Below are positions 1 to 64,000 of a stretch of DNA of 64,000 nt, piece after piece. The translations under genes were made by a program, and so were the position numbers. Under the pieces are notes generated by a model. The model had not been told where the DNA came from, searched no databases, and saw only the letters and a list, made by a program, of their open reading frames with translations. Numbering within the stretch: the stretch's first letter is position 1; every line of letters starts with the position of its first letter. This stretch comes from Aotearoamyces nothofagi. Lineage: Eukaryota; Ascomycota; Leotiomycetes; Leotiales; Tympanidaceae. The DNA is taken from contig JADDTR010000017.1 of the NCBI GenBank assembly GCA_015345905.1, positions 248,001 to 312,000 of the forward strand. Direction: 5' to 3'.

Positions 1-1170
1 GACCCAATCCAGCAGAAGTCAGATCAAACTCTGGCTGCTGTGCTTCTCTTAGGAATGTTTGAGGTAAATAATTATCATAGGGATTTTGACTTCTATTTAT
101 TACTGATACACTATATAGACTATATACTCGCGACGTACTGCTATGGGAGCCTGGCTATCACATATAGAAGGAGCCGTGATGATTGTTAAGATGCGAGGGA
201 AAAAACAGCTTCGCACCAAAATTGGGCAGTCTCTTTTTTCTGCTGTTAGAGCACAAATGGCAAGCACATCCGTCCAGTGGGAATACATCTATACGGCTAA
301 CGGCTTAGTATAGATCATTAACTGCATGGCACTATCCAAAGTACCAGATCTTGGAATTGATTGGTGGCTTGGTAGTGGTGCGAAAGACCAAACTGCCCTG
401 ATCGTTACAAAACTGAATCTCCAAACGGCTGAACTCCGCTCGGAGGTCAATCGTTTTATGTTGGTGCTTCCACGGAACCCCGAAAATGTTGATAAGGTCT
501 TAGGTCTCATACATCGAGCCCAAGAGCTAGACCAGGGATTAATGCAGTGGATGGAAACGGTCCCTGAAATATTCAGCTACAAAACAGCGATTTGGGTTGA
601 CAATGTGGCCGATGAAGCTCTTGCGGATTCCGAAGTCTACTCTGGAAAGGTGGACGTATATGGAGACGTGTGGATAGCAAGCGTATGGAGCAGTGCAAGA
701 GTGTCAAGGCTATTTCTTGCAGGGATTGTGGTCAGGTGTGCAGCTTGGATTTCCTCCCCAGTTAATTACCGGACGACTCCCCAATATGCCTCGGCAGCAC
801 GCATCGCAGTGGATATGATTAGTGATATCATTGCCTCCGTCCCATATCATCTTGGATGGAAACCAGAAGATGACATGAGGGGTTTGGACGGTGCTGGGTT
901 TGCCTGTGGTAATGACCAGGGCACCACAGGACTTGGAGCGTACTTTTGTATCTGGCCTATGTTCAGTGCTATGTGTAGTGACTACACTACGGATGCACAA
1001 AGGGCTTGGCTAACGGGACGTATGAAATATATAAAGGAAAACTTGGGAATCAATCAGGCCGCAACACTGTCTAGTGTATGTCGTTCTTTGTTCTTTGCAT
1101 TTCTTTTGGTTATTGTTTCTGTTAGACGAATGCTAATGGCAGTAGTTCCAACTCCGGGTACCCTCCATGA
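1..1170 (+). CDS. Fungal transcription-factor-like protein, 3' part (5' end outside window)
   Basis: Four exons can be followed: 1-63, 119-259, 314-1075 and 1126-1170. They join in one frame into about 336 residues with no start in the window. Segments such as SDQTLAAVLLLGMFE, GAVMIVKMRG and RMKYIKENLGINQA match the C-terminal regulatory region of fungal C6-zinc-cluster proteins (DUF3468/fungal_trans_2 type). The DNA-binding part would lie upstream of base 1. The 260-313 intron begins GCAAGC and ends TAG, a GC-AG intron, with GCTAAC as a likely branch site. The last intron (1076-1125, GTATGT...TTAG) leads to a short tail ending GYPP and a TGA. Family assignment is from remembered sequence pattern; target genes cannot be inferred. 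Confidence 0.7.
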
Positions 1171-1571
1171 TCATAAAACGCGATAGCATGGGTCTGCTAC
1201 CTGGCATGCCTGGCCGCATCACGTCGAGGCATGAAGCTGTTAGATATCAAACCAGCAGTCCGAGCCCCAGCCTTAACCCTTCTACGCCCTTATCATCGCC
1301 TCCAAAAGACTACAATCTCCGGAATACTACTTCCCCCTATCCTATGCTTGGGCCTGAAAGTATGGTCGTGCCAACTGACCCTGTACTCACTAGGGTGCAG
1401 AGTGAGTGGGAGCAGAGACATAGGGAAGATTGGGAACGCCAAAGAAAGGCTTTAAATCGAACCAAGGAGGAATTGGTTCTCCAAGCCGTAGGTGAAGCAC
1501 CGGAATTAAAAAGGGGGATTGAGAGGTATTTGGCGCTCGGGCAAGTAAGGGATATGGAACTGCTGGATTGA
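1167..1571 (+). CDS. Small hypothetical ORF overlapping the upstream stop codon
   Basis: An ATG-started ORF of 134 residues overlaps the stop of the preceding gene (ATGA arrangement, shifted frame). It is Pro/Ser-rich at first, then strongly charged (EWEQRHREDWERQRKALNR...), which looks like a helical segment. I do not recognise it. It could be an alternative 3' end of the upstream gene, a separate small gene, or chance. The charged helical end is the only argument that it is coding. Confidence 0.25.
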   Translation: MIIKRDSMGLLPGMPGRITSRHEAVRYQTSSPSPSLNPSTPLSSPPKDYNLRNTTSPYPMLGPESMVVPTDPVLTRVQSEWEQRHREDWERQRKALNRTKEELVLQAVGEAPELKRGIERYLALGQVRDMELLD

Positions 1572-2126
1572 GGTCATGCATTGGGAGGTTATCATCATTT
1601 GATTGGCGTATTAGAGGTGTGCTTTTGGTTCTGCATGGATATGATTGGAAGAGTCATTCCACGGCTTGTAAATTTTATGTATGAATGCGACACATACAAA
1701 GTCACGGTGCAGAAGATGCAAATTAGGAGGCCAATATCATTGCCGTCGAATGATCGGCCATGTATATGCAACTAGAACTCATCAAAGCAGCGATAGTAGA
1801 CTAACTATTAGCTGCTTGTAATCCAAATGAACCTCAAATGAAACATAAAATTCTCCATCTTTGCCGAAAAGGAAGAGACCGTACAGAAGGAAAGATAGTT
1901 GCTTGCTCGCGGCATAGCTGGGTATCCGTGCGTGAATATAGTTGTCGTTATGTTGTTGATGCTGCCCCTATATCGTCGCATCTTCAAACACTCGTCTCAT
2001 CCACTTTGTCTCCCCCTACGTCCTTTCCAATTCATAATTCCGAAGAACAAAAAATATATCTCTCCTTCACATGCCCGTACTCTCAAGAGAAACCATCGTA
2101 TCCAGGCCATTATCAGATGAAGTTTC
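1572..2126. other. Intergenic, nothing recognised
   Basis: Only short ORFs without domain-like features. It holds the 3' side of the genes on both flanks. Confidence 0.5.
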
Positions 2127-3040
2127 CTACTTGTTCTTATCTGCCTCCTGCTTATTCCACAACTTACTCTTGTACGCAGGCCAAGTGCTCAGATTCCACG
2201 CCTTGACGAGGAAACTCTGGGTCGAATCGACGTAACTCTCATTCTTGACATCCCTCACGCCAACGCGCATCCCATCTTTAGTGAAAACTACGTTCCTCCT
2301 CTCGAGTTTCTCGGAAGCTTTTGCAGAGATCTGCTGCACGGAGAGGTAGATATGGTAGCCGATATAAGACGCGAGGCCTAAGATCTAATTGAGGAGATAT
2401 GTTAGGAAGTGCTCCCATACGCAAGAGGGAAATTGGCATGTGAAACGAAACATGTCTCGCGCCTGATCTGCGGGGTAATTTGAAAATCTATGAATTATAT
2501 TGATCAACATACAATGAAGAGGATTACCAGAGGTGCGAGTTTGCCGATCACGCTGCTTGGTGGAGGAGGCGATTTTGGTACAGAGCGACCCCAGGCCATG
2601 GCTGCTCGTAGGGGGTGTAGGGAATGGTATGCGATAAGAGGTGCGAGGGACCGCAGGATATCAAGTTGGCAGAGAGCGATTATTTGGATTATTTGCGCGA
2701 TGGAGTCTGTTTGACTGATGTCGGAATCATGGAAATCAAGGAAATATCGCACAAATGTATCGCGTGTCACTGAAACTGGGCTCTGCGTGGGTGAGGCTGA
2801 GCCTAAAGAGGGTCCAGGGGTCAAGGCTGAGGTGGCCTGGGGTGTATCAGCACGTGATACGCCAATAGATCTCGCGTAATTAACATGGGCCACCGCTCTA
2901 CGAAGCGGCGTGAACACTGTATCCTCAGTTCGGACCGCATTCGATGACAAGGCCATATATTCCAATTGTGTATTGATATCAGCCTGAAGTATCCATCCCC
3001 CACCATCCTGAGCTCCAGCCGCAGCTTTGGAAACTGTCAT
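2127..3040 (-). CDS. Conserved fungal single-pass membrane protein, uncharacterised
   Basis: Two exons on the minus strand, 3040-2528 and 2384-2127, with a 143-nt intron (GTAATC...TTAG) that joins in phase and gives 256 residues. Joining across the intron builds one hydrophobic segment (LAPLILGLASYIGYHIYLSV), which supports the splice. The tail after it (ISAKASEKLERRNVVF, then KAWNLSTWPAYKSKLWNK) is the part I remember as conserved in filamentous fungi, without a function. The first in-frame ATG is at 3040; the codon 36 nt upstream is GTG. It is divergent from SEC24 with only about 120 bp between the start codons, so the two probably share a promoter. Confidence 0.65.
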
Positions 3041-3160
3041 CCCAGGCGGTTCTTTCGAAGGCTCCCACAATCGCACTCGTAGCGTTATATTATCAACCGA
3101 ACATCAAGCTACTTCCAACCTCGAGCTTCTCGTCCGACTTGTTTTTGGCATATCCCCGCC

Positions 3161-6068
3161 ATGGCTACTCCCCAAGATGGGTACCCGCCGCAGGGTTATC
3201 CGCAAGCTGATCCTTATGGGCAGCCACAATACAATGAGCAACCTCAATCGCCTGGTGTTGCCAACGCGACTTCGCCTCCTCCACAGGCTAGCGAACACCA
3301 CGATGGCAAGAAGAAGAAGAGAGGATATGCGGCTCAAGCTTATGACTTTGGTGCAGGTGCCAACTCTGCGTTAGGAGGTCAGCCACCTGCTGGAGGCGCC
3401 TTTGCGCCTGCTCAAGCTCAAGCTCCTGCATATGGAGGATACCAAGCTCAGCCAGAAGTGCAACCTGGGTATGGAACACCTCAGCCATATGGAGTTCAGA
3501 CTGCTGCGCCAGTATCTATAGCATCATCTTATGGCCAGTCTGCTGCAGTGGGCCTAGGCGGTTATCAACCACCCGATGCAGGATATCCTGGAGCTGGCGT
3601 ATCTGGTATTACTGGAGGAATGGGGCAGTTAGGACTCGGTGCCGGGCCGGCTTCAGCGCAACCGCAACAAGCTGCTGCTGCCAAAGCTACGCCGTTGAAT
3701 CAACTTTATCCAACAGATCTTCTGAATCAACCGTTCAACGTTGCGGAACTCGATTTACCTCCACCACCTATTATTCTGCCTCCAAATGTAAGTAATCTCT
3801 CGTTCTGGTTACATAGAGTCAGATGCTAATGCTTTATCACAGTCTAGCGTTACCCCATCGCCAGACTCCAATTGCCCTTCAAAATATGTCCGATCGACAT
3901 TGAATGCAGTTCCAACCACTCATTCGCTTCTCAAAAAATCGAAACTACCATTTGCGCTTGTTATACAACCATATACCTCGTTGCACGATGTGGATGACCC
4001 AGTACCTGTCGTTCAAGACCAGATCATCTCTCGGTGTCGGAGGTGCCGATCATACATCAATCCTTATGTTTCCTTCCTGGACCATGGCCACAGATGGCGA
4101 TGTAATATGTGTAACCTTACTAATGACGTACCGCAAGGATTTGACTGGGATGCTGCATCGCAAAAGAGTGTCGACCGATGGCAACGAGCTGAACTCAATA
4201 ACGCAGTTGTTGAATTCGTCGCACCCCAGGAGTATATGGTGCGGCCTCCACAGCCTCTCGTCTACTTGTTCCTCTTTGACGTTAGCTACGCTGCTGTTTC
4301 GAGCGGCCTCCTCGCGACCAGTGCCCGCACCATATTAGACAGTCTCAACCGGATACCTAACGCAGATAGGAGAACACGTGTTGGTTTCTTGGCTGTTGAC
4401 GCCAGTCTACATTATTTTGCAATTCCAAAGGATGGCGAGGAGAATGGGGAGACAAATATGCTTGTTGTGAGCGACCTTGACGAACCGTTTTTGCCCATTC
4501 CACAAGAGCTGTTGGTGCCATTATCGGAGTGCAGATTGAACGTCGAGTCCTTCCTTGTAAAGCTGCCAGAGATGTTCCAAAACAACCACACGACGAGCTC
4601 TTGCATGGGTTCGGCACTGCGCGCGGGTCACAAGCTCATTTCTCCTCTGGGTGGTAAGATTGTTGTCTTGACGGCATCCCTGCCAAATATTGGTTATGGT
4701 AAGTTGGAGATGCGGGAGGACAAGAAGTTACTGGGGACAGCAAAGGAAGGCTCCTTGCTACAGACAGCAAATAGCTTTTACAAGAGTTTTGCTGTCGAAT
4801 GCTCCAAGAACCAGGTTTCGATCGATATGTTCCTATTCTCTTCTCAATATCAGGATGTTGCTTCCCTCAGCAATCTTCCGAGGTACACTGGAGGCCAAAC
4901 GTATTTCTATCCTGGATGGAACGCTGGAAGGAGTGAAGATGCCATCAAATTTGCGACTGAGTTCAGCGACTATCTATCAGCGGAGATCGGACTCGAAGCG
5001 GTTCTTCGCGTCCGAGCTACAACCGGTCTTCGGATGAGCACCTTCTACGGCAACTTCTTCAATCGAAGTTCTGATCTTTGTGCTTTCCCCGCCTTTCCCC
5101 GTGACCAGAGCTACGTTGTTGAGGTTGCTCTCGATGAGAATTTGACGAAGAACTTCGTCTGCATGCAAACCGCCGTTCTTCATACGACTAGCAATGGCGA
5201 GCGAAGAATCAGAGTTATGACTCTATCTCTACCTACGACAACTAGCCTGGCAGACGTCTATGCTTCTGCCGATCAATGCGCGATTACAACATTCTACAGT
5301 CACAAGGCTGTTGAGCGAGCATTAAGCAGTGGTCTAGAGCCAGCACGCGATGCCCTCCAATCCAAGTTGATCGAATTACTACAGACTTTCAAGAAGGAAC
5401 TTGCTGGTGGCAATATGGGTGGTGGCGGCCTTCAGTTCCCTGCAAATCTACGTGGTCTGCCTGCTCTGTTCCTTGGTCTTATTAAGAACGTTGGACTTCG
5501 AAAGTCTGCTCAAATCCCATCGGATCTTCGGTCGGCTGCACTTTGCCAGCTTTCAACTCTGCCTCTGCCGCTTCTCATGCAGTATATCTACCCAAGACTT
5601 TACTCCTTACACGACATGCCTGACAACGTTGGCATTCCTGACATGGAGACTCGCCAGATCACTCTCCCACAACCATTGAACCTCTCTTCGGAACGTCTTG
5701 TCTCATATGGCCTCTACCTTATCGATGATGGGCAGACACAATTCTTATGGGTTGGCAGAGATACTGTGCCACAGTTGATCGAAGACGTCTTTGGCGTTGC
5801 TGACAGGACTCAATTGAAGGTTGGAAAGGCCACACTACCCGAACTCGAGAATGATTTCAACGAGAGGGTACGGGCTGTGTTCCAGAAGAGCCATGACTAC
5901 CGGGCGAGAGGCGTTGGTAGTATCATCGTTCCGCACTTGTACATTATCAAAGAGGACGGCGATCCAAGCCTGAAGCTGTGGGCGCAGACATTACTCATTG
6001 AGGATCGGGCAGATCAGGGGATGAGCTTCCAACAGTGGATGGGCACTTTACGAGAAAAGGTGAGCTGA
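3161..6068 (+). CDS. SEC24: COPII coat cargo-binding subunit Sec24
   Basis: Two exons, 3161-3787 and 3843-6068, with a 55-nt intron (GTAAGT...CACAG) give 950 residues, a normal Sec24 length. The first 200 residues are Pro/Gln/Gly/Tyr-rich, as usual for the disordered Sec24 N-terminus. A zinc-finger domain follows with C274-x2-C277 and C296-x2-C299. Then come the trunk (vWA-like, starting near [18 protein letters not shown]), beta-sandwich and helical regions, and a C-terminal gelsolin-like domain ([17 protein letters not shown]). With Sec23 it forms the inner COPII coat on ER exit sites and binds cargo sorting signals. ATG context is GCCATGG. Confidence 0.97.
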
Positions 6069-7012
6069 ACAGCGTGATGTTGTGAGGTGTAGCCGGAGCC
6101 AGAGCCTTATGCTGACGTGGTCTTTCCAGGTTGTTCAGTAGAATAAATACCATGGAAAATATTTTGTTGGTGGTGGCTCAGTTCCGTAGTATAAGTATCA
6201 GCAAGCATAGACGTCAGGTCGTTAGGAGTGATGTGATGATAGGAATAAATGAAGTTTCGCGTGTTTCTCTCCTCGCCATGCCATCTCCCTCTCATGCAAC
6301 ATTATCCAGCCAGCGCGCGTTCCCGCAGCGTTCAGAGTAACGAAAGCCGCCGAGCAAGAGTAAAAAAAAAAGGTGATGTATTAATTATGTAGGGCGGTGG
6401 GCAAAAAGGCACGCCAATGCCGATACCGAGCGACGAGTCTGGCGCGGGCGGGGCCAGTCCTGTACCAGGGGGAGAGGGGGAACGCCGGCATCGTCAGGGA
6501 CGAGAGGCTCGCGTCGTTGGTCAAACGTGGGCCGAAACAGCAGAGTGGAGCGTGGGGCCGGCGGGTGCTCTTTCTGTTGTATCAGAAAGAGAGAACGCAT
6601 GTCGGGCGCGGTGCGGCGCGGTGCGGTGCTAAGCTAAGGTTTTATGTCTTTGCTTCGCCGCGTGGGCGCCTTGTGGACTGGGCGACCGGGTGCTTCTTGT
6701 TGGGGGTTGCGTACTGGTGATTGTGGTGTAGAGTTGTTGTTGTAGTTGTTGTTGGCGGGGATAATACCGGGAGGGGAAGATTTGGGATTTGGGATTGGGG
6801 TTGGCAGGTCTGTACGTACCGTAAGAAGAACCCGAGATCACGATGAACGAACAAGTCACCAAGTAAATCGATGAATCGATCGATCAATCAATCAACTGAA
6901 CAATCTCGGGGGTGGGCGCTGGCCTCCTAGCGAAGAGCGAGCGGTTTCCTGGGATATGGTTCAGGGGAGAGTGGGCGGTTGGGCATGTTACGGTGCGGAA
7001 AATAGACTTGAG

Positions 7013-7041
7013 ATGGGGATATGGATATGGATATGGATATG
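7013..7041. repeat. GGATAT microsatellite
   Basis: About four head-to-tail GGATAT units. Confidence 0.8.
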
Positions 7042-7139
7042 CGTGGTGGACGAGGGGTGGATTGGTGACGGGTGATTGAGGGGTTGATGAAACAACACCG
7101 ATTTTAGGATGTGTAGGGTAGGGTAGGGGAGGTCTATCT

Positions 7140-7167
7140 ATCTATACTGTACTGTACTGTACTGTAC
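7140..7167. repeat. TATC then ACTGT tandem repeats
   Basis: Short TATC units are followed directly by four ACTGT units. The same ACTGT motif recurs near 7865 and at 26971-26995. Confidence 0.8.
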
Positions 7168-7271
7168 CGAGTTCTGCGGGCCTTCGGCCGACCCCACAGG
7201 GCGATGGCGAGCGAGGTGGTCGAGGGCAGTGAGCGGGGCCGTAGGTGGTGGGCGCGGTATTGTATCGCAGG

Positions 7272-7343
7272 CTTGTATTGTATTGTCTTGTATTGTCTTG
7301 TATTGCATTGTATTGTCTCATCTCGTCTTGTATTGTCTTGTAC
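7272..7343. repeat. TTGTATTGTC minisatellite
   Basis: About seven imperfect 10-bp units of TTGTATTGTC. Confidence 0.8.
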
Positions 7344-7709
7344 ATACAGTAAGTACAGTACAGTTCTGCAGTGACTGCATACAGCATTGCGCAGTGCGAT
7401 GGGCTGGTCTCCTTGCTGGCCCTCCCCTTCTGCTGATACCGATGGCCGAGCATGGCGGCTGAGGCTTTGCCAGGTCTGATATGATATGATGTGATGGGAT
7501 GTGATGTGACGGGTGCTAGGGCTAGCGACATCTCGGGGGCGTGGTGGTCGAGACCTGCGGTTCTGAAAGGAGAGCCTGGGGAGGGGGTTCTGTGTGCATG
7601 TGCTGTACGTGCTCTGGTCACGGGGCGGATGGGATCGGTGCTGGAGGGCGGTGCGCGAGACAGGACGCGGGCAGGGTCAGAGGGAGAGATGGGCGGCGGT
7701 GTTGTTTAC

Positions 7710-7750
7710 TGGGACTGGGACTGGGACTGGGACTGGGACTGGGACTGGGG
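7710..7750. repeat. TGGGAC hexamer repeat
   Basis: Nearly seven perfect head-to-tail TGGGAC units; G-rich on the plus strand. Confidence 0.9.
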
Positions 7751-7968
7751 CTTTACTGGATCTTCCAGCGGCCAGCGACTGATAATCTCGGCGTCCCTGT
7801 CCTTTGTCTACAGGCTTGAAGAGCCAGGCTGGAGAGGTGGATTAGATGGGATGAGTGAGGTATGTACTGTACTGTACAGTACTGTGCTGGCATGGTTGGG
7901 GCGGGTGATGAGGAAGGGCCAGATGCTAAACGCTGGGACGAGACGGGGGCGGAGGGGTGAAACAGGCG

Positions 7969-7992
7969 CTGGCTGGCTGGCTGGCTGGCTGG
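7969..7992. repeat. GGCT tetramer repeat
   Basis: Six GGCT units. Similar GGCT/CAGC arrays occur near 9070, 48690 and 52200. Confidence 0.85.
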
Positions 7993-8349
7993 GTCCCTCG
8001 TGGTGTGGATGTGGAAGTGGAAGTGAATGTGGATTGGGATGTGTGAGATGTGAGATGTGGATGTGTAGGAGATGTGGATAGGAAGGAGGAGAGAGATGTG
8101 CTATACTGTACTGCCGTACAACGCAGTATAGTATGCTGTATATGCTATATAGCACTGTATATATATACCGGACAGAGGCAGATACAGCTGCATACTATCG
8201 TGTGCCTCGTCCCGTCCCGTGATATAAGCATGGCGGGTGGTGTATGCGACGCGATTGATTTGATTGACTTGATTGACTTGATTGCGCACCGGGCGTGATG
8301 TGATAGTGATGGGGGACGCTGGACCGGCACCTGGGCACATTCGCGGCGC

Positions 8350-8467
8350 TTAGGGAGTGGGCAGGGAGGGGGCAGGGAGGGTCAGGGAGTGTTAGGGAGC
8401 GGGTGGGGAGTGGTTAGGGACCGTTAGGGAGGGTCAGGGACTGTTAGGGAGCTGCGTTAGGGAGCTG
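8350..8467. repeat. 10-bp AGGGA-cored minisatellite containing TTAGGG
   Basis: About eleven degenerate 10-bp units sharing AGGGA, six of them reading TTAGGGA. The G-runs lie on one strand at regular spacing. Confidence 0.8.
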
Positions 8468-8499
8468 TGCGCCTCCAATGGCTGCCCCACCACGCGGAT

Positions 8500-8540
8500 C
8501 CAGTGCCAGTGCCAGTGCCAGTGCCAGTGCCAGTGCCAGT
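8500..8540. repeat. CCAGTG hexamer repeat
   Basis: About seven CAGTGC units in tandem. Confidence 0.9.
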
Positions 8541-8548
8541 TCCAGCAC

Positions 8549-8590
8549 ACTCACTCACTCACTCTCTCACTCACTCACTCTCTCACTCCC
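8549..8590. repeat. CACT/CTCT tandem repeat
   Basis: CACTCACTCACTCTCT units, then a C/T-rich run. Confidence 0.85.
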
Positions 8591-8820
8591 CCCCTCTCCC
8601 TCTCCCTCTCCCCCTCTGCCCAGCCCAGCCTGCTCCCGCCCGGCCTGCTAGCCCCTCTCCCCCCCCCTAAAAAACCGGCCAATCAGTCCCGTCCCCCGTC
8701 CCAGCGCCCGCTGCTCCCTCCCCTCCGCCGCCTCCGCGCAAGCCGCCCGCCAGCCCAGCCCAGCCCAGTCCAGCCCAGCCCAGCGGCAGCAGCAGTGCTG
8801 GATGTGCTGGACGGGGCACA

Positions 8821-8870
8821 GCAGTACAGCAGTACAGCAGTACAGCACTGCAGCACTGCAGCACTACAGC
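8821..8870. repeat. CAGTA/CAGCACTG repeat
   Basis: Three AGCAGTAC units run into three AGCACTGC units. Confidence 0.85.
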
Positions 8871-9927
8871 AACCACTTCTTACTCTGCTGCTTGATCAAT
8901 TGATTCTTCAGCGTCGCCCTCTTCTCTTCCTCAATCTTCTTCCGCAAGCTCCTTCTCAACCACTCTACGCTCCCTTTCCTGCCATCTCCCACGTTCGGCG
9001 CTGCTGTCCTTTACCCATCTCCCGTCCCTTCGCATTCATCCAGCCGAGAGCTCCAGTTCGGCATCCAGGTGAGCCAGCCAGCCAGCCAGCCACCCAGGCC
9101 CCCGCCGCCAACGACCCGCATCAACTGAACGGACGAGAAACAGAGCCCGCCAGCACCACCTGCCGGAACGCACGAGATCCCTCTGGAGGAGCACAGTTGA
9201 TGCTCGAGTGACGAAGACCGAGAGACGGGGAGAAAAGGGGAAAAAAAAAGGTACACATTGTCTTTTGCGACAGCTACAGGGCCGGCTTCTCTTGTCCCGC
9301 TCGACAATAGTACGCGCAGCTATTGTGGGGTTATTGGCCCTTTGGGCACCACCCGAGAAAGCATGGAGGTTGGAACATCTCTACCACAAAAACCCAAGAC
9401 TGATCTTTTTGTGAGCCGGAATAGAAAAAGACTTCCAGTCACCTCTTCGGCAACACCTCTGCTTGCGTGCCACTCCTCCGAAGCTACCCACAGCTGCGAC
9501 ATCATACGCCCGAGCGGCCAGATCAGAGCGGCCAGATCTTAGCGACTACGAGCTGCTTTCCTCACGGCTGCTACAGCTTCTGTCTCTCTGACGGCGAGAC
9601 AAGACACGATATATATCGGAGTGATCGAGAACAATTACGGCACGCTGCAGCTTACCACGTTCTGCTCGACCGCTCTGCGCGACCCGTAGCTGCATGCGTA
9701 GCTGCACATCCCCGTACGGAAGAACAAAGACAGCCAGCGCTTTCCATCAAAGGCTCTCGGCCGTCGACCAACCTCGTCGCCAGCGCTATTTTTGATCAGT
9801 CTTCACTTGCCAATTAACTCGGTACATGAATCTTCGAGGCCGGCGAACAAAAAGACAAAGTTCGCACGTCCAGCAACGACCTCTTCCACATCACCATTGA
9901 GATAGCCAAACCGAAACAGCGGCAAAG

Positions 9928-11173
<1,246 letters not shown>

Positions 11174-12758
11174 AGGAACCAATCTTCTTTTCTTCGACGT
11201 CAGTGCGCACGCAGGCAACGATTTCCTTTTTATTCTCCTCTCTCCCCGCATCATGGCGTACTGGCTATTGAGCTTGCTCAAATCTCTTGGAAGACTGGAT
11301 ACGTGGCTTTTATGACGATATGTACGGCTGTTGCTTTTTTTTTCCTTCTCTCTATACACGCGCGCGAAACTGCCGAAGAGCAAATCAATCGAATTGAGAA
11401 ATGAGCAGATGTGTTTTTTTGTCTGTCTATCTGTCTGTGTGTCTGTCTCGAGAAGGAGCATGGCTTTTGACTTGATCGAACCAGGGGGGACTGATGGGGG
11501 AATTGATGGAGGGATTGATGGATGGATGGATGGATGGATTGCTGGGGAACTAGCTGGAGTCTCGATAGATAGTTTCAAGATGTTGAAAAAGAAAGAAAAT
11601 AACTTGCATAATGATTGATAAGCTTGGCTTCTTCTTCGGCTTCTTCTTCTTCTGTCTGGTGGAAAGAATCCTGTCTAGTGGAAAGAACAGAAAAAGGGAA
11701 GGTCGGACGGAAGAGAGGAAGGATAGATGGATGGGATGGAATGGAAATGGAATGGAAAGGAAAGAAAGGAGAAACTTGCTATTCGCTCAGCCGACCAATC
11801 AATCAATCAGTCAGTCAGCCATCAATTGAGTAAGAAAATTGTAGAGGAGTAAGAAAATTGTAGAGAAGTAAGAGATTGAAGAGAAGTAAGAAAAGATTCT
11901 GAAAAGACAAGTGAGAAGTCGTAGATATACCCAAAGCGAGTGAGAGGGGCTGCAAAACCAAAAGGAGGAAGATGAGAGAGAGAGAGAGAGGGGGTGGATT
12001 GCGACGAAACGCTTGCCGAGCAGATCACACTTGCCGGAACAGACAGACTATACCTGCTTGAAGGCGCTACCGTGCTTGAAATGAACGGGCTGCTCCTCTA
12101 CTGAACGCACTCGCTACATAAACCAGACAGACTCTTCTGCAGCACGCACACGCACCGCCCGGATCCCACCACCCCGCTGCACGCAGTCCGCCTTCAGACC
12201 CACCCATCACATAGCCCCTTCGTCGACTCCAGATCCAGCACCCCCAGCTCATCCCAGCCCAGCCCAGCCCAGCCCACAGACTCCTGTATACAGGAGTCGG
12301 GATCAGGCCGACGCGGGGACAAAGGGTTCCGGTCCCGCCGCCCATCTGTCAATCTATCCACGGCTCCGGCTTCTCTTCTTCTCCGCCATCGATCTCGCAC
12401 GGGGGAGTCGTGGTCGCGATGTCGAGGCCGGGGATGCTGCTTGGCGCGGATGCTGGGTCCGAGTTGGGGCGGGGGGCTGTTAGTTTGGACTGACGGTGGG
12501 GATGGGGGGAGAGGTAGAGGAGGAAGAGGCCAGGGACTGCTCGATTGGGGACGGTGGCCTTTGCAACTGTGATTTGGTGCACTGTGTTTCTATAATTATG
12601 ACGGCCATTTAATTTCCATGTAGCGGATCGTACACAAAAAAAAAACTCCCACCCCAAGGCCCCGTACTGTATATTCGAGGCTGCCAAAGCCAGTGGTATC
12701 CCGCAAATGTCCGCATACCCCTATGTGCACCAACAAAAAGTTCCAAAGCCGATATAAA
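11174..12758. other. Intergenic between MAP kinase and OXR1 3' ends
   Basis: No gene recognised. It contains a GGAT array (11513-11540), GGAA/GAAA-rich DNA near 11690-11780, GAGAGA at about 11970 and four CCCAG units near 12255. Both flanking genes end toward it. Confidence 0.55.
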
Positions 12759-13809
12759 TCATGCATTCCCGATACTCCAAAGCTCCACGCCGATAATCTC
12801 GAATTTTTGTCCCTCGTCGCTCAATGGCTCGTTGCCAAACGTTGGGCAGGGACTGCTTATTCCCTTGTCAAACGTGTCGTCTAACCAGAGTCCATAACGA
12901 CCATCACCTCCGCCAACACTGAGAAAGCCGTGCTCACACAGCATCATATAGTCATTCACACCGCTATATGGAAATGCCTTGAATCGTATCCGCTCTGGTG
13001 TACTTGTGCCTGTGTGTGACAAGGCAGGGGTTGGCGGTGCGAGGCTGGCACTGCTTGACGAGGGCGTTATCCTCGCTGCACCTATTGTTGTGGCGCGTTG
13101 AAGATTTGTAGTGTCTGCCGATGGAGGAGGTGGGAGATGGTAGAGGTCATGTGGATTTGATGACAGAACAGATGCGCGCCAGAGGAAGCATTCGCCAGTT
13201 CCAAAGTAATGCGGCGACGGATGTGGTGCTTCTGAGAGATATGCGCCAAAGAGCTGAAATCATCAGTGTGAAATTTCAAATAAAGGTTTGACAGGATCAA
13301 CATACCCCCCCTTCACTATCGCGTATAACCAGCACATACCCATTCCTCAGACCCCTTAATGCTTCACACTTCTTATACAATGTTCCTAGGCTAACACCAT
13401 CCTGTTCCAAGCTATACACCAGATTCCAATCCTCACAAAGCTGGAGCCTGGGCGGAATCAACAGTCGGATTTCCTCTGCTATAGCGCGAGTCAGGAGCTG
13501 TGCCGAAGCCGCTGTGCTTTCCGAGTAGCCCTTTAGAGACAAAGGATATAAAGGCGGTGGTTGAAACGGCGAGGCGGTTCGGTGTGGAGGGGTATAAACC
13601 CCATTCATACTGCTCGAGGAGCTGCCTGCTGTTGACGGATACGTGGCAGAATGAGTGAGCGCGTTCGGATTGCGGGATTGGACGTGCGTATCGGATGAGA
13701 GGCGTCGCAGGAAGCCAGTTACTGCGTGCGAGAATGGGACCGGGAGGTAGAATGAGGATGTCGCTGGACTCGAGGGGCCAGATGAGGTCGGTGTATGGGC
13801 GGTGGACAT
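12759..13809 (-). CDS. OXR1: TLDc-domain protein, oxidation resistance protein 1
   Basis: Exons 13809-13306 and 13253-12759, with a 52-nt intron (GTATGT...TTCAG), give 333 residues. The N-terminal 90 residues are Ser/Pro-rich. A TLDc domain follows: LTRAIAEEIRLLIPPRL, then FGAYLSEAP, then YFGTGECFLW, and a C-terminal part with LSVGGGDGRYGLWLDD and CPTFGNEPLS. A low-complexity insertion (about residues 205-250) splits the domain, as often seen in filamentous fungi. The family protects against oxidative stress and, in yeast, binds and disassembles the V-ATPase. Confidence 0.93.
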
Positions 13810-14150
13810 CTAGAGGAAGTTTATGAGGATAGCTATAATATGAGCAGTGTCTGCCGAAGCCGAATAGGATGGTTTATATGTATTCATGCAGAGCGTGGTT
13901 GGAGTTGGAGTTGACGGTTCATGTTCTGAGTAGCAGACCAGAAATAGTTGAGGGAACCCTTGGATCGAATGTGGCGGTTAGCCGGCTCCCGTCTGGGGTA
14001 AATGCTTAGCAAGGCTGAGCGACTGATTGGTACGGCAAGGCTGGAGAGGAATGCCTCAAAAGACATATGAACACCATATTGCGCTGGTAAAAGAAATACA
14101 TCAATTCAGTCACTTAAGCCATCGTAATGTGTTTCAGCGTCAGTTCATTA
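13810..14150. other. Intergenic, OXR1 upstream side
   Basis: Carries the OXR1 promoter and the HEM4 3' end; no gene seen. Confidence 0.5.
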
Positions 14151-15180
14151 TCATGGTCCGCTATTCTTATCCATAAACTTCCCAATCCCCTCCCCCACCC
14201 CCTCCGGACTCGGGTTTTCCGCACAAACATCCGGTTCAAAACCAAAACTCTTCCTTAAATAATCCCTCGTAGTAGGTCCAATGGTCGCAATATAAGTCGT
14301 CCTCTTGCCGCGCCTGATACCACATCCTCCGCCCCTTTCTCCCGTTCTAACCTTGCCGGTCTCGTTGTCCAGCATGCCAAGCGCTCGAAGCATAGCCTCA
14401 CACCCTGTCGGCGAGAACACCACAACCCATCTAACATCCCGACCTTCCGTCTCGTGTAAAAGAGTCGTGAAGTCATGCTCGAAAGACTCCATAACGCCCG
14501 TTCCATAAACAACGAGTTCGTCGACTTGGATCCGCCTGTTTTCTGGCAGCGCGGGATCCATCAAGGTCTTCGGAATAATATCCCTCCTCTGCTCCCCTAC
14601 GAGGAATAGCAGAGGAGGGTTCACTTCCCGCTCTTTGTACCAATTCCCATAATGTTCAAGCATGTAATGCGCCAGCATCTCCCCATTGCCCGTCTCTGCA
14701 CCGAATATGTTCAAAGAAGGAGTTTGAGGTATCGATCGTAGTGCTCGAGATGTCGCCGGACCGACAGTGTATATCGGTACATCCTGCAAATGAGGCCATT
14801 GAGTTGAGTCTGATTCTTCTGGTGCATTAAAGTCAATTGAAGTCCTGCCGCCAGGATAGAAACAGCTTACCATTCCCTTCATGGACCAGTTTCGCAAATG
14901 CCTCGACAGCTCTCTGACTCGTATACACCATGCCCCCATATCTCTCCCCTCCACCATCCTTATTTCCCACCTGTCTCCCTTTTAACAGACCCCTCGCAGT
15001 GTTCAATCCCTCCTCTCTAAACTTGTGTTCTAGCACCGGCACAAAGATTGGCTCAAAGTTCCATTTCCTCTCCCTCAGTTCGAAAAAGTCCTGGTATCCA
15101 TCATGTGGAACCGATCTGGTCTTGAGTAACAAAATCGGAATGCTCTTCTCCCCAGCTCTGTCCATAGCCCTAGTCTCCAT
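14151..15180 (-). CDS. HEM4: Uroporphyrinogen-III synthase
   Basis: Exons 15180-14871 and 14818-14151, with a 52-nt intron, give 325 residues. Features are the N-terminal half (PILLLKTRSVPHDGYQDFF, then YGGMVYTSQRAVEAFAKL), the hinge DVPIYTVGPATSRAL, and the C-terminal half with VVYGTGVMESFEHDF, VVFSPTGCEAML and YIATIGPTTRDYL. It cyclises hydroxymethylbilane to uroporphyrinogen III, the fourth step of haem synthesis, in the cytosol. The first true ATG is 15180; a TTG lies two codons earlier. It is divergent from ERV1. Confidence 0.95.
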
Positions 15181-15501
15181 AATCAATCAAACAGAATTAA
15201 TCGAGCAGTCAATTGATGCAGTCTACACTTTAACATCTTGATCTTGGCAAAATCCCAACCCCCGCTCGGCCTCTTATCGCATTTCCCGGGATTACGATTT
15301 AAGCTTCTTATCGCTCGTAATTGCCTTGCAGTTTTAGTCCGCCGTAACGGTCCGAAGATGCATTTTCGGCTTCTTCCGCCGTGTTACAAAGCTACAGAAC
15401 GCATCCCCATCCGTCCAAAATACCGTCAAACTCCTATCCACTGTTCATAATAGCTGGCTGCCTCTTTAGCTGTGGTACAGTCTATAGAATAATATCCTAA
15501 A
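15181..15501. promoter_or_regulatory. Shared divergent promoter of HEM4 and ERV1
   Basis: The 321 bp between the two start codons must hold both promoters. No clear TATA box or known operator was recognised. Confidence 0.5.
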
Positions 15502-16152
15502 ATGGCGGACATACGACCTTCCACGGCCCAAGATACGCCACCTACCACGCCGCCACCGGTAGCTGATGCATTGCCAAAGAAATTCCCACAGGGCGTGGTT
15601 TTGGGAAAAGATGGGAAACCGTGAGTAGCTTTTTATTTAATTCTATTCCCCATATCCTTCTGCTGTCTTCTCCCCATCTTCTATATTAAAATAACCTAAC
15701 GCTCCCTCAGATGTCGTTCCTGCACCTCGTTCGCAGCCTGGGCGTCTCTTGCCTCAAAAACTGTCTCCCCCAATTCCTCGACAAAGTCCACCACCCCTCT
15801 CGAACCCCCTGCTGACTGCCCGCCCGACGTCACGACTCTCGGCCGCTCATCATGGACACTCCTCCACTCTCTGACTGCATCCTACCCCGTCACCCCGACT
15901 CCTGCTGACAAATCTAACGTAACGCAATTCATGACTCTCTTCTCCAAACTCTACCCGTGCTGGACCTGCGGCGAGCACTTTCAAGCTTACATGGAGAAGG
16001 AGAAGATACGCGTCGAGAGTAGAGATGAGTTTGGTAAGTGGATGTGTGAAGCACATAATGCGGTCAATCGGCATTTAGGGAAGAGCGTTTTTGATTGTTC
16101 GAGGTGGGAAGAGAGATGGCGCACGGGATGGAAGGATGGGAGGTGTGATTAA
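15502..16152 (+). CDS. ERV1: FAD-linked sulfhydryl oxidase Erv1
   Basis: Exons 15502-15620 and 15711-16152, with a 90-nt intron, give 186 residues. The cysteine pattern is diagnostic: a shuttle pair C41-x2-C44 (CRSC), the active-site pair C123-x2-C126 (YPCWTC), and C152-x16-C169. The FAD-binding helices (WTLLHSLTASYP) and the EHF and HNAVNRHLGK motifs are present. It reoxidises Mia40 in the mitochondrial intermembrane space and passes electrons to cytochrome c; it is also tied to cytosolic Fe-S protein maturation. Confidence 0.96.
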
Positions 16153-17219
16153 TAGAAGAGGGGTGGATTGGGTGGAGTGGGGAGCTTGTGAGACATATGT
16201 TAGAATGAATGGTGTATATTAAAATCATGGGAGGGCAGGCATTGCATATACAGGAAGAATGGATGTCTTCGGAGTCATATACCAAGGGAATAACCGAGCC
16301 TAGCATTAAATGGGAAAATCTTCTATTCACACTGATCAATGATCCAAAACACTTTCAGTAGTCCAGGGTAAGCATTTTATTTTCTTTACAGCGGAGTTTT
16401 GGCCCGTATGATATGCGGTTAAAGATACGGCAAGCGTTCGGTTTTCCTGTATTGGACAAGGCTCTTAGCCAACACTGCAGTGGAGTTTGAAAATCAAAGA
16501 GTTTCTTAACTTCGTGGCTACAGTAAAAGGGCCTTATATATATACATATAGTGTACGTGATGTCTGCACCGTTCTGAATGCATGAGGCGATTTCTTGCCT
16601 GTCGTCTGGAAGAGAGATATATAGAGGACGCAGTTTACTCACTCAATCACTCAATAAATAGCGTGACGTAGAATATAGATAAAGAAGAAGAGGAAAGAAG
16701 GTTTGAAGCGTTATAATGCGGGAAGGACGAGTACAGCGTTGATAATTCTGGAGCTCCTCTTTCTGCTTGTCTCCACATCTTTAAATGTATCAATCCCTTC
16801 CAGAGAAGCTGTAACGGCCTCCCGAAAATTTGAAAAGTGGTCTTGACATGAAGCGGACGGTGTTCAGGTTCCTGCAACCGTCGTTACCAGAGAGCTATTC
16901 TTGGAAGCTGTCGCGGCTGTGTAACCGCAGCACGGCTATACTGCCGCAGCCATCACTATGCGTAACTTATCCCAACGCATTGATTATCTATAGCTGCAGC
17001 AACTATAATAAGATCTACAAGTAGAGTAATGCCGCTGGTATATATCCCAATAGCGTCAGAAGAGCATATACTAAATCTACCATCACATATCTTCCAAGGC
17101 AGTTAGTAGTTATCATATATCGCATTGGGCAAGAGAGACGAGGAGATTATCTTACCAGCTACTGCTTCGACCGGCATTGGCTCTTATACCCGGTTAAGGC
17201 AATCCCGCTCAAAAGAAAA
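16153..17219. other. Intergenic, AT-leaning, no gene recognised
   Basis: Contains TATATA-type runs near 16535 and 17040 and short ORFs only. Ends at the tRNA gene. Confidence 0.5.
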
Positions 17220-17375
17220 GCGGCGTTGGTCAAGTGGTTATGACGCCCGTTTCACAGGTCTCTTCGGCGGATTGCCCTCACCTATAGCTTGCTAAAGGGA
17301 AACGGGTTTATCTTTGCTGGGGGACAGCACTAGTGCGACTGCGGGAGGTCGCCGGTTCGAATCCGGCATGCTGCA
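17220..17375 (+). tRNA. tRNA-Val (CAC) with an 83-nt intron
   Basis: A full cloverleaf can be drawn. Acceptor stem: GCGGCGT (17220-17226) with ATGCTGC (17368-17374), two G-U pairs. D stem: GTC/GAC. Anticodon stem: CCCGT (17246-17250) with GCGGG (17341-17345). Variable loop: AGGTC. T stem: GCCGG/CCGGC around TTCGAAT. Discriminator: A17375. The anticodon loop is TTCACA plus T17340, anticodon CAC (17253-17255). The intron, 17257-17339, sits at the canonical position after base 37. Spliced length is 73 nt. Box A and box B (GGTTCGAATCC) are intact. Confidence 0.88.
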
Positions 17376-17678
17376 TTTATTTTTTTGCATTTTCTTTCTG
17401 CTTTGGTGGTTGGGATTTTGTGGGTTTGCTGGAGATATATATATATCTCTGGCCTCGAGGTCGCTTCGATTCGCTTGGAGGGCTATAGCTTTTCTATATA
17501 GCGGTTAGAGGTTCGGTATTCTTAGCTTCTAGCACAGTGTCAAGCAGTGCAATTAATAGCTCTCAAAATATCATGAAAAGTTCAATAGCCTTGTTGTGTA
17601 TTTGCAAAGCAGAAGGGTATCTATGTCGCCATCATGCAAGTAGCAAAGCAGCCAGTACCCCTATGTCCGTCATATACT
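17376..17678. other. Short intergenic, tRNA 3' flank
   Basis: Starts with a T-rich run (TTTATTTTTTTGC) that could terminate RNA polymerase III. Nothing else seen. Confidence 0.5.
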
Positions 17679-18844
17679 TCACTTCTTTTTGAAGAACGCA
17701 TCGAGCTTCTGGTTCTTTGGTTTTAGCATCTCAGCAGAGTTATACAACGAAGCCTTGATATCCCACTCGTTGCCTGAATTAAGCTGCAAATGGGTATACG
17801 CATCTAGGATCGTTAGTATAACAAATACGAACAGCATAGAGTTTAGGGATAGCTTACCACACTTGTAGTAAATTGGCTGGCCTTTTGTCTCAACGAGCCC
17901 CAGATCACGTATTTTTAGCAGGATACGTTCGACATCGTTCTTGTCAGAAAAGTCTTTGGTGTAGATGCAGATAAGACGCGATCTCCTGTCATCACTGGCT
18001 GAGATATTGATGTCCCGAGGTGCGACTTTGGCGGCAATGCCGAGCTCGTTGGTTACAGTAGCACGAGCTACGACGGACCAAATGGCGTTGACTTCGGTAG
18101 GAGAGCAGAAGATCATCCACTTGTTCATGTGTTAGAAATACGGGTATTGGAATTATCATAAAGAAGTCATGAAATATACCTTTCCAGTAGTACAGTGCAG
18201 CTCGACTGCGATATCTTTGATCTTCTGCACGGTTGCATCCTTTGCCTTTGTGACCGCCTCCATAACCTTCAAAGGAGGCTCTAGAGCCATATCCTTTTCA
18301 ATCATGAACTTCATTCCTGACAGCTCCTCGAGCAGGTTCCCACCAAGAATATTGAATTGGCCCCAGTCACTCTCTTCTACCGGCAGAACTTGATCCAAAT
18401 CACCACTCACGTCATCGTTATTACCAGATTGATCAGCGGCACCATTACAAGAAAAAAATGGATTTGCAATGAAGATCCAGTAAAACTCATGGTGGGAGGT
18501 TGTTGTAGCTGGCGGAAGTCTTGCTAGGAACTCGTCAACTGTTTCCGTGAGTTGGCGGCCCCACGGGTCTCCTTCGTATGGATTGTACAGTTTTACCGGA
18601 TCTCGTGTGCTTGTCTTGGCCTTGTTCTTCAAAGCTATCTCCGTGAGAGACGGCACCTTCTTCTCCCACCAATTCATGGCGTCGAATGCGTCTGCTCGCT
18701 GTACAAGTTGCGCTTTCAGCTCCTCGTCACCTGGAAGAATATCAAAAAGTGCGCTCTGGGAGAACTTCGGGAGAAGACAGAGTGAATACTACCATAGAAG
18801 CTGGAGTCATCGGATAGATACGGCCCGTCCTGAGTCTCAGCCAT
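17679..18844 (-). CDS. DUF1917 (UPF0696/BLES03-like, eIF4E-fold) protein
   Basis: Four exons (18844-18793, 18730-18180, 18119-17858, 17803-17679) give 329 residues. The first exon is only 52 nt (MAETQDGPYLSDDSSFY). Typical family motifs are MNWWEKK, YNPYEGDPWG, GKWMIFC, NELGIAAKVAP, RLICIYTKDF, YYKCDAYTHL and GNEWDIKASLY. The family is related in fold to cap-binding eIF4E and is found in fungi and animals (C11orf68/BLES03); its cellular role is not settled. The splice into exon 3 removes an ATG-containing stretch just before WMIFC. Confidence 0.88.
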
Positions 18845-19221
18845 CTTGTCAAGCAGAGTGATGGCCGTATATCTCGTTTCTGTAAACTCTGTCGCATCGC
18901 TAACATCGGTGTGGAGTTCTGACGCAGACTTTATTTATACTTGTTCTGTTTTACCAGTCACAGGTTGTCTCATAGGAACAAGCTTCAAGTCGGATTAGAA
19001 GTCGCCAGCGGCTTCTAATGTATAAAGAATCTATAAAGTTATAAGATATTGTATGCATTCAAGGCTGAGGCGTCAAACATACAGCTTGTCGTGACGCGGT
19101 GTACAGCACATATGAAACACTAAACCAGCGGCCCGAGCCGCCGCTACATCCACGGACATGCATCCCTTGGCAAGACGTCCCAAAACGCATCCTTGAGCAA
19201 ACCCCAAACAACACCAGAACC
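18845..19221. other. Divergent intergenic region, DUF1917 gene / DPH7
   Basis: Contains both promoters. A three-codon uORF (ATG AAA CAC TAA, near 19110) lies upstream of the DPH7 start. The DPH7 frame is open upstream to about 19099 but has no ATG there. Confidence 0.45.
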
Positions 19222-20673
19222 ATGCCAGAAACCAAAGAGAAGCTCGTCAATATAGACCTTGAGAAGTATAGAGACGGTTCAATTAATCCTATTTGTTCTA
19301 CTCTACTAGATCTTCCTCCCAGCTGTATAGAATTTTCTTCCCAATTTCCCGAATATTTTGTCGTGGGGACGTATAATTTGGAAAAGGAAGACGGGCCTGA
19401 TGAAGGAGATGTCGACGAGAGTGAGAATGAAGAGTCGCAGACAGAGAAGAAGACTCAGTCGCGGAACGGTAGTCTTATTCTTTTCAGCATCGCTGATGAT
19501 GCCTTGTAAGTTTATTTTCAATCTGTCGACTTCTGTCTTATCTCTCATCGCTTCAAAAAAATCAGATGACCGTATCTCCAAACTCCTTATGCACTGTAAA
19601 GTTTGACTATTATCCATCATCCAATACTAATTTACTATAGAAACCTCGTACATACAGTCACTTATCCCTCTGCAATCCTTGATCTTCATTTCTCACCTCA
19701 TGACCCCTCGCTCCTGGCTATCGCATCCTCGACCGGTTCCATCTCTCTTTACTCACTACAACATGACCCCCGACCGTCTCTTCACCATATAGAGACCTAC
19801 CAGCCCTTCCCGCCCTCAACCCTTGTTCTTTCACTCGCATGGCATCCTTCTTTCCCGAATCTCCTGGGAGCCACCCTCTCCACCAGCACCGTCGCCCTCC
19901 TCCAATTAAGCATAGACCATACATCTATGTCACTTCTCCGCTCTGACCTCAACCACCATGATGACCTAGAAGCCTGGACTCTTGCCTTCTCACCACCACC
20001 CTTAAGCACAGCCGGCGCGCGAATCAAAGCTCAAAGCATCTACTCCGGCGGCGACGACAGCCGTCTCCGCTGCGTCACCTTCCCCAGCCTCGCCTCTCTC
20101 CGCCACTCGGCTTCCAATCTCGCCAGCGTCTCACCCGGAGGAGCCCGAGGGATGCAAGGCCACGCCGCCGGCGTGACCGCCATCCTGCCTCTCCCCCTCG
20201 ACACCGAAGCCGGAAAAGACATCCTCGTCACCGGCAGCTACGACGACTACGTGCGCGTCTACGCTACCTACGACTACCGCCCCAAACAAAACTCCACCCC
20301 CAAAGTCCTTGCCGACCTCAAGATCGGCGGCGGCGTATGGCGCCTGAAGTTCCTGCGCCCCTACGCCTCCTCGTGGCCGAAATCACGCGGCGGCATCCCC
20401 GCCGACGCCGTCAAGACATTCCGCATCCTGGCGTCCTGCATGCATGCCGGAGCGCGCATATTAGAAATCAAGGGAAGCAGAGAGGGCGAATGGACGATCG
20501 ACGTCCTAGCGAGCTGGGAGGAGCACAAGAGCATGAATTACGGCAGCGACGTGCAGCCCGTTGCCGCCGATGCAGATGCTGCGCAGAAGCTCGACGACAC
20601 GAAGGCGCTGTGCATTAGCACGAGCTTTTATGATCGGCTGCTGTGTGCTTGGCGGTTCGAGAAGAAGCCCTGA
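19222..20673 (+). CDS. DPH7: Diphthine methylesterase, WD40 protein Dph7
   Basis: Exons 19222-19505 and 19641-20673, with a 135-nt intron (GTAAGT...ATAG), give 438 residues. WD-type blades are visible (ILDLHFSPHDPSLLAIASST, SIYSGGDDSRLRC, DILVTGSYDDYVRVY, IGGGVWRLKF). Together with YFVVGTYNLE near the start and a C-terminal SFYDRLLCAWRF these identify the family. Dph7 removes the methyl ester from diphthine on elongation factor 2, allowing the final amidation to diphthamide. An acidic insert (about residues 60-80) is common in fungal members. ATG at 19222 has ACC context. Confidence 0.93.
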
Positions 20674-21290
20674 GATACTAGGGTCGGGGGTCTGAGAAGA
20701 AGCCGCGCGAGGTACTACGGTTGGAGGTTCGGCAAGGCGCGAGATACGGGGGCCAGCAGTGCTACAGTGCATCACCACAATAGGCCTTGATACGAATCGC
20801 GGTTGTACATGTTTCAGCGCTTGGATATGATACGCCCTTCACTACGGTGCACTGAGAGGAAGTTGCAGGACGATTCCCAGGTGGTGATGATACTCGTCCT
20901 AGCTATCGATCGGCAGACTGCTGCTGTTAGTCTTTGACGACAGTGTTTTTTAGTCAATATCAGTCACAGGATATGAGCGACTGATGAACTAGATGAAAAT
21001 AAACCATACTCTTCAATAAGAACTCATGTGAATCACGTCCCATAATTCCCACCTGTTCTCTAAAACAAAACACCAACTCTAACAGGCCAGTATTGATAAA
21101 AGGGTATTGATATTGGTATTCTAACCTAATGCTAACTAGGTGACGTGCGTGCTTCTAAGCTGCCAGGTTCAGCGGCGCTATTATCCATGCGCTCCATCCC
21201 ATGTCTGTCTTCCAATTACTGAGATCCTCTCTGAGATCCCGCCCCATTACTGAATCCAGCGCCATCGTAAATCATAAGTTGCTTCTTCAC
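20674..21290. other. Intergenic between convergent DPH7 and VID27
   Basis: 3' regions of both genes. A small imperfect direct repeat (GAGAAGAAGCC) lies at the DPH7 end and just after. Nothing else recognised. Confidence 0.5.
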
Positions 21291-23833
21291 TCAAAAAGGA
21301 GAATTGACAACATCATCTCTTCCAAGCTTGTATCTCCCGCTCTCACGTAGATTCACTCTCCCAGAACTTCTTCTATCACCACCCCTAACTGGTGTCATCA
21401 ACGCAATACTTTCTCTTGTCGGACGTTTGAAGCTGCCCTTTGCTACCATGTTGACCTCATTCGGTAGGGCGACTATGACATTCTTGTCACTGCCATATTT
21501 GAAGTTATCTGCCTTTACCTCTTCTGCATAGCGCTTGATGCTGTAGGGATCCTTGCGACCTGCGAGTACTTTCTTCATATTCCATGTAACGATGAAAGGA
21601 CCGGTGGCAGTGATTATGGATGTTTCCTCAGAACCTTCACCTGCATTGAACCGGGCAGGAGTGAATGAGAGTGGTGCACCTGTCTCGTGCTGGAATTGAG
21701 CGACATGGTTAGGTGTCAAGCCTAAGCGACGCGGCTGAGGTTTTGAATCCTTTGCAAATGACTTCTCAAAGCCAAGTTTACCTTCGTTCTTGCCATCCTT
21801 CTGGAGCGCATCAATGAGAAGGAGGTAGGTGCGGCATGTGGCCAGAACCCAGCGACCATCAGCAGAAACATCAAGGCCGATGATGGGTTCTCCAAGAGCG
21901 GGAATGTGGGTCTTAGCGTTGATACCAAGGCGATCAAACATTCGGATGTCACCCTTGTTGGAAGCTACAGCAATGTAACCTTTCTCGGTCGTTGCAGCGG
22001 CAGAGAAGTCGTTTTTGGAGACATACTGCTTAAGGGAATCGTCCACGAGCTTGGTGCCTGCTAGTCGAGGATCAATGCGATAAAGAGCATTGCGGGAGAG
22101 ACCAAGGAACGTTTGCTCGCCAGTCATCTGCGAGAACTTTTTCTCAGGTGCAAATGTGTCGACTGTAATATCGTCGTGGACTTTCCACTCATCAACAATC
22201 TTGCCATATTCCAAATCCATGCGATACAAAGAGTTTGGATCGGCCGCATTTTGTAGGATCATGTTCGTATCCTCGGCGTGTAACATGACCTTCTTAGGAC
22301 TGAATAGCTTTCCATTCGGAGTTTGAACTTTTGAGATGTTTGTGGAGAATTCCAAGTTGTTGTTAGGGGTATGCTTGAAGACCCCAATCTTAGAGCCACG
22401 AACCACAAATGATCGGTCGTGCTTGTATCCAACTGCAAGCAGCGAATTGACATTCCCATCATCGTCATGGGTCACAAGATCATCTTCGTCTTCATCAGTA
22501 TCATAGTGTTCACTCTGTTGCCCGTCATCAGAGACTGCTTCCTCTTCTTCTTCCTCCTCTTCTTCCGGTGCATCCTCCATGGTCATGTCCTGGAAAGCCT
22601 CGAGGACATATTCACGATCATTGTCTTTTGTCTTGTTCCACTTGAGCTCGTTCAACTGTTCCCATAGAGCCTGCATGAGACCCTCCTGAAAACGGGTCAC
22701 AGTATCAGTATCCTTAAACCGAAGAAGCCATGAGTATGCAGATCCGTCTTCCGTAAAGTGATTAAAGATGAACGATAGAAATTCAAAGTTGAAGACGGGA
22801 TTGATATCTGCTACCACTGGCTGTCCTAACCAGTCTTTGTCCTTGCTGCTAATCTGTAGCCAGTATTGCCATTTCCCAATCTCTGATACAGTAGCTATCA
22901 CTTCGGCGTCTTGTAGTATGAATGCTCCAGATTGGAAGTCAAACAAGTGGAGTTCAGCGGTTTCTTTGGTGAGTATCTCGATAGGTTCTGGATTTGCAGC
23001 AGAGATCGGTGCTTCGGTAGGCGTCTCATCCACATATGTTGGCTTGCTTGGTTGCACTCTTGCGGTCTTCGTAGGAGTTCGTTCTCGCTTCACAGCTGAA
23101 TTGGCAGCAGCCTTGGGGGTGGAAAGAGGAGGCATCGCGCTAACCGGAGACACAATGGTTGGACTGTGTATAGGGCTGGCACTGGGAATTGGTTGTTCAG
23201 CAAAAGTGAAAGACTGCAAGTCTTCCTCCGAAGCGACTTCGTGATTTCTCCGGTATTTCCTTTCGTATTGGCACTGCCTGGCAGCGACTTCAAAAGCTGA
23301 TACTTCAGATGATTGTGTAGAGTTGTCGCAAACAAATTCATAGAGATCACCCGTGTCTCCACTTAGATCTCTCCACGCTAGAATCTTCTCACCACCTTCT
23401 CGAATTTCTATTCGGAAATGAAGGCTTTCGTCCAAAAGGAAGGTCTTTTCGTCCCTTTCTGCGGCCAAGGCAGCAATATCGTCGTCCTCCCCGTCTTCGT
23501 CTTCATCAAGGTCCTCTTCACCTTCTTCGTATGCGCGCTGAACGACTAGCTGATATTGATATTCCTGTCCCGTGCGACGAATCCTTATGGCCGCGTCTTT
23601 GAAAATGAGCTCAGAGTAGCCTTTCGGGGAGAGTGGTCGCACGAGGTACAGTTGACCTTGAGGTAGCTCAATCAGAGATTCCTTGGAAGTATCGCCAAAG
23701 ATCAGCTTGCTTACTGGATCAAAGTTAGTCGATGCGTTCTCTCTATCAAGACTGTTACTGCTTGCTATGGCAAACGGGCAAACAATGGAGGGGCAGGCGG
23801 GGTCGATTACTTACAGTTTCTTAGAGCAAACAT
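21291..23833 (-). CDS. VID27: Vid27 family protein
   Basis: Exons 23833-23815 (19 nt) and 23713-21291, with a 101-nt intron, give 813 residues starting MFALRNLSKLIFGDTSKE. The N-terminal domain contains GQLYLVRPLSPKGYSELIF. A Pro/Thr-rich linker follows, then a PH-like region (ELHLFDFQSGAFILQD), a long acidic tract and a C-terminal propeller-like domain (SLLAVGYKHDRSFVVRG, GLDVSADGRWVLATCRTYLL, IKRYAEEVKADNFKYGSDKN). In yeast Vid27 was named for vacuolar import and degradation of fructose-1,6-bisphosphatase; its biochemical role is poorly known. Confidence 0.95.
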
Positions 23834-24528
23834 AGTGAAGGCAGCTTTAGCTGATAGCGATGAGTGAATGTAAAGATGTCTTCAGAAGGCTCATGCGTGT
23901 TTCTGTGTGAAACAGCAGAAGGAGACTTTTGCGAAACTGTTTAATTACATGTAACAAAGAAAAGTATTATGACGCCAGAACGAGCTCTTTCTTGTTGTCC
24001 GGGTTCTGTGTGTGGCGTAAATTGCACAGCCACAATACAGGGCTGACTCGCACGTGATACTTTATCGCCACATCCTGTCCGGGGTAATAAATCAAGACCT
24101 CAGCTATTGGATAATTGATTGTCTAATCTCTAAAACCTGTTTAGACTTGATGCGAGGCAAAAATGACCAAACGCTATTATACGAGAGTTTTGATAGTTGA
24201 GGGTGCTAAAAGGGCAGTCGTCCGTGGATTAGAAAGTCCTCTGTAGTTTGACAAGGACTCCAGGAGGTAGGGCCTAATTGATAATCCCTTAAAAGCTACA
24301 AATATTCCATATTATTTTCTATCACTAAGCTGTACCCACATCGTTTGACCAATATCACCAGCATTTGAGTTAGATTATAGCTTGAACTATAAAATCATTG
24401 CTAATGAAGTATCAATTCTAAACGTTCCATCCCGCACCCTCTATGCGATGCTGCTTGATGAAATTACAATCTGCGCCTTGGTACCAATTATGCCCCTTCA
24501 TTTTGTCCTCCGTGTAAACATTATTTCT
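23834..24528. other. Intergenic, VID27 promoter and TPS1 3' region
   Basis: No gene seen. A GCACGTGA sequence near 24050 is a possible bHLH-type E-box. Confidence 0.45.
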
Positions 24529-26303
24529 TCACTCAGATTGCTTGTCCTTTTCTCCCTTTCCCATCAGCGCCTCCTTCGCAGCTCGTCCTGCAGCATGTCC
24601 TATTTCTGCCACTTTAGCTGCGAGCCCTCCCTGTCCTTCGTCTGCTATTAACTTGCCTGCAAGAGCGGCACTAACACTCTTCCTCCGTTTCCTTTCTGCA
24701 ACTATGCTGATGCGGTTCAATTCACCGACAAAACTCTCCCCCCACCATGCGCTGGTATACTTGAATACGTACTTCTCAAGTTTCTTGAAATTCGATAGTC
24801 TGAGCTCTTCTCCCATTGTAACAGACTCGTGGATAGCATTCGCGAGTTCTTCCGTGTTCCATGGGTTGACAATCAGAGCGCCGTTTAGTGATTGGGCAGC
24901 ACCTGTGAACTCAGACAGAATAAGAGCGCCATGCCGCTTTGCCTGTGTAGCGATATATTCATAGGACACGAGATTCATGCCATCACGGGTGGATGACACT
25001 AGGCAGACATCGGAAACAGCGTAGAGGGCAGTGAGTTCCTCGAATGAGACGGACTGATGGAGGAAATGGATTGGCATAAATTCGATTGTGCCTATGGATG
25101 TTGTTAGTTTCTTGATGGGGCTGCTTATGAAATGGCGGACAGCTTACCAAATTTGCCGTTGATACGTCCAACTAGCTCATTGACCACAGCACGCAAATTC
25201 TGGTACTCTTCGACGTCTTCTCGACTGGGTACTGCAACCTGTACTAGGACCACCTTGCCAATCCACTCGGGATGCTCTGTCAAGAATACTTCAAGCGCGT
25301 GTAGCTTTTGAGGTACACCCTTGATGTAGTCTAAGCGATCAACACCAACTATGAGCTTGACGCCCTCAAACTTGCGTTCCAAGGCCGCAATACGATCTTG
25401 GATCTTTTGGCTTTTGAGTCCATCAACGAATTTCTCGGGGTCAATGCCAATGGGGAAGGCCGCAACGGTCACATATTTTCCAAAAAATTCGACACCGTTT
25501 GGTGTAGTGGTTACTTCACTGGGGCAAGTTAGTAGTTGACCTCATATTCTAACTTTGGATTCTTACAGTATTCTTGCACAACTGCTCAGGAAATGTCTAG
25601 CGTAATCGTAGGTATGGAAGCCGATGAGATCACATTGGAGAACACCCAAGAGAAGAGCTTCTCGTACGGGAAGAATTCTGTAGATCTCACTACTCGGAAA
25701 TGGTGTATGCAGGAAGAAGCCGATCTTGACATTCTTTTTGCGGTCACCAATCTCCTCGCGTAGCATCTCTGGTAGAAGCATCAGGTGATAATCGTGGACC
25801 CATATCATATCTCCGTCCTCCACATCTTTTGCTATTGTCTGGGCGAACAGTCTATTGACTTGTTTATAGGCGGACCACGCGGATTCGTCGAATGTGATCT
25901 CTCCAGGGTGATAATGGAACAGAGGCCATAGGATCGAGTCTGTTTGCAAGGATTAGCGTTATGTTCGCAGGAATCGATTCGGGAGCATACTTGAGAAGCC
26001 ATTATAATGCCTATCTGCTAACTCATCATCGATGAAGATTGGTGTGGCACCGTGCTCGTCCTTCAGCTGTTTGATCAGATCTGCTGTCTCGGCCTCCGGA
26101 ACTTCCAAGCCCGGCCATCCGTACCACTGGAACTTGGTTGTCTTTGACAGACCGCTGAGACCAGTGACAAGACCGCCAGAGGACATCTTGAAGGTGTATG
26201 ATCCATCGTCGGAGCGTTTGATGGTTATTGGGATTCGGTTTGAGACCAGCAGCAGTCTGCCCGATGCAGGGACCGACGACTCATTACCAACCAAGGCAGG
26301 CAT
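24529..26303 (-). CDS. TPS1: Alpha,alpha-trehalose-phosphate synthase (UDP-forming)
   Basis: Four exons (26303-25991, 25939-25567, 25518-25148, 25091-24529) give 539 residues. GT20-family motifs are LLLVSNRIPITI, SSGGLVTGL, WYGWPGLE, WPLFHYHPGE, DMIWVHDYHLMLLPEMLR, GFFLHTPFPSSEIYR, GVDRLDYIKGVPQKL, STRDGMNLVSYEYIA and the sugar-nucleotide site region SEFTGAAQSLNGALIVNPWN. It makes trehalose-6-phosphate from UDP-glucose and glucose-6-phosphate, for stress protection and glycolytic control. The Ala/Lys-rich tail (about 45 residues) after the catalytic domain is less conserved. Confidence 0.98.
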
Positions 26304-26890
26304 CGTCGAAAGAGTTCCTCAGAGCGAAACGGCACCAGCTAGACGAGTAGATGTCGAGAACAAAGGATCACAGGATGGCCGACGTGTTGCGAGATGCGCA
26401 GGACCGACGTGGTTCTGTGGGACGTTCCAGAAGCTTCGTGATTTGATTTACTGGAGTTTTGAAGCGGGGAAGTCGAAATGTGCGAAGCGTGGAGTGATAA
26501 AGGCAATGGTGATCTACCCTAGCAGATCGTCTAGGTGGGAACGGCTGTGCTTCACGAGCCAAGGACTGTATGAGGAAAGAATTACGCAGGTAGAAATGTG
26601 AAATCCAACGTGCTGGCGTGTTGTTTTTCGGACAGGTCAGGTCGAGAAGGCTCCAACCTGAAGGCCGATCTATTGGTGCAATGGGCGCAATGGGTGCAAT
26701 GGGTAAAGTCGGCAGAACGGGGCCAGGACCAGGCAGGACCAGGGCCCGGGCCAGCAGACGCGACCGATGTCATGGGCCCACAGGCCAGTGGGTAGCCCAC
26801 ATGTGATGCCCTGTGCATCCACCACACGCAGTCAGTAACACGCACGTCCACGGCACGAACATGCCGTAATGGCTGCAATGATCGTAATAG

Positions 26891-26925
26891 CTGCCCGCTG
26901 CCCGCTGCCCGCTGCCCGCTGCCCG
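26891..26925. repeat. CTGCCCG heptamer repeat
   Basis: Five head-to-tail CTGCCCG units. Confidence 0.9.
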
Positions 26926-26970
26926 GGGCGCAAGCACGGTTGCACCCCGACCTGATAGCGAAGCTCTACA

Positions 26971-26995
26971 GTACTGTACTGTACTGTACTGTACT
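26971..26995. repeat. ACTGT pentamer repeat
   Basis: Five GTACT units, the same motif as near 7150 and 7865. Confidence 0.9.
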
Positions 26996-27700
26996 ATAGA
27001 ACAGCCATGGCTGTAGGCTATACCTCTAGCCTCCGGCCCGGCTGTCCTCCGCTACTTTAGCTATTGCGATGCATTTCTCCAATTACTGTTTGATCTCCAT
27101 GCTTTTGATCTCTGAGGGCCGTCTCTGTGCTGCTGCTGCTGCTGCTGGATTCTTACCTGAAGGGCCGTCGTCTTTTCATGCCTTGCTATCCGGATGCTTG
27201 GTCGGGGCTTCAGCCAGCCGTTTAGCTTCCGGTTCCCCTGCAATTCTCGAATTACCGGGTCGATCAGAAGAATACCAGCCACAAGGAGCGGCGTGCCGTG
27301 CCAGCTCCTCCCAGTGTCGCATTCAGCGTCGCTGGGGTCTGCGCGCCATTAAGCCGGATGTTATACGTTCGGTAGGCAGATGAAATAAGGTAGATGGTAG
27401 ATAGTGATTCAACAGGAAGACTTCGATAGTATAATGGGAAAGCTGTCTTACGGAAAGGTACATACAAGGCTATGCATATCACATCGTGGGCGGGTGAAAA
27501 GTTATGCCTGAGGGTTGAATCCCAACAAGGCCTGGGCTGGGGCATATACAGTAATAACGGGGTGGAGCTCGGGCCATGTTCACTTAAATCTAAACTCAGC
27601 TGGACGCGACCTTCAGCCTTGCAGTACAACTCGGTCTATCTGGGTTATCTATTGATCAACGCGCCATAATCTCGCAATTACTTGTACACTCACCATCGCA

Positions 27701-29064
27701 ATGCCCCCCTCAGAGACGGCAGTGGCAGATGCCCTGCGAAAAACGGTGCAGAGCATCTTTTCCAGCAAAGAACGCGACCAGATGACCGTGAATCTTGTAC
27801 GTACTAAAGTCGAGGCGAAACTCGAGCTCAAAAAAGATTTCTTGAAGGAAACACCATGGAAGGAGAAGAGTAAGGATATTATCAAGGACGAAAATGTGCG
27901 ATGCCCACAGAAGCCCTGAATTTTTTTTTGACACGCTCTCTAATGCATTGCCTATAGGACAAGCTATTGGAGGCAGAAGAGAACGGCGATGATATTAAGT
28001 CCAAGCCTAGTCCATCACCCGGAAAACCGAAAGCTGCACCGGCGAAGAAAGTGAAGAAGGAGCCAACTGCTTCAGCAAATAAAGCAACAAAGCGGGCAAG
28101 CACTGGCGAGAAGGCCCAACCCCGCAAGCGACAAAAGAAGGAGGAAACGCCGCCGTCAGATTCCGACATAGAGAGCGAATTAACTCCAGCTGAAGATACT
28201 CCTTTTGAAGACAGCGATCTGAGCGATGTACCCAAACCTAAGAAGGAAAATAAAGAAAGAAAGCTTGCTACGAAACCTGCGTCGAAGCTCAAGACGGAGA
28301 AAAACATCAATACAAAGCCGGCGCCAAAGCGGGAGAGGAAGACCAAAGTTGAATCTGACGAGGATGATGGGCCTGAAGACAATGTGGATCATATTAAATC
28401 CTCGCCTATAGAACGCAAGAGAAAGAAGGGGCCAAAGCTTGAGTCAAAGGAAGAGTCAGATGCCGAAGGCAACATTGGTGATAATTCTGACTCGGATATG
28501 TCGGTCCTCCTGGACGAATTACCTAAACCTAAGCAAAGAGTATCCTCAAAATCGAAATCATCATCATCTACCTCTACCTCTAAGGCGACCGCGAAATCAA
28601 AAATACAAGCTGAACTTTCACCTGATGAAGTTGAAATTAAAACTTTACAGAATCAATTAGTCAAGTGTGGCATACGAAAGATTTGGGGCATCGAACTGAA
28701 GAAATACGGCAGCGACAATAAAGCCAAGATCCAACATCTCAAGGGTATGCTAAGAGAAGCCGGTCTGGATGGCCGATTCAGTGAGGCAAGAGCCAAAGAA
28801 ATTAGAGAAGCAAGAGAATTGGCCGCTGATCTGGAAGCTGTAACAGAAGGAGCGGCGATGTGGGGCAATGAGAGAGGTTCGAGAAGCAGTGCCAACAGAG
28901 CTAGACAGAGCCCGACCTCACACGATAGTGATGAAGACGAGAATGGGGAAAATGATGAGAATTCGTCAAGAAGTCAGAGTTATACCGATATCCCGACTAA
29001 GGAGGTGATCGCGAGGGCAAGGCTGGACTTGGCCTTCTTGGGCGATGAGAGTGAATCGGATTGA
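27701..29064 (+). CDS. HIRIP3-like histone chaperone with DEK-C N-terminus
   Basis: Exons 27701-27895 and 27958-29064 give 433 residues. Residues 1-75 resemble a DEK-C domain. A long Lys/Glu/Ser-rich disordered centre with nuclear-localisation-like basic runs (KKVKKEP, RKRQKKEE) follows. Then comes DSDMSVLLDE, like the CHZ motif of HIRIP3. The conserved module LVKCGIRKIWGIELKK ... LKGMLREAGLDGRFSEARAK ... ELAADLEAV matches the C-terminal part of HIRIP3-type proteins, which bind H2A-H2B. The intron donor is GTGCGA, a weak form. Assignment rests on remembered motif pattern; the exact histone partner is inference. Confidence 0.75.
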
Positions 29065-29501
29065 ATTAAACCATAGCGATCTGCATTCTGTCTACTGAAT
29101 ACCTAGTGCTATATACTCTAGCATAGGTATGTTAGGATAGAATTAATAAATGCTTAAAATTGTCTAATACTGTCATGAGATTTTCTAATTATATGCTATT
29201 GTTGAGGAGTAATTAGATTCCCGCTGCTATAGTTGTGATGATTCCAATTAGTTCATTTGCGTCGTGTAGTTGCAATTGTAGCAAACTCTCGTCGACATCT
29301 AGCAAGCATATTTATTGCAGCATGCTAAGGAAATGGCATTTGGTAGCCATGCCACAAAGTAACTTAGAAGGAATCTATCAATAATAGGTCGTCTTTGATA
29401 CATCCGAAGCTTGCCATGATTGACTTATATCTGCCTTCCATAGGGGTCTATACAGTATCATCCAGCCAGCGGACAGGTTCGCTTTCCATATGATTACCAA
29501 C
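29065..29501. other. Intergenic, AT-leaning
   Basis: 3' region of the HIRIP3-like gene; nothing recognised. Confidence 0.5.
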
Positions 29502-29801
29502 TTACAGACCCGTCGGTGCTTTGCCACTTCTGACACGCTGTGCAACTAGACTGAATACAGTGACTGATGACAGAAAGAGAACTAGATTGTAGAACTTCAT
29601 GACCTCAGCCCGAGTCGAGGTAACAAAAAGAGGAAAGACTTACAGCAGCGCGCGAGTAGGCGCTCTCTTCTGCATCTGTCCGAGCCTCCACGAAGAGACG
29701 GCGAAGGTTGGGGAAGTTTGCCTGAGTTCTTGTCAGCCTTCTAGTGGACCATGGTCGAGGAGGCTGCTTTTACCATTTCCCCTATCGCATCATGCTTCAG
29801 A
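29502..29801 (-). CDS. Possible small multi-exon membrane protein (5' end not placed)
   Basis: Three consecutive exon-like pieces join in frame on the minus strand: 29801-29774, 29721-29644 and 29603-29502, with introns of 52 and 40 nt bounded by GT/AG. The joined reading is LKHDAIGEM + ANFPNLRRLFVEARTDAEE... + VMKFYNLVLFLSSVTVFSLV..., ending GKAPTGL and TAA. The last exon makes one hydrophobic helix. I could not place the first exon between 29801 and the divergent beta-adaptin start at 30212. The clean joins suggest a real gene for a small membrane protein; the family is not recognised. The 40-nt intron is short. Confidence 0.4.
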
Positions 29802-30211
29802 CTGAGATAAGAATTGCAGAAAATGAATAGCTTGTATCTCCCTTTTTGATGTTGTGCCCTTTAAACTTGATAACATAAATGGCACTCTTGTCAGTTGACT
29901 CCCTAGTGAAGTCGCATTGCGTTGTTCGCGAGGCTCAAGATATCCGCCTGAATCTCCGCTCCGCTATTTATTCCGCTGTTAGCGAGACCTTGGGGACACA
30001 CCAGGCTGACGAGCATCAACAGGAGTTACAGACCAACTACTTCAGCATCCACGATTCTCACGACCTCCGCGTACTCACCGACTGGTCGTTATTCTGTCAA
30101 TTCAACAACCATCTCGGCCGCAGCTAAATATTCGCGTTCGGCGAGCTCTCATTGACTACAAAGCCCAAAGTGCATGAGGGGCAGTCCCTCGAATCGCCGT
30201 CTACGTGAACG
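29802..30211. other. Upstream region of AP-1 beta-adaptin
   Basis: Holds the beta-adaptin promoter and probably the unseen first exon of the small minus-strand gene. An 82-codon plus-strand ORF (29879-30127) has no recognisable features. Confidence 0.4.
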
Positions 30212-32566
30212 ATGGCGGTGAACAGGATACGCGGGGCCTTTGCGGCGCCTAAGAAGGGCGAGACCTTTGAGTTGAGAGCAGGTCTGGTATCACAATATGC
30301 ATATGAACGAAAGGAGGCTATTCAGAAGACCATTATGTCCATGACCCTTGGCAAAGATGTGTCCGCTCTGTTCCCGGATGTCCTCAAAAACATTGCCACT
30401 CCAGACTTGGATCAAAAGAAACTGGTGTATCTATATCTCATGTAAGGGAATACGGGTGATTGACTAGGTGGTGTTGGTTAGCTGACCCGGATAGGAATTA
30501 TGCAAAATCACATCCAGACCTCTGCATTCTCGCTGTTAATACATTCGTACAAGATTCCGAAGACCCAAATCCACTAGTACGAGCGCTCGCTATACGAACA
30601 ATGGGTTGCATTAGAGTAGATAAGATGGTGGATTACATGGAGGAGCCACTGCGGAAGACGTTGCGAGACGAATCCCCTTACGTTCGAAAAACGGCCGCTA
30701 TATGTGTCGCAAAGCTATTCGACCTCAATCCTACCATGTGCCTCGAGAATGGCTTCCTAGAGACATTGCAGGAGCTGATTGGAGATCCTAATCCTATGGT
30801 TGTCGCAAATGCAGTGACAGCTTTAGTAGAGATCAACGAGACCGCTCCAGAGACGAAGGCGTTGCGCATAACTTCTGTGACTCTAAAGAAAATGATTATG
30901 GCCCTTACAGAATGCACGGAATGGGGTCGAGTCACAATTTTGTCCACTTTGGCAGATTACCAGGCAGCAGATATGAAGGAATCCGAGCACATCTGTGAAC
31001 GCGTCTCTCCGCAGTTCCAGCATGTCAACCCGAGTGTCGTTTTGGCTGCGGTGAAGGTTGTATTCTTGCAAATGAGGAACTTGAATCAAGAATTGCAGAA
31101 TCAGTACCTGAAAAAGATGGCACCTCCACTTGGTGAGCTTTGTTTGTAGTCAACTCCCGAAATCCTGCTAATTACAATAGTCACTCTTGTCGCATCTGCT
31201 CCAGAAGTTCAGTACGTCGCATTAAGAAATATCGATCTCCTGCTGCAAGCTAGGCCAGATATCTTGAGCAAAGAGTTGCGAGTATTCTTTTGCAAATACA
31301 ACGATCCACCATATGTGAAACTCCAGAAATTGGAGATTATGGTACGCATAGCTAACGACAAGAATGTTGACCAACTCTTGGCCGAACTGAAGGAATATGG
31401 CGCTGAAGTCGACATGGATTTCGTCAGACGTGCTGTTAAAGCTATTGGCCAAGTTGCCATCAAAATTGAAAGTGCCAGCGAAAAATGTGTAAATACATTG
31501 CTAGATCTCATTGCGACAAAAGTAAACTATGTGGTCCAGGAGGCGGTTGTTGTCATTAAGGACATCTTCCGGAAATATCCAGGATATGAAGGCATCATCC
31601 CCACGTTATGCAAATACATAGATGAGCTTGATGAGCCAAACGCAAGAGGGGCTCTGATCTGGATCGTGGGAGAGTATGCAGAGAAGATCAACAATGCAGA
31701 CGACATTCTTTCGGGCTTTGTTGAAGGGTTTATGGATGAATACACTCAGGTATGCAAATTCCCAGCTGATCATTGGCTCGTAAGCTAATTACATGAAGAC
31801 CCAACTTCAAATATTGACTGCGGTTGTCAAATTATTCTTGAAAAAGCCAGATAACAACCAGAGTCTTGTACAAAAGGTTCTTCAGCAGGCCACAGCTGAC
31901 AATGACAACCCGGACATCCGTGATAGAGCATATGTTTATTGGCGACTCTTATCTGGCGATCTGGATGTTGCGAAGAACATTATTCTCTCTGATAAACCCG
32001 CTATCACGACAACGATGACTTCATTATCTCCAGCATTGCTTGAACAACTTCTTTCTGAACTATCTACTCTGGCCTCCGTCTACCACAAACCGCCTGAGAC
32101 ATTTGTTGGCCAAGGCCGATTTGGAGCCGATGCCATCCAGCATGCTGCTATCCAAGAACAAAGGCAAAATATCGTGGATAATCCAATTGCTGCTGCAATT
32201 GCTGCTACAGCCAATGGTGGCCCAGTGCAGAACACTGCTGAAAACCTTCTGGATATTGATTTTGACGGTGCAGCTCCGGCGTCAGCTGATGCACCGCCAA
32301 TATCAGGCACATCTGGATTAGAAGGCCTAGCAGGCACACCGCAGAGAGTTGCAAGCCCAACTGCTAGTGCTCCAAGTGCTAGTGGTTTGAATGATATGAT
32401 GGGCCTCTTTGATAGCAATAGCGAGCCACCACAGCCGGCAGGGAATGATTTGATGAATAGTTTTGCCGGTCTGGACCTGAGCGGCTCGAGCCAGCCTCCA
32501 CCTCCGCAACAGCAACTTCAGGGCAGTAACAAAAAGACTAATGAGGACTTGCTCGGCATGTTCTGA
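30212..32566 (+). CDS. APL2: AP-1 complex beta-adaptin (large subunit)
   Basis: Four exons (30212-30441, 30495-31132, 31181-31749, 31799-32566) give 734 residues. The beta-adaptin trunk of HEAT-like repeats is clear ([41 protein letters not shown]-like [30 protein letters not shown]). The hinge (about 575-734) is Ala/Ser/Pro/Gln-rich and ends NEDLLGMF. There is no ear domain, as in fungal AP-1 beta. AP-1 sorts cargo into clathrin vesicles at the trans-Golgi and endosomes. AP-2 beta is the alternative; start and length favour AP-1. Confidence 0.93.
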
Positions 32567-34027
32567 TAGCTACATTTAGATAGAATGGAGTGGAATGGTT
32601 AATTATTCTCGTATTTGATGTGTAATGTGGGAAATCTTGCTTTGTGTCAGTGACTGCTTAGATGTCGGCCCTGTTCGCCTCTCTACTGTATGTCCAGAAC
32701 CTTTAAGTGAAAGCGTAAACTGAGGGATGTGAAGATGGTTCTCGACGTAAGAGTATAATCTATAGCCCTCACTGCATATACTAGCAGACCAGAAGAATCA
32801 TGGCGATCTGCTCAGGTTTGCGGTCTTACATAAGATCAAGGCTTCTATAGAACAGTTGACACGGGATGAATCATGAAGAGGGTCTGCGGCATTGCTGGAG
32901 CCGCTGTATATGAGAACGCGAGATATAGAGCTGTGCTTGTGAGGGTAGATTTATGATAAAGGCATAGGATGGAGGGATATGCGGTAAATTGGGGGTTTCT
33001 TTTTATTTAATAAGGATCTCGGTTTCGCTGCACGGTTATTAAATAGAGATGCGAGGCAGCGGAAGGGATCTCTAAGCCTTGATTATAACCATTGAATGGG
33101 AACAAAAGTCCTAGTTGAGGGAAAGAAGTATCACGAGGGATACCGGCTTGACTTTCGTCTGCTTGCCATCAAGAGCGACAACATTCAAAGAGAGCTAATA
33201 AATTTTTTTTTTTCAATACATCCTTTGCATTTTCTTTTCCCATACTGATACTTTGATCTGCTGTCGTGCTTCTTCTTCACGTATGCCTTGCCGCTCCTTC
33301 GTCCTGTGAGGCGAATCATGGGTGTTGCTCTGCACGACATCGACAACTTAGCCGAAAAGATCAGGGATATGGCTGAGATGGTATAGTCAGGACTTGTGAT
33401 ATCATGGGAGAAGCACTCCATCATTTCTGTTAATAGGATTTTCGACATTTGGCAAAACCGGATATATTCCAATTCGCCCCTCGAAATGTCGACCTGTCGA
33501 ATACGGTGTACCGAGAATTTTTTTTTTCTTTTTACCAAAGCTCGTGATGTTTGAGTTTCGGCACTTCGACGACATCGCCAGAGTCGAAGACCGTTTACTT
33601 ATTATCTGCAGCAATTCCAAATGGTCAATCTCATCGTCTTTGCTCTACATCGTGAGATCCATCCCTCGTCAGAAGCACTGCCGCAGCAATCTTTCAGCCT
33701 CAGCGTCCATTAGTAGGGCCAAAGGCCTAATTTTTCCAGTCGGGAAAAAAATTAGTCACTAGTTTTCCCGCTCCAACAGCCGACGCATGCCCATCACGAT
33801 CACAAAAATGCCAAAAGCCATTGCGCCTCGCTGTCTCTCTTTTCTCTTTTTTCCTTCTCTTCTTTCGTATCTCATGACAGGCTTTGACAGGCCTTCAAGC
33901 AAGCTTTCGGAGAGATCCGCCGTCAGGGTTTGAATTGTGGTATGACGCTGATCGTGTTTATATAGCCCCGTCCGTGATATCTGTTATATCCACATAGTAG
34001 CCAAGCCAGACCAAGCCAAGCAGAAGA
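32567..34027. other. Intergenic, AP-1 beta 3' region and permease promoter
   Basis: No convincing gene. It has T-rich and A-rich runs (33200, 33515) and C/T-rich DNA near 33830-33870 just upstream of the permease. Confidence 0.5.
33956..33965 (+). promoter_or_regulatory. TATA-like box of the permease
   Basis: GTTTATATAG lies about 65-70 bp upstream of the permease ATG, a plausible core-promoter position. Confidence 0.5.
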
Positions 34028-35976
34028 ATGAAGAGCGAGAAGCAGACAGCTGGCAGCGGTGGTGCTGCCGCAGGGAAACCTTCATCGCCGGACGCTGACT
34101 TGCCTGTCTATGATGACCTCAAGATGGAGCCGCGCGCAGGCCGGAAGACGCGGTTCGTGGATAGTTTCAGGAGAGATCTGGGCCAGACGACGACCGCCGT
34201 TGCTGTGAGCATCGAGGAGTACGATGCCGAGACGGCCATCGCCAACACTAGCAAGTCGCCGCTGGCGAGGAAACTCAAGGCTCGGCATCTGCAAATGCTG
34301 GCCATTGGCGGCTCCATTGGTGGGTCAATGAATTCTATTCTTTCGTGATATAACCCGTATGACGAGGCTGATCGATATCCCCAGGGAGCGGCCTCTTTGT
34401 TGGCTCCGGCAAGGCGCTAGCGGCGGGAGGGCCAGCCTCCCTCCTGATCGCCTATGCCCTGATCAGTATCATGTTATACTGCACCGTGTACGCGTTGGGT
34501 GAAATGTCCGTGATGTACCCAGTTGCTGGGTCCTTCTCCGCCTTCGCTACACGCTTCCTCGACCCCGCATGGGGTTTTGCTATGGGTTGGAAGTAAGTCA
34601 CCTGATCACTTGATGTAGCGTAAGTCTGACGATGATATAGTTATGCTCTACAATGGCTTGTCACGTTACCGCTGGAAATCGTAGCTGCATCAATCACCAT
34701 CCAGTACTGGAACACAACCATCTCCCAGGCCGTCTGGGTTTCCATCTTCCTTGTCATGATCATCATCATCAACCTCTTCGGCATCAAGGCGTACGGAGAG
34801 GTGGAATTCATCTTCTCTATGATTAAGGTTATTGCTGTGATAGGCTTTATAATTTTGGGTATAGTCATCGACTGTGGCGGTGGTCCAACAGGTTCATACA
34901 TCGGCGGGAAGTACTGGTTGGATCCCGGAGCTTTCAATTCGGGCTTCAAAGGCCTTTGCAGCATCTTCGTCACCGCGGCGTTCTCCTTTTCCGGTACTGA
35001 ACTTGTGGGTCTGGCGGCAGCTGAGGCAGCTGATCCACGAAAATCACTCCCCACCGCAGTAAAGCAAGCATTCTGGCGAATATCTTTGGTAGGCCTCCTT
35101 TTATCCCGCCCGAACACCCAAATCCCATCAAACACCCTCTAACCTTCTCCCTAGTTCTACATGGTGTCCCTAACCCTCGTCGGCCTGCTCGTCCCCTACA
35201 CCGACCCCACCCTCCTCACCGGCGGCTCCGCAACTGCCACCGCGTCGCCGTTCGTCATCGCTATCAAGACTGCCGGCATAGCAGTGATGCCCTCGATCTT
35301 CAATGCCGTCGTCCTCATCGCCGTCCTGTCCGTCGGCAACTCCTGCATCTACGGCGCCTCGCGCACCATCGCAGCCCTCGCCGAACAGCGGCAGGCGCCC
35401 CTGATCTTCGCCTACATCGACCGCTCCGGCCGCCCCCTCGTCGCCATCATCTTCTCGTCCGCTTTCGGCTTCATCAGCTATTGCGCCGTCAGCTCACAGG
35501 AGGCAACGGTCTTCAACTGGCTGCTGGCCCTCTCCGGCCTCTCGAGCATCTTCACCTGGATGACCATCTGTCTCTGCCACATCCGCTTCCGCGCCGCCTG
35601 GAAAGCCACCGGCCACTCCCTATCCGAACTCTCGTTCCTGTCTGAGCCCGGCCTCGTCGGCTCCTGGATCGGCTTCATCTTCAACGTCCTCGTCTTCATC
35701 GCGCAGTTCTGGATCGGCTTTGCGCCGGAAGGCTACGGAGACATGACGACGAGCGAGCTGGTCATCAACTTCTTCCAGGCCTATCTCGCGGCGCCGATCA
35801 TCGTCATCAGCTACGTCGGGTATAAGTTCTGGTACAAGACCAAGTGGGTCGGCATTGGGCAGATGGATCTGGACACTGGCAGGCGGGATTTGGATAGCCC
35901 CGAGATGCTGGAGAAGGAGAGAGAGGAGAAGAGGCAGTGGCCGCTTTGGAAAAAGACTTATAATGTGCTCTGTTGA
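34028..35976 (+). CDS. Amino-acid permease (yeast GAP1/YAT family)
   Basis: Four exons (34028-34319, 34385-34592, 34641-35088, 35155-35976) give 589 residues. A 90-residue cytosolic N-terminus precedes the TM1 motif IGGSIGSGLFVGSG. Further hallmarks are GEMSVMYPVAGSFSAF, FAMGWNYALQWLVTLPLE, FSFSGTELVGLAAAEAADPRKSLP and IYGASRTIAALAEQRQAP. About 12 membrane segments are visible, with a charged C-terminal tail. It should be a proton-coupled plasma-membrane amino-acid importer. Whether it is a general permease or specific for certain amino acids cannot be told. The third exon's ESAD-like stretch (EAADPRKSLP) is the usual substrate-loop signature. Confidence 0.95.
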
Positions 35977-36455
35977 TGTCGGCTGGGATGAGTTAATGAA
36001 AAAAAAAAATTTAACAAGGAAAAAAGGACGAAAGTAATGACGTATTTAGTGTTTATATATAGAGAAAGTACACACTACGCGGCCATAGTATATGATTGAC
36101 CGCGAAAGAAACGATAATGACAACTAATTTTAATTATCCTTAAACCTACAGCTTATTCGAGAACTCTGATATAGCCTTATACGATATCATCATATCCCTC
36201 TGGTGGTAGACGCTATCCTGCCATCCGTTGAGAATAAATAGTTCGTGGTTAGGCAACTTTCACTGAAATACACCTCTCAGAATCAAAACTCATCATATCA
36301 CATATACAGGAAGATCTCTAATCTTCGTTGAGTTAGGAATAGCGACATACTTTTAATTTCTTCATAGCCCCACGTTTCTTAAAATGTGATATAGCCCCGC
36401 CGCCCATTACCATATTAATGGAATATATGTTGAATATATACAATTCGTAAGTTTC
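35977..36455. other. Intergenic between two convergent transporter genes
   Basis: AT-rich 3' regions of the permease and the MFS gene; nothing else recognised. Confidence 0.5.
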
Positions 36456-38167
36456 CTACAGCATGTATGTAAAGTATGGATTCTCCACATCTGTAAGATC
36501 TTTGAAAGCGAATTTATCTCTGTCTCCATCATTTAACTGCAATGCAGCTCGGCGGAGGTTCTCGCGCTTTAGAACAAAATACAACACGATGGAAGAGGCG
36601 ATTGTGATACAGTAGCTTGAGAACCATTAGCATGTACAATTTAAGAATCCAAGCTAGGAATTTCGCACCAGATGATGAGGCCTGTCCACAACTCTGGATA
36701 ATGGTGGACCTTGGTTTCAGACTTGATAAGCTGTGGTCCAACAATGTTTCCAACAGTATATGCGACGAATATAGTAGCTGCCATGAAACACTTTTTGGTC
36801 TGTCCTGCGACGTTTGACATGCCGATTGTAATAATCAGGCTAACGACTGCTCCGAAGAATCCAGTAATGGAATATCCAACAACTGGAGCTGCAGCATGAT
36901 AGGACCAGTCGCTCTTCCAGATGATTGCACATCCAGCAATAACTGGCAAGCAGCACAATATCAAAAGAATGATACGAATATTTGGAATCCGCGACGAGAG
37001 AAACCCCGTCAAAAGGATCATAATAAAGCAGATCCCCCCAAGTGGGAACTGGAACAAAATCGAATCGAGCGTTGACCAGCCAAATGTAGAGACGATAAGA
37101 GGGCCAAAGCCACTAACAGCGCCATTTACGGTATATGCAGAGGCCATCATAATTGCAATAAGCCAGATCTTAATGTCAAGGATAGACTCTTTTAGCTGAG
37201 AAATTTTGAATTTCTGGCAGCGTACGCCAGTCTGTCCACGTCTCAAACGCTCGACTGCCGCAACGCGTTCTTCAGCGGACAAAAACCACGCGGATGCTGG
37301 AGAACTTGGGATCGCAAAGCACCACAACCCAAATAGGAATGTCAGCACACCAGCGAAAAGGTAGATATACTGCCATCGTTTCAATGTACCTCCAGTGATT
37401 TGTGCAAAGCCATAGTTCAAGGCGCCACCAATAATTGTAAACAGTCCGGTGGAGGAAAACCACCAGCTTTGACGAAGTGATTGCTCTTTTTGAGTATAAT
37501 ATCCACTGACAATGCACATGAATCCAGTGGGTATAATGCTCTCGACAAAGCCCAAGAAGAAGCGTTGAATGAACAGTCCTTGCCAAGTTGTGACCGCTGC
37601 CGTAAGCATACAGACTGCGGACCAGACAATGACAACCCCACCCAATATTCTGCCCAATTCGAAGCGTTGAAGCGCAAAAGTCATGGGATACAGTCCGACA
37701 AGCATTCCAAAGTAGAATATAGATGTCGCCCAGCTCAATCGACTTGTGTCCGTAGTAGCAGGAGTGACAGACTTGTTCACAACGCTGAGCTTGAGGTCGG
37801 TTGTCATACCGAAGAGAGCTGCAGAACCAAGAATCGCCTAGACAAGTCAGCACAAGCTTCATAGGGAGATGGAACAACAAACCTTGTCATAGTACACAAA
37901 GCCATATCCCACGATCATGGCAGGTATCAAGAAGCGATCAATCTTTCGAATGACTCGAGCTTCTACAACCGGGTCAATCGCGTGAGCATGTTCGCCAACT
38001 ATCGCCATGCCGACATCTTGGTCTGCAAGCTCAATTGAATTGGCTTCAAGGTCATTTTTCGGTATGATAGGTACAGGGCCCTTTTCATTTGCGCCTTGAG
38101 GTTCATTGAGTGCTTCTAGATTGCCATTTTTGGCATCATAAGCTGATGTTACCCCGCTGGTCGACAT
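36456..38167 (-). CDS. MFS transporter of the Dal5/allantoate-permease family under TPP riboswitch control
   Basis: Exons 38167-37883, 37837-36669 and 36615-36456 give 537 residues. The hydrophilic N-terminus ends RKIDRFLIPAMIVGYGFVYYDK, the classic start of anion:cation symporters. About 12 membrane segments follow, and the C-terminus reads FKDLTDVENPYFTYML, close to the D-x-T-D-x-E-N-x-x-F-x-Y end of this family. The second intron uses donor GTGCGA. A TPP riboswitch in its leader implies repression by thiamine, so the cargo is probably thiamine, a thiamine precursor or a related organic anion, as with yeast Thi73-type Dal5-family carriers. The cargo is inference. Confidence 0.92.
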
Positions 38168-38174
38168 AAATCTG

Positions 38175-38357
38175 CTGCATAATCAGCATGTTAGTTCTCC
38201 AGTGAGGAAAGAAGCATGATCCTTTCGCTGGTATTATCCAGATCAAGTTCAACCGTATGATCTCAGACCAATGCAACGTCAAGCCCATTTTAGTGTCGAG
38301 GAGATACTGTTGAAAAGGCTTGTACGAGCATTGACCACCGGTTCATTGTGCATTTAC
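38175..38357 (-). other. Candidate 5' UTR intron enclosing the riboswitch
   Basis: A donor GTAAATG starts at 38357, six nucleotides upstream of the aptamer's first stem. A branch-like CTAAC lies about 20 nt before the acceptor ATTATGCAG at 38175. The next three bases repeat CAG, so 38172 is an alternative acceptor. The intron would be about 183 nt. Alternative donors inside the aptamer are GTACAAG (38325, in P3) and GTATCT (38307). Several ATGs lie inside and would act as uORFs if the intron were retained. The ATG of the transporter is eight bases after 38175. Confidence 0.55.
38214..38351 (-). promoter_or_regulatory. Thiamine pyrophosphate (TPP/THI-box) riboswitch
   Basis: The minus strand reads CTGAGATCATACGGTTGAAC, then TTGATCTGGATAATACCAG, then CGAAAGGATCATGC (38266-38214), which is the fungal TPP aptamer core. 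CTGAGA and the P5 hairpin CTGG-ATAATA-CCAG are exact. P2 pairs AACCG (38343-38339) with CGGTT. P3 pairs CAATGC with GCATTG and, further out, CAAGCC with GGCTTG around a long loop, the usual fungal expansion. P1 pairs ATGA with TCAT and GC with GC. It lies in the leader of the MFS transporter. In fungi such aptamers control alternative splicing of the 5' UTR. Confidence 0.95.
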
Positions 38358-39091
38358 GGTACCTCTATGATCGCCAGATAATCCTCTGCTATTGGAATAC
38401 ATGTTCCTTTTATAAAGAATCATACGCTGGAGGTGTGCTGACGCTGTTGGTTGATTAATTCAGATATGCGCGATCAAGATTGAAACTTCTGTTGTGTTTT
38501 GAAGGTGGAGGTCGTCGGCCGGCGAAATAAATTGCATCAAGATAACGCCAAGGAAGAATATCGGAGATATCGTTCTCGAACGCCACTGATCTATACACGA
38601 CAACTCAATTATCAAACACCATATTGTTGACCTCTATCAGTTTTATTGGCTAATAAATTTCATATTGTCATCATTGTTATCATCACATATATCGAATCTT
38701 CTTTACGTACATATCTTACATATCTTTGACACAATATCCGTGCCTACACTTTTCGTCTCGATTCCGCGCCTTCTGGCGATATCGGCATCCATCAATGAAT
38801 GCTCTTTCAAATATCCAATTTATCCGTTTTCGGTGATGGATGCGGAAATGGCGAAGACAAAGAAGTAAAGACGTCGTCGAATTTTGCAACAAAGGGAGGT
38901 TACGAATTCAAAGGCTTTGATATTTGCACTTCTCGAGCTCTTTGATTCAAATCTAAATTCAGTCCTGTAAGTACAGCTACAAATGCTGTAGGATTTCCTT
39001 TTCATATTCATCAAATCTTTCATACCATCATCTTTCCTACTAGAAACACCGTAAACACCATTTATTCATACCAATCAATCAATAATATAAA
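38358..39091. other. Divergent intergenic region, MFS transporter / disordered protein
   Basis: Upstream DNA of the riboswitch gene and an AT-rich leader of the 1018-residue ORF. No other gene seen. Confidence 0.5.
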
Positions 39092-42000
39092 ATGTGTCTT
39101 TGGCCCCGCCGTCTCTTCCATCGTCGGCGACATCACCGTCGCCGTCCCGCCCTCTTAACTTCCATTTCCCCCTTCGAATGGACCTCCCCCACCGAAGACG
39201 TTACCACCCTCTACCCACGACTAGGTGGCATCCCAGCCTCCCCCAACTCCTTTATCACCAACCCTCTTCTTAACGTCAACCGCTACGAAGACCTTCCAGC
39301 CGCCTTCCGACGACCCCTATACACTGCCACCGACCTGCGTGAAGCTCCCTGGGCTCAACGTCGCTGGTTCTCACCCTCACTTGAATGGACCGACGTTCAA
39401 CCCGACTCCCGCCAATCTTTCGTCGATCTCCGTCGCGCCCTCAACGAAGCAAACCACGAAGTTTCACAATTCCGTGCTGCTAATCTCGCAGAAATACAGA
39501 ATCGAGTCCAGCAAGACTATACCAACACTCAGCTTGCGATTGCTCGAGCTGGGTATGCTCGGCTTGATACTGCAGTTCAAGGACTGGTAGACCAGATAGC
39601 GGTGATTGAAGAGCAATTGGGACAGGAGAATCGACGCACAAGAAAAGCGATTAAAGGCGAGAGACGAGCTAGGGCATTATTGATTCTAGAGCGCAGAGCG
39701 AGAAGACAACAGGTTGGGATTGAGTTCCGGCGGGAACAGGGGGCGAGATTTTTAACTAGAAGGACTCAGAGGGCGGAAGAGAGGACCTTGGATTTTCAGG
39801 GAGATGTATCATCGGATAATAGTAGGAGCAGTGGAACGAATCTATCTACGAGTATTTTGCAATCCCCCTCTTTTTCAGAGAGATCGTGGACTGGAATACT
39901 GCCAAATGAGTCGACCAGTGAGGATAGTATGAGGATTAAGAGTTCAGACAACGGGTTACCGCCGCCGGCGGCGGCTTCTAACCCGGTCCCTCCTTTCATG
40001 TCTTTTCAGGAGGACCAGACACCTCATTCACGTGAGACTTCGCCTGAGCCTTGGTCTGATGATTCATCGAATGATTTGTTCTCAACCCTCGACCATGGTA
40101 TATTCTCGGCTTCTAGAAGACGGAGTAGCGACAGTGAGCGTTTGTCGGGCTTTAGAACATGGCAGTCATATTCTCCAAATCGTCGACATTCTCCAAGGCC
40201 TACGCGACGTAGATCAAGTCACGAAAGAGGACGTAGTCTTTCAAGGCAGTCTGGATATCAGTCGGGGTTGAGATTGCGGGGAGGGGGGAGTTTGACGGGT
40301 ACGAAGACTGGAGTGGTGGAGGGGATGGGTTTTGGTTACCAGGCGTCGAGTTCTGGATTGGGAGATCTAAGTCCGGAACCACTTCCGCTTCCACTTACAT
40401 CTTCTTCACCCTCACCACCAAATCAAGAGCTGTCTCATCGAGCGCGGTGCCCATATTGCCCAGTTAGAACTTTCAACCCTCCAACACCCCTGCCAAATCA
40501 GGAGTCGAGCCCTAGTAAGCACTCGACAAGTAGCCTACCGGGTGGCAGCTCTCAAGAAGCAATCCTACTACTACCCGAACGCAATTCTCATTATTCTCCC
40601 AGCACTCACTCCTCCAGCAGCGAATCGCTCTATCCACGTACAACATCAACTATATCTCAAGTATCACCCAAGACAGTCCCTAACCAGCCAACTACAAATC
40701 CCACCCCTGCAATACCGCCATTATATCCATTCAACCATGGCCACTCACAGCAATTTACAAATCCTATCGATTGGCATTCTGGAAGAAGACGTGTCATTTT
40801 CCCGTCTGCATGTCCTGATACTTCTATTGAGATCAACTACTTCCGGACGTCTGGAAGTCCAAGAACCGTACTCCCACTGCCGGAGAGAAGCTGTACGAGA
40901 GATTCAACTCATCTACCACCGCTGTATGGGGAGTATAATTCCGAGCTTAACGGCGCAGAACTCATATATGAGACTGAGCAGAGTAATGAGAGAGATCCGA
41001 TCCGCTCGTCTCCTCCACCGTATACTGAGTGGACTCACAGCGCAAATTTTGCAAGCATCGAGACCCCTCTACGTCCTCTTTTCCCATCTCCTGTAAATCA
41101 GGCTGTAAACAGATATCATTTCGCATCTCCGCAATATTCACCAGATGCAAAAACGGATTTCACTTCAAGCGCTACTTCAATATTTGCTCTTGATCGCCCT
41201 TGGTCTTCAATTCCAGAGATACCAGGTCAGGGCCGTTCAAGAGAGTTAAACCCCGCATCATCGCCGCTGAATCCTGACCGACTTCAGCTTGGCATACTTC
41301 AATCGCGCAGCAGGTCATTACCCCTGCATGGTCTCTTTGAATCTTCCCAGCTGTCACCAGGTGTAGTTGCTAACCATCCTTTAAGTGCTCCAATGTTAAG
41401 CCATCAGGGGCAGACTTCACCGTTTGCCAGTGAAGCGTTTCCGGATAGTGAGAGGGGATCAAGTCCTTCACCGCAGCTGCCGAAGCGTGAACTTACTACT
41501 AGTAGATATGGTTGGAGCACCGAGTTGAATTTAAGGGCGGGTTCGAAATGGCCGAAGGTATCGCCAACTGGTAGACGTTTATCTAAAGCATTTCATTTTG
41601 GACGTCCTGGAAATTCACCAAGACGTAGACTTCCATCGACTCTTTCACCGCTTGGTCCCGGTGGTCTTTTCGTATCCCCCGACCCCTCGCCAATACTCCG
41701 TCAGCTCTCATCAACTTCTCCTCGCAATGTCCATTCCCTCGTCTCTCCTCCCGTTCTGCCGCCTTCTGAAAACGACACCTCAGAAACCTCTCTCTCCTCT
41801 CCCCCCTCCAGCCGCTTACCATCTCCACCACCAAGCTTCTACACCGCATATACCCCATCCCCTCGCCATGCCGTCCACTTTCTCGACTCTCACCTCAGCA
41901 GGGATGATGCGGAAGCGCAACCGGGGTTGCATCAGCCGGGAAGCGGGAGCGAGACCGAAGACGAGGATGCGACTGAGGGCGAGGAAGGGAGTGGGGAAGG

Positions 42001-42148
42001 AAAACCAAGCTTGCTGCTGACACTGACAGCGAAGAGGAGGGCAGCGAGAAAGGTATTAGGGAGGAGGGGTATAGCGAAGAAAGCTTTGGGGGAAAGGAGA
42101 TATAGCTTGAGGAGTTTGGAGAGGTTGGATTATAGAAGGTTTTATTGA
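39092..42148 (+). CDS. Large intrinsically disordered protein, unknown function
   Basis: A single uninterrupted exon of 1018 residues, ATG in a TATAAA-ATG context. The N-terminus is Arg/His-rich (RRLFHRRRHHRRRPA). One predicted helical, coiled-coil-like segment follows at about residues 110-215 (SFVDLRRALNEANHEVSQF through RRTRKAIKGERRARALL). The remaining 800 residues are Ser/Pro/Arg-rich with no globular pattern, with RS/SP dipeptides suited to phosphorylation and an acidic patch (ETEDEDATEGEEGSG). The end is basic (KRRAARKVLGRRGIAKKALG). I do not recognise the family. The long open frame and a structured N-terminal block argue that it is a real gene. Confidence 0.7.
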   Translation: MCLWPRRLFHRRRHHRRRPALLTSISPFEWTSPTEDVTTLYPRLGGIPASPNSFITNPLLNVNRYEDLPAAFRRPLYTATDLREAPWAQRRWFSPSLEWTDVQPDSRQSFVDLRRALNEANHEVSQFRAANLAEIQNRVQQDYTNTQLAIARAGYARLDTAVQGLVDQIAVIEEQLGQENRRTRKAIKGERRARALLILERRARRQQVGIEFRREQGARFLTRRTQRAEERTLDFQGDVSSDNSRSSGTNLSTSILQSPSFSERSWTGILPNESTSEDSMRIKSSDNGLPPPAAASNPVPPFMSFQEDQTPHSRETSPEPWSDDSSNDLFSTLDHGIFSASRRRSSDSERLSGFRTWQSYSPNRRHSPRPTRRRSSHERGRSLSRQSGYQSGLRLRGGGSLTGTKTGVVEGMGFGYQASSSGLGDLSPEPLPLPLTSSSPSPPNQELSHRARCPYCPVRTFNPPTPLPNQESSPSKHSTSSLPGGSSQEAILLLPERNSHYSPSTHSSSSESLYPRTTSTISQVSPKTVPNQPTTNPTPAIPPLYPFNHGHSQQFTNPIDWHSGRRRVIFPSACPDTSIEINYFRTSGSPRTVLPLPERSCTRDSTHLPPLYGEYNSELNGAELIYETEQSNERDPIRSSPPPYTEWTHSANFASIETPLRPLFPSPVNQAVNRYHFASPQYSPDAKTDFTSSATSIFALDRPWSSIPEIPGQGRSRELNPASSPLNPDRLQLGILQSRSRSLPLHGLFESSQLSPGVVANHPLSAPMLSHQGQTSPFASEAFPDSERGSSPSPQLPKRELTTSRYGWSTELNLRAGSKWPKVSPTGRRLSKAFHFGRPGNSPRRRLPSTLSPLGPGGLFVSPDPSPILRQLSSTSPRNVHSLVSPPVLPPSENDTSETSLSSPPSSRLPSPPPSFYTAYTPSPRHAVHFLDSHLSRDDAEAQPGLHQPGSGSETEDEDATEGEEGSGEGKPSLLLTLTAKRRAARKVLGRRGIAKKALGERRYSLRSLERLDYRRFY

Positions 42149-42467
42149 ATGAGGATTTGAGATTGAGAATATCAAAATGCTTTTCAAGATGTTGCGATAG
42201 ACTTTTCCTTGCTTTGTTTGTTTTACGGAACGGGGTGGGGATATCCGAGTTATTTTTAGAAGGCAGGATCGGTGTTAGGTAGTGTTATTAGTTTCTAGAC
42301 TTTCACACGCCGTCTTTGATTCGAAAGAAGTGACAATTTAGCGAAGTAAGAGTAGAATTCACCATCCTAAAATACGGTTTCATGTGGATTTCTCCCTCCG
42401 AAACGCCGAAGAAGAGATGTGCCTATTCTTACACTTTAGTTTTAATTTAGAGTGGAAGTCATTCCTT
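42149..42467. other. 3' region of the disordered protein gene
   Basis: AT-leaning, nothing recognised. Runs into the assembly junction. Confidence 0.5.
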
Positions 42468-42942
42468 GAGTACGGCCTCAAAGAGTTTCAAATCTACAGC
42501 TATATTAAGTGCAACGGATTGGATCGGCTTTTCTTGTATCAGTTCAAGATCTCATCATGGACAGAGTCGTGATAGCATCGACAAGGTTGTAATACATACC
42601 GCCAGGGTGATTCTCATCCCGACTTCCACTGGATTTTCCAAGCTGCTTCTCAGTCTCTCAGAAGCAGCAACGAGTTCCTTTCTTTCATTTTCCTGAATCT
42701 CGCCNGAGTACGGCCTCAAAGAGTTTCAAATCTACAGCTATATTAAGTGCAACGGATTGGATCGGCTTTTCTTGTATCAGTTCAAGATCTCATCATGGAC
42801 AGAGTCGTGATAGCATCGACAAGGTTGTAATACATACCGCCAGGGTGATTCTCATCCCGACTTCCACTGGATTTTCCAAGCTGCTTCTCAGTCTCTCAGA
42901 AGCAGCAACGAGTTCCTTTCTTTCATTTTCCTGAATCTCGCC
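42468..42942. repeat. 237-bp exact direct repeat flanking a single N (assembly junction)
   Basis: Bases 42468-42704 and 42706-42942 read identically, separated by one N at 42705. This is what an unmerged overlap between two contigs looks like. The second copy continues into the O-methyltransferase start, the first into the 3' flank of the upstream gene. Confidence 0.9.
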
Positions 42943-43005
42943 CGGAGAGTCGGCGACGGCATTTATATTTTTGATAAGATCAGAGATACTCATGGTTTTA
43001 GCCAT
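42468..43005 (-). pseudogene. Truncated O-methyltransferase gene (5' end only)
   Basis: From ATG 43005 the minus strand reads MAKTMSISDLIKNINAV, then ERKELVAASERLRSSLENP. After an intron near 42838 it reads ELIQEKPIQSVALNIAVDLK, then LFEAVL. This is the dimerisation region of fungal secondary-metabolite O-methyltransferases (family 2 plant-like/StcP type). A canonical donor GTATGT joins out of frame; a donor 4 nt further (GTATTA) joins in frame. After LFEAVL both possible continuations fail: one meets a stop after two codons, the other enters the N and the repeated copy. The SAM-binding domain is absent. Either the gene is truncated or the rest is lost at the assembly join. Confidence 0.65.
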
Positions 43006-43664
43006 TTTGGGGTGATTAACGGTTGCTGGTATTTGGATTGAAAGAATAGAGATATAGCAGAATGGAAGTAGGAGATATAATGAAGCACTCGAAAGGATGA
43101 TGAAGGAGGTCGAGAAAGAGGAGGATTTATAAATGCTACATACCTGTAACACTCGGCTTTATGGTTCGGCCGAGATGACGTCGGAGTGTCCGCGGACGCC
43201 CTGAGACGTCTTTGATATCATCTATCTTCTATACGTCACTCGATCAGTGCAGGACACGATATCTGGCGAGTGACCGGCTATTCCCTGAGCGAGCCATATT
43301 GCTTAGAGATAGGAATTACCTGAGAGACCTCGGAGAGAGGCGGCAAAGCAGCTTCAATCCGACCTGAGCTTTGAATTTGCCGGCGAGGTGAGGCGAGCCT
43401 CGAGTTTACTCATTATCCTATAATAGACATCTGTCGACGATCAAAATGACTTGCAGTCAAATTTTAAGAATGCTATATCACATCTACATGTAAAACAGAA
43501 TTCTGCATCCGAAATGACGCAAACAAATAAAAATAAAGACAGTGTTGGACAGGTCCGGGTTCGGTGAATGGATATACTTTTCTGCGTCAATGGCCTATCC
43601 TGTCTCCTATACAGCGATATATCCGTCTGCTACCAGCCTTAGTTTCAACGCCGCGCCGACTTTC
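43006..43664. other. Upstream flank of the O-methyltransferase fragment
   Basis: Contains its promoter side; GAGAGA/CGGAGAG-rich pieces near 43330-43390. No gene recognised. Confidence 0.4.
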
Positions 43665-44515
43665 TTCAATTAAAGATTTGTTTTACATTCTTTATAATGA
43701 AATGTCTCTAATACTTAGGAAGAAGTCTCTATTTTTATAGTTAAACTACTTTTTTTTATTTCTCCATTCAACTTAAAGTATCACTCATCTTACTATCTCC
43801 TTTCCTCCTCTTTTCTTTTCTTTTTAAATAGTTTTATAGCCTGTTCTAATTTCTCTTTAAATTTTTATATTAAATATAAATAGTTACTATTGAGAATAGT
43901 CTTCAGAAATAAGACTAGAAATATATAATATCTAGATAGACTTGGTTAATAGCAACTATCTATTCTCAATATAGAGTCTTATATTAAACAATTATTAAAG
44001 ATTAATATCAAGGAATTCTAGATAATATATTTCTCTATATTTACTATCTATTCTAAATCAACTATTTCTATATAATAATATTTTAAGTAAATTGACAATT
44101 ATATAACTATATAAATATATATCCAAATAAATCAAATTACTACAAGCTCTTTAAAAGTTCTAGCTTGGTTGGATTCTATCTTAGTATAGATTTAATAACT
44201 ATAAAATATATAAATATATATTTATAGTATAGCAATTGGTACAAAGTTATAGACTATAATATTTTTTAGATGATATTGTTTACTTAAGGCTTAAGTTACA
44301 AGTTGGTAGAAATACTACTTAAGATAGCTTCTGCTACTATTGACTGTCTAATAATAGCTCTTAGATTTCAATATATAGATTTAGAAGTTTAGTTTATTTA
44401 ATTTTAATCAGTCCTGCTCTAGAAAAGCAGTTTCAATTTTTGCTGCTTCTTTCTATATATCTTGTTTACTATTTTAGTTTTATTTAATTTTAATTTTTAG
44501 AGCCTCTTTGAGAGA
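43665..44515. other. AT-rich block, probably RIP-degraded DNA
   Basis: About 850 bp of TA-dominated sequence with abrupt edges and no ORF of note. It includes an inverted pair (ACTATTGAGAATAG near 43886 against CTATTCTCAATA near 43968). The composition fits repeat-induced point mutation of an old repeat. What element it came from is not readable. Confidence 0.6.
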
Positions 44516-44841
44516 CTGGTGATGGCCTCGCTTTCTTTTTCTTTATACTCGTTCAGCTGAGTATCAGAAACCACATGATCTCGCTTTCGTGACACCCATG
44601 TTGGACATGGGCACGTGATGGGATACTTCATGGCAACCGTAGTGTACATATGCTTATAAATCGGTTCTACTCAAGTACATAGACTCCTTCAACAACCCGC
44701 CAGCCAAGGCTCGGAAATGCCCAAGAATCCAAGACAACAGATGGGATAGACAAGCAACAGCTAAGTTAGTCGACGATGATGGGGTTTATGAAGCTCAAAA
44801 AGAGACGTTAATGGCTGATGAGTAAACAGGTGTTTTGAAGC
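44516..44841. other. Intergenic, no gene recognised
   Basis: Normal base composition returns; contains GGGCACGTGATGGG near 44610. Confidence 0.4.
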
Positions 44842-45325
44842 TTATTTGCTGATCCGTATCCAAAAATAGATAGGAATGCACGATGACGAAATACGAGAGT
44901 CTTGCTTGAGTCGACCTGAGATGAAGTATTCTCCGACTTTACGACGACAACACATACAATTCTCAACGACGCGGTAGAGCTGGCTGAACGTAGGATGATA
45001 TCTGGCAGTTACTATACAGAATATGCCATCTCTAATGCCTGCAAAATAACAAGCAGGAGAGCCAAGCTTCAGGAACAAAAAGGTGATGATCTCCAGGATC
45101 CTCGGCACTCGAGTCAGTAGCTCGAATCCCCATATCACGAATCCCTTGGCAGCATCGCCTTTGCCCAAATCCCGACCTTGTCGTACGAAATGATGGCCAT
45201 AATGGTCGAACCTGATGTCGTGCTGCTGACTCGACGGCCCCGTATCCGATACAGCATCCCGATGATCTTCAAGAACGCGGATGGTTACAGAGGTAAGGGG
45301 ATACAGCGTGTCATCGTATTCTGCG
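44842..45325 (-). CDS. Doubtful ORF, possibly a decayed gene
   Basis: The minus strand is open for about 160 codons (reading YDDTLYPLTSVTIRVLEDHR, later GKGDAAKGFVIWGFELLTR, then LFLKLGSPACYFAG) but has no ATG in frame. An ATG in another frame lies just upstream (MTSEHEADDEMSQ...), which would suggest a frameshift. No family recognised. It neighbours the truncated O-methyltransferase and the AT-rich block, so decay is plausible. Confidence 0.25.
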
Positions 45326-45402
45326 ACATCTCATCGTCGGCTTCGTGTTCGGACGTCATGATTATAGTGCTTTGAGGGAGAGGTTTAGCTGTGCTGGGCG
45401 GG

Positions 45403-45408
45403 TATAAG
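45403..45408 (+). promoter_or_regulatory. TATA-like box
   Basis: TATAAG about 120 bp upstream of the secreted-protein ATG. Confidence 0.4.
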
Positions 45409-45526
45409 TAGGAGGAGGAAGTCGGGTGTTGTGGAAACGTTCGAATAAGATAGCCCGCTACGAAGTAACAACACTCAGCAACACAGCAGTATGCTATCTA
45501 TCTGATCATCTGTGTAAGCCGTCAAA

Positions 45527-46234
45527 ATGTTCTCTCCAATCCTCCGCTACACCACCCTCCTCGCTCTCTTTGCTGCTCTCATAACCGCCTCCCCAGCTCC
45601 CCGCCAGGCGCCCGCCTACCCACCAACCTCGACCTCCTCCGCCTTCAACCTCGTCGCCAACGTAACATCCAGCGACCTCGCGCCATCAGTCCAGAAGTAC
45701 TTCGTAGCGTCCTACCACCTCGGCGCCGCCGAGGCCTACGCCGTGCTGCTCCCCAACGTCTCCGTCGCGCGCACCTTCTACCTCAACGGCACCGGCGCGA
45801 GATACTCCCCCACCAACACCCTCACCGACAGCGGCACGCCGCCCTTCCCCGAAGCCGTCGTCCTGCCCTCGCCCGCTGACTCCTCGCAGGCCGTCGAGAT
45901 CGTCCCCAGCGACGGCGCGTCCCGCGTCAGGCTTGCCGAGTTCCCGCGCCCCGTCCCGGAGCTGGAGGGCGGTGGCCCCGGCACGTATATTGCCTGCGGG
46001 AGGCGTCTGGTCTATGGCGACGCTGTCGTCTTGGGCTTCCGTCCGTACGGGGAGGAGACGCCCGCTGGGTGTGCCGAGGTTGCGCTCTTGCCGCAGTGTG
46101 CCCAGAGCCCCGACCCGAGCACGAGTCATCCGTTCGGGCTGTCGGCGAAGTGTTACGACGACGTGGTTGGTACGGATTGGACGCAGTGGGGTGCGAATCA
46201 GGGGGAGAGTCAACAAGCCAGAATCAACAAGTAG
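45527..46234 (+). CDS. Secreted protein, DUF7907-like, unknown function
   Basis: Single exon, 235 residues. A signal peptide is clear (LLALFAALITASPAP), with a likely cut after ASPA and a possible Kex2-like start at PRQ. The mature part has NLVANVTSSDLAPSVQKYFV, then YHLGAAEAYAVLLPN, FYLNG and FGLSAKCYDDVVG near the end. It contains three or more N-glycosylation sites and four cysteines that could pair. This pattern resembles a family of small fungal secreted proteins (DUF7907). Very GC-rich third codon positions contrast with the AT-rich DNA 1 kb upstream. It could be cell-wall-associated or an effector-like protein; nothing proves this. Confidence 0.75.
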   Translation: MFSPILRYTTLLALFAALITASPAPRQAPAYPPTSTSSAFNLVANVTSSDLAPSVQKYFVASYHLGAAEAYAVLLPNVSVARTFYLNGTGARYSPTNTLTDSGTPPFPEAVVLPSPADSSQAVEIVPSDGASRVRLAEFPRPVPELEGGGPGTYIACGRRLVYGDAVVLGFRPYGEETPAGCAEVALLPQCAQSPDPSTSHPFGLSAKCYDDVVGTDWTQWGANQGESQQARINK

Positions 46235-46508
46235 GAATTAGGGCGAGAACCAAGAAGCCAGAATTCAGGGTGCGAATCAAGAAGTCGGCATTGAGGGCGG
46301 AAGAGGGGCAAAACACAAGGTATTAGAGCTCTTTATCTCATTTCATTTCCTAATTTTTCCTTCCGTATCCTTTCAAAGCATAGCGATTGTAGCATAGATA
46401 GCCTACTCTTCTGAGTAATCCGAACTCCTTCTCATACTCCTTTAGATATCAACTGTGTGGGGTATTTCTCATCATCATAACTCATTACATCTTCACACCT
46501 CCCTACTC

Positions 46509-47543
46509 CTACCCCCCCTCCTTCGAGCATCTGCTCCGCCTTACTTCCTCGAGCATCTCATCTGCCCTCATCTCCGCCTCCTCCCTCTCCCTGCTCTCCA
46601 TGAACATCTCGTTATCGCTGCACGCTATCCAATCATCCTCGCTCAGACCACGCTTGAACTCCGACACATCATCCCGAAACCTAGCCTCCTCCTGCTCCAG
46701 CTCCCTGTCGACGCGCATCTGGCCGCACCGCAGCTTCTGCATGCGCAGGCATTGCTGGTGGCAGGCCGCCGCCATCTCTTCCTCGCTCGCGCACGAGGCG
46801 AACAGGCGCGCCCGGACTTGCAGCGAGTTGAACTTCTCTTGCTCTATTTCGGCGCAGAGCGTGCACCGTGCATGTTCGAGCCTTCTGAGGCTCCTGTAGT
46901 GGCTGGTGTTGATGTCATGGAGGAGGATGGCTTGGCGGGCTTGGCGGGCCTGGTTGGCGGAAGAGCAGCGTACTGGATCTGCGCCACGGGGGTTGGGCCG
47001 GGGGGTCGAGAAGTTAGGAGACGGGATGATGGTTGGGGTAAGGTTGAACGAGATGCGCGGCCGCGGGCGGTGTGTCAGTGCCAGCGGCGGTGCCGTGGAG
47101 GCTGGGATCGAGACGTCAACTAGTCTGTCATCCGTCCTTGAGAGGCCTAGCCTGGCTTGTCGTCCGTTTCGCCTCCTGGCTAGGGCTTCTCGTAGGGATT
47201 CGTGTGAAAGTTGGAAGCCGGTGCTGGAGGTTTGCATATGGCTGTCAGGACGACGCTCGAAACCGAAGTTGACGAATTCAAGCACTACTGCTTTCTTCGC
47301 CTCGAGCTTTTTCTCTTCCTTTGCCTTCTGCTTCTTCATCTCTTCCTCCTTCTCGTCTTCCATCTCGTCTTTCATCTCATCTTCCATCTCATCTTCCTTC
47401 TCGTCTTCCATCCCGTCTTCCGTCCCTTCTTCCTCAGTCACAGCCCCAACAAAAAACCATCCATCCTCACTCCCGCTCCCACTCATACTCCCATCCCTCC
47501 CCACAACCTCGTCCCTATTATCTTCACGGCCCTCGCTCGACAT
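46509..47543 (-). CDS. Hypothetical protein with acidic repeat and C-terminal helices
   Basis: Single exon, 344 residues from ATG 47543. Residues 35-70 hold an acidic repeat (EDEKEDEMEDEMKDEMEDEK), followed by a Lys/Glu-rich charged helix (MKKQKAKEEKKLEAKKAVV). The middle is basic and Pro-rich. The C-terminal half (about 195-344) is predicted helical, with several cysteines (CTLCAEIEQE, ASEEEMAAACHQQCLRMQKLRC, DDWIACSDNEMFMESREREE). No family recognised. The opposite strand is open in places, so a shadow effect must be considered, but the amino-acid pattern here is the more protein-like. Confidence 0.55.
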   Translation of the reverse strand: MSSEGREDNRDEVVGRDGSMSGSGSEDGWFFVGAVTEEEGTEDGMEDEKEDEMEDEMKDEMEDEKEEEMKKQKAKEEKKLEAKKAVVLEFVNFGFERRPDSHMQTSSTGFQLSHESLREALARRRNGRQARLGLSRTDDRLVDVSIPASTAPPLALTHRPRPRISFNLTPTIIPSPNFSTPRPNPRGADPVRCSSANQARQARQAILLHDINTSHYRSLRRLEHARCTLCAEIEQEKFNSLQVRARLFASCASEEEMAAACHQQCLRMQKLRCGQMRVDRELEQEEARFRDDVSEFKRGLSEDDWIACSDNEMFMESREREEAEMRADEMLEEVRRSRCSKEGG

Positions 47544-48032
47544 TGCAACTCACAACGCTACCAGCTCGCTGCAAGATATGCTTCAAATTCTATCCATGCA
47601 ATCAGCACCCCCAAAAAGCTATCTCAAGAACAAAGAACCTCGTAAGAAATATTCCTCTCTCATATATATGTCGTTGCGAGACAGTGAGCTGGAAAGGTGG
47701 ATGGAGAGAAGGGGGGTCGGGTAGATGTAGAAGAGAGAAGTGGATGAAGAGAGGAGTGGGTGAAGAGAGAAGTGAATGAAGAGGGAAGAGATGGGAGGGC
47801 GAAGAGAGCCATATTTATAGGGAAACGGGGGGCGATGAAGCCATGAAGAACCCCCCTCCGCCCTTTCCCAAACCAGAACAAGAAGGCTCCAACCCACAAC
47901 AATGACGCGGAATACCACTTGTCCTGCTCATCATGCGTAGCTCATACGTCGTCGAATCCCGCCCATCCAGCCCGTCGCCCAGCAACAGCGCCAGATCCTG
48001 CTCTCTGGCTCGGCGGATCCAGCCACAAACCC

Positions 48033-48134
48033 CACAAGCACGACCCAGACTCATACAGCCCTATCACACAAGCACGACCTAGACTCATACAACCCTATCC
48101 CACAAGCACGACCCGGAGTCATACAGCCCTATCC
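48033..48134. repeat. Three copies of a 34-bp tandem repeat
   Basis: Units at 48033, 48067 and 48101 begin CACAAGCACGACC and end CCCTATC; they differ at a few positions only. Confidence 0.9.
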
Positions 48135-48155
48135 CACGCCTAGACCAAGAATCCA

Positions 48156-48400
48156 CCACACCTCGATACTGCCCCAGCCATCCCAGCTCCTCCCCAGAAC
48201 CCCCTCCGGAATCGAAGAGAAGCACAACAGAGAGACGCGTCTGGCTCTTCTTTCCTTTCCTTTCTCTCCCAGAATCTACTGTACCTCGATACTGCTCTAG
48301 CCAAGCCAACTCGACTCCTCGCCCCAGCCATCCCCGCCCCAGAGACTCCCCGGAATCAAAGAGAAGTGTAGCAGGGAGGCGCGTCTAGCTTTTCTTTCCC
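48156..48400. repeat. Degenerate tandem duplication, about 120-130 bp
   Basis: CCTCGATACTGC...GGAATC-AAGAGAAG...GCGTCT-GCT occurs twice (from about 48156 and 48284), with substitutions and a small length change. Confidence 0.7.
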
Positions 48401-48594
48401 CTCCTTCTTTCCTCTCCTTCTTTCCTCTCCTTCTTTCCTCTCCTTTCCCTTCTTTCCTCTCCTTTCCCTTCTTTCCCTCCCCCCGTTCCTCTTTCCCTCC
48501 CCCCCTTCCTCTTTCCTTTCCTCTTCCCTTCCCTTCCCTTTCCTTTCCCCCCTTCCTTTTTTCTTTCCTTTTCCCCCTCCCCCCTCCTTCTTTC
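48389..48594. repeat. 206-nt polypyrimidine tract
   Basis: Only C and T on the plus strand except one G at 48485; largely CCTTCTTTCCTCT-type units. Confidence 0.95.
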
Positions 48595-48762
48595 AGCAGC
48601 TAGCTAGTCACTATCTCTGGTCAATTGATCAATCTCGATCAACCAATCCGAGGAGAATCGATGGAGGAATATAAGGATGGGGGAGGGGAGGGCTGGCTGG
48701 CTGGCTGGCTGGCGCTGTTTGAGCGGTACGATCTCCAAGCCATACGATCTCCCAGCAACAGT

Positions 48763-48876
48763 CCCTTCCCAGCCCCTCCCCTTTGTCTCTCTGCCGAGAT
48801 CGGACGCGATCTGATCGGATCGGATCAGATCGCGTCCGATCTCGGCAGAGAGACAAAGGGGAGGGGCTGGGAAGGG
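48763..48876. repeat. Perfect 54-bp inverted repeat with 6-nt spacer
   Basis: Left arm 48763-48816 (starts CCCTTCCCAGCC, ends GCGATCTGATC) is the exact reverse complement of right arm 48823-48876. The spacer is GGATCG. Confidence 0.95.
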
Positions 48877-48911
48877 GGAGGGGCGGGGATGGCTTACGAG
48901 GGCCTGATCGT

Positions 48912-49318
48912 GTTGACATTGCCGGTCTTGGCGGTCTTGTCAGTCTTTGTTGACACTGTCGACCGTGGCGGTCTTGTCGATCGTGTTGACATTGCCGGTC
49001 TTGGCGGTCTTGTCGATCGTGTTGACATTGTCGACGATGGCGGTCTTGTCAGTCTTTGTTGACATTTTCGATCTTGGCGGTCTTGTCGATTATATTGACG
49101 TTGTCGACCTTGGCGGTCTTGTAATTCTTGTCGATCCTGTCAAGGCGCTGCAGGCCTTGCTGGTCTTGTGGATCGTGTTGATATTGTCGACCTTGGCGGT
49201 CTTGTCGGTCTTTGTTGATATTGTCGACCTTGGCGGTCTTGTCGGTCTTTGTTGATATTGTCGACCTTGGCGGTCTGTCGATCGTGTTGACATTATCGAC
49301 CTTGGCGGTCTTTGTAGA
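48912..49318. repeat. 36-37-bp minisatellite, about 10 units
   Basis: Units begin GTTGACATTGTCGACC and continue TTGGCGGTCTTGTC. One unit near 49140 is altered and longer. The plus-strand frame reads V-D-I-V-D-L-G-G-L-V-D-R-like repeats, with no sign of a real gene. Confidence 0.9.
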
Positions 49319-49679
49319 GTAGGCCAGGCTGGTCTTGTTGATCTTGTAATTCTTGCCGATCTTATGATTCTCGTCAACCTCACGAATCTCACCGGCTACA
49401 GCCAAAATCATCATTTAGTAATCATTCCCAGCAACAATCACAACCACTGCAAATCTCAAATAACAAACACTCACATCATGAAGAGTATTATTAAGTAAAC
49501 GACATATCCAAATCTATAAGCAACAGCAGCAGCTCGAAACTACCCCAGCAGCTGCACTACCCAGCCTCCCCAGCATACACGAGTCCCCCTCCCAACACAA
49601 AAGCAGCCAGGTGTATCCATCCAGCCACACAAAACACCCATTTTCAACAACCAAATGCAGTCAAAACAAAAAAACTCTT

Positions 49680-51596
49680 TTAGGTACTCTTCTCAGCCGA
49701 ATGGACCTCTTCCGAATTCTCCCTCGCGGCATTCTTGGGATGGTGTCCGGCCGCGTGCTCGTCGTAATTCGCCGTGCCGGGAACCTCGCCCGCCAACTCC
49801 TCGAGCGTCTTCCTCTTCGTTTCCGGGACTAGGTATGTCGTGCAGAGACCGGCGAGCATGAAGAGTGCAAAGATTTCCATGATGTGGTTGATCCACGGCG
49901 TCGCAGCAGAACCGGTAGCGCCCTTGGCTGCGCCGCGGGTCTTGAGCGGTCCGAAGACGACCTGCGCGATGATGGCGCCGACCTTTCCTGAAGCGGCGGA
50001 GAAGCCGTGCGACGTGGAGCGGTAACGGGTTGGGAAGCACTCGCCAGGGATGATAAAGGTTGTCATGTTGGGGCCGAAGTTGAAGAAGAACTGCGCCAGC
50101 ACGTAAAAGGCGAGGAGGCCGTTGGTGCCGAGCTTGTGGTAGGCAAAGCCGATGATGATAAAGATGATGGTGAGCGCGGTGAATCCCATGTACTGGATGG
50201 GCTTGCGACCCCAGACGTCCAGGAGAGCAACCGACACCCAGTAGCCGGGGACGGCACCGGCAAGGATGATGATCAAGTTGCCAACGGCCGTGTTGAAGTA
50301 GATCTCGTAGACGTTCTTGCCTCCCGTGTAGCCGATTGCGGTGAGGATGATGGAGTTGTTGAGGGAGAGACCGTAGTAGGCGACGTCGAGGAAGAACCAG
50401 GAACCGGCCGTACCGAGAAGAACCTTGCCGTATCTCCACTGGCTGTAGTGGTGGTAGAAGTCTCTCCAGCTGGCCTGTGGCGTCTCGAGCGCACCAGCGG
50501 CCTGGACGATGGTTGTGACGCGACGGATCTCGTCTGGAGTACCCTCGGCCTTACCGTTGATGTATGCGTTGGCATCCTCGGCAGCCTTCTCGACATCACG
50601 GGCAACATCGAAAGTGTAACGAGGAGTCTCGGGGATGGTAAGACGGTAGTAGAGAGCAATGCAGCCGGGGACCGCACCGAAACCGCTTATCGGCCGTTAG
50701 CAGGTGCGAACGGGCTGAGGAGACAACGCCGAGACTTACATGATAATTCTCCACATCTTGTCAATAGCAATAGCACAGACGCCGTCGCATGTGGCAGCCT
50801 TTGTGGCAGACTCGAGAGATCCCTTGAACCCTGTGGTGACAATCAGAGCAATGATGGCTCCAGTGGCCTGGCCAATACCCTGCATGGCAAAGACGGATCC
50901 CATCATGGCACCTCTCCACTTGGTAGTGGCAAACTCGGACGTGATGATGGAGGACAGCGGGTAGTCACCACCAATGCCAATGCCCATCATGACACGCCAG
51001 AAAATGATGAGACCGACAAAGTTGGTGGCGACAGAAGGAGCAGTGAGAGCCTGGGCGAGGGTTGCAAAGATGATGATGATCAATTCGAGCCCATACATGC
51101 GCTTACGCCCAACGAGATCGGCGAGGATACCGAAACCCAGCTGGCCAATGACAGTCCCACCGGATGTAGCAACCTTGATGGCAGTATCGGAGTTTGAAGG
51201 GATGGAACCCGAGCTCCAGTACAGGATGCCAAACATGGAAGTAACCAGGTTGATGGCGAAGATCTAGATGATTCGTCAGTACCAGAGTTCTTGTTTCTTG
51301 TTTCTTATTTCTTGTTTCTTATTTCTTATTTCTTATTTCTTGTTTCTTATCGCGGAATGCGGAATGTGGAATGTGGGAGGCCGAGATAGGTGACTTACAT
51401 CGTACGAATCCGTGAAGAAGCCAACGCCGGCGACCACACAGGCCCGAACATGGTACCATCCAAACGGCGCCTTGTCGATCTCGGCCAGGGCCAGACGCCT
51501 ACGCTCGTTGGGGTCGTTGATGTGTGCAAAGTCGTTGTTGAAGTTGTGGTAGGCGCTGTTGCCCCCGGCAGTCACATTGGCAGAGTTGACGGCCAT
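49680..51596 (-). CDS. PHO84: High-affinity inorganic phosphate:H+ symporter
   Basis: Exons 51596-51399, 51263-50740 and 50685-49680 give 575 residues. MFS phosphate-symporter features are GVGFFTDSYDIFAINL, GTVIGQLGFGILADLVGRKRMYG, GIGIGGDYPLS, TTKWRGAMM, the central loop TPRYTFDVARDVEKA, and the second-half motifs DVWGRKPIQYMGF and FGPNMTTFIIPGECFPTRYR. Twelve membrane segments are visible. It imports phosphate with protons at the plasma membrane and, in ascomycetes, is normally induced by phosphate starvation through Pho4/NUC-1. The first intron (135 nt) is mostly TTTCTTATTTCTTG repeats. I saw no clear CACGTG close upstream. Confidence 0.97.
51285..51350. repeat. TTTCTTG/TTTCTTA repeat inside PHO84 intron 1
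   Basis: About eight TTTCTTR units, within the intron at 51264-51398. Confidence 0.85.
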
Positions 51597-54529
51597 TGCG
51601 GACGATGTAGCCCTCGACAGGCAGGAAGAACAAGAGAGACAAGAGATGGAAATGAGGAGCGAGAGAAGGTGATGGGATGAGCCGTGACTGGAGAGAAGAG
51701 AAGAAGAAGAAGAGGGAGGGAGAGAGAGAGAGGAGGGGACGGGGAGGGGGAGGAGGAGGGCTCCTTATATTGGGAGATAATGCAGTGCAGGGCAGGCGAG
51801 GGAGCTGAGTGGAGCGGGAGGCGTGGGGCGCCAGGGGAGCGAGCAGGCCGTGCTAGGGAAGCAGGCGGCAGCCTAGGCCGGTAGGGCAGGGCAGAGCGAG
51901 AGCGAGAGCAGAAGAGAAGAGAAGAGAAGAGGGCAGTACGGGAGAGTACGGGAGAGTAGGGGAGGGCAGAGCCGAGTAGGGCAGAGTACAGTAGAGCGAG
52001 TACAGTAGATTACAGTGCAGAGCAGTGCAGTTCCTAGAAGGTTGGCAGGTGAAAGGCGACGAGAGCCAGTGGATCTCAGTGACATTTAGTGGATGCCAGC
52101 GCCAGTTAGCGGGTTGATGGTGTGTTGGCCAGCCCTGTGAACAGGCCGACATCCCCCCCCAAGACGCCTCGGGTGCTGCCCCGACGCAGCAGGCCCGTAG
52201 CGTCGGCCCAGCCAGCCAGCCAGCCAGCCAGCCCGCCAGCCCGCAACGGCGCCTTGGCAGCCCGCGGACTGCGAGCCAGCGCCCTACGACGGGGAGGACA
52301 GTCCTCGAAGCGCGGTGAAGAGAAGGGTCTGGTCTGGCAAGTCCATCTACTGCGCTGCTGGCGGTCGTCCCGCCAGCGCGCTTCTCTTCATGGGGGATTC
52401 TCCCCCAAACCCCCTGTCCTCGCTGCGCTCGCTGCCAGAGGTGTGCAGCGGTGCGGTGCAGGACGGGAGAAGGGGGATGTCAGTTCGCCATGGCAAGCTT
52501 GTCCTCTGCTGGCCCGCCTTCCGCTTTCCGCTGTCCGCTTGTGGCGTGCGCGCCGCGTCGCTGCGGCCACTGCGGTCCCCGTCCAGCTGCTGAGTCGACA
52601 GGCTGCAGAGAGAGAGGCAGGGCCCGCTCCAGCGCCGGTGGTAGAGCGCGACCATGCTGCCGCAGGGGCCAAGACCAGGTGCCGCTCTGCGAGGAATATA
52701 AAGCTCGCGCGGGCACGTCTTTGAGCTTTTCTTGCCATGTTGCAAGCCGCAGCTTGGTGATGCTTGATGCGCAGCCAGGTGCTCGGCCATCGCACCCTCG
52801 CACACCCATCCGCGAGGTCTGCACGCCTCTCTGCACGCCTCTGGCAGCGCGGGCTCCAAGCGTGCCGTTGATCCAGAAGGCCCTGAAAATCTCGTACGTC
52901 GCCGGCCACTTTGTTTCGCCCTGGCTTCATTTGTAAGGTAGGCCGGCGATGTCGCGGGCTGGACTCCTGGCACAAGGTGCTGTGTGCCCGTCTCATTGGG
53001 TTCGCGGGCTTCTCGCCGTGCACGCAGGCTTCGGAGGGCAGCGAGGGCTGGCGGCCAGGGCTGGCTGCGAGGTGCCAATCAGGGCGGCGCGTCGACGCAC
53101 GATGCGCCAAGACCAGAGGCTGCGCAGGACGACGCGGTACGGGCCAGCTTCGCCCTGGCTCGCCCTCGTTCGCTTGGCCCGAACACGCCTCGCGGTGGCA
53201 TGCTACTGTAGCTCTCTACGCGATGGAAGATTCCTCTCCTGGCCCGCTGCAGCGGAGGAGGGTGGAGGGCAGGCGTGCCCGGAGAGGGAGCACGGTGGTG
53301 GCCCATCGGGGCCCATTTGCGTGTGCAGAGCCGACGTCTGGCCAGCCCGGAGATTGACCTCTATCACATAGCATATCGTCGTCCATGCACGTTCCAGCCA
53401 GCCGAGTCGCATTGGGACGTGTATCATTCTACAAGGCAGCACACTTCATGCACATCCTCCCCTGCCTGCTACTAACCGCCTGTGCCCGACGCCAGGTTCT
53501 AGAAGGCTTCCAGAATACAGACAGAAGACACTATACGCCTTGTTGCTCATGCCCGAGCGACTTGACCTGGCCTTCCAAGGCCTTGTGCTACATCGAGGGC
53601 AGTCCTCCAGGATCGGTAGCACGCACAGCATCTGCACGTAGCCAACCGTGATGGGAACGTGTTGCAGAGGCCTGCCAGCGGGCCTTTTCCTCTCACGCTT
53701 CTGCCCAGGCCATCACTCTGCTGCTCGTTTCTGTAGACGGCGGCATTCTCACACGCAACACGCGGCCCCAACTGGCATAATTTGGCAAAAACCTACCACC
53801 GCCGTCTCCGCCATCGACCGCCCAGGCCGTTTTCATCCAGGAGCAGATGCGATTCCCAACGGTGCGATGGGCGGGCACGCCCTCTGCTCGACTTCTCCTG
53901 CCCGACTGGCGGCTGTAGAAGGGCATCTTGGCAATGTCGTGGGAACGGACGAATCACAGCGCAGCGCTGCGACACGTTGTTGAATTAACCCACGGGACAC
54001 GATCCCCGATCCGCGCCAGGCACGTCAGGCCCGCCAGGCACGCAGCGACCGCGGGGACTAAAGAGCCGAGCGGCGCTTGGCGTGGGGACGCGGCGGCCTG
54101 ATCCCTGAGGCCTCCTGCTCTGCGCAGGGGCATGAGGAGATGCGAGGCCTTGATTCGCCAATCCTCACTTTGTCGATGCTGCTCCTCGTCCTTGGCGCAC
54201 TCACTGACCTGACACACTCACACTGCGGCATCGTCACTCGACTCTCCATCGCCTCATGCCGCTGGCCACGAGGTTCCCAGCTCCTCCACCCACGCCACAA
54301 CCAGTTCAGCAGGCAGGCCTCGCTCACCTCGGATCCATCTATCTACCTGCCCACAACCCTCCAGCTGATATCAGCATACCACCGCATATCCCGGGCGTGG
54401 CACCAAGAATCGCCTGGACGGCCTCTGCGGCAGCAGCCCCCCGGGAGGGCCAGCGGAGCGTCATTCTACTATTACTACTACTATACCTTTGTCAGTTGGA
54501 ATACCGAGTGCAGCTTCTTATTGTCTGTC
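51597..54529. other. GC-rich gene-free region upstream of PHO84
   Basis: About 2.9 kb. The first 500 bp are purine-rich on the plus strand (GAGAGGA, GAGAAGAGAA, GGGAGAGTA units) and include the PHO84 leader. A CCAG array lies near 52200. From 52.2 to 54.5 kb many long ORFs are open on both strands at once, as expected for stop-poor GC-rich DNA, and none shows a protein-like pattern. Confidence 0.5.
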
Positions 54530-55480
54530 TTGGATATATTTTCTTAACTCGAGGTAGATATATATATCTATAGTAGATACAGTTCTAGTATAGATATAGT
54601 ATAGAGATATAAGTCTGAATATATATTGCTTCTAGTATAAATTTAGAAAGTTTACTATATTCTTTAAGTTATAATTAATCAGCTATTCTATATTCAAATG
54701 ATTATTTCTAATAAGTAAAAGCTTCTAATATATACAATTAACTTTAATTTAGTTCTAAATATCTCTTGATTATAAGATTAGTTTTTTTAGTTTTTTTTTT
54801 TTTGAAATCTAGATCTTCTTTGAATTATAATCTAATCTAAAATAGATCTAAAATATTTATAAACATTATATTTCTATATCTTTAATCTAAACTATCTATA
54901 GTCTAAGAACTCTTTTTCTCAGAAAAGCTATTAAAAGAATCTCTATAGAACTATTTAATAAATCATCTTCTAAATTATCTCTACTAAATACTAAATCTAT
55001 TCTTAATACTGTCTATCTTCTTTTAACTATAGAATAACTATCTAATTAGTAGATTTTCTTTCTATTTTTCTTCTTTGGTCTAATATTTCTATTAGATATT
55101 ATATATATAGTTTCTACTATAAGAAATAGTATATAAAGACTATTTTCTATTTATAAACATTGATAGAAGATATAAATCTATCAAATAGTCTTTATTGAAA
55201 TATTCAATTTCAGATCTAAAATCAACTATTTGATAATTTTCTTAGAAGAGAGTCTTGTATTATATATTATATATTTAAAGAGCTTGGATAGTCTGTTAAA
55301 GTATATTAATAAAATAGTATTTATTGAAGATTTTAAAGTTTACTATTCAAATTACAATTATATTATATAAAATTGATGAAATATATTCAGATAAAAGATA
55401 AAGATAAAGATAGAAATAGAAATAGAAGTAGAAGTAGAAGTAGAAAAAATTAAAAATTAAATAAAACACTACTGCTATTT
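54530..55480. other. AT-rich block with sharp border, probably RIP-degraded
   Basis: About 950 bp of TA-dominated sequence starting abruptly at about 54530. It contains hairpin-prone stretches (CAAATAGTC / GACTATTT-type pairs at 55130-55230) and ends in a GATAAA/GAAGTA purine run near 55390-55445. No gene. Confidence 0.6.
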
Positions 55481-55770
55481 TCCAAGGCGTTTTGAGATGT
55501 TTTTGATTTGATTCGACTTAATTATACGATAAGAGGATACGAGTTGGGAAAATATCGATTCGATTAGAGAAATGCCGAGGGGTGAGATTTCGTTCTTTTC
55601 TTTCTTCTCTTCTCCTTTCTGTTCTTTCTGTCCGGGTGGTGTTTTGGTGGGATGGTGGGGATCAAGAAATGTTTTTGTTTTCCCGAAAAAAAAGGGGGGG
55701 ATTATGAGGTATGTGATAGATCCACGCACATATAATCTCGCAGTGTTTTTTTCTCTAAACTGTCAGTGCT
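55481..55770. other. MFS transporter 3' flank
   Basis: Nothing recognised. Confidence 0.4.
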
Positions 55771-57494
55771 CTACAGAGGATAGATGAAATACATATTCTC
55801 CAGATCCGTCAGGTCTAGCAGTGCGATATCGACCGTCGCCTCGACCTCTCTGCCGTCGTTATCCAGCTGCCTGACTACTCCCTCGCCTTCGAGCCCCTTC
55901 TCTTGCTGTGCGCTAATCCACTCGCGCCGCTCCCTGTTCCGCCTCACCAGGATCCATCTGATGATGAGGAGGATGAGCGGGGTGCCGAACCAGCTAATGA
56001 CGATCTGGACGATCCAGGCTGGGTAGTAGCGGGGCTGGTCATGAGCCGACCAGATCTGCGGCGAGATGATGTTGGAGATGGCGTAGCCGAACATGAACAT
56101 GACGTTGCGGGTGAGTTTCTTGGTGTAGCCTGCGGCGGTCGACGTTGTCCAGCCGAGGGCGATGATGTAGGTGATGCCGAACGTGTTGCCGGCGAGCACC
56201 AGGCAGGCGAGGAGGCCGAGCTTGTTGGACCACGATAGGGCAACCATGCCGATACCGCCGGCGATGGCGGGAAGGCACCAGAAGGACGCCCAGTAGGCGT
56301 TGTAGCCTGGGAAGAGCCGGAGGAGGACGGCGGCCACGATGCATGCTACGACGGAGAAGCCGCCGCCGGCAACGCTGACGAGCGTGGACCCTAGGTTGGA
56401 GACGCCGAGGGAGACGTAGAGGAGGTTTTGTTGGTAGGCCAGATTGTTGGAGAGCATGAGTGTGAATGATTGGAGAGCGAAGAGCCAGGAAATGGGATCT
56501 TTGAGGGTCTCCATGAACTGATGCTTCTTGAAGGTCTTTTGCTCGATGGAACTCTGGCTCGCATCGTGGACGCGTTTGATGGCGTGGATTTTCTCTTCGA
56601 GGGTTAGGAAGTGAGCTTCAGCTGGGTTGTTAGGGTAGAAGAACCAGCAGAACACGGCGAGGATGAGGGTGATGCCGCCGGTGGTGATCATGAAGAATTT
56701 CCATGGGAGGATGGCGCTGTCGCTGAAGAGGAGTCCATAGGCTATGAAGCCGGCTGGGATTGGAGCACCCATACAGGTTGTCCAGAAGATTGGCTGGAGG
56801 TAGGCTTGCTCCCTGGGTTTGAAAAACATGCCGAGGGTGATTTCCATGGCGGGTACGAGGATTGATTCAATGGCTCCTAGGATAAATCGGAGAACAATGA
56901 GGCCACCGTAATTGCTGGCTGTGCAGTGGAGGAAGATGATTACAGCCCAGAGAAATATGGTTATCGAGACGAATCTGCCAAATGGTGCTCGTTGAAGGAT
57001 ATAATTTCCCGGCCATTGGGCCACAGCATATCCTGAATCGTCAGCTGTGATTCCAACCAAAGTCAGCAGTAATGATATTTACCGGTATAGAAAATGGTGT
57101 TCAAGTTGTTGTACTGTGTATCACCGATGTGTGTTTCTTCGAAAAGCCCAAGAATGGAGGCGTACGATAACGTAGCTTTGTCAATCTATCACAAGTCAAT
57201 CGCCGGTCTTCCCTTTGGAAATCACAGCCTTACAAATAGGACGAGATTGATAACTAGAATCAATAGTACAATATGTCTATAGAGCTTCCATTTCAACTTT
57301 CCCTCCTTTTCAGGAGTCAACGGTTCCACTGTATGCCCGAATTCCTCAACTAGCCGCAGTGTAACATCGGCATACTTCTCCTCGATGGTTAGGAGAGATC
57401 TGACGCGTGATGGCTTCACTTTCTCTGATGAACCATTTATAGAGTCATCTGCGGCTGGGACAGCTGCGATAGGAACCACCTTGTCTTCGCTCAT
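55771..57494 (-). CDS. MFS transporter, Dal5-type anion:cation symporter family
   Basis: Exons 57494-57234, 57185-57083 and 57032-55771 give 541 residues. After an 70-residue hydrophilic N-terminus come [18 protein letters not shown] and [16 protein letters not shown], then [21 protein letters not shown]. The centre has [24 protein letters not shown] and a loop with [17 protein letters not shown]. The C-terminus [14 protein letters not shown] is the family's D-x-T-D-x-E-N-x-x-F-x-Y end. The first true ATG is 57494; upstream in-frame codons include only GTG. Substrate unknown (nicotinate, allantoate, pantothenate and similar acids are carried by relatives). No riboswitch was seen in its leader. 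Confidence 0.93.
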
Positions 57495-59122
57495 AGTGAA
57501 TATTTTTAGTGAGGCAGAGAACACTGTAATGTCCACCGTGGAGGATAGGGCGGTAGGTTATATATCCTCCATGATGGTTCCCATGGTGGTGAAATCACCC
57601 GGCCATTCCGGTTGAGACCTTCTCAACTTGCACGAGACAGACCAAAGAACCTTGTACATCACCATTCCCATATATCTTAGAACTGCCTTGATATGGTGTA
57701 ATAGATCACCCTGCATGTCGCCATCAACTCCATTTCCAAAAGGCAAACCAGATATTTGTATGGTGCGATATCAAACCTTGTATCCTTGCAAGCACGTATC
57801 TCGCTACCCGAGGATAGCATCACCACAACCTTGCCTGTTGAGATGGATCCGATCGCCCGTCGTACTCGAGTACCGTCTTCTAGAAGCAGTTCTTGGCCAG
57901 CTGGCAGGCTCGGAAAAGCTTAATTCTATCCCGGTGTCTGATTAGGAGCTTAAGCGCCGGTATGCCTGGCCTGCATTTGTAGACAGCTATTGTACTGTAC
58001 ATCCATCGTTCCGAGTGGGAGATCAGATTGCGGGATAAAGGAATGGTCTGACCCTTCTCTCCTCCCTGCCCCCATATCTACCCTACCTTGTCTATCTATG
58101 CTTGCTTCTCTAGTGCCTATCACGCACTCCCCAGAAGAAATTTTGTGAGAAATAACTCCACTTTGATAAGATCCTTGACTTGGAGGACAGAGCTAACAAG
58201 GGCGGTCAGATTTGAGGCCATATACTGTACATATGGAATCTGCCTGAGTTGTAAATATAGTTCGAGAATGCCAAGTCGATGTTGTAGGGCTGAAGAGCCA
58301 AGACAGCAGACGGGACGGTACGAGTCGAGTCCGACAACTTACTGAACCTCCTTAACCTCCTAGCCTTGAACCTGAGATATTATCAATCTCAGTATCTGTT
58401 GTCGAATTTAGACTACATAGGTTATCAATACACAGTGAGGTGCACACTTCTCGTTATGCAGCTGTTTTCGTGTGCGGGTGTTGACGGCTGGCGTTATGGG
58501 CGGCGCTCGGCGTTTGATTTGTTTGATAATTGTCCGATTGCACCTTGTCCTCGGTGGAGGTTCGGCGATACTTGCATAGACCTACGAATACCTGCGAATC
58601 TGCGATCATGGTGGCAGGTCAGTGGAGCAGTTAAGCATGTGATTTAATACAGGCACGCCGTTGACATGGGTATCCGGTGGTGGCCCTTTGCTATTTGCTA
58701 TCGAACACAAAAGCTTGGCATTATACAGAATAGCTGCTGACTAAACAATAGTCATAACTGTCGTTGTATCTTTCTTTAATCCATGCTTAGATTTCGCTCT
58801 CAGGGAGCTCTAGTTAGATTAACATCTCTAGCGATGTCTATAATGCCATCATATACAATAGTTCCTCATAAATCTACATGCTTAATGTCCCAACGCGCAT
58901 ACCAGGAACACGTAACTGCTCCTCTATCTGTTACGTGATCCTATATCTGCGGTTTCTTCTGTGGATAGCCTATCTTCCGTCAGAACCCGAGGGGCTCTAA
59001 GCTAAGGTTGGGTCGTAGATATAGGTTCCAGGACGAATCTCTGCTTTACGCGGACCGGAAGTTCCTCTGTGTTATCAGATAGCTGCTCAACTTTTTCACT
59101 TTCATATCGTTCTCCATCTTTC
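57495..59122. other. Intergenic, no gene recognised
   Basis: 1.6 kb upstream of the MFS gene and downstream of COG5. Only short ORFs on both strands. Confidence 0.5.
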
Positions 59123-60490
59123 TCAACGGCCTAAAGGTCCTATGACTGCTCCAACCATGACGGCAACTTCTCGTTCCCAACCTTCTCCTCCAACCTTCTT
59201 TCTCTCCTTGCCTGACCCTACTGGTGCCTGACTGCCTCTAATTACGCACTCTTGGATAGCGTCTCTTACGCCATTTTTATTACTCTTCAGAGTACGTGCC
59301 TGTACGCCACCTTTATTCACTAAATCTTGCACTCGTGGCGATAGAGCCGATGCCAGGGTGCGCCAGAAGTAGGACGGAAGAGACGATGTTTCAAGTGCCT
59401 GTAACACAGGTTGTAAAAAGTTGGGTGGAGAAATAACGCTGATCTTCGACGTGATTTGAAGACTAGGGGGTTTGATAGACTCGAGGAGGAGCTCTAAGGC
59501 GACAATATTCTGACAGCGAGCAGATATCTCTAGTAAGGTTCGTTCCAAGGTAGGAAGTGTACCAAGGGCACGGGTGAGAGCCGCAAGGGAGGATGTGAGA
59601 GCCGTTCGGAAGTAATCCTGGAGGGAATTTATCACCAACTCGGGACTGAACGTCGCAGAACGCGCTTTCTCAGATTTAGGTTGAGGGGATAAGAGGTAGA
59701 GCGTTAAAAGAGCGGATATGGTTCGCGATTTGGTGTCTTCGGTTTGCGCATATGTGGTAGATCCGGATAGTGTGCTCATAGAGAACTCTCGTACAATTTG
59801 TTGAGCCTTCACACGTAGCGTACGTTCTGAATGATTAATAAGGTCGTTGCGTAAGTCTGTAACAGCGTTTACTCTTGAAAGATGTTCACCCTCATCGCCA
59901 GGGGAAGTAGCTTCAAAAAGGGCTCGTGCTGCTAGAATCGTGTTTGAGGCTCGAACCATTGCTCGATGGTCTTCTCGAGATCTAGAATTTGCGGTTGACG
60001 TGGAAGTGGATTGCAGTTCGCTCATCTGCACCTCTAGCTGTCTCCCAAGTTGTAATGCTCGTCCTACGGCACGTCCAAGCCGTACAGTATGCCATAATCG
60101 CTCCGACACCTGGCGCACTTCCTCCGCAGCTTCATATCGCCCTATGACCTCCTTTTCTAATCTTTTGTAGGAATCATTCAAACTTCCGACCTGGGTTGAA
60201 AGCTCAGTAACTATGCGTGCGGAAGAGGCTGTTTGCGATTGGGTATGCGTGAGGAGAGGTAATGCGGAGGCAGTGGTCAGGTTGTGTATATGCGAGTCAA
60301 CTTCTTGTATATCAAAGAGGACGCGGGACAGGGGAGTTGAGAGATCGAGAGGGGTGTCGGTGGGGTTGTTGGTGCTCAGTACCAGGGTATTTGCGAATGC
60401 GGGAGCAGAGAACGAGGGAGATAGGAAGAGCTCATAGTCAATGTAGGATGGCTCTGAAGCTTCGGTCTCTACCGTAGGTGCGGTAGCCAT
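59123..60490 (-). CDS. COG5: Conserved oligomeric Golgi complex subunit 5
   Basis: Intronless, 455 residues from ATG 60490; the ORF is open upstream but starts there with GTG. The N-terminal region has EPSYIDYELFLSPSFSAPAFANTLV, then a helical coiled-coil segment with FDIQEVDSHIHNLTTASALPLL, SLNDSYKRLEKEVIGRYEAAEEV and LWHTVRLGRAVGRALQLGRQLE, typical of Cog5 and CATCHR tethers. The C-terminal half is helical (LPTLERTLLEISARCQNIVAL, LPSYFWRTLASALSPRVQDLVNKGGVQARTL). Cog5 belongs to lobe B of the COG tethering complex for retrograde vesicles within the Golgi. Confidence 0.88.
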   Translation of the reverse strand: MATAPTVETEASEPSYIDYELFLSPSFSAPAFANTLVLSTNNPTDTPLDLSTPLSRVLFDIQEVDSHIHNLTTASALPLLTHTQSQTASSARIVTELSTQVGSLNDSYKRLEKEVIGRYEAAEEVRQVSERLWHTVRLGRAVGRALQLGRQLEVQMSELQSTSTSTANSRSREDHRAMVRASNTILAARALFEATSPGDEGEHLSRVNAVTDLRNDLINHSERTLRVKAQQIVREFSMSTLSGSTTYAQTEDTKSRTISALLTLYLLSPQPKSEKARSATFSPELVINSLQDYFRTALTSSLAALTRALGTLPTLERTLLEISARCQNIVALELLLESIKPPSLQITSKISVISPPNFLQPVLQALETSSLPSYFWRTLASALSPRVQDLVNKGGVQARTLKSNKNGVRDAIQECVIRGSQAPVGSGKERKKVGGEGWEREVAVMVGAVIGPLGR

Positions 60491-61115
60491 TGGTGGAGGG
60501 AGAATCGCTGGCAGCAAAATAAACACGATGGCATTCGGAAATATTAAAGCTTGAAGCTCGACATTACGTTTCAGTTAATGCCTGATCCCGCAGGCCTGAA
60601 GGCCCCATTACGCGGACATTAAATCGGCAGCTATCGCCAAGCGCCAAATGTTTATCAATTTGATCGCTATCAGGCGATCTTCGAAGGCTTTAACCCAAGA
60701 ATTGCGAGTTATTGAGGAAGACAAGGGAAATCTAAACGCTCCAACATAGCAAGCAGTAGCAATATCCATGGTTGTACTCTCACTGTCAAAAACCCCAAGA
60801 CAGAAAGGTTCCATCACGTTATTCTCTGATTGTTCTTGCCAAAGGTTACGGCCTTGGCTATCGCTGTCAGCTCGCTGTCAGCCTATCGTAAACTTGCCGT
60901 CGATTAACACGGAGTATAGCGGCTTCCCCGGAACCCCATCACTCCAGACCTTTGATATCTCCACCCATCAATAATCCTCCAACCTCCTCTCATCCGCGAC
61001 GTCCCTTCGAAACATATCCGGGGGAACGGCATCATCATGTCGCAGTAATCAATGGACGAGCTCTTGTTCGGTGCTCTGGCAAATCTTCTCTCCCATTCCA
61101 CACTTCGTCATCAAA
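60491..61115. other. Divergent intergenic region COG5 / DUF2434 gene
   Basis: Promoters of both genes; no other feature seen. Confidence 0.5.
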
Positions 61116-62811
61116 ATGCCTATCCTCGACGTCCGCGACCTGCTCGCGTTTCCTAATGGCGATAATTCCACCGATACGATAATCGGGGGAGTCCATTTCA
61201 ACCTTACCACCCTGGATCATTGGAACTATACATATTATTCTAATGAGACATTGTCCAACGGCTCAAAGTGTTTCCTCACTTTTGAACCTTACACCCCAAG
61301 GCTTCTCGCAAATGGTACATTCCTAAACACTACGTCATGCTATTCACCCATCGATCCCATCGGATCAAGGGCTGGAACTGGCGTGGGGTTTGCTGTATTC
61401 TTTGCTATGAGCATCATGTTCACATTTATCAATCTCCGAAAACATGGTCGACTATTCCTTCCCTCTCAGAAACGATTTCGAGCCGTAGGCAGAAGATGGC
61501 AATGGTATTGGATGCTGTTTGCTGCCGGGTGTGCTATGATTAGCGGTTTTACAGGTGTTGATGTCGATCGATATTATGTGTCGGAAGTTCCAATTGTGCT
61601 GAACTCTCTCTTCTATCTTATGATGTTACCGGCAACTATGGCTAGTGTATGGGAAAGCGTTAGACACTGGGGAAGCTGGCAAGAAAGACAACTTATCGAT
61701 CCCAATCCTTTTGTATTGAGCCAGGACGATAAGAGGGGTCGAACAGAGTTTTATATGCCGCTGGTATTTTACGCTTTTGCTTTCCTGGTAAGCAACTTAC
61801 TTCTGTGTTTTTGGTACGAGCTAATGAGGGTAGAACTTTTTCATGGCAATCCCACGTGGCTGGACACAGTTGGAAAAGCAAAGATCTCCTGATCAGACAG
61901 CCTCAATTGCTGAACCTCTGGCAACTGATGGTCGATTCAAAGCTGCAGCCTTCCTCTTGTTCCTTTCTTGGCTAGTTGTAGTCTTCAGCCTCTGGCACTC
62001 AATACATCATTACAAGCCACGCAACCGTGGCATATTCAACAGTATCATAGGGGGAACCCGCTATACACCAGTCCAGTTCATGCTCACCATCCCGTTAGCA
62101 CTTGTTATGGTCGGCTACGAGGCTCTCTTGGCCTTTGACTTCTCTGTCAGCATACTCAACATACATGGCAATAAAGCCTTCATATACGGAATGGGTTGGA
62201 CACCGATCGCCCTGATATTCATTATCCACGAAGTCTGCGGCTATATCCATCCTAACGAAGATCGTGAACTTATCCGTCAACGTCGCGTACGTGGAGCGGA
62301 AATTGATGAAGAGCTAGGGTATACGAAGAAGCCTTATTGGTGGCGTCGTCTCCAAGATGATCATGACCTCAGTGTTCACCAAGCTATTGCCAAGAATGTT
62401 AAGGAGATTGGCGGGGGTGCTGCGACAACTCGGAATTTGGAGAGTAGCATTGAGATGAGCAATATACCTCCAAAGACTACAGATGGGTTACCGAGAAATG
62501 CGGACAAGAGAGTTCCATCGGGTACTTCACCTGCTGCTAGGGCAAGCCAGCGTAGGGAGGACAGACTAAGCAAGGGCACAACACCTGAATCTATCAAAAT
62601 CGCTGCGTCTCTGCTGTTCCCAACACCATCTAACATCTCCGAACGGTCCGATCCTTTTGCAGATTCAAACACTCTAGACAGAGGAAGAGCCGCTTCAGAT
62701 GGGGTGGGCCCAACGGCTCAAGATGGGAAGTCAGAGCGATCCACAAGTACAGCAAGTGGAGCAACTCTTAACGCTCCTCCGCAAAAGATCAGGTCTATGT
62801 TGGATATATAA
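61116..62811 (+). CDS. DUF2434 multi-pass membrane protein
   Basis: Exons 61116-61787 and 61834-62811, with a 46-nt intron, give 549 residues. The N-terminal 75 residues look lumenal or extracellular, with several N-glycosylation sites (NSTD, NLTT, NYTY, NETL, NGSK, NTTS). About seven membrane segments follow (GVGFAVFFAMSIMFTFINL, YWMLFAAGCAMISGFTGV, FLLFLSWLVVVFSLWHSI, FMLTIPLALVMVGYEALLAF). The charged Ser/Thr-rich cytosolic tail is about 190 residues long. The pattern YKPRNRG and GGTRYTPVQFMLTIPL is what I associate with the DUF2434 fungal family, whose function is unknown. The first true ATG is 61116. Confidence 0.8.
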
Positions 62812-63138
62812 ATATTGTTCACGAATCAGGATTGGGAAATGGAAATGGGATAATGGGTCGGGAGACATTGGTACATATTTAGGGGCGCTAAGATGCTGGG
62901 GGCTGGTTCGCTCTAGGCAGCGCTACCTAATTATATTTATCGCCCCACCAGTGGTTTTAAGGAAGTGATACAGGCTTTTATCAGGGCACACATGGAGCTG
63001 TGCCTAGTAGCTGGGTAGTCGGAGTTGGGATTTGAACCATTATATCGCAATCGAGTCACGGCATTATCGATGCAGCACTCCCACACGGAATATTAACAAT
63101 ATTTTGATGATCATAAACATTTGAATTATTGTCCAAGT
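62812..63138. other. Intergenic between convergent genes
   Basis: 3' regions. A box-B-like GGTTCAAATCC on the minus strand near 63030 is discussed among rejected items. Confidence 0.5.
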
Positions 63139-64000
63139 TTACGTATTTTGCTTCTTCCGTTTTCTCACAGCTGTGCCATATAAATCCTTCTTGTCTTTAA
63201 ATGTCACCGCCTGGCGCTGCGAATCTTCATCTGTTGCCCCTCCAACAACCCAAGTCTTCAAGATCTCCTTGACCTCTACAACCTTGCCTTCCTTTCCTTT
63301 CGCATCGTCCACCTTTCTCCAGTAGCCTGTATATACAACCACCTCCGCAACCCCCACAAGTACACTCCCGCACATTGTCAAAGCTAGCCGCAAAGGCGTT
63401 TCCCACCATCGAGCTGCGACCCAGATTGCCGCGGCACATGCCAAGATGCTTATTACCACATTAAAAATGACTGTCATTTGACGATTAACATCTGCATACG
63501 TTATATTGTCATCTCCGTTATAGGATGGTGTGTTGAGAGATGGGTAATCGGTTGTAGAGGAAAATGCGAAGGCGGCGGATGAGCTAGGGAAACGTTGTAA
63601 GAAGCTCTCCATCGGGGGAGGAGGGTTGATCATTCGTTCGTAGGCTCGAGATTCTTCTTCCCGGCGGAGGCGGGCCATAAGGGCTTTATACTCGGATGTC
63701 TGTATGAACGTGGTCAGTAAATTGTTGCTAAAAGGTGTGGATTGAAGATATGCTGCAAAACGTACAGGTTCTGGCTTTGGTGGTGGGGGCGGGATGAAGA
63801 CTCGAGATCCTTTGAGTAGGATATCGAGGTGATTGGGAGATAAACCTTGGCTCTTAAGCTGTCTAGATAGATCCAGGACTTGGCTATGCGAGATTGGCTT
63901 GCCTATTGAAGGCTCAGACAGAGAAGGCTCCGCAGATGATGCATCTGCATCTGCCCCTTCAGCCTTATCTTCCAATTCCTCTCGTTTGGTCGTTTCTGGC
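63139..64000 (-). CDS. VMA12: V-ATPase assembly factor Vma12/Vph2-like (5' end outside window)
   Basis: The minus strand is open from the window edge. Exons are >64000-63766 and 63699-63139; the 66-nt intron (GTACGT...TACAG) keeps the frame and is free of stops, so unspliced RNA also reads through. Spliced, it gives PPPPPKPEP followed by TSEYKALMARLRREEESRAYERM, the family signature. Two membrane helices follow (VIFNVVISILACAAAIWVAARWW, LALTMCGSVLVGVAEVVVYTGYW), then a basic tail. Vma12 is an ER protein that, with Vma22 and Vma21, assembles the membrane sector of the V-ATPase. The start codon is beyond base 64000; the nearest in-window codon at 63975 is TTG. Confidence 0.85.
   Translation of the reverse strand, partial: PETTKREELEDKAEGADADASSAEPSLSEPSIGKPISHSQVLDLSRQLKSQGLSPNHLDILLKGSRVFIPPPPPKPEPVRFAAYLQSTPFSNNLLTTFIQTSEYKALMARLRREEESRAYERMINPPPPMESFLQRFPSSSAAFAFSSTTDYPSLNTPSYNGDDNITYADVNRQMTVIFNVVISILACAAAIWVAARWWETPLRLALTMCGSVLVGVAEVVVYTGYWRKVDDAKGKEGKVVEVKEILKTWVVGGATDEDSQRQAVTFKDKKDLYGTAVRKRKKQNT

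Follow-up and report, generated by a model that had tools for sequence, protein, structure and literature searches.

An apparently copied TPP riboswitch leader probably controls a Dal5-like transporter gene in Aotearoamyces nothofagi

We propose that a Dal5-like transporter of the fungus Aotearoamyces nothofagi is controlled by a Type I TPP riboswitch whose leader was copied from another gene. The window, by which we mean the whole 64,000-nt stretch of contig JADDTR010000017.1 analyzed here, carries upstream of the Dal5-like gene a TPP aptamer that is real and is predicted to bind TPP. Taken jointly, the splicing mechanism, the copying of the leader and the import of thiamine or its pyrimidine by the carrier make up a proposal that we consider probable. 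Within the literature searched, we claim the Dal5-type carrier as a new target family of fungal TPP riboswitches.

The initial annotation had read a full TPP aptamer on the minus strand, and RF00059 bears this out with a match to window positions 38294-38203 (-) that covers model positions 1-105 of 105 and scores 42.6 bits, with E 6.8e-7 when 801 bases are searched and E 5.1e-6 for the whole genome of 25.5 Mb in 55 contigs. That annotation had also named an RF00059 hit above threshold as the test of its claim; the match runs end to end, but the test formally failed because the score lies under the Rfam gathering cut-off of 54.3 bits, and a default scan of the 64-kb window did not list the aptamer. 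Genome-wide, RF00059 has four matches at E values up to 10 (52.2, 42.6, 39.2 and 35.7 bits), none of which reaches 54.3 bits, and the weakest lies upstream of the THI4 gene (Thi4 domain, PF01946). Fungal aptamers with a long P3 are often missed by RF00059 (PMC11683625), and the threshold is passed by only two of the three N. crassa TPP riboswitches (PMC5997356). Of the three further aptamers, one lies upstream of an NCS1 permease gene (L006), one upstream of the THI4 gene (L007) and one downstream of an APC permease gene (L005).

Exact copies of the core GATCTGGATAATACCAGCG number four in the genome and coincide with the four RF00059 matches; there are no sites with one or two mismatches and six with three, and the core read backwards as a control gave one. 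Both the CTGAGA pyrimidine-binding junction and the pyrophosphate-binding P4/P5 part are intact in the covariance-model alignment over positions 1-105, with the letters checked, and each element named earlier (P1, P2, P3, CTGAGA and P5) stands at the place given for it (Table 1). Folding of 38346-38216 gives a z-score of -2.18, but the unconstrained minimum differs from the aptamer fold. Three of the aptamers have ATGAACCGG as their P1/P2 strand (window 38346-38338, L006 from 4599 on and L007 near 4800), and a retained aptamer would therefore supply its own upstream ATG.

Table 1. Positions of the aptamer, the transporter gene and the proposed leader elements in the window
Feature	Position	Strand	Basis or remark
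TPP aptamer	38346-38216	(-)	helices placed by hand, letters checked; RF00059 match begins inside P3
P1 ATGA/TCAT	38346-38343/38219-38216	(-)	
P2 ACCG/CGGT	38342-38339/38255-38252	(-)	
P3 GGTCAATGC/GCATTGGTC	38336-38328/38274-38266	(-)	
P3 inner helix CAAGCC/GGCTTG	38322-38317/38285-38280	(-)	
CTGAGA	38266-38261	(-)	
P4	38247-38245/38224-38222	(-)	
P5 CTGG-ATAATA-CCAG	38241-38238/38231-38228	(-)	
Proposed distal donor S1, AGC/GTATGA	38425 (first intron base)	(-)	nearest GT[AG] upstream of uATG, -23
Proposed proximal donor S2, GAG/GTACCG	38362 (first intron base)	(-)	aligned with NCS1 and THI4 donors
40-nt block, uORF start (MYSNSRGLSGDHR) to proximal donor	38363..38402	(-)	in-register identity with NCS1 and THI4
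Branch site CTAAC	38194-38190	(-)	region conserved with NCS1
Acceptor GCAGCAG	intron end 38175 or 38172	(-)	sequence; just before ATG 38167
Block homologous to NCS1 leader (L006)	38117..38425	(-)	BLAST and shuffle tests; 38425-38404 aligns loosely
Dal5-like MFS transporter, 537 aa	exons 38167-37883, 37837-36669, 36615-36456	(-)	ORF intact

The reading of the gene as Dal5-like is supported by matches to PF07690 (MFS_1, 104.7 bits) and to TIGR00893 (2A0114, TC 2.A.1.14), the latter being its only NCBIfam match, at 148.1 bits and E 3.5e-43, which is below that model's own cut-off of 395. Among the 8000 candidates scored, 729 were homologues of the transporter, and the 120 listed are 69-80% identical to it, many of them named allantoate transport protein or permease. 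The nearest of these come from Leptodontidium, Phialocephala and Mollisiaceae (77-80%), which we take to be Leotiomycetes; the listed homologues of both the Dal5-like and the NCS1 proteins belong, where named, to filamentous ascomycetes. In an alignment with 14 of the 120 listed orthologues, the exon junctions are consistent with theirs, and the sequence is continuous across the third exon junction. In the present protein, 91 residues precede the motif Y[YW]DKAILGS, compared with 46-90 in the 111 of the 120 listed orthologues that carry the motif. Relatives of the transporter were found neither in the viral contig collection (53 pattern stretches) nor in the genome contig collection (24 pattern stretches), the P4/P5 core was not found in the viral contig collection, and no solved structure was found for the transporter by single sequence or by profile. 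A distant Dal5-like paralogue (26% identity) lies within the window at 55927-57033 (-).

By sequence, the aptamer sits within a 5'-UTR intron, as had been claimed, with candidate donors upstream and an acceptor just before ATG 38167; the branch site and the CAGCAG acceptor previously noted there are present as CTAAC and GCAGCAG. The earlier donor map is probably wrong, since comparison of the leaders suggests 38362 as the proximal donor and 38425 as the distal donor, with a uORF beginning at 38402 between them. From uATG to proximal donor, the distance is exactly 40 nt in all three leaders compared (Dal5-like, NCS1 and THI4), the equivalent block running from L006:4545 to GTAAAC at 4585 in NCS1 and from L007:4727 to GTATAT at 4767 in THI4. 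Without the ATG, the blocks are identical at 30/37 positions between Dal5-like and NCS1, at 20/37 between Dal5-like and THI4 and at 21/37 between NCS1 and THI4, values reached by 0, 29 and 20 of 20,000 shuffles, respectively. The Dal5-like and NCS1 blocks are copies and therefore do not count as independent cases. Only this in-register test was positive for THI4; when the 5' block was aligned locally to the THI4 leader, the scores were 12 and 15, which is background against a shuffle mean of about 14.5.

The blocks would encode the peptides MYSNSRGLSGDHR (Dal5-like), MYSSSRGLSSDHI (NCS1) and MLSISMELSLEYQ (THI4), which are alike in the pattern M-x-S-x-S-x-x-L-S; between Dal5-like and NCS1, four of the seven changes fall at third positions. 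Because third-position changes are so many, a conserved uORF peptide is indistinguishable here from conserved RNA pairing. The 40-nt block was also considered as a coding exon of the transporter and rejected, as it is out of frame and meets a stop when joined to the acceptor. Going upstream from the uATG, the first GT[AG] is GTATGA at -23 (Dal5-like), GTACGA at -21 (NCS1) and GTACTA at -26 (THI4). Further ATGs occur within 200 nt on the 5' side of the uATG, at -135 and -21 (Dal5-like), -171 and -102 (NCS1) and -193 and -12 (THI4), and those at -21 (38423, Dal5-like) and -12 (THI4) fall between both donors in the uORF frame. Therefore, transcripts spliced from the distal donor and starting below the farther ATGs would meet the main ATG first. 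After splicing from the proximal donor, the uORFs would span 21 (Dal5-like), 21 (NCS1) and 38 (THI4) codons, out of the main-ORF frame. Splicing and uORFs, which the initial annotation had already supposed, are the likely means of control, and the predicted layout is that of Type I.

The riboswitch leader of the Dal5-like gene appears to be a copy of the leader of the genome's own NCS1 permease gene, joined near codon 17. The L006 permease, identified by PF02133 and TIGR00800, has its aptamer upstream, and its nearest listed homologue is from Claussenomyces (71%). A BLAST search with the 252-nt leader at 38403-38152 aligned query positions 1-243 to the NCS1 leader at 75% identity (E 2.8e-37) and matched the THI4 and APC loci over 54-55 nt only, in the 3' half of the aptamer. 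On the 5' side of the aptamer, an ungapped 44-nt alignment contains 37 identities (score 53, compared with a maximum of 29 in 2000 shuffles), and on its 3' side the score is 31 against a shuffle maximum of 30. Within the aptamers, 52 nt are identical from CTGAGA through GGATCATG. The P3 extension is the most diverged part, most of it differing, and P3 pairing is preserved between the two copies through a change from G-U to G-C. Past CAGCAG in the acceptor register, identity is 13/25, 18/30 and 10/35 nt in successive stretches, reached by 88, 7 and 6160 of 20,000 shuffles; the drop in the third stretch indicates that homology ends about 55 nt on, near 38117, at about codon 17. Free alignment past the acceptor was weak when local (26 of 2000 shuffles) and not significant when global with free ends (378 of 2000).

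Since the Dal5-like and NCS1 proteins belong to different superfamilies, the simplest reading is that the leader was copied together with the first codons. A DAxxGN likeness of the two N-termini was rejected as evidence of copying: it scores 28 against the genome's own NCS1 protein, and unrelated orthologues score equally high (up to 28 for Dal5-like and up to 30 for NCS1), D-x-EKG-like starts being present in both families. The NCS1 gene was presumably the source of the copied leader, because NCS1 permeases are a published TPP-riboswitch class (PMC5997356 and PMC5882874) and because the N-terminus of the Dal5-like protein is unusually long. Such a copied leader suggests how TPP switches may spread between genes.

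Complementarity between the 40-nt block and the P4/P5 strand is found in the Dal5-like leader (ATTATCTGG with CTGGATAAT; GATCA with TGATC) and in the others (ATTGTC in NCS1 and THI4; ATCAAG with CTTGAT in THI4). In folding of the 239-nt Dal5-like leader, the fold that pairs the exon with P4/P5 is the minimum, at -62.7 kcal/mol compared with -52.5 kcal/mol when the aptamer helices are imposed, and this gap of about 10 kcal/mol is, in the model, large for TPP to overcome at equilibrium. The corresponding values are -75.1 and -72.0 kcal/mol for the NCS1 leader (minimum -76.4) and -91.4 and -90.8 kcal/mol for the THI4 leader (minimum -93.4). Shuffled blocks matched the expected block-P4/P5 pairs in 1 of 200 cases for Dal5-like, 13 of 200 for NCS1 and 82 of 200 for THI4. 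Duplex energies were not significant (158, 322 and 79 of 1000 shuffles; 230, 256 and 69 of 2000), and the accessibility of the donors hardly changes between the folding states. For the Dal5-like leader, the probability of the alternative pairing was 0.88 when 30 nt preceded the uATG, 0.86 with 60 nt and 0.04 with 120 nt. Pairing of the block with P4/P5 is likely according to these models, in which the flank and shuffle controls are mixed. In N. crassa, pairing of P4/P5 with the region adjoining the proximal donor regulates NMT1 (PMC5882874).

The splice forms, P4/P5 pairing, TPP response, copying direction and substrate that we infer would fit together as follows. When TPP is low, the P4/P5 strand would pair with the 40-nt block beside S2 (38362), and S1 (38425) would be used. 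The uORF and the aptamer would then be removed with the intron, and ribosomes would meet ATG 38167 first, so that the Dal5-like carrier, along with the other riboswitch-linked permeases, could import thiamine or pyrimidine. When TPP is high, the aptamer would close, S2 would be used or the intron kept, and the uORF would remain; in the mRNA spliced from S2, it would run across the main ATG in a different frame and block initiation at 38167.

Alternatively, regulation may rest on retention of an intron with a single donor, transcription starting near 38385, TPP preventing use of the donor at 38362 (or 38357) and the retained aptamer supplying uORFs, for example through ATGAACCGG in P1/P2. A TATAAAA at 38414 could set the start downstream of 38402, leaving 38402 and 38425 untranscribed; moreover, ATGAACCGG is accompanied by short uORFs in the Dal5-like, NCS1 and THI4 copies, and a single obvious donor is described for some fungal TPP switches (PMC5997356). 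However, there is no TATA[AT]A within 200 nt upstream of the NCS1 uATG, and that of THI4 lies 182 nt upstream; therefore, the 40-nt block should be transcribed in those genes. Conservation of the block in register among the three leaders likewise argues against retention, which we regard as unlikely, though worth keeping in view. The donors of the initial annotation, with 38357 as the main one and 38325 and 38307 inside P3 as TPP-dependent alternatives, are GT dinucleotides in fair donor contexts, but the homologous leaders place the proximal donor at 38362, and the donors in P3 fall in the extension most diverged from NCS1, where their use would cut the aptamer. They look incidental, and we find this scheme very improbable.

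It is also conceivable that the aptamer was duplicated with the leader and has since decayed or stands idle, so that the Dal5-like gene is no longer controlled by TPP. The literature searched reports no Dal5-type target, and the P3 extension is mostly unlike that of the NCS1 copy, as such decay would have it; yet P3 length and sequence are variable among fungi (PMC5882874), the 52-nt core is identical, P3 pairing is preserved, and the acceptor and the 537-aa ORF are intact. An idle copy is improbable on this evidence.

The proposed Type I switch resembles that of N. crassa NMT1, for which PMC5882874 describes the layout of distal donor, uORF, proximal donor and aptamer: the aptamer lies in a 5'-UTR intron, two candidate donors flank a uORF, the sequence beside the proximal donor is partly complementary to P4/P5, and repression by TPP would be expected. 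It differs in its Dal5-like target, in the conservation of the block with other leaders of the genome and in that its splice forms are predicted. A Type II switch such as that of NCU01977, with an internal intron of 650-900 nt in the gene for a urea-type SSF transporter, was rejected, since the intron here is about 190-250 nt long, judged from sequence alone, and the protein belongs to the MFS. The TPP riboswitches of NCS1 "nucleoside transporters" (AN4526.2 class; PMC5997356 and PMC5882874) are related in that the whole leader is homologous to that of the genome's own NCS1 gene, but the protein here is of the MFS anion:cation symporter type (TIGR00893) and not of the NCS1 class (TIGR00800). 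Known TPP riboswitches before MFS genes are alike in placement and concern other MFS subfamilies, a distinction drawn by name. S. cerevisiae Thi73, a strongly thiamine-regulated member of the Dal5 family, is a suspected precursor carrier, but its control in yeast is ascribed to Pdc2 and Thi2 (PMC2329640), unlike the riboswitch proposed here.

Fungal targets given in PMC5882874, PMC5997356 and PMC11683625 include THI4, NMT1/THI5, DUR31/urea, NCS1/nucleoside, THI9/amino acid, MCP and sugar transporters, and PMC11683625 leaves 12 further targets unclassified. The terms "Dal5" and "THI73" are absent from the main text of PMC5882874, PMC5997356, PMC11683625 and PMC8786325, and the literature searched, which leaves out most subscription papers, yielded no fungal riboswitch linked to Dal5, THI73 or allantoate. 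If our proposal is true, a new transporter family joins the fungal TPP regulon, and a broadly conserved carrier of unassigned substrate gains a testable one. It would also provide clear sequence evidence for a eukaryotic riboswitch reaching new genes by copying of a whole leader.

The genome encodes THI4 (PF01946) and TMP synthase (PF02581, on contig C9). No THI5 candidates were found in it with PF09084 or PF13379, and a yeast THI5 protein gave no matches there up to an E value of 10 in a search run without a fungal positive control; the query itself matches the THI5 structure PDB 4h65 at 779 bits and PF09084 at 262 bits. The fungus is predicted to be a pyrimidine auxotroph, apparently lacking synthesis of this half of thiamine, although the assembly may be incomplete. 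With THI4 and TMP synthase present and THI5 undetected, pyrimidine or thiamine is therefore probably imported, and it is plausible, aided by the undetected THI5, that the Dal5-like carrier moves thiamine or a precursor. There are yeasts without THI5 that grow on the pyrimidine, and its import through the thiamine carriers has been suggested for them (PMC5997356). With THI5 predicted to be lost, the physiology should be simple to test.

More tentatively, we speculate that the leaders of TPP riboswitches in eukaryotes can be transferred between genes as cassettes, and that here the donors, the uORF, the aptamer and the acceptor passed as one unit from the NCS1 to the Dal5-like gene; this is quite possible, but we would not yet lean toward it. 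If it is true, a carrier of a different superfamily was brought into the thiamine regulon of a fungus that does not make thiamine's pyrimidine, and the Dal5-like orthologues, a group found widely among filamentous ascomycetes, include a carrier that takes up thiamine or this pyrimidine.

The aptamer downstream of the APC permease gene (PF13520, TIGR00907) has the top score of the genome, 52.2 bits (G000:C1, around 9216-9325, +), and starts 164 nt beyond that gene's stop codon. A donor lies directly before it (4711 of L005), and a branch-like site with an AG follows (4883), so it is placed as if in a 3'-UTR intron; alternatively, it may belong to another gene downstream. Splicing at such a 3'-UTR intron could tag the transcript for degradation. 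PMC4022394 reports a UGA4 homologue of Blastobotrys with a TPP candidate in its 5' region. Elsewhere in the window, a tRNA gene at 17220-17375 (+) carries an 85-nt insertion after the anticodon region, presumably an intron.
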